From the IMG/VR virus record IMGVR_UViG_3300031957_002393, positions 1-20,372 of that record: a stretch of 20,372 bases of DNA. The stretch is one strand, 5' to 3'. Numbering within the stretch: position 1 is the first letter of the stretch; each line of letters opens with the position of its first letter. This document shows, in pieces, positions 1 through 20,372 of this stretch. The notes under the pieces were generated by a model. That model did not search any database, had not been told where the DNA came from, and was given only the letters and a program-made list of their open reading frames with translations. This stretch comes from a virus. A program made the position numbers and the translations under genes.

Positions 1-374
1 TCGCCTTGCAGTCGAAGCTCAAGGTTATGCAGATTGCGGATGGTCTTGGTGGCGCACAAGGGGGTATCGAGGCCCCTGCCAAGCTGGTGGGTGTAAAGGA
101 TGGATGGCTAACGGTAACTGTGCGTTCCCGTCAGCGCGTGAAGATCCATCGTGAGACGCTGGCCTCTGAGGAAGGTGACTTCCGTATCATCGCTTACGAC
201 CAGAAGCAATCTGACGGTGTGAGAGCGCGTATGGTGCAACTACTTACGCAGCGCCTTGGTGTCACTCAGGATTGTCCCCTGCTCGACGCTGCCCTCACAG
301 CCGAGCTACAGGCATGGGTCGATGGCACCCTTGACGAAACCGCCTTCCGCACTCAACACGACTACAAGGAGTAG
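1..374 (+). CDS. Hypothetical phage protein, 5' end cut by the window edge
   Basis: The reading frame is open from the left edge to a TAG at 372-374, and at least 123 codons are visible. A TTG at 6-8 could start it, but no Shine-Dalgarno sequence is visible there and the frame continues off the window, so I treat it as partial. The visible part has a short beta-rich stretch (about residues 25-50, counting from the TTG) containing VKDGWLTVTVRSRQRVKIH, followed by a mostly helical C-terminal half. I recognise no family and see no catalytic motif, cysteine cluster or membrane segment. It ends two bases before the ATG of the dCTP deaminase gene, and the ribosome binding site of that gene lies inside its last codons. 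The two are therefore probably co-transcribed, and a role in early or middle phage DNA metabolism is possible but is inferred from position only. Confidence 0.6.
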   Translation, partial: ALQSKLKVMQIADGLGGAQGGIEAPAKLVGVKDGWLTVTVRSRQRVKIHRETLASEEGDFRIIAYDQKQSDGVRARMVQLLTQRLGVTQDCPLLDAALTAELQAWVDGTLDETAFRTQHDYKE

Positions 375-376
375 TG

Positions 377-1015
377 ATGCTGGGACACGAGGCTATCAAG
401 TGGTGCATCGAGCAAGGTCACATTCGTGTGGAGCCCGAGCCTGCGTTCATTGGAGTCAACTCGATTGACCTACGGCTGGGCAACAAAATGCTCATCAACA
501 AGAGTAGCTTTGAGGAGAACGGTTACTGGCGACCTGTCGACCCTCATCGTGACGAACTGCACATGGTACCGTTAGGTTTCCACGAAGACGCAGATTGCGT
601 GACAGAAGGTTGGTTACTTGAACCCGGGGAGTTTTATCTGGGCGAGACACTTGAGACCACATACTGTAGAGGCTTGGTGCCGAAGATCGATGGCCGTTCG
701 ACCACTGGTCGCTTTGGCGTCAGTGTGCATCAGACTGCAGGTGTGGGCGACAACGGCTTCGATGGTCGATGGACTCTTGAAATCACCGTCAACGTGCCTA
801 TCATCCTACGTCCTGGCGATCGTATCTGTCAAGTGTACTTCGAGCCATGCTGGAGCAGAGAGGCGACCAAAAGGTTTTTTCGAGGCAGAACGGTTTTAAC
901 CCAACAAGGACTAAAGAGCGAATCCCCTCACGTCGAGTTGAATCACCTGTACGGTGGCGACAACCATCACTACACTAACCAACAAGGCGCTACCGTTGGC
1001 AAGAAGCTGGATTGA
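377..1015 (+). CDS. dcd: dCTP deaminase (Dcd family)
   Basis: This 212-residue protein probably deaminates dCTP to dUTP in the cytoplasm, feeding dTTP synthesis for phage DNA replication. The family signature is clear. GRSTTGRFGVSVH supplies R107, S108 and R112, and TLEIT supplies E135; these match E. coli Dcd R110, S111, R115 and E138 with a constant offset of three. The nearby stretches QTAGVGDNGFDG and PIILRPGDRICQVYFEP are also typical. It is somewhat longer than the roughly 193-residue E. coli enzyme, with about 40 extra C-terminal residues rich in His, Asn and Gln. I chose ATG 377 over GTG 374 because AAGGAG at 366-371 is five bases from the ATG but only two from the GTG. Some family members also hydrolyse dUTP; I cannot tell from the sequence whether this one is monofunctional or bifunctional. 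Confidence 0.9.
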   Translation: MLGHEAIKWCIEQGHIRVEPEPAFIGVNSIDLRLGNKMLINKSSFEENGYWRPVDPHRDELHMVPLGFHEDADCVTEGWLLEPGEFYLGETLETTYCRGLVPKIDGRSTTGRFGVSVHQTAGVGDNGFDGRWTLEITVNVPIILRPGDRICQVYFEPCWSREATKRFFRGRTVLTQQGLKSESPHVELNHLYGGDNHHYTNQQGATVGKKLD

Positions 1016-1017
1016 CA

Positions 1018-1164
1018 ATGACTAAGAAACCTGACAAGCAAAAGGCAGCGCGGGCTCATCGCTGCCCTACCTGCAATGCTCACCCAGGTGGCGGTTGTGT
1101 TGACCCTTGGGGTAGACCTCGACAACACGTTCACAGTGAGCGGTTGGCTTTGGTCACACGATGA
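1018..1164 (+). CDS. Small zinc-finger-like phage protein, 48 aa
   Basis: This short gene starts at an ATG two bases after the dCTP deaminase stop and ends at TGA 1162-1164. The product has a basic N-terminus (TKKPDKQKAARAH) and then RCPTCNAHPGGGCVDPWGR followed by RQHVHSER. Cys16, Cys19 and Cys27, with His37 or His39, form a plausible single zinc site. The pattern CPxCxAxPGxxC followed by a His-rich basic tail resembles the small treble-clef-like zinc-binding domains found in many phages, often as stand-alone proteins or at the C-terminus of larger ones. No strong Shine-Dalgarno sequence precedes the start, so it is probably translated by coupling to the deaminase gene. A nucleic-acid-binding role is likely by analogy, but the target is unknown. 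Confidence 0.7.
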   Translation: MTKKPDKQKAARAHRCPTCNAHPGGGCVDPWGRPRQHVHSERLALVTR

Positions 1165-1285
1165 GTGAAGAAGAGTGATGTAGCCCGAGGCCCAGGCCCG
1201 AGCTACACTGCAGTGCAGGCCCCGGAGCGGCGACCGGTCTCAGGGGCTCTTTGAGCCCCCGGGGCCTCGTGCTCTGGGGGTTCGT
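1165..1285. repeat. GC-rich palindrome-dense intergenic block
   Basis: This 121-base gap is packed with inverted repeats: GTAGC/GCTAC (1180-1184 and 1202-1206), the palindrome CACTGCAGTG (1206-1215), the palindrome GACCGGTC (1232-1239), the hairpin GGGGCTC-TTT-GAGCCCC (1243-1259), and an enclosing pair AGGCCCCGG (1217-1225) with CCGGGGCCT (1259-1267). GCCCGAG is also directly repeated at 1183-1189 and 1196-1202. No T-run follows the hairpin on either strand, so it is not a standard intrinsic terminator. Its place between opposed units suggests a bidirectional terminator, RNA processing site or structured RNA. Confidence 0.6.
1243..1259. terminator. Possible factor-dependent or bidirectional terminator hairpin
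   Basis: A perfect 7-bp GC-rich stem (GGGGCTC / GAGCCCC) closes on a three-base loop. It lies downstream of the dcd and zinc-finger genes on the + strand, and downstream of the lysis cassette on the - strand. There is no U-tract on either side, so a terminator role is only a guess from position. Confidence 0.3.
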
Positions 1286-1501
1286 GTGTCTCCAACAAAT
1301 GACGACAAGCAAGTGATCGCGGTATTAACCGAGTTACAGCGTCAAGGTAGAGACCTCAACGGGACGCCACAAGAATACGTCGTCTACGCCATGAACTCAT
1401 TGGCTGCTGCGATAATGACCTCAAACCGCTGGTACGCGGCTGAGGCCATTGTAAGACTTGTGTGGCATGCTGCGTTGCTGTACGCAAGATTCAAGCGCTG
1501 A
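1286..1501 (+). CDS. Hypothetical small protein, 71 aa, GTG start
   Basis: The frame is open from 1184 to a TGA at 1499-1501. The only usual start codon in it is the GTG at 1286; a G-run (GGGGG, 1276-1280) lies a few bases upstream as a poor Shine-Dalgarno candidate. The product reads like a real folded protein: a charged first helix (DDKQVIAVLTELQRQG), then an amphipathic helical pair with aromatic residues (EYVVYAMNSL and NRWYAAEAIVRLVWHAALLY). I recognise no family. The last 20 residues are hydrophobic enough to be a buried helix but contain charges, so a transmembrane segment is unlikely. Its 3' end overlaps the convergent 52-aa minus-strand gene by 11 bases. It is the weakest gene call on this strand. 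Confidence 0.5.
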   Translation: MSPTNDDKQVIAVLTELQRQGRDLNGTPQEYVVYAMNSLAAAIMTSNRWYAAEAIVRLVWHAALLYARFKR

Positions 1502-1649
1502 GCTTTTCCTCGCATTTACTGCGCTGACGACACTTGTACACCAGCTTCTCCAGTCGACGCTGACGCTCCTGTCGATCCTCTGCACGTTCACGTAGCTCAC
1601 GAAGTGCAGCAGGTTGGCGCTGAATGCGGCTGTCGATAGAGTCAACCAT
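1491..1649 (-). CDS. Small highly charged coiled-coil protein, 52 aa
   Basis: This is a short gene with a very good ribosome binding site: AAAGGAG eight bases before ATG 1649, overlapping the end of the preceding gene. It starts four bases after the TAA of the 81-aa gene. About half of the 52 residues are Arg, Lys, Glu, Asp or Gln, in a pattern that predicts one continuous helix or coiled coil (residues about 14-50, including LRELRERAEDRQERQRRLEK). Cys40 and Cys46 lie near the C-terminus, in YKCRQRSKCEEK, and could form a disulfide or half of a metal site. There is no signal peptide, lipobox or membrane segment, so it is not an obvious spanin. It is the last gene of the late unit and overlaps the convergent 71-aa gene. 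Its function is unknown. Confidence 0.72.
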   Translation of the reverse strand: MVDSIDSRIQRQPAALRELRERAEDRQERQRRLEKLVYKCRQRSKCEEKLSA

Positions 1650-1653
1650 GTTA

Positions 1654-1899
1654 TTACTCCTTTACCTTCAAGGCGCCTTGCTCCAGAAGGACCTGACGCA
1701 ACTCGATGACGGCATCAGCAAGAGCGTAGTTGAGAGAACGGTCGTTGCTCTCCAGCCACTTCGACAACCAGGACGGAAGCCATTGGATCTTACGGATCCG
1801 AAGAGCCTTGTCCCACTGCTCAGCGATAGCGTCACGGGAAGGGGAACGCATAAGCATTAGCTTTGCGATTTCGGTCAATGCGTCACTGTTGACGATCAT
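1654..1899 (-). CDS. Hypothetical protein, 81 aa, lysis-cassette neighbour
   Basis: The start is ATG 1899, preceded by GAGGTG with a suitable spacing; this site overlaps the TGA of the upstream 214-aa gene (stop at 1908-1910). The TAA lies four bases before the next start, so the gene sits in a tightly coupled chain. The product is predicted to be helical, with a tryptophan-rich centre (IQWLPSWLSKWLE, residues about 38-50) between two charged helices. That segment could be an amphipathic, membrane-surface helix, but there is no true transmembrane span. I do not recognise a family. Position after the endolysin and membrane protein genes is compatible with a lysis accessory role, which is inference only. 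Confidence 0.75.
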   Translation of the reverse strand: MIVNSDALTEIAKLMLMRSPSRDAIAEQWDKALRIRKIQWLPSWLSKWLESNDRSLNYALADAVIELRQVLLEQGALKVKE

Positions 1900-1907
1900 A
1901 TAGCACC

Positions 1908-2552
1908 TCAGTTGTTTGCGATTTCTCGTAGCTTGTCTACAATCAGTTGGCGAGCTACGGGCGCCAAAGACTTTTTGGTCATGCAGTGAAGCGACAAAAC
2001 CATGATAGACTCTACCTGCCCTTCGTCATTTTCCGAGTGAGCTATGTAGTACATGGTAGCACCCACCATGCCTTCGGTGGCACGGTACATCGCAGCAATG
2101 GCACTATCGCCCACATCGGCTACCGTCCGCCATACCCAATTGCGGCTATTTAGAAGGGGCACGATTACGTTATCGTAGTAACCTCGGGTAACATCCTTGT
2201 CTAACTCGTCAGAAAAAGGTATACCTTTTGTCATCAACACGGACTTACGCACAGGGCGGCTATTATCGAGATTGACATCGATCTGCACAATAGACGCACG
2301 AAGAATAGACGGGTCGTGGACAACCAGAGCAGATAGAAGTTTGTCGCACTTCAATGCCACCGATAACGAATCAGGCATCGATTCGATGGTCGAAGCGGGT
2401 GATGGCGCTACACTTGAGTCATCGGCACTTTTGCGATTACGTATTGCGGCTACAGCTTGCACTACACCCCCCACAGCACCAGTAAGCAACAGCACTGTGG
2501 CCACGATGCCTTTCCAACTTGCAGGCACAAGGTCTAATAGAGTCTCTTCCAT
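1908..2552 (-). CDS. Membrane-anchored protein with soluble C-terminal domain, 214 aa; possible lysis protein
   Basis: One clear hydrophobic segment lies at residues 15-37 (GIVATVLLLTGAVGGVVQAV and onward), followed directly by the basic stop RNRK. A Ser/Pro/Asp linker (about 42-62) leads to a mixed alpha/beta domain of about 150 residues. By the positive-inside rule the C-terminal domain would be cytoplasmic. The ATG at 2552 is three bases after the endolysin stop, with only a weak GAAGTG Shine-Dalgarno match, which suggests translational coupling. A holin or pinholin is expected near the endolysin and no other membrane protein is encoded nearby, so this is the best candidate. A one-span anchor with a large soluble domain is unusual for a holin, however. 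It could instead be a lysis regulator or another inner-membrane effector. Confidence 0.75.
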   Translation of the reverse strand: MEETLLDLVPASWKGIVATVLLLTGAVGGVVQAVAAIRNRKSADDSSVAPSPASTIESMPDSLSVALKCDKLLSALVVHDPSILRASIVQIDVNLDNSRPVRKSVLMTKGIPFSDELDKDVTRGYYDNVIVPLLNSRNWVWRTVADVGDSAIAAMYRATEGMVGATMYYIAHSENDEGQVESIMVLSLHCMTKKSLAPVARQLIVDKLREIANN

Positions 2553-2555
2553 GTA

Positions 2556-3089
2556 TCACTTCAACTTCTCATTGAGGTGCGGCTTGAGTCGACCTGCTAC
2601 ACGAAAGGGACCGGCGCGACGATAGTGAACAACCTGCAGCGCTCGTTCAGGGTATTGCCCGTTGACGTTCCTTGCGCCACTACCGCTGGAGGCGTGGAGG
2701 CAGAGACCGTACCCGAGAGCAGGTGTCACATGGTAGATTTTCTTCGCGTTACCTTGGTAGAAGTAGGCGTCACCCGGCTTTGCGTCGTCAGGATCAATTG
2801 CGTCAAAGGCTTTCATTGCAAGTGTGTGTGCTGTAGCATCCTTCCAATCACTGAACGTTGACCACGAGTCTTCGTTGATCATCCCCATGCGAAGCAACAC
2901 CCACTGCATCCACGCTGAGCAATCTCCACCCCTTCCACCGCCCGTACCCTTTGGCCACGTAGACGGGTCGAGCGGATCGAGTCGTTGTAGATCCACTAAG
3001 TTACCTGCCCCCCACGAGTAAGGGATTCCCACAGGCTCCACAAGCTCTCGGGTGATGGGGTAGTCTCTGAAACAACGAGCGAGTGTCAT
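2556..3089 (-). CDS. Endolysin, NlpC/P60-like cysteine peptidase
   Basis: This 177-residue protein probably cleaves peptide bonds in peptidoglycan at the end of infection. The fold signature is visible: GIPYSWGAG (21-29), then the nucleophile in GGDCSAW (Cys57), KPGDAYFY (104-111), the catalytic histidine in YHVTPALGYG (His120), and a third polar residue in LHASSG (His132). This Cys-His-His order is that of NlpC/P60 papain-like peptidases. There is no signal peptide or cell-wall-binding domain, so release through a holin would be needed. The start is supported by AGGAG seven bases before ATG 3089. It is the first gene of a four-gene cassette with a 150-base leader that contains a promoter candidate. 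Using a peptidase rather than a lysozyme or T7-type amidase is notable. A role as a virion-associated hydrolase is less likely, given its place with the small lysis-type genes. Confidence 0.85.
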   Translation of the reverse strand: MTLARCFRDYPITRELVEPVGIPYSWGAGNLVDLQRLDPLDPSTWPKGTGGGRGGDCSAWMQWVLLRMGMINEDSWSTFSDWKDATAHTLAMKAFDAIDPDDAKPGDAYFYQGNAKKIYHVTPALGYGLCLHASSGSGARNVNGQYPERALQVVHYRRAGPFRVAGRLKPHLNEKLK

Positions 3090-3239
3090 AGGTGTCTCCT
3101 ACTTAATCAAGGCGCTTACACGATTTTTACCTAACAGTTTACATCTATTGTATCGTGCTTTGTTTGGTGGGACAGGGTTGGCTCAGCGGGGGCGCTTTGT
3201 GCCACTCACCCCGTATGGCCCTTCTTGCTTCGGCTATGT
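3090..3239 (-). promoter_or_regulatory. Leader of the lysis cassette, with a sigma70-like promoter candidate
   Basis: This is one of the longest gaps of the late unit. On the minus strand a -10 box TACAAT (3147-3152) lies exactly 17 bases after CTGTCC (3170-3175), which matches TTGACA at only three positions. Transcription would begin near 3140, about 50 bases before the endolysin ATG. A weak hairpin (GGCGC-TTT-GTGCC with one G-U pair, about 3199-3211) lies between the end of the 102-aa gene and the promoter; no U-run follows it. No small gene is apparent in the gap. Confidence 0.35.
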
Positions 3240-3548
3240 TTAAGAATTGACCCTGGCCCATGCTTCAAGGCCCTCGTCAACGCCCAACGATCGCATGTTT
3301 GAAGCAAGAACAGGCAAACCGCCCCCAACAAGCTGCGAAATAATAGAGGCCAGAACACTGGCCTCTATGCCTTCAACTGCGTCAGTGATCGTTAGGACGA
3401 CCAGCCGCCCGTCGTCCATGCGCCAAACCATCCCGCCGGGACCATCTGGAGGCATCACCACAGTTACTACGGGTGCCGTAATACGTGAGCCGTCGTCTAA
3501 AGTAATGCTCTCGCGCGACTCTGACGCTATTAGCGGTGCATGCCTCAT
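3240..3548 (-). CDS. Hypothetical protein, 102 aa, probably structural accessory
   Basis: ATG 3548 overlaps the TGA of the adhesin-like gene as ATGA, and AAGGAG lies upstream of it, so the two are translationally coupled. The N-terminal half looks like a small beta-sheet (ITLDDGSRITAPVVTVVMPP, then GGMVWRMDDGRLVVLTI). The C-terminal half is a hydrophobic helix pair (EGIEASVLASIISQLVGGGL). There is no signal peptide and no definite transmembrane segment. I recognise no family. Because it directly follows a putative receptor-binding protein, it could be a small chaperone or cap for that protein, as often found after tail-fibre genes. That is inference from position. Confidence 0.72.
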   Translation of the reverse strand: MRHAPLIASESRESITLDDGSRITAPVVTVVMPPDGPGGMVWRMDDGRLVVLTITDAVEGIEASVLASIISQLVGGGLPVLASNMRSLGVDEGLEAWARVNS

Positions 3549-4561
3549 GTCGAACTCCTTACGCGGTACACCGCGATGTCCAAGTCGAAAGCCACGTTTG
3601 CGATGACGGTGAGATACCTACGATCATCGTCACCAGTCGAGCGACTCTTTGCCTCGATTGTCTGCACCGTGTCAGTGGGTCCGGGGCGCGTGCTGCCATT
3701 CCAGACCTCGACATTGGCCCCTGCTGCGACAGAGCACGCCCGTGTCAGGTATGACGCTGCAGCGGTCGCCGTGATGGTGCGGTCGGTGAAGTCCACAAAA
3801 CTGCCACTGGACCGCATCCGCCAGCCTGCCGACGTGGTGCTCCGGGTGACGTGCTGGAGTGCGCCCGTTGGGTTGACGTTGTTCGTGCCGTCGCCCAGCA
3901 TGAAGAGCACGAAGCCGGAGCCGGGGCTGTCTTCGTTCATGGTGATTTTAGCACACAAAAACACCGTCGCTGCATCAATGGCCGTTCCGAGGTCGATGTG
4001 CAGATAACTGTAGTCGCTACCTCCGCCTCCCTGGACAGTGATGACACCGCTGGAGACTGCGCAGGCAGCCGCGCCGCTTGCGTTATCTGCGTACGTGTAC
4101 GGCGTGCTGTCGCTGAACGTGTAGCTTCCAGGGCCGGCCGCTTCGATGTCGACGTCGCTCAAGTCTTGTGTGTCGAAGACCTTTTCGATGCCTCCGCTCG
4201 CCGCCAAACGCACGTAGCTATGAATGGCCGTAGCCAACACTTCGTTGGAGCTGTTGCGTGCCTGCAGGTAGATAGTGCCCGCATCACCGTCAGCCGATGT
4301 TGGCGTGTATGGACCAAGACCGCTACCTGACCATGAACATGCACCTGCAGCGTTAGTTGTTACGAGATTGTAGTTGTCGATCTCGCCAACATCAGCCCCT
4401 GTGAACGCGCCGAATGTCTTGTTAGCTAAGGCTACACCAGCAGCTTTGTTGTCAGTGGTAGTTGAAGGCGGCGAGATGTCGAGCGGACCGCTAACACCGC
4501 CGCCGGCAGTATAGCTTTGCCAGATATCGGCAGCCCAGATTCCATTTTGTGCGTCAGGCAT
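3545..4561 (-). CDS. Putative tail adhesin or receptor-binding structural protein, 338 aa
   Basis: The composition is rich in Gly, Ala, Ser, Thr and Asp with few Lys, which is typical of beta-structured virion appendages. After a short N-terminal segment (NGIWAADIWQSY), residues about 45-115 look like an immunoglobulin-like domain (GAFTGADVGEIDNYNLVT, and TPTSADGDAGTIYLQARNSS). The remainder (about 125-338) looks like a concanavalin/laminin-G-type jelly roll, including YLHIDLGTAIDAATVFLCAK and GWRMRSSGSFVDF, and ends in RYLTVIANVAFDLDIAVYRV. Such folds bind sugars in tail proteins. It follows the 147-aa gene by three bases and overlaps the 102-aa gene by four. The stretch 3661-3900 is about 66% G+C by hand count, above the 47-55% of other lines I counted, which may mark a swapped module. 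The functional call is inference; I see no specific fibre family motif. Confidence 0.75.
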   Translation of the reverse strand: MPDAQNGIWAADIWQSYTAGGGVSGPLDISPPSTTTDNKAAGVALANKTFGAFTGADVGEIDNYNLVTTNAAGACSWSGSGLGPYTPTSADGDAGTIYLQARNSSNEVLATAIHSYVRLAASGGIEKVFDTQDLSDVDIEAAGPGSYTFSDSTPYTYADNASGAAACAVSSGVITVQGGGGSDYSYLHIDLGTAIDAATVFLCAKITMNEDSPGSGFVLFMLGDGTNNVNPTGALQHVTRSTTSAGWRMRSSGSFVDFTDRTITATAAASYLTRACSVAAGANVEVWNGSTRPGPTDTVQTIEAKSRSTGDDDRRYLTVIANVAFDLDIAVYRVRSST

Positions 4562-4564
4562 GGG

Positions 4565-5008
4565 TCACGCAGGCGTGAGACGTTGTGTTGTAAAGCCGTA
4601 AACACGCACACTCACATTAGCCGTGTCAGCGTTACACTTCATAACAAGGTACAGGTCGTTAGACGGCGGCGTGGTGCCCCCGCTTAGAGGTAGTAACCGT
4701 GTAGGTTTGAATGCGTTTACGTTAAGTACAGCCTTAGAAACACCGCCTGCATACGTAGACGGAGTTATAGCGCTACCGATTGCCGTGAAAGGTGCTTCAC
4801 CATCGGGGTCGTAGGCGAAGTAGTAGTCGAAGTTAGCGAAACTACCTGTGGAGCTGTTAACCTCCACTTCAATCTGCTCAATCTTGACATACCCTTTCGT
4901 GGGCGCAGCCTCCAACTTCTTCGCTACCCATGTGGTGGATAGTGAGATAGATGTGGAAATGTATGTCTCATCTGTCCATTGCCGAACAGGTGCATTGTAT
5001 GTAGACAA
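4565..5008 (-). CDS. Putative virion structural protein, 147 aa, TTG start
   Basis: The gene starts with TTG (5006-5008), supported by GGAGGG five to six bases upstream; no ATG or GTG fits as well. The product is almost entirely beta-strand-like (YISTSISLSTTWVAKKLEA, YVKIEQIEVEVNSSTGSF, DLYLVMKCNADTANVSVRVY) with no signal peptide or transmembrane helix. This profile is common in small phage tail or capsid-decoration proteins with a jelly-roll or beta-sandwich fold. It lies between the giant ejection protein and the adhesin-like gene, with a three-base gap to the latter, so a role in attaching or assembling the adhesin is plausible. I do not recognise a named family. Confidence 0.75.
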   Translation of the reverse strand: MSTYNAPVRQWTDETYISTSISLSTTWVAKKLEAAPTKGYVKIEQIEVEVNSSTGSFANFDYYFAYDPDGEAPFTAIGSAITPSTYAGGVSKAVLNVNAFKPTRLLPLSGGTTPPSNDLYLVMKCNADTANVSVRVYGFTTQRLTPA

Positions 5009-5024
5009 GGGGCCCTCCGAGGGG
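5009..5024 (-). promoter_or_regulatory. Strong ribosome binding site that decides a TTG start
   Basis: Minus-strand GGAGGG lies a few bases before the TTG of the 147-aa gene. The same bases can pair weakly with CCCT just upstream (CCCT-CGG-AGGG), so the site may sit in a small hairpin. Confidence 0.5.
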
Positions 5025-5042
5025 ACGAAGCGTTAGCTTCAT
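5025..5042 (-). repeat. Small intergenic hairpin after the giant gene
   Basis: GAAGC (5027-5031) and GCTTC (5036-5040) form a 5-bp stem with a four-base loop, extendable to about 7 bp with one G-U pair. No U-run follows on the minus strand. The hairpin occupies the 58-base gap between the giant ejection gene and the 147-aa gene. Confidence 0.4.
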
Positions 5043-5066
5043 CTTACCCCATCGGGCTGTCTCTCG

Positions 5067-8000
5067 CTACTCGTCAGGGACGCCAGGGCTTGAGCGTGTT
5101 ACCCTGTCAACCTCTCGTGTGGCAAGGTCACCCCCTTCCACCTCAGTGTAGGGAATGCCCATCATAGCAATGGATGCGGCCGCCATTTCAGCAGACATGA
5201 AGCCTGCCTTACTTGCGCTCGACATTGAGCGGTTAATGTTCATCAGATCGTGCATGGCAGGAATTGCGCGCAACATTTCCATCGTGTTAACATGGACACG
5301 GTAAGTGCCCTTGTCAAACTCATCCTTCGGTTGCTGGTAATCAACAACCATGGGCATCGTAGCGTGCAGTGCCCAGCCAGTGATAGGGTCGAGCTTCACA
5401 TAGTCACCGCGAGTAGCCTCTGTCTGCAACCCGACCGTTGCGCGCGCAAGTGCTCCAACAACAGGGGCCCGAGACACGTCGAACGTATCGGCTGTTTTCT
5501 TGGGTAACATGCGCATACGTGCGGTACCCTTGTCGATGTACACAGGCTTACCTTCGATCTGCGAGATACCTGCTTGTGCCAGCTCCACGCCAACGATTTC
5601 GGCTAGCGTCAACGTAAACATAGCTACAGCACTCATGTGTTCAGCCGCAGCCTGCGCAGACGTATCAGGCATCATCAACATACCCGTCACCATGTCACCA
5701 CGAGCCATCATACGCGCACGTTGCTGTGGGTCAGTTACGCTGCCTCCAAACTTAACCGTATCCTTGTTGGCAAGGTACGAAGGTGTAGGTGTTTCACTCG
5801 GACGCTGAGCCAGACCCTGGTAGAACTTCATCTCTTCACGAGACCAATCGTATAGCTGCATGGCGCCTGTGCCCACAGTCTTCGCCCGGTACATGCGACC
5901 GTCGATAGTCTGCGCCATGCCTGAGGAGACACCCTTGAAAATCATGCGGATTCGCGCCTTCTCAATATCAGGCATGTTCATGTAACCGCCGTACTCACGC
6001 TCACGATCCTCGATGAATGCGTAGTAAGCGTCTCGTTGTGTATCACTCTCGAAAGCATCAGGGTCCACGCCGTAAGGGTCTGTGGTGGCAGCGTCGATGA
6101 TTTGCTGTGCAGACTGAACTCCGTAGGAACGCAGACGACGGGACACACCCATGCGGTAGGCGCCCATGGGAGTTGTGATGACATCAAGGAACTGACGGTT
6201 GGCGTTCTTCTGGAAAGCCCAGTAAGGGAACATCAACTGAATCAGGTACTTGCGGTCGAAGGAAGAGATGGATCCCGCGAAGTCATAGTGCATTTCTACT
6301 GTGAGTCGAGCAGCAGAGCGGGGGTCGAGACCTTCCTGCATCAGCGAGATCATGACACCGATACGCGACCGGACATCGAATGCCTCAGCCAATTCATCAA
6401 CCACAGCCTCAAGCTCACGGTAGTTCTCCGAAGCCGCCGAAGCAACACGTTGAGCCGCACGAAGCGGCAGCATCTTCTGAGCCTCGGACGACAAGCTCAA
6501 ATCTCCAGGCTTCAACGTTGCAAGGTCTTTACGGCTTTTGTCAAACACCGCGCGAGAGATAGCGTCCGCAAGAAGTTGAGTGCCGAATGTAGAGGTAACA
6601 CCTTCCTCATTAGCGACGTTGAGAATCTCGTTGCCTGTGTACTCACCTGTCGGAGTCTTGATGATCGTAGAGTCACCGCGTAGAACCGTGTTGACTTCGA
6701 TCTTATGGCGACTGAGAGCAATACCTTGAGCTAACTTGTCTCCGATAGCTTGAAGGCTTTGACGGGCACGTTCACGCATATGGATGCCCGCAGGGCTTTG
6801 CTTCCACGCTTTCCATTTATTTTCGGCCTTGCCTGCAGCCGCGACAAAGTTAGCAACAAAAGGAGCCGCGAGAGCGTTTTGTGTGCTCGCGCGTGTAATG
6901 GCGTTAATGGCGGGCTTCAACCCGGCTTGGTTGAACGTGAGGTCAAAGATATCGGCCGTAGACAGAGTGAAATACTTTGTCTTAGCGAACACGAGGCCGC
7001 GAACCATAGTTCGCTTGAAGCGATTAACGGCAGCATCCAAAGTGTCTTGGTTGAGTAGCTTAGCGTTGGACGCGCTACCTGTAGCCTTAATGTCAGGGTT
7101 GAGGCCGCGAGAAATGGCTTTGTCGAGTAGCACCTGCGCGCCACGAGGGATGCCCATTCTCTGCCCGTTGATGTTCACACCAACCAGGGTGTTTACCAAT
7201 CCGATAGAGTTAACCACGTCCTGAGCAATATGAACCTCGTCGCCTTCAAGGTGAACGCCTCCGAGGAAGCGTTCATACGCCTTACGTTGCTTCTCCGTGA
7301 ACACGGCTCCGACGTTAACCGCCTCCATGGCAGCACGGTGGCCCGCAGCGTGAGCGACAAGCAACATGCCTGCCTGTCGAGACGCACCGCCGTGGACGCC
7401 ATAGGTAGCTTCGATTTCATCCAGCACCATCTTCGCACGCTTACCAGGGGGCTCGTTATCACCTGCCTTCAATAGTGCTCGTAGCACACGAGCGTCGCGG
7501 TGATCAAACGGTCCCGGCGTGTTGGTGTTCAGCACCCCTCGCTTGAGGTCAGTAAAGAAGCGACCACCGAACACAAGATCAACCTCCTGTTCATCCTTAG
7601 CCGTCTTTACATCACCGAACAACTTCTCCATCGCGTTCTGGTACTTCTTCTGCGTTTCCTTGGATGCATGCACAAGGTCAATATGGATATCTTCGCCAAT
7701 GTTAGTGGCGTTGAGCACCTGCATAACAATATCACGTTCCGCGTCATCCAAGGAATCGATCTTGCGCCACATGTAGGCACGGGTGATACCTATGGCATCA
7801 ACATAGCCAGCCGATGTCAGAGGCACACCTGTTGCCGTATGTAGCGACGTTTCGCCATCGAGGTAGCGGTAGAATGTAGGCAGGTCTTTTTCGCCCCGCA
7901 GAAGTAGTGCAGCGGCATCACCGACCGAACTCTCAACTGCCCGACTCATGCGAGTGTAGAGAGGTTTGAACGGCGCAGCGATGTCAGCAAGTTCCTCATG

Positions 8001-11000
8001 GGGTCGGCCGCCAAACATAATACCATGTGCAAGCTGGGCAATCGACTGTGTGTACGACTTCGCGCCCTCATCCTTCGTGGTACGGTAGTTGACGATGTGA
8101 TCGAGTAGGTCAGATAGCTTGTCCTGCTCAATTGTCTCACCTGCCGTTAGCGTGGGTGTCTTTGGTGCGCGCTTCGACAACTCGATTAGTTTACGTTCCT
8201 TCAGGGTGAGGTTGATGCGAGCAACTGCGTCAGGTGTGATGTCGATCTCACCGAACATAGGCTTCGTCATCTGGATAGAATCTCCGTCCACCACAGCCTG
8301 CTTCAACACATCACCTGTGACAGCAACTTCGTCACCATCAATCTTGACCGTATCTTGACCATTAGCGATCATGTGCGCAGCCATTTCGCCGTAGGTATCA
8401 ACCTTACGTGCAGCAGCCGAACGACGCATGGATTCTTCAAGCGACGCAGCAAAACTACCAGATTCGTACTGATCGATACGGGTATCACTCACGGTCTTCA
8501 GTTTACCAACGGGTTGCACCAACACCCGTGCATCCTTCCGAAGCTGAGCGATAGTCAACTCCAGGCCATGCCTATATGCCTTCTTCTGCAACTCCACCGC
8601 ATCCTTCATACGTTGCCAATCTTGCAGTGCGCCTTCGGGGGCGATCCGCTTTACTGCTTCCACTTCCTTGGCGATGTCGTTCTGCATGTCACGCATCTTA
8701 CGAATCTGCTTCAACTCGATAGATGCCGTCTTTTGCATCTGAGCGACTTTCTTTGCAAACTTCTCAGCCGCCTTCTTTGCGAGATTCGCTTCCTTCTGAG
8801 CGACACGGACACGTTCACTCAACTTGATTCGTTGAGTTTCAAGACGCTTTAACTTGCCTTGAAGTTGTCCGATAGACTTTCGTTTACTCTTGTCTTCCTT
8901 GATGTAAGTAAACAAATCGTCACGATTTGGTGCGTCAATGCCTAATTCGTCAAAGCCGTCAACAAAATCATCGACAATGCGTTTAATGTTTTCTCGGTTG
9001 TACCCTTCTTTATATGAAGCAGGATCGCTGCTGACCTTACGGATCAAATCGTGCTCAGCTAAGTATGCCTTACCTTTAGACATATCGGAGATAGAGCGCT
9101 CAGCGGATTGCCACGCAGTTATAGGCAATTCGTTCTTAGACTGCAACCACTTAACGAAGAAGCGTTCAGTTGCGTTGTACCCCAACTTGTTAGCGACAAG
9201 CTCATACGCTCGCATGGCGAGACGGTACAGCGCTTCTAACCAGCGATTCTCACGCCAAGGGTGCGATGAAGGAAGAGCGGATGGACCCTCCGTCATTTTG
9301 CTCAAGGTAAGGGCTGTTAGTTGCTCTGCAATCCATTCATCAAAAGTCTTTAAGCGGTAGCCAGCACTTGACACCGGAGCGCTAGCAAAAGACGAGACCA
9401 TATCAGCTAACTCGATCTGACGCTTTAGTGTGCCTTTACTTCTCAGCATGCGTGCGGTAATGTACTCTTTGTACATACTCTTTAAGTCTGATGCAGGAAT
9501 CCACGGAGTCATGGCGTGCCACAACTCATGAACAATAACCGAACCAACGGCAGCTTTCGGCTGTTGCAGCATGCGATCATAGATACTGATTACGTTAGTT
9601 GCGAACTTGAAAGATCCGCCTACCATTCCATGTGCAGACTTGAACGCAAAGTTAATAGCGTCTAAACCTTCGTTGCCCACTAACGCGATGGCTTCAACCG
9701 CAGCGTCTAAAGAGGCTTCCCAATTAGAAGGCACTTTAACCGGCACGTCCCCTTCAATTGCGTCCTTTACGGTCACCTTTAGCCGATCGACAAACGAGCG
9801 GGCGCGCACAAGATCCGCATCAGACGGACCTGCAAGCATGTATACAGTATCTTCAAGGGTAGAGTCCGGTTGACCCTCAAGCCATTTGTCCCACCGTTGA
9901 GCCGAAGTTAGCTTAGATTTTGAATCAGCCTTGACACCCTCTGTACTTTCAGACTGCTTGCGCACCTCTGCAGTTTTAGCAGGCTTTAGCTTATCTGTCT
10001 TTTTTTGTGCTTTGGTTTTCTTCGTCGCCTTGCGCTTCTCGTGAACATCACGCATGCGCTCAATTTGTTTCTGGTCTTTGATGATCCACTTTGTGTTGTA
10101 AATCTCAAGCTCTACTTCAGCCAGGGCTTCGACAACATCTTGTTTAGCGTTAAACTTGTCGTTTTGGATCTTCACCAATCGATCAACTTCAACCTTTGCA
10201 GCCTCGTATTGACGCACAAAGCGATCGTCAAGGTTCGATGTCAACGTATCCCATAGCTCGTCAACACGCTTCTGATCAACCGCAGCGTTGACACCCTTCG
10301 ACATCACATCAAATAGCTCCGAGGCAGCGGCCTTGAACGAATCCGTGTCACTGCCGCCCTGTTGACGATACATGTCAACGAGGGGCTTTGTGAACTTATC
10401 TGAGAGATGGCGACGTAAGGGCTCCTCGGCGATCTTGTAGTTACCTGTGTCAATGGCCTCAAAGATATCGTCGAGAACCTTCTCTTTCCAGGCAATGTCA
10501 TTTGTACGGCTAATATCAAGAGTAGAGCCTACCTTCGTTTGCTGCCCCGTAGTCTTGAAGATACGCTTCTGTAGAGACCTATGGTTCCAGTAACGTGTGG
10601 ACATGAAGTCGTCAATAACTTCGTTACCCTCTACACCGCCAAAGAATGTAGGCTCCCACTTCGCATCAAACAGGATGGATTCAGGTTCAGCTTCGTCTAC
10701 AACACGAGCCGCAGCCGCAGTGTTACGATCGATCCACGGACCAATAGCGTCACCCAACTTAGGATCTCGACGGAGTGAAGCCTCAAGCTCATTGGCTTTG
10801 GCGAAGTCACCTTTCACTGTAGCAACATGAACTGTCTCTACAGTGTTAGCCATTGTTTCGACACGAGCATCGCGACTGACACCGGCAACTTTGGCGATAG
10901 TCTTCATCACCTTTGTTCCGCCCTTCACAGCACTCGCAAGACCAGCGAATAGGTCAGGGAAGACTACAGCAAGAGGGAACGCAGCCACGGTACCTAAAAT

Positions 11001-12314
11001 CTCGCCACCGGCCCCACCGGTAGCCGTGCGCCCAGCTTTACCTCCAAGCTCAACCAAGTTGTCACGCCCCGCGACACCTTCGACCTGGGCGCGAATCATA
11101 GACTTACGGCCCGGCCCAAATGGAAGCTCACCATTAGCGATGCTGTTGACAGTGTGCGTCACCATGCCTGTGAGCGCGGCTTGAGGAATGTCGGCCATGT
11201 TAAGACCGTACTCAAGATTACTCTCACTAACAGCAGTCAAGCGATTGTTGTCGCGACTGTAGCCGAGCACTTCAACGTTGGGCGTCAGAGCTGTTTGCGT
11301 CGCACCAGCAACACGAGTCAACCATTCACCATACTCGCCCTTCTCCCACGCATCGTCAGCCAAACGGAACTGTTCAGGTACCGGAAGGTAACTATCGGAG
11401 AAGTGGAAAGCATTGAGCCTCACAGGTCCTGCGTTCGAGTTGACTGTACGCCATGCGATTGCAAGATCACGGTGACGCTTCGCTTCCCATTGGTAACGCT
11501 TCGTCCACTCTTCACGATCTTCGGGGGTTAGTCCAGCGTCCTCTGTAGCCTCACGCGCAGCTTCGTCAATCTCCGCAATAGTGACCATCTGATTCGTGTT
11601 CAGATAGTCAACCCACTCTACCATGCTTTCGTCTTTAAGCGCTCGACGGATCTGCTCCTGAGCAACCATGTACCCAAGCTCGCCCTCCTTGGCCACATTA
11701 GCATCGTATTCAGCGTCGTTGCTGAATAACATTGCCTGATCACCAACAATGTCGACTTCACGGTTCTTGTCGATGTCTTCTTCACGTAGCTGCGGCAGGG
11801 GCTTCAAACCTCCGGCGCTCTTCACAACATCGATGAACTCATCAGCCTTCGGTCGATCACGCCGTGTAGCCTTTTCCCATGCCTGCTTTGCAGGGTACTG
11901 CATCTGAGCAAGACGATCCTCAAACTCTTGGGGATCATACCCAAGTTCCGTTGCAACCTTATCAACCGTCTCGCCCCATGTCATAGGAGGGCGAAGTCGA
12001 GCAGGTGCGTCTTTGAACTCAGGGATAGTAGCGCTAACACCAGCTTGCCAGAGCTGCTTCGTAAAGTCCCTTAGTTCTTGCTCGGACAGCGGCGCGGGCG
12101 CAGATTCGGCCTCTGAGGGCTTGGGGGGCACAGGGGCGTCAGCCTTCGGAGCCAGGGGCTCGGGAGCAGCAGGAGCCGTAGGCGTGGCGGGAACCTGGGC
12201 AGGCGCGGGCGCCGGAGGAGGAGCCGCCCCTCGCTCAATTTCATCGAAGCTCAGAGGCTCGACCGCAGACACCTGCTGTGTGATCTCTTCGGGGGTCAGG
12301 ACGCGAGGAGGCAT
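5067..12314 (-). CDS. Giant internal virion (polyvalent) protein with zinc-metallopeptidase motif, 2415 aa
   Basis: At 2415 residues this exceeds T7 gp16 (about 1300), but it occupies the same place in the gene order, after the smaller ejection proteins. Seen in order: a Pro/Ala-rich disordered arm (30-75); helical regions rich in Glu, Lys and Trp; a hydrophobic Gly/Ala segment (about 435-470, including GTVAAFPLAVVFPDLFAGLA); a Lys-rich helix (about 740-800); the motif HELWH (His929, Glu930, His933) with FDEWIAEQL about 60 residues later (Glu993 or Glu997 as third ligand), typical of gluzincin-type metallopeptidases; a long coiled coil (about 1145-1225); and a C-terminal region with FPYWAFQKN (2029-2037). 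These traits match phage 'polyvalent' giants, which are packaged and delivered with the DNA. No lytic transglycosylase motif is visible. Likely roles are DNA ejection and proteolysis of the cell envelope or host proteins. The start has no strong Shine-Dalgarno sequence and no upstream in-frame alternative. Confidence 0.85.
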   Translation of the reverse strand: MPPRVLTPEEITQQVSAVEPLSFDEIERGAAPPPAPAPAQVPATPTAPAAPEPLAPKADAPVPPKPSEAESAPAPLSEQELRDFTKQLWQAGVSATIPEFKDAPARLRPPMTWGETVDKVATELGYDPQEFEDRLAQMQYPAKQAWEKATRRDRPKADEFIDVVKSAGGLKPLPQLREEDIDKNREVDIVGDQAMLFSNDAEYDANVAKEGELGYMVAQEQIRRALKDESMVEWVDYLNTNQMVTIAEIDEAAREATEDAGLTPEDREEWTKRYQWEAKRHRDLAIAWRTVNSNAGPVRLNAFHFSDSYLPVPEQFRLADDAWEKGEYGEWLTRVAGATQTALTPNVEVLGYSRDNNRLTAVSESNLEYGLNMADIPQAALTGMVTHTVNSIANGELPFGPGRKSMIRAQVEGVAGRDNLVELGGKAGRTATGGAGGEILGTVAAFPLAVVFPDLFAGLASAVKGGTKVMKTIAKVAGVSRDARVETMANTVETVHVATVKGDFAKANELEASLRRDPKLGDAIGPWIDRNTAAAARVVDEAEPESILFDAKWEPTFFGGVEGNEVIDDFMSTRYWNHRSLQKRIFKTTGQQTKVGSTLDISRTNDIAWKEKVLDDIFEAIDTGNYKIAEEPLRRHLSDKFTKPLVDMYRQQGGSDTDSFKAAASELFDVMSKGVNAAVDQKRVDELWDTLTSNLDDRFVRQYEAAKVEVDRLVKIQNDKFNAKQDVVEALAEVELEIYNTKWIIKDQKQIERMRDVHEKRKATKKTKAQKKTDKLKPAKTAEVRKQSESTEGVKADSKSKLTSAQRWDKWLEGQPDSTLEDTVYMLAGPSDADLVRARSFVDRLKVTVKDAIEGDVPVKVPSNWEASLDAAVEAIALVGNEGLDAINFAFKSAHGMVGGSFKFATNVISIYDRMLQQPKAAVGSVIVHELWHAMTPWIPASDLKSMYKEYITARMLRSKGTLKRQIELADMVSSFASAPVSSAGYRLKTFDEWIAEQLTALTLSKMTEGPSALPSSHPWRENRWLEALYRLAMRAYELVANKLGYNATERFFVKWLQSKNELPITAWQSAERSISDMSKGKAYLAEHDLIRKVSSDPASYKEGYNRENIKRIVDDFVDGFDELGIDAPNRDDLFTYIKEDKSKRKSIGQLQGKLKRLETQRIKLSERVRVAQKEANLAKKAAEKFAKKVAQMQKTASIELKQIRKMRDMQNDIAKEVEAVKRIAPEGALQDWQRMKDAVELQKKAYRHGLELTIAQLRKDARVLVQPVGKLKTVSDTRIDQYESGSFAASLEESMRRSAAARKVDTYGEMAAHMIANGQDTVKIDGDEVAVTGDVLKQAVVDGDSIQMTKPMFGEIDITPDAVARINLTLKERKLIELSKRAPKTPTLTAGETIEQDKLSDLLDHIVNYRTTKDEGAKSYTQSIAQLAHGIMFGGRPHEELADIAAPFKPLYTRMSRAVESSVGDAAALLLRGEKDLPTFYRYLDGETSLHTATGVPLTSAGYVDAIGITRAYMWRKIDSLDDAERDIVMQVLNATNIGEDIHIDLVHASKETQKKYQNAMEKLFGDVKTAKDEQEVDLVFGGRFFTDLKRGVLNTNTPGPFDHRDARVLRALLKAGDNEPPGKRAKMVLDEIEATYGVHGGASRQAGMLLVAHAAGHRAAMEAVNVGAVFTEKQRKAYERFLGGVHLEGDEVHIAQDVVNSIGLVNTLVGVNINGQRMGIPRGAQVLLDKAISRGLNPDIKATGSASNAKLLNQDTLDAAVNRFKRTMVRGLVFAKTKYFTLSTADIFDLTFNQAGLKPAINAITRASTQNALAAPFVANFVAAAGKAENKWKAWKQSPAGIHMRERARQSLQAIGDKLAQGIALSRHKIEVNTVLRGDSTIIKTPTGEYTGNEILNVANEEGVTSTFGTQLLADAISRAVFDKSRKDLATLKPGDLSLSSEAQKMLPLRAAQRVASAASENYRELEAVVDELAEAFDVRSRIGVMISLMQEGLDPRSAARLTVEMHYDFAGSISSFDRKYLIQLMFPYWAFQKNANRQFLDVITTPMGAYRMGVSRRLRSYGVQSAQQIIDAATTDPYGVDPDAFESDTQRDAYYAFIEDREREYGGYMNMPDIEKARIRMIFKGVSSGMAQTIDGRMYRAKTVGTGAMQLYDWSREEMKFYQGLAQRPSETPTPSYLANKDTVKFGGSVTDPQQRARMMARGDMVTGMLMMPDTSAQAAAEHMSAVAMFTLTLAEIVGVELAQAGISQIEGKPVYIDKGTARMRMLPKKTADTFDVSRAPVVGALARATVGLQTEATRGDYVKLDPITGWALHATMPMVVDYQQPKDEFDKGTYRVHVNTMEMLRAIPAMHDLMNINRSMSSASKAGFMSAEMAAASIAMMGIPYTEVEGGDLATREVDRVTRSSPGVPDE

Positions 12315-12321
12315 GGGCGTT

Positions 12322-12354
12322 CTCGGGCAAAAGGTGGTACCACCTTAGCCCGAG
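12322..12354 (-). repeat. 15-bp hairpin with nested 16-bp palindrome in the leader of the giant gene
   Basis: CTCGGGC (12322-12328) pairs with GCCCGAG (12348-12354), and inside lies the perfect palindrome AAGGTGGTACCACCTT (12331-12346). Together they give a 15-bp stem with a small asymmetric bulge. No U-run follows on the minus strand. The 3' arm ends in GAG, seven bases before the giant gene's ATG and the only Shine-Dalgarno-like bases there, so folding would hide them. Possible roles are an RNase III processing site, translational control, or a dimeric-protein operator. Confidence 0.65.
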
Positions 12355-12381
12355 ACTGCACGGTCAGCAAGCGCTTACGTT

Positions 12382-13497
12382 TTAAGGCTGCTGCTCTTTT
12401 GCGTCTTTAAGCAACTTGATTGCACGGCTAAGATACTGCTTCTCATAAGGCGACGCATCTTCCATACGTTTATACAACAGATCCTCACGAGCCTGCAATT
12501 TACGTGTACGCGCATTGCGCATGTCGTTTAAGTCACCATCTACTAACGCTTGCTGGTACTCCTCGTTTCGGGCTTTGTCCGCTTTGATTGCTTCGGACAG
12601 TAACCCCTGACGCCACCCATACTTCTGACCTTCTTGTTGCAACGTGGTTTGAGGAGCGACAGGGCCTACTTCTTGCCCGAGTGCTTTGAGAGCATTCGCT
12701 AGCTTAGCTTTTTGCGTCTTCTCTTCGGGAGTGTTAGCTCTCGCCAAGAGATCGTACTTGTCACGAAAATCCTTAACGGTAGCGTCGTATGAACCTTCAC
12801 CGTACTTCGAATCGATCTCATGGCGTTTAGCGTTGATACGAGAGAGAGCTTCTTGGTTTTGCGTTGCTTGACGTTGTGCCTCTTCTTGTAGTTTTAGACG
12901 CGAGCCAGCAAAAGCTGCTTCTCCTTGAGCCTTGCCCATGGCCTCAGTAAATCCTTCTTGCTTGCGCAAACCTCGAAGGCGCTCTAACTCATCTTTCTTG
13001 CCTGCAAGTGCATAGGCTTTGTCTGCGAGGGCTGAGTTGAGCAGGGGTGATTGCGTTGCACCTCTCGCGGTTAAATCGATAGCAGGCACACCGATACCAT
13101 CGTACTCACGCTGAGACGGAGCGCTTTGGGCAATCAGGTTAGCTTGAGTTTGCTTATACTTAGCTTCTGGCGTTAGGTACGCAGTCCCGCCTGTCCACGG
13201 CATCGCTTTATCCGCTGCCTTAGCTACGCTGCGCGCAATGCGTCCAAGCGCTGCGTAGTCAGGGGTTTCAGAAGAAACCTCTACACGCTCGGGCGCGGCT
13301 TGGTTAGACGGTGTTGACGTGTCAACACTTTTATCTACAACATTGACAGCTGTAGCCGAGGCAGGTTCCTGCGGGGGCGATGTAGTAGCGGCAGGCGTCG
13401 CAGTTTCTTTGGGGGTTGTGGTCTTTGGTGCCTTAGTCTCTTTGGGTTCAGGCGCACCTGTCTGAGCTTGGATGGCCGCCCATTGTTTTGGTGTCAT
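12382..13497 (-). CDS. Putative internal virion or ejection protein, 371 aa
   Basis: ATG 13497 overlaps the TAA of the 834-aa gene by one base (TAATG), with GGGAG about seven bases upstream. The first 75 residues are low-complexity and disordered, rich in Thr, Pro, Lys and Ala (such as KAPKTTTPKETATPAATTSP). The remainder is almost wholly helical and charged, with likely coiled coils at about 165-235 and 240-371. There are no cysteines, signal peptide or enzyme motifs. In T7-like phages three internal proteins precede the tail fibre; here this is an additional helical protein placed directly before the giant. A role in the internal core or as a scaffold for it is likely from context, but I recognise no family. 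The Pro/Thr/Ala-rich N-terminus resembles in style the disordered arm of the giant protein next to it. Confidence 0.75.
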   Translation of the reverse strand: MTPKQWAAIQAQTGAPEPKETKAPKTTTPKETATPAATTSPPQEPASATAVNVVDKSVDTSTPSNQAAPERVEVSSETPDYAALGRIARSVAKAADKAMPWTGGTAYLTPEAKYKQTQANLIAQSAPSQREYDGIGVPAIDLTARGATQSPLLNSALADKAYALAGKKDELERLRGLRKQEGFTEAMGKAQGEAAFAGSRLKLQEEAQRQATQNQEALSRINAKRHEIDSKYGEGSYDATVKDFRDKYDLLARANTPEEKTQKAKLANALKALGQEVGPVAPQTTLQQEGQKYGWRQGLLSEAIKADKARNEEYQQALVDGDLNDMRNARTRKLQAREDLLYKRMEDASPYEKQYLSRAIKLLKDAKEQQP

Positions 13498-16001
13498 TAT
13501 TCATCTCCCACAGGCATAGAGGCGCCCGGGTTAGCCTTCTTCGCCTTCTTCTTCTCTTCTTCCTCAAGCGTAGCCGCCTGCCCAAACATTTGGAAGTTAG
13601 CAGGGTTAACCTTCTCATACTTGTTAACGCCCGGAGGCTTAGCTGGAGGCTTGCGTTCAAGAGGTTTTGTTCGTAACGCATTGGCTGCAGCGCCGTCATC
13701 ACCCAAAGGAGATGGGATCTTATTGAGGTGAAATGTCTTCGGCGCTTCCTTCTTCAACACACCCAGGCGACGGCGCTTCTCCTTCGCAAACTCGCTGCGC
13801 TCCAACGCACCCTCAGCCATCTCGGGATCCAACTTGTCAAAAGCCTTATCCACCTGACGGTCAGTTTCCACATCAAATTTGTCGAGAGCCTTTTCCTTGT
13901 CTTCAAGAACTCGTTGACGTGTAAGAGCGTTAGCGCGAGAAGCACGTTCCTTAGCCCGTTGGTCGATACGGTTACGAACAGCCGCCATGCCTGTCTCACC
14001 CATAGGATCGTCAAGTTCCTTGAGCGGAGGAAGCATAGGCGAAGGCTCATCAGGATCGCCTTCCTTAATCGCCGCTTCCTGCTTCCTCAACTTCTCAAGG
14101 TCATCGGCGCGTGCCTGCTCACCGATACGACGGTCACGTCGAAGCTGCATAGTCTCAAAGACCGTCGGGTCCTTAGGGTTGGTAACGGTGATTTGATCGT
14201 TAGGCACATCCATCTCTGTACCATCGGGTAGACGGATTCGTGTAGAGCCAGCAGGTACTTCCTTGTTCCAGCCTGCGTGGCGTGCGCGCTTGTAGCCGTA
14301 GATAGGCATGGAACCAGGAGGTTTAGCTGTAAGCTTAACGCTAAGGGCTGGGCGATCAGCCTTGATGTCACGCTCTGCTTTCGAGTACGAAGGATCATCG
14401 GAGGTAACGAGACCAAAGCCCTCATCATCTTGCACTGTACTCGCAGCCACAGCTTCCTGTAGTGTTTCAGGTGCCTTGAACACACCGCCCATGTTAACGA
14501 ACGGTTGCTTGTCACCTTCGGACACAAAGGCGTCATCCCACTCAAGAGGCATAGGAGTGTTAGAACCCTTCGCTACAAACACCGCCTGCTTTGCGTCAGC
14601 GTTGTACAGTAGTGTGCCCGCGTCACTGGTAGACGCACGAATACCCGAGTCACCGCGCACAGACTCTTGGTAATCAAGGTACTCTCCGGCGGAGAGGAAT
14701 CGCTTCGACCCATTCTCCACGTCTTCGATGTACGCAAACTTAGGTTGAGTTTCACCTTCACCAATGTTATACTTCGCCAACATCTCTGGTGTTGCAGGAA
14801 CGTCAACCCTCACACGCTCAATAGCCTCTTGCGTATGAGAAGCGCCACCACGCTTGAACAACTGCCCATAACGCTGAGGGTGCTTCATTTGGAAGTTGAA
14901 CAACAACAGTGCCCGGGAGTCATCCTGGCCGATGACGTAGTTAGTCACTCGACCGTTTTCATCAAATGTAGCGTTACCCAGGTGCTCAAGCCCGTTATCT
15001 TCGGCCCACGCACGGAACTGCGGATTCATAATGGCGTTAGCCACCTTGTCCCGCTTGTCGCGTCCTTGGAAAGCGCCTCGATTCAGGTTCTCGCGAACGA
15101 AATCCTCTTGCATACGAATCGAGTCAATCTGCTTGAGAACCTGATCCACCTTCAACTGCATCATCGCAGGGTTGGTAGCCTCACTACCAGACACAGCGTA
15201 AGCAATCGAGCGTAAACCACCTTGAGCCATTTGTTCCATGCGGTCAATGTCGCTCTGCAGTTCGGCCTGTGCGGGCTGACCCCCCTTCTGCGCCTTGTCG
15301 ATGAAGGCATCAGCCATTGCATCGGTTTCACCAATCAGCGATCGCAACTCATTACCAACACGCTGTTGCTCGTGGTTAATAGACTTCGCCTGACTAACAA
15401 TCTCAAGCATCTGTTGAGCATTCGGGTGCCCGGCAAACTGCGATTCCAACTTCTTTTCAACGCTGGGATCAGATAAATCAAAACCCAAGGTACGGCGAAG
15501 GGCGTCGTTGACGTAAACAGGTAAACTTTGCCGCTGAGTCTCTGCGAGCACAGGGTCACGATTGATTTCAGTTGTGTAGACGTTAAGTGCGATACTCAAC
15601 TGATCAGCCACACCCTGCTTATGCGCAGCCGCCATAGCCGCATTGGCTTTATCCCTAGGACCAGAAGGAGCAGCAGAGATAGCTTGCTGATGCTTCAACA
15701 GAGCCTTCTTCGCATCAGCGTTCGTCTTCATCGCCGTTTGAGCGAGGTCTGTGTAACTGTTGATGTTCGTCGTAGCCAGCTTCGTCATGTTGTCTTGGTA
15801 CGACTCGATGAGCTTGGCTCCAGCGTTCAACTCGTTCATCGCGTACTTCAACGCAGCAACATTACCAGAGGTAGTTGCCTTGGTAATGTTCTTCATGGCT
15901 GTCATCAACAGCTTCGTTTCGTTATCATCGCGAGGTGTACGGTCCAAGGAATCGGGGGAGAGACCCTGAGAGTACATGTAGCGGTACCAGCGATCACTCA
16001 T
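13497..16001 (-). CDS. Putative internal virion or DNA-ejection protein, 834 aa
   Basis: This large, mostly helical protein has the size and position of T7 gp15-type core proteins. ATG 16001 overlaps the TGA of the 231-aa gene as ATGA, and AGGTGG lies upstream. Residues about 1-380 are helical and rich in Gln, Asn, Ala and Met (e.g. NITKATTSGNVAALKYAMNE). A more globular middle contains GRVTNYVIGQDDSRALLLFN. A beta-containing segment around 530-600 includes STRIRLPDGTEMDVPNDQ. The C-terminal part has a charged coiled coil (about 675-755) and a short EEEEKKKAKK tail. I see no catalytic motif, membrane span or signal peptide. Homology to a named ejection protein cannot be shown by eye; the call rests on size, composition and gene order between a gp14-like protein and the giant. 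Confidence 0.75.
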   Translation of the reverse strand: MSDRWYRYMYSQGLSPDSLDRTPRDDNETKLLMTAMKNITKATTSGNVAALKYAMNELNAGAKLIESYQDNMTKLATTNINSYTDLAQTAMKTNADAKKALLKHQQAISAAPSGPRDKANAAMAAAHKQGVADQLSIALNVYTTEINRDPVLAETQRQSLPVYVNDALRRTLGFDLSDPSVEKKLESQFAGHPNAQQMLEIVSQAKSINHEQQRVGNELRSLIGETDAMADAFIDKAQKGGQPAQAELQSDIDRMEQMAQGGLRSIAYAVSGSEATNPAMMQLKVDQVLKQIDSIRMQEDFVRENLNRGAFQGRDKRDKVANAIMNPQFRAWAEDNGLEHLGNATFDENGRVTNYVIGQDDSRALLLFNFQMKHPQRYGQLFKRGGASHTQEAIERVRVDVPATPEMLAKYNIGEGETQPKFAYIEDVENGSKRFLSAGEYLDYQESVRGDSGIRASTSDAGTLLYNADAKQAVFVAKGSNTPMPLEWDDAFVSEGDKQPFVNMGGVFKAPETLQEAVAASTVQDDEGFGLVTSDDPSYSKAERDIKADRPALSVKLTAKPPGSMPIYGYKRARHAGWNKEVPAGSTRIRLPDGTEMDVPNDQITVTNPKDPTVFETMQLRRDRRIGEQARADDLEKLRKQEAAIKEGDPDEPSPMLPPLKELDDPMGETGMAAVRNRIDQRAKERASRANALTRQRVLEDKEKALDKFDVETDRQVDKAFDKLDPEMAEGALERSEFAKEKRRRLGVLKKEAPKTFHLNKIPSPLGDDGAAANALRTKPLERKPPAKPPGVNKYEKVNPANFQMFGQAATLEEEEKKKAKKANPGASMPVGDE

Positions 16002-16693
16002 TGCGCGCCCACCTTTGCATCATTGGTGTTAATCATGTCCAAGGTACCGTTCTCATCTTCAACGCCCGGCACACGAGTCTGGTTAGCGCCTGCACCACCT
16101 TGGATGCGAGAGTCGTGCCTCATCTGACTATTCGCGGCGATGTCTTGTGCCATTCCACTCTGGTATGAGCCTAACACCGCACCAGCGACAGTGGAGCCAA
16201 CTTCCGCTCCAGCTTGTGCCGCTTGAGAGGCAGCGACCTGTTGAGCACCACGCGCAGCAGAGAGGCGAGCCAGCGATGCTTGACGCTCCATAGCCGCTTC
16301 CTTGCGAGCATTGGTTTCCACAGCAGCGCGAGCTTGAGCAATCGCCTTTTGTTTGTTCTCGGAGATGTTAGTGCGTTGCATGCCTAACAGGCCCGAGCGA
16401 CCGAAGCCTTGAGCCGCTTCCATGCGTTGGATATCTTGCAGGTCGCTGCGAGCCGCTTGATCAACGTCTTGTCGAGCCCGATTCACAATCATGTTCTTTT
16501 GGCGTACTGAAGGACCCCACCCCTGGCGCTCTCCCTTACGGTACTCCTTCTTCGCTGCAGCCAGCTCCGCTTCACGCGCCTTCTTGGCCGCACGGCCCCC
16601 GCCGATGAGCCAGCCCGCACCCCGGCCCAGGAGGTTCACACCCCCAGCCGCAGCCCCCGTGAGCAGCGCAGCCCCAATAGTCCCAACCGGCAT
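15998..16693 (-). CDS. Putative small internal virion protein with membrane-like N-terminus, 231 aa
   Basis: ATG 16693 is preceded by GAGGTG at a normal spacing. The N-terminal 33 residues are hydrophobic and rich in Gly and Ala (VGTIGAALLTGAAAGGVNLL, then GAGWLIGGG), like the membrane-inserting ends of gp14-type ejection proteins. Residues 35-175 form a long Ala/Gln/Arg/Lys-rich helix or coiled coil. A further Gly/Ala stretch (AGAEVGSTVAGAVLGSYQSG) precedes a disordered polar tail. It is the first gene of the probable ejection block and overlaps the 834-aa gene by four bases. The inferred role is to form part of the channel that carries phage DNA across the host inner membrane. A minor capsid or scaffold role would also fit the composition. 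Confidence 0.75.
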   Translation of the reverse strand: MPVGTIGAALLTGAAAGGVNLLGRGAGWLIGGGRAAKKAREAELAAAKKEYRKGERQGWGPSVRQKNMIVNRARQDVDQAARSDLQDIQRMEAAQGFGRSGLLGMQRTNISENKQKAIAQARAAVETNARKEAAMERQASLARLSAARGAQQVAASQAAQAGAEVGSTVAGAVLGSYQSGMAQDIAANSQMRHDSRIQGGAGANQTRVPGVEDENGTLDMINTNDAKVGAQ

Positions 16694-16708
16694 GAGTCAC
16701 CTCGTAGA

Positions 16709-16749
16709 CAGATCGAGCCCATTGTAGCCCGATCTGCAGAGGCTGTCAC
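16709..16749 (-). promoter_or_regulatory. Sigma70-like promoter with inverted repeat, upstream of the ejection genes
   Basis: On the minus strand GTGACA (16744-16749, five of six matches to TTGACA) is followed after exactly 17 bases by TACAAT (16721-16726, five of six matches to TATAAT). The predicted start is near 16714, about 20 bases before the ATG of the 231-aa gene. An inverted repeat CAGATCG (16709-16715) / CGATCTG (16730-16736) brackets the -10 box, as an operator or an RNA hairpin would. The spacer also contains TGCAG and TCGGGCTA, shared with the gap before the giant gene. Confidence 0.55.
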
Positions 16750-16758
16750 CCGTGTTAC

Positions 16759-17616
16759 TTATGCACCTTCAAGGCCAATGATCGAAACTGCTGAGTGCCC
16801 GATAGAGCAACGCTGGTGGAATTCAAACTCACGCTCACTATGGCCCAGCAGACCCTCAAGGCGCCACACGGTTAAGGTGTAATAGGATTCCAACGGTCGA
16901 GTGATGTACAAGCGAAAATCGATGCTGTTGATGCCTTGTGAGAATGTGGGCATGGTCGTACCGTTAACACTGATTCCACTGAGCAACATGATGCCGCCCG
17001 AGTGTTGTTGGCACCTACCGTTCTCGTACACAGTGAAGCCATGAGAGTTGGCGGAGATGGCGGCTATAGGGTTCTCACTAACATGCACGGTGATGGGTAA
17101 GATAATACGCGCCCCGGGAACCTCAACCCCATTTACGAATACGCCGATGTACATCGGACATTCGGTGTCAGAGTTACCAATATCCCAACTAACGAAAGAC
17201 TCGGGAGGATCCCCTTCTGCCTCACCGCTATCGTCAAACACCTGAACACGAAACTGAGAAACAAACAACGTATATTGAATAACCACAGCACCAAAGGCGT
17301 GAGGGGCAAAGAATCGTGCACCTTTCAAAGTGCCCACAAAAAGCTCACCATCAGCCTCCGACATGGTCTCATCGAAGTAGTGATGCGCGGTCTTGTCAAT
17401 GACACCGCGAGGGTAACAGAACTCTCCAGGCAATACTTGATATCCCTCTAAATCAGCGCTGATGTTCTTTGACCCATCGCTTTTGTATTCTACGTTACCG
17501 TTTAGTACACTGTAGATACCCTGCTCACGAGAAGAAGAGTACATGTTGTTGGCGTGACCAGACGCAGACAAAACAGAGTCGTTGGCGTAATCTTCTTGTG
17601 GATCGTATTCAGCCAT
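16759..17616 (-). CDS. Putative virion or tail-appendage protein, 285 aa
   Basis: The start is ATG 17616, with AGAGG about six bases upstream and an eight-base gap after the 543-aa gene. After an Asn/Ser/Asp-rich N-terminus, the chain is almost all beta-strand-like (AVVIQYTLFVSQFRVQVFDD, MYIGVFVNGVEVPGARI, SIDFRLYITRPLESYYTLTV). There is no signal peptide, membrane helix or catalytic motif. Segments such as FVNGVEVPGARIILP resemble in pattern a strand pair of the neighbouring 543-aa protein (FAIRVDGEIVFATGPG), so both may contain a similar beta-sandwich module found in tail and head-fibre proteins. It lies between the nozzle-like gene and the ejection genes. I recognise no family; a head or tail decoration role is inferred. 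Confidence 0.75.
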   Translation of the reverse strand: MAEYDPQEDYANDSVLSASGHANNMYSSSREQGIYSVLNGNVEYKSDGSKNISADLEGYQVLPGEFCYPRGVIDKTAHHYFDETMSEADGELFVGTLKGARFFAPHAFGAVVIQYTLFVSQFRVQVFDDSGEAEGDPPESFVSWDIGNSDTECPMYIGVFVNGVEVPGARIILPITVHVSENPIAAISANSHGFTVYENGRCQQHSGGIMLLSGISVNGTTMPTFSQGINSIDFRLYITRPLESYYTLTVWRLEGLLGHSEREFEFHQRCSIGHSAVSIIGLEGA

Positions 17617-17624
17617 GACTGCCT

Positions 17625-19256
17625 CTACTTACGGAAGTGAACAGCGTTGAGGATCGCACGCTCGTATTTGATTTCAACGGTCAACGCGCTGTTAGAAGCA
17701 ACGCCTACGACAATGACGAAGTAGTCAATGTTGTCAGTTGCTTGAGAGTTGCGATAGCTAAGGTACGCGAACAGGGGCACGTCTGGCCACCCATTCACAA
17801 GGCCCCCAACGCCCTCACCATCATCTGTGTAGTAAGGGGATGATGTTCGCGAAACCGTGACGATAGACTCAGGAATGACAGTTAAGCTACCGCTTGAGGG
17901 CTTGTAAGCAATGCCAACCTGAGCAAAGTGTGTGTACTCGTTAGCCTCAAGCTCTGCCTGAATAATGGACTTCAACTGCAGCCGACCCCACACCTTAATC
18001 AACCCATTGGGAGCGTTGTTGCCAGCCGACGTGGTGAAGTCTCCGCTTGTCGGCTTACACTGCATCTGCACGTTAGAGTGATCGCTTACGATATGTAGGT
18101 CACCATTTGTTAAAGTTGTTGTTGCGGGCGTTGTATCTGTCTCGTCGTACATCCAGTTGGTGATAGTTCGGACAAACGGAGAGCTACCAGAAACATCCAA
18201 CTGCGCCTGACCTGCCCCAATGGCCCCCGATGTAGATGGAACCAAAGCGCTACGAACCTGAAAGTGACGTAACGTAGCAGGCTCAATACGAGACGCATCA
18301 ACAGAGTTTGCCGCAGTTTTCAAGTTATCAAGGCTGCCAGCCTTCAACTTGTTTTGTGACATCACGGCGCCCTCAGACAACACCTCCGTACTAACCCCAG
18401 TGACAGAGCGAGAAGGGGTCAACTTGAGGTGCATGGCCATGGCAAGTAGTTGGCGATTGTACACAGCAATACAGTCATCAACAACCAACGCCTGACCACG
18501 AGAGCGAGGAATGCGCTTCGCTACAAGTTCAATTGTGTGGGAACCAGACGCAACGAACTTTTGACAAGATAGGTGGATACCGTCTGCCGCTCGACCCGGG
18601 CCTTTGATGGTGTTGACGGCGTCAGCAACAATGCCAGGAGCCAATTTCTCTTCGTTACCTGAGCCTTGATAACTAGAAGACGGTTTTAAGCCTGCAGGCG
18701 GTCGACGGTAAGCTCGACCGGGACCTGTCGCGAACACAATCTCACCGTCAACACGGATCGCAAACTTAACGCTGGGGTCACGGCTTTGTCGATAGTAAGA
18801 GGTGCCACCAAGAACCATTACCTCATCTTGGTTAGCAAACGAGTGACCGCGAGTAGCATCGCCTTTGATGAAGCCTGTCCACACGTATTGCAGCATGGCG
18901 TCGAGCTGTAGAATAGCTGTACCAGTGGTAGTCAGCGTTACATCCTCAATCACCGCCCAGTCATAGTCATTGGGGATGATGGTTGCTGCAGCAGGAACGA
19001 GAAGCCGCGTTGTAGGAGGGCCGCCGGGGTGACCGCCGGAGAAAACACCAAACCCCACAGGCACGGCTTCGGAACTGCCGGCTGTAGGGAAATACACTGA
19101 CACCGGTGCGCGTTCGGTCTCAGTAGTTTTCGATGCAACATGAACACCTTGAAGACGACTCAAGCGCTCAGCAGCTTGCGCAAAGTCTTCGGTCAGTAGA
19201 TCACCGTCAACTGCAGCATTGGCAACAGGCTTACGCCGAGGGAAATCGTAAGGCAT
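17625..19256 (-). CDS. Putative tail or appendage structural protein, 543 aa
   Basis: ATG 19256 overlaps the TGA of the nozzle-like gene (TGATG), with GGAG seven bases upstream; a TTG three bases earlier is a poorer start. The N-terminal 55 residues include a helix (DFAQAAERLSRLQGVHVASK) that could anchor the protein in the virion. Residues about 60-290 form a beta-rich domain (AILQLDAMLQYVWTGFIKG, KFAIRVDGEIVFATGPGRAY, SHTIELVAKRIP). A helical connector (KLKAGSLDNLKTAANSVDAS, about 300-330) resembles the linker that separates the attachment part from the distal part of many tail proteins. The C-terminal 200 residues form a second beta domain (GLIKVWGRLQLKSIIQAELE and NIDYFVIVVGVASN). The architecture suggests a fibre or spike component joined near the tail nozzle, but I recognise no named family and see no hydrolase motif. 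Confidence 0.75.
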   Translation of the reverse strand: MPYDFPRRKPVANAAVDGDLLTEDFAQAAERLSRLQGVHVASKTTETERAPVSVYFPTAGSSEAVPVGFGVFSGGHPGGPPTTRLLVPAAATIIPNDYDWAVIEDVTLTTTGTAILQLDAMLQYVWTGFIKGDATRGHSFANQDEVMVLGGTSYYRQSRDPSVKFAIRVDGEIVFATGPGRAYRRPPAGLKPSSSYQGSGNEEKLAPGIVADAVNTIKGPGRAADGIHLSCQKFVASGSHTIELVAKRIPRSRGQALVVDDCIAVYNRQLLAMAMHLKLTPSRSVTGVSTEVLSEGAVMSQNKLKAGSLDNLKTAANSVDASRIEPATLRHFQVRSALVPSTSGAIGAGQAQLDVSGSSPFVRTITNWMYDETDTTPATTTLTNGDLHIVSDHSNVQMQCKPTSGDFTTSAGNNAPNGLIKVWGRLQLKSIIQAELEANEYTHFAQVGIAYKPSSGSLTVIPESIVTVSRTSSPYYTDDGEGVGGLVNGWPDVPLFAYLSYRNSQATDNIDYFVIVVGVASNSALTVEIKYERAILNAVHFRK

Positions 19257-20372
19257 CAAACTTCTCCAGCGCCGGGGTAGCGCATCTGCTCATCAGTCTT
19301 GACTTCGTAACCAACGTGGATTGACATGATCTCCATGTCAACAGGGTAAGAAGTCTCCAACTCGATTTGGAATCGACGCACATCATCCATGTCAAGTGTT
19401 ATACGTCTGTACGTAGTACGGCGACGCGGCACTGTGGAAGAGTTACCCACCTGAACGACATCCCACCCGACCACACGGGAGCTGTTGGTTGTAGTAGCTC
19501 CCTTGCCGTACACATCATCAAGCCTGAGTACCTGCGAGTCATAGCGGTAGTCATCCTCAAAGTTTGTACGGACACGGATTGTGCAGGCTGCGCCCTGGTA
19601 CGTTTCGATGAAACCCACCACCATGTGAATCAATCGACCCTTCTGCACCATATCTTCGGAGAACATCATGGGCACAGTGCGAATACGAGACACACGGCTA
19701 TTTGGCGTGTAGACACTCGTTTCACGGTCAAGCACGTAAACGTCGGATGATGTGTATTCACCTGTACGAGACTGAAAGTCGTCACCCGCAACGAGCTGCA
19801 AGGAACGTGGGCCCTCGGTTACCGTGACATCAGCGATGTGAAGGCCCAGGCTTAGCTCTCGCCACCCAGAATCAGCTCGGTAACACAGGATCTTGCGGTT
19901 GTAGCTATCACTCAAACGAGCGCATGCGATGCGAAGATCCTTCGACTCTGGGTCGTACCAAACAACAGCTCGACTAAGGGCTGTGCGGTTGATTCCGAAC
20001 TTAAACAAGCGCTCGATGTCAGACGACAATACAGTGATTGCGGTGCCATCATAGGCGTAAACTGCTGCCTCTCCGACGAACACGAGACCGAGCCCAGGGA
20101 TGATACCTACGGCGGACGGGCCCACACAACCCGCCCCCTTGGAGATGACACGCGGCGCAGCAATGTCAGTCACGTCAATGAGAGAGCGACGAGTGAAAGC
20201 GATGCAGCGGTCATTAAAGGTCGCCAAGGCAGTAACAGTCAAGCTCTCATCATCAGCAATCGCTACGTTGGCTTCGGGGAATGTTCCAGGGAAGCCCGGG
20301 GCAGAGCGATACACCTTCTCATGTTCTGCAACCACCAAGCAACCTTGGTGCACCGTCATACAATGAAAGATG
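19256..20372 (-). CDS. Tail nozzle (T7 gp12/tail tubular B-like) protein, N-terminus beyond the window
   Basis: The frame is open to the right edge: the codons before the internal ATG at 20359 read IFHC without a stop, so the true start lies outside. The first visible motif, VHQGCLVVAEHEKVYRSAPG followed by FPGTFPE, matches the WHQGRLVVA...SAPGNP pattern typical of podoviral nozzle or tail tubular B proteins. Repeating beta-strand units such as LVFVGEAAVYAYDGTAITVL and RKILCYRADSGWRELSLGLH look like blades of a propeller. A final beta domain ends in the DMEIMSIHVGYEVKTDEQ region. This protein would form the lower tail tube or nozzle through which DNA leaves. It precedes the 543-aa gene with a one-base overlap. 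The family call is moderately sure and rests on pattern and gene order. Confidence 0.72.
   Translation of the reverse strand, partial: IFHCMTVHQGCLVVAEHEKVYRSAPGFPGTFPEANVAIADDESLTVTALATFNDRCIAFTRRSLIDVTDIAAPRVISKGAGCVGPSAVGIIPGLGLVFVGEAAVYAYDGTAITVLSSDIERLFKFGINRTALSRAVVWYDPESKDLRIACARLSDSYNRKILCYRADSGWRELSLGLHIADVTVTEGPRSLQLVAGDDFQSRTGEYTSSDVYVLDRETSVYTPNSRVSRIRTVPMMFSEDMVQKGRLIHMVVGFIETYQGAACTIRVRTNFEDDYRYDSQVLRLDDVYGKGATTTNSSRVVGWDVVQVGNSSTVPRRRTTYRRITLDMDDVRRFQIELETSYPVDMEIMSIHVGYEVKTDEQMRYPGAGEV

Follow-up and report, generated by a model that had tools for sequence, protein, structure and literature searches.

The window, the whole stretch of DNA that was analysed, comprises 20,372 bases and opens a virus record that is 84,372 bases long. 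Read along the minus strand, the genes of the record encode the capsid, tail proteins, three proteins of 231, 834 and 371 amino acids, a giant of 2,415 amino acids, small tail-like proteins and an NlpC/P60 endolysin (Table 1); the capsid, portal, terminase and tail genes lie farther along from the 231-, 834- and 371-residue genes. This order resembles the gp14–gp15–gp16–fibre–lysis order of T7, with the gp14-like and gp15-like names of the 231- and 834-residue proteins taken from position only. The portal of the phage matches the head–tail connector and portal families (E = 1e-16 and 6e-10, respectively). The phage is a short-tailed one (a podovirus) with T7-like gene order, and this order bears out the T7-like place within an ejection-protein cluster that a preliminary description had assigned to the giant.

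Table 1. Features of the locus in window coordinates; residue numbers refer to the 2,415-residue giant.
Feature	Position	Strand	Basis
NlpC/P60 endolysin, downstream of the giant	2556–3089	minus	PF00877, E = 1.9e-8
Giant ORF, 2,415 aa	5067–12314	minus	ATG start, no internal stop
C-terminal polyvalent-giant module, residues about 1810–2131	5922–6887	minus	BLASTP to MW202803 giant; family profile
Module core, residues 1979–2038, R..(M)..G..A..H[FY]D[FY]...FD+K...P[FY]W.F	6201–6380	minus	Profile versus controls
Long helical stretch, probably coiled coil, residues 1141–1260	8535–8894	minus	Composition
Zincin-like domain, residues about 885–1060	9135–9662	minus	SprT/YgjP profiles versus shuffled controls; sub-threshold Pfam matches
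FDEWIAEQL, residues 991–999, Glu993 predicted third ligand	9318–9344	minus	Likeness to N-E-F-M-A of N4-type zincins
HELWH, residues 929–933, two zinc-binding His and general-base Glu (predicted)	9516–9530	minus	Motif, profile alignments
Lys-rich linker directly N-terminal of the zincin, residues 755–815	9870–10052	minus	Sequence
Single hydrophobic segment, possible membrane segment, residues 438–463	10926–11003	minus	Kyte–Doolittle window average 1.9
Pro/Ala-rich N-terminal arm, probably disordered, residues 31–80	12075–12224	minus	Sequence and composition
371-aa Pro/Lys/Ala-rich protein, probable accessory ejection protein	12382–13497	minus	Position only; no family match
834-aa protein, gp15-like	13497–16001	minus	Position only; no Pfam match
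231-aa protein, Gly/Ala-rich N-terminal hydrophobic stretch, gp14-like by position	15998–16693	minus	

The giant is encoded by one 7.2 kb gene. The three motifs that the preliminary description had singled out, HELWH, FDEWIAEQL (with Glu993 and Glu997) and FPYWAFQKN (residues 2029–2037, window 6204–6230, minus strand), are all present with exact positions, and only the minus strand had gone unmentioned. The Pro/Ala arm, the hydrophobic segment and, as long helical stretches, the coiled coil described there are likewise recovered from composition and Kyte–Doolittle averages. Proline and alanine make up 44% of residues 1–85, while stretches rich in Glu, Lys, Arg, Gln, Asp and Ala, helical by composition, are found at residues about 720–815 and 1141–1260. 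The Lys-rich linker is a candidate region for cleavage or for DNA contact.

Searching phages and plasmids with the whole giant (tblastn) gave no match, and pattern scans of IMG/VR and GTDB for the giant, portal, capsid, terminase, peptidase domain and C-terminus gave no confirmed relatives in these collections, which may omit near relatives. The portal found a single tblastn relative, in podovirus MW202803, and this led to a related giant. At the same place relative to the related portal, MW202803 encodes a protein of 1,312 amino acids (L014:23805–27743) that probably owes its annotation, 'chromosome segregation', to its coiled coils and that is by context an ejection-type giant. Its C-terminus aligns with residues 1810–2087 of our giant (pairwise BLASTP, E = 8e-5), and the alignment includes H-[FY]-D-[FY] ... 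F-D-x-K ... P-[FY]-W-x-F. The tail protein encoded at window 19256–20359 resembles the MW202803 'phage stabilization protein' (E = 5e-5), a second link between both phages.

When IMG/VR was scanned at the DNA level with a degenerate pattern that encodes H[FY]D[FY], a gap and P[FY]W, at least 119 stretches were retrieved (L015–L133). Among the matches listed there are at least 107 ORFs with the motif, many of them 1,000–3,445 amino acids long, and the best BLASTP matches of the giant to these IMG/VR giants reach E = 4e-5. Having served to retrieve the family, the motif is no argument for membership, and the controls were 2000 shuffles of giant residues 1900–2120 in which the eight pattern residues were fixed. 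The family profile scores 16.0 bits against the C-terminus of the giant, with 5.4 bits for the best of the controls, and the giant is the top-scoring ORF of the phage. Three segments of the giant, two of them very weak, keep the order that they have in the profile, and two family loci also hold portals related to that of the phage. This weak but controlled similarity argues for a kinship of the giant to the family that is real but distant. The FPYWAFQKN region, earlier called conserved-looking, thus anchors a real and widespread family. Its invariant motifs are [K..A..PGF..RN], E...R, HFDY and PFW, and its members are mostly unannotated phage proteins; the 28 complete members contain no credible Pfam domain. 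A scan of 398 genomes of one bacterial phylum with the family profile gave no match and is uninformative, as the window giant was missed too. Three matches to FPYW.F.[KR]N, two of them in apparent terminases, were judged to be due to chance, and MT121964, picked up as a terminase relative, turned out to be an unrelated phage.

The conserved module of one family member (L131) was modelled with AlphaFold from 57 sequences (pLDDT 82.8). This fold has no match in the PDB. Its matches in a viral library, the best with E = 4e-22, are 'Large polyvalent protein associated domain-containing' proteins, some of which are named for zeta toxin, ART, RelA/SpoT or LT_GEWL domains. Since the family fold matches proteins of this kind, the modelled module appears to be a part that polyvalent giants share for delivery or packaging, and the kinship to 'polyvalent' phage giants that had been suggested gains support through the C-terminal family. 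The LPD38 profile (PF18857) matched neither the giant nor the 28 family members, and membership in LPD38 is therefore not claimed.

The candidate peptidase lies in the centre of the giant. HExxH is by itself weak evidence for a zincin, and the added evidence is located upstream of it. In Pfam, the SprT-like (PF10263) and YgjP-like (PF01863) families match the same stretch with 10.5–16.7 bits, below the curated cut-offs of 25.6 and 26. We built SprT, YgjP and MPTase-PolyVal profiles from fetched sequences and compared their scores with those of 3000 shuffles of the domain in which HELWH was kept. The SprT profile scores 18.1 bits, equalled or beaten by one shuffle in 3000, and the YgjP profile 13.6 bits, equalled or beaten by none of the 3000. 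The match spans the strand and turn that precede the active-site helix (...GGSFKFATNVISIYDRML..P...GSVIVHELWHAM), and the profile alignment would accordingly put HExxH into a helix following a β-strand. No match in the giant was obtained with the profile of ArdC-type MPTase-PolyVal (PF18818; −0.1 bits, 738 of 3000 controls equal or better) or with that of the N4-type C1 zincin (−1.6 bits, 279 of 3000 controls).

SprT and YgjP use a histidine shortly past HExxH as the third ligand. In this respect the giant differs from them, as no histidine occurs between residues 934 and 1017 and the next one is His1018. A glutamate is predicted in its place. All ten N4-type virion RNA polymerases that were compared contain HExxH and, downstream of it, E-F-[MI]-A (mostly N-E-F-M-A), and the aligner placed D-E-W-I-A of the giant, with Glu993, onto this motif. 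Because the SprT/YgjP-like match upstream is combined with the Glu993 motif, the domain is likely a zincin with a glutamate as third ligand and predicted zinc binding. The zinc peptidase candidate put forward earlier is in this way strengthened by an SprT/YgjP-type first half and a Glu-type third-ligand motif, both read from a single sequence. Scans of IMG/VR and GTDB with domain patterns found no homologue bearing the peptidase domain; five matches to the motif with the spacing seen in the window, all in GTDB genomes, were ascribed to chance. A 26-residue match of the giant to T7-like RNA polymerase (E = 6–8) was also discarded as chance.

Peptidases of this kind in giant injected proteins have precedents in phage N4 and among 'polyvalent' proteins (PMC5512222, PMC12633501). 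The zincin MPTase is the commonest domain of polyvalent proteins, for which self-processing, processing after injection and attack on host proteins have been proposed as roles (PMC5512222). Like the polyvalent proteins of Iyer et al. (2017), which combine an MPTase with LPD domains, our giant is very large, lies among late virion genes (2,415 residues next to gp14/gp15-like, tail, capsid and portal genes) and pairs a predicted zincin with a C-terminal module, but only one enzymatic domain is recognised in it, whereas polyvalent proteins carry several unrelated activities. The ejected N4 virion RNA polymerase (gp50, Schitoviridae) has an HExxH-containing C1 domain (residues 2124–2375; PMC12633501). 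It resembles our giant in being an ejected giant encoded beside other ejection genes, ejection of ours being presumed, in having a central HExxH zincin, predicted in ours, and in the correspondence of N-E-F-M-A to D-E-W-I-A. The two share no sequence similarity, their C-termini differ and the giant has no RNA polymerase domain. The MW202803 giant and the at least 107 IMG/VR ORFs among the matches listed share the C-terminal module with our giant, and the MW202803 protein also the place relative to a related portal, but none of them has HExxH or a recognised enzyme. This absence of HExxH from all of the at least 107 ORFs is strong but incomplete evidence, as many are truncated where a contig or locus ends and sampling relied on an exact motif. 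It indicates that the family can do without the domain in its shared role and points to a gain of the peptidase in the lineage of the giant.

We class the giant as a polyvalent ejection protein whose peptidase is lineage-specific, an unusual representative of a kind already known. In the reading that we prefer, at a probability of roughly one half, it is a large polyvalent-type ejection protein of a podovirus, in which the C-terminal third is a shared packaging and ejection module and the central zincin (His929, Glu930, His933 and Glu993) cuts the giant itself. Gene order and family point to a location in the virion. The protein would be packed in the head with the gp14- and gp15-like proteins and would leave it together with the DNA. 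The peptidase would then cut inside the giant, with the exposed Lys-rich linker as one possible site, and thereby free its parts from one another, either for assembly or once inside the host; zinc binding, activity, and the site and timing of cleavage are all predictions. In the closest case that has been characterised, the N4 virion RNA polymerase, the protein is packaged without processing, which speaks against self-cleavage being the rule, and its MPTase-bearing region is required for encapsidation (PMC5512222).

The near alternative to self-processing is the cutting of host proteins, with the giant as the carrier of an injected effector that, directly upon entry, attacks a factor involved in defence, transcription or the envelope. 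Host-targeted proteolysis is among the options of Iyer et al. (PMC5512222), the fold relatives of the module carry other effectors by name, and the domain is absent from the sampled relatives, as an exchangeable effector would be. Against this, neither a target nor a neighbouring gene that hints at one is seen, and a domain in the middle of the chain would need to be released or to act in situ; we regard this possibility as somewhat unlikely. The intact N4 polymerase and the role of its MPTase-bearing region in encapsidation would also fit a catalytically idle or structural zincin relic that serves folding or encapsidation only. As all three predicted catalytic positions are present in the giant and HExxH is kept in each of the ten N4-type domains, such a relic is improbable. 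It is still more doubtful that HELWH arose by chance within a helical region and that there is no zincin at all. The evidence comes from one sequence, the profile scores are sub-threshold and an AF2 model of residues 826–1085 from this single sequence was unusable (pLDDT 46, no strands or zincin fold). However, only 0.03 HExxH motifs are expected from the composition of the giant, the upstream SprT/YgjP match beats shuffles that retain HELWH, and the chance of finding [ND]E[FW][MIVL]A in the stretch downstream of HELWH is 0.0009.

The upstream strand and HExxH helix align with the Wss1-related SprT/YgjP metallopeptidases. A speculative further role would be that of a virion-delivered SprT/Wss1-type protease with Glu as third ligand that strips or cuts proteins on the incoming phage DNA or on the host chromosome. 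The Lys-rich stretch ahead of it could contact DNA. We consider this role very unlikely; if true, such protein stripping is not described for phage ejection proteins in the literature that was searched.

The least tenable reading is that of a T7 gp16-type protein in which a peptidase has replaced the transglycosylase, as the preliminary description proposed: the T7-like order of the ejection genes and the failure to recognise a lytic transglycosylase in the giant (Pfam) fit it, but the giant has no detectable similarity to T7-like gp16 (about 1,300 residues, with an N-terminal transglycosylase), belongs to a different C-terminal family that normally has neither enzyme and carries its zincin centrally. 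Nothing shows a replacement, as the giant, its 834- and 231-residue neighbours and the 28 complete family members are all devoid of recognised lysozyme and transglycosylase domains.

The giant described here joins a peptidase that is neither ArdC-type nor N4-type to a C-terminal module whose relatives lack a recognised peptidase. Comparing domain-bearing giants with those that lack it offers a test of why zincins are so common in ejected giants, be it for self-processing, host targeting or packaging. The analysis also brings to light a large and nearly unannotated family of phage proteins of 1,000–3,400 residues.

Among the long ORFs listed for the 84 kb record, which may be incomplete, helicase-, nuclease- and RecA-like ones are present and there is no obvious DNA polymerase. 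Antisense ORFs inside the giant are probably an effect of codon usage, and the same probably applies to a 491-residue open frame (L002:4065–5540, plus strand) antisense to the probable major capsid gene (L002:4320–5429, minus strand). Inspection of the sequence places a ThyX-like ORF about 68.5 kb into the record, and a dCTP deaminase-like gene (PF22769, E = 3.6e-31) is found at window 374–1015 on the plus strand, opposite to the structural genes.
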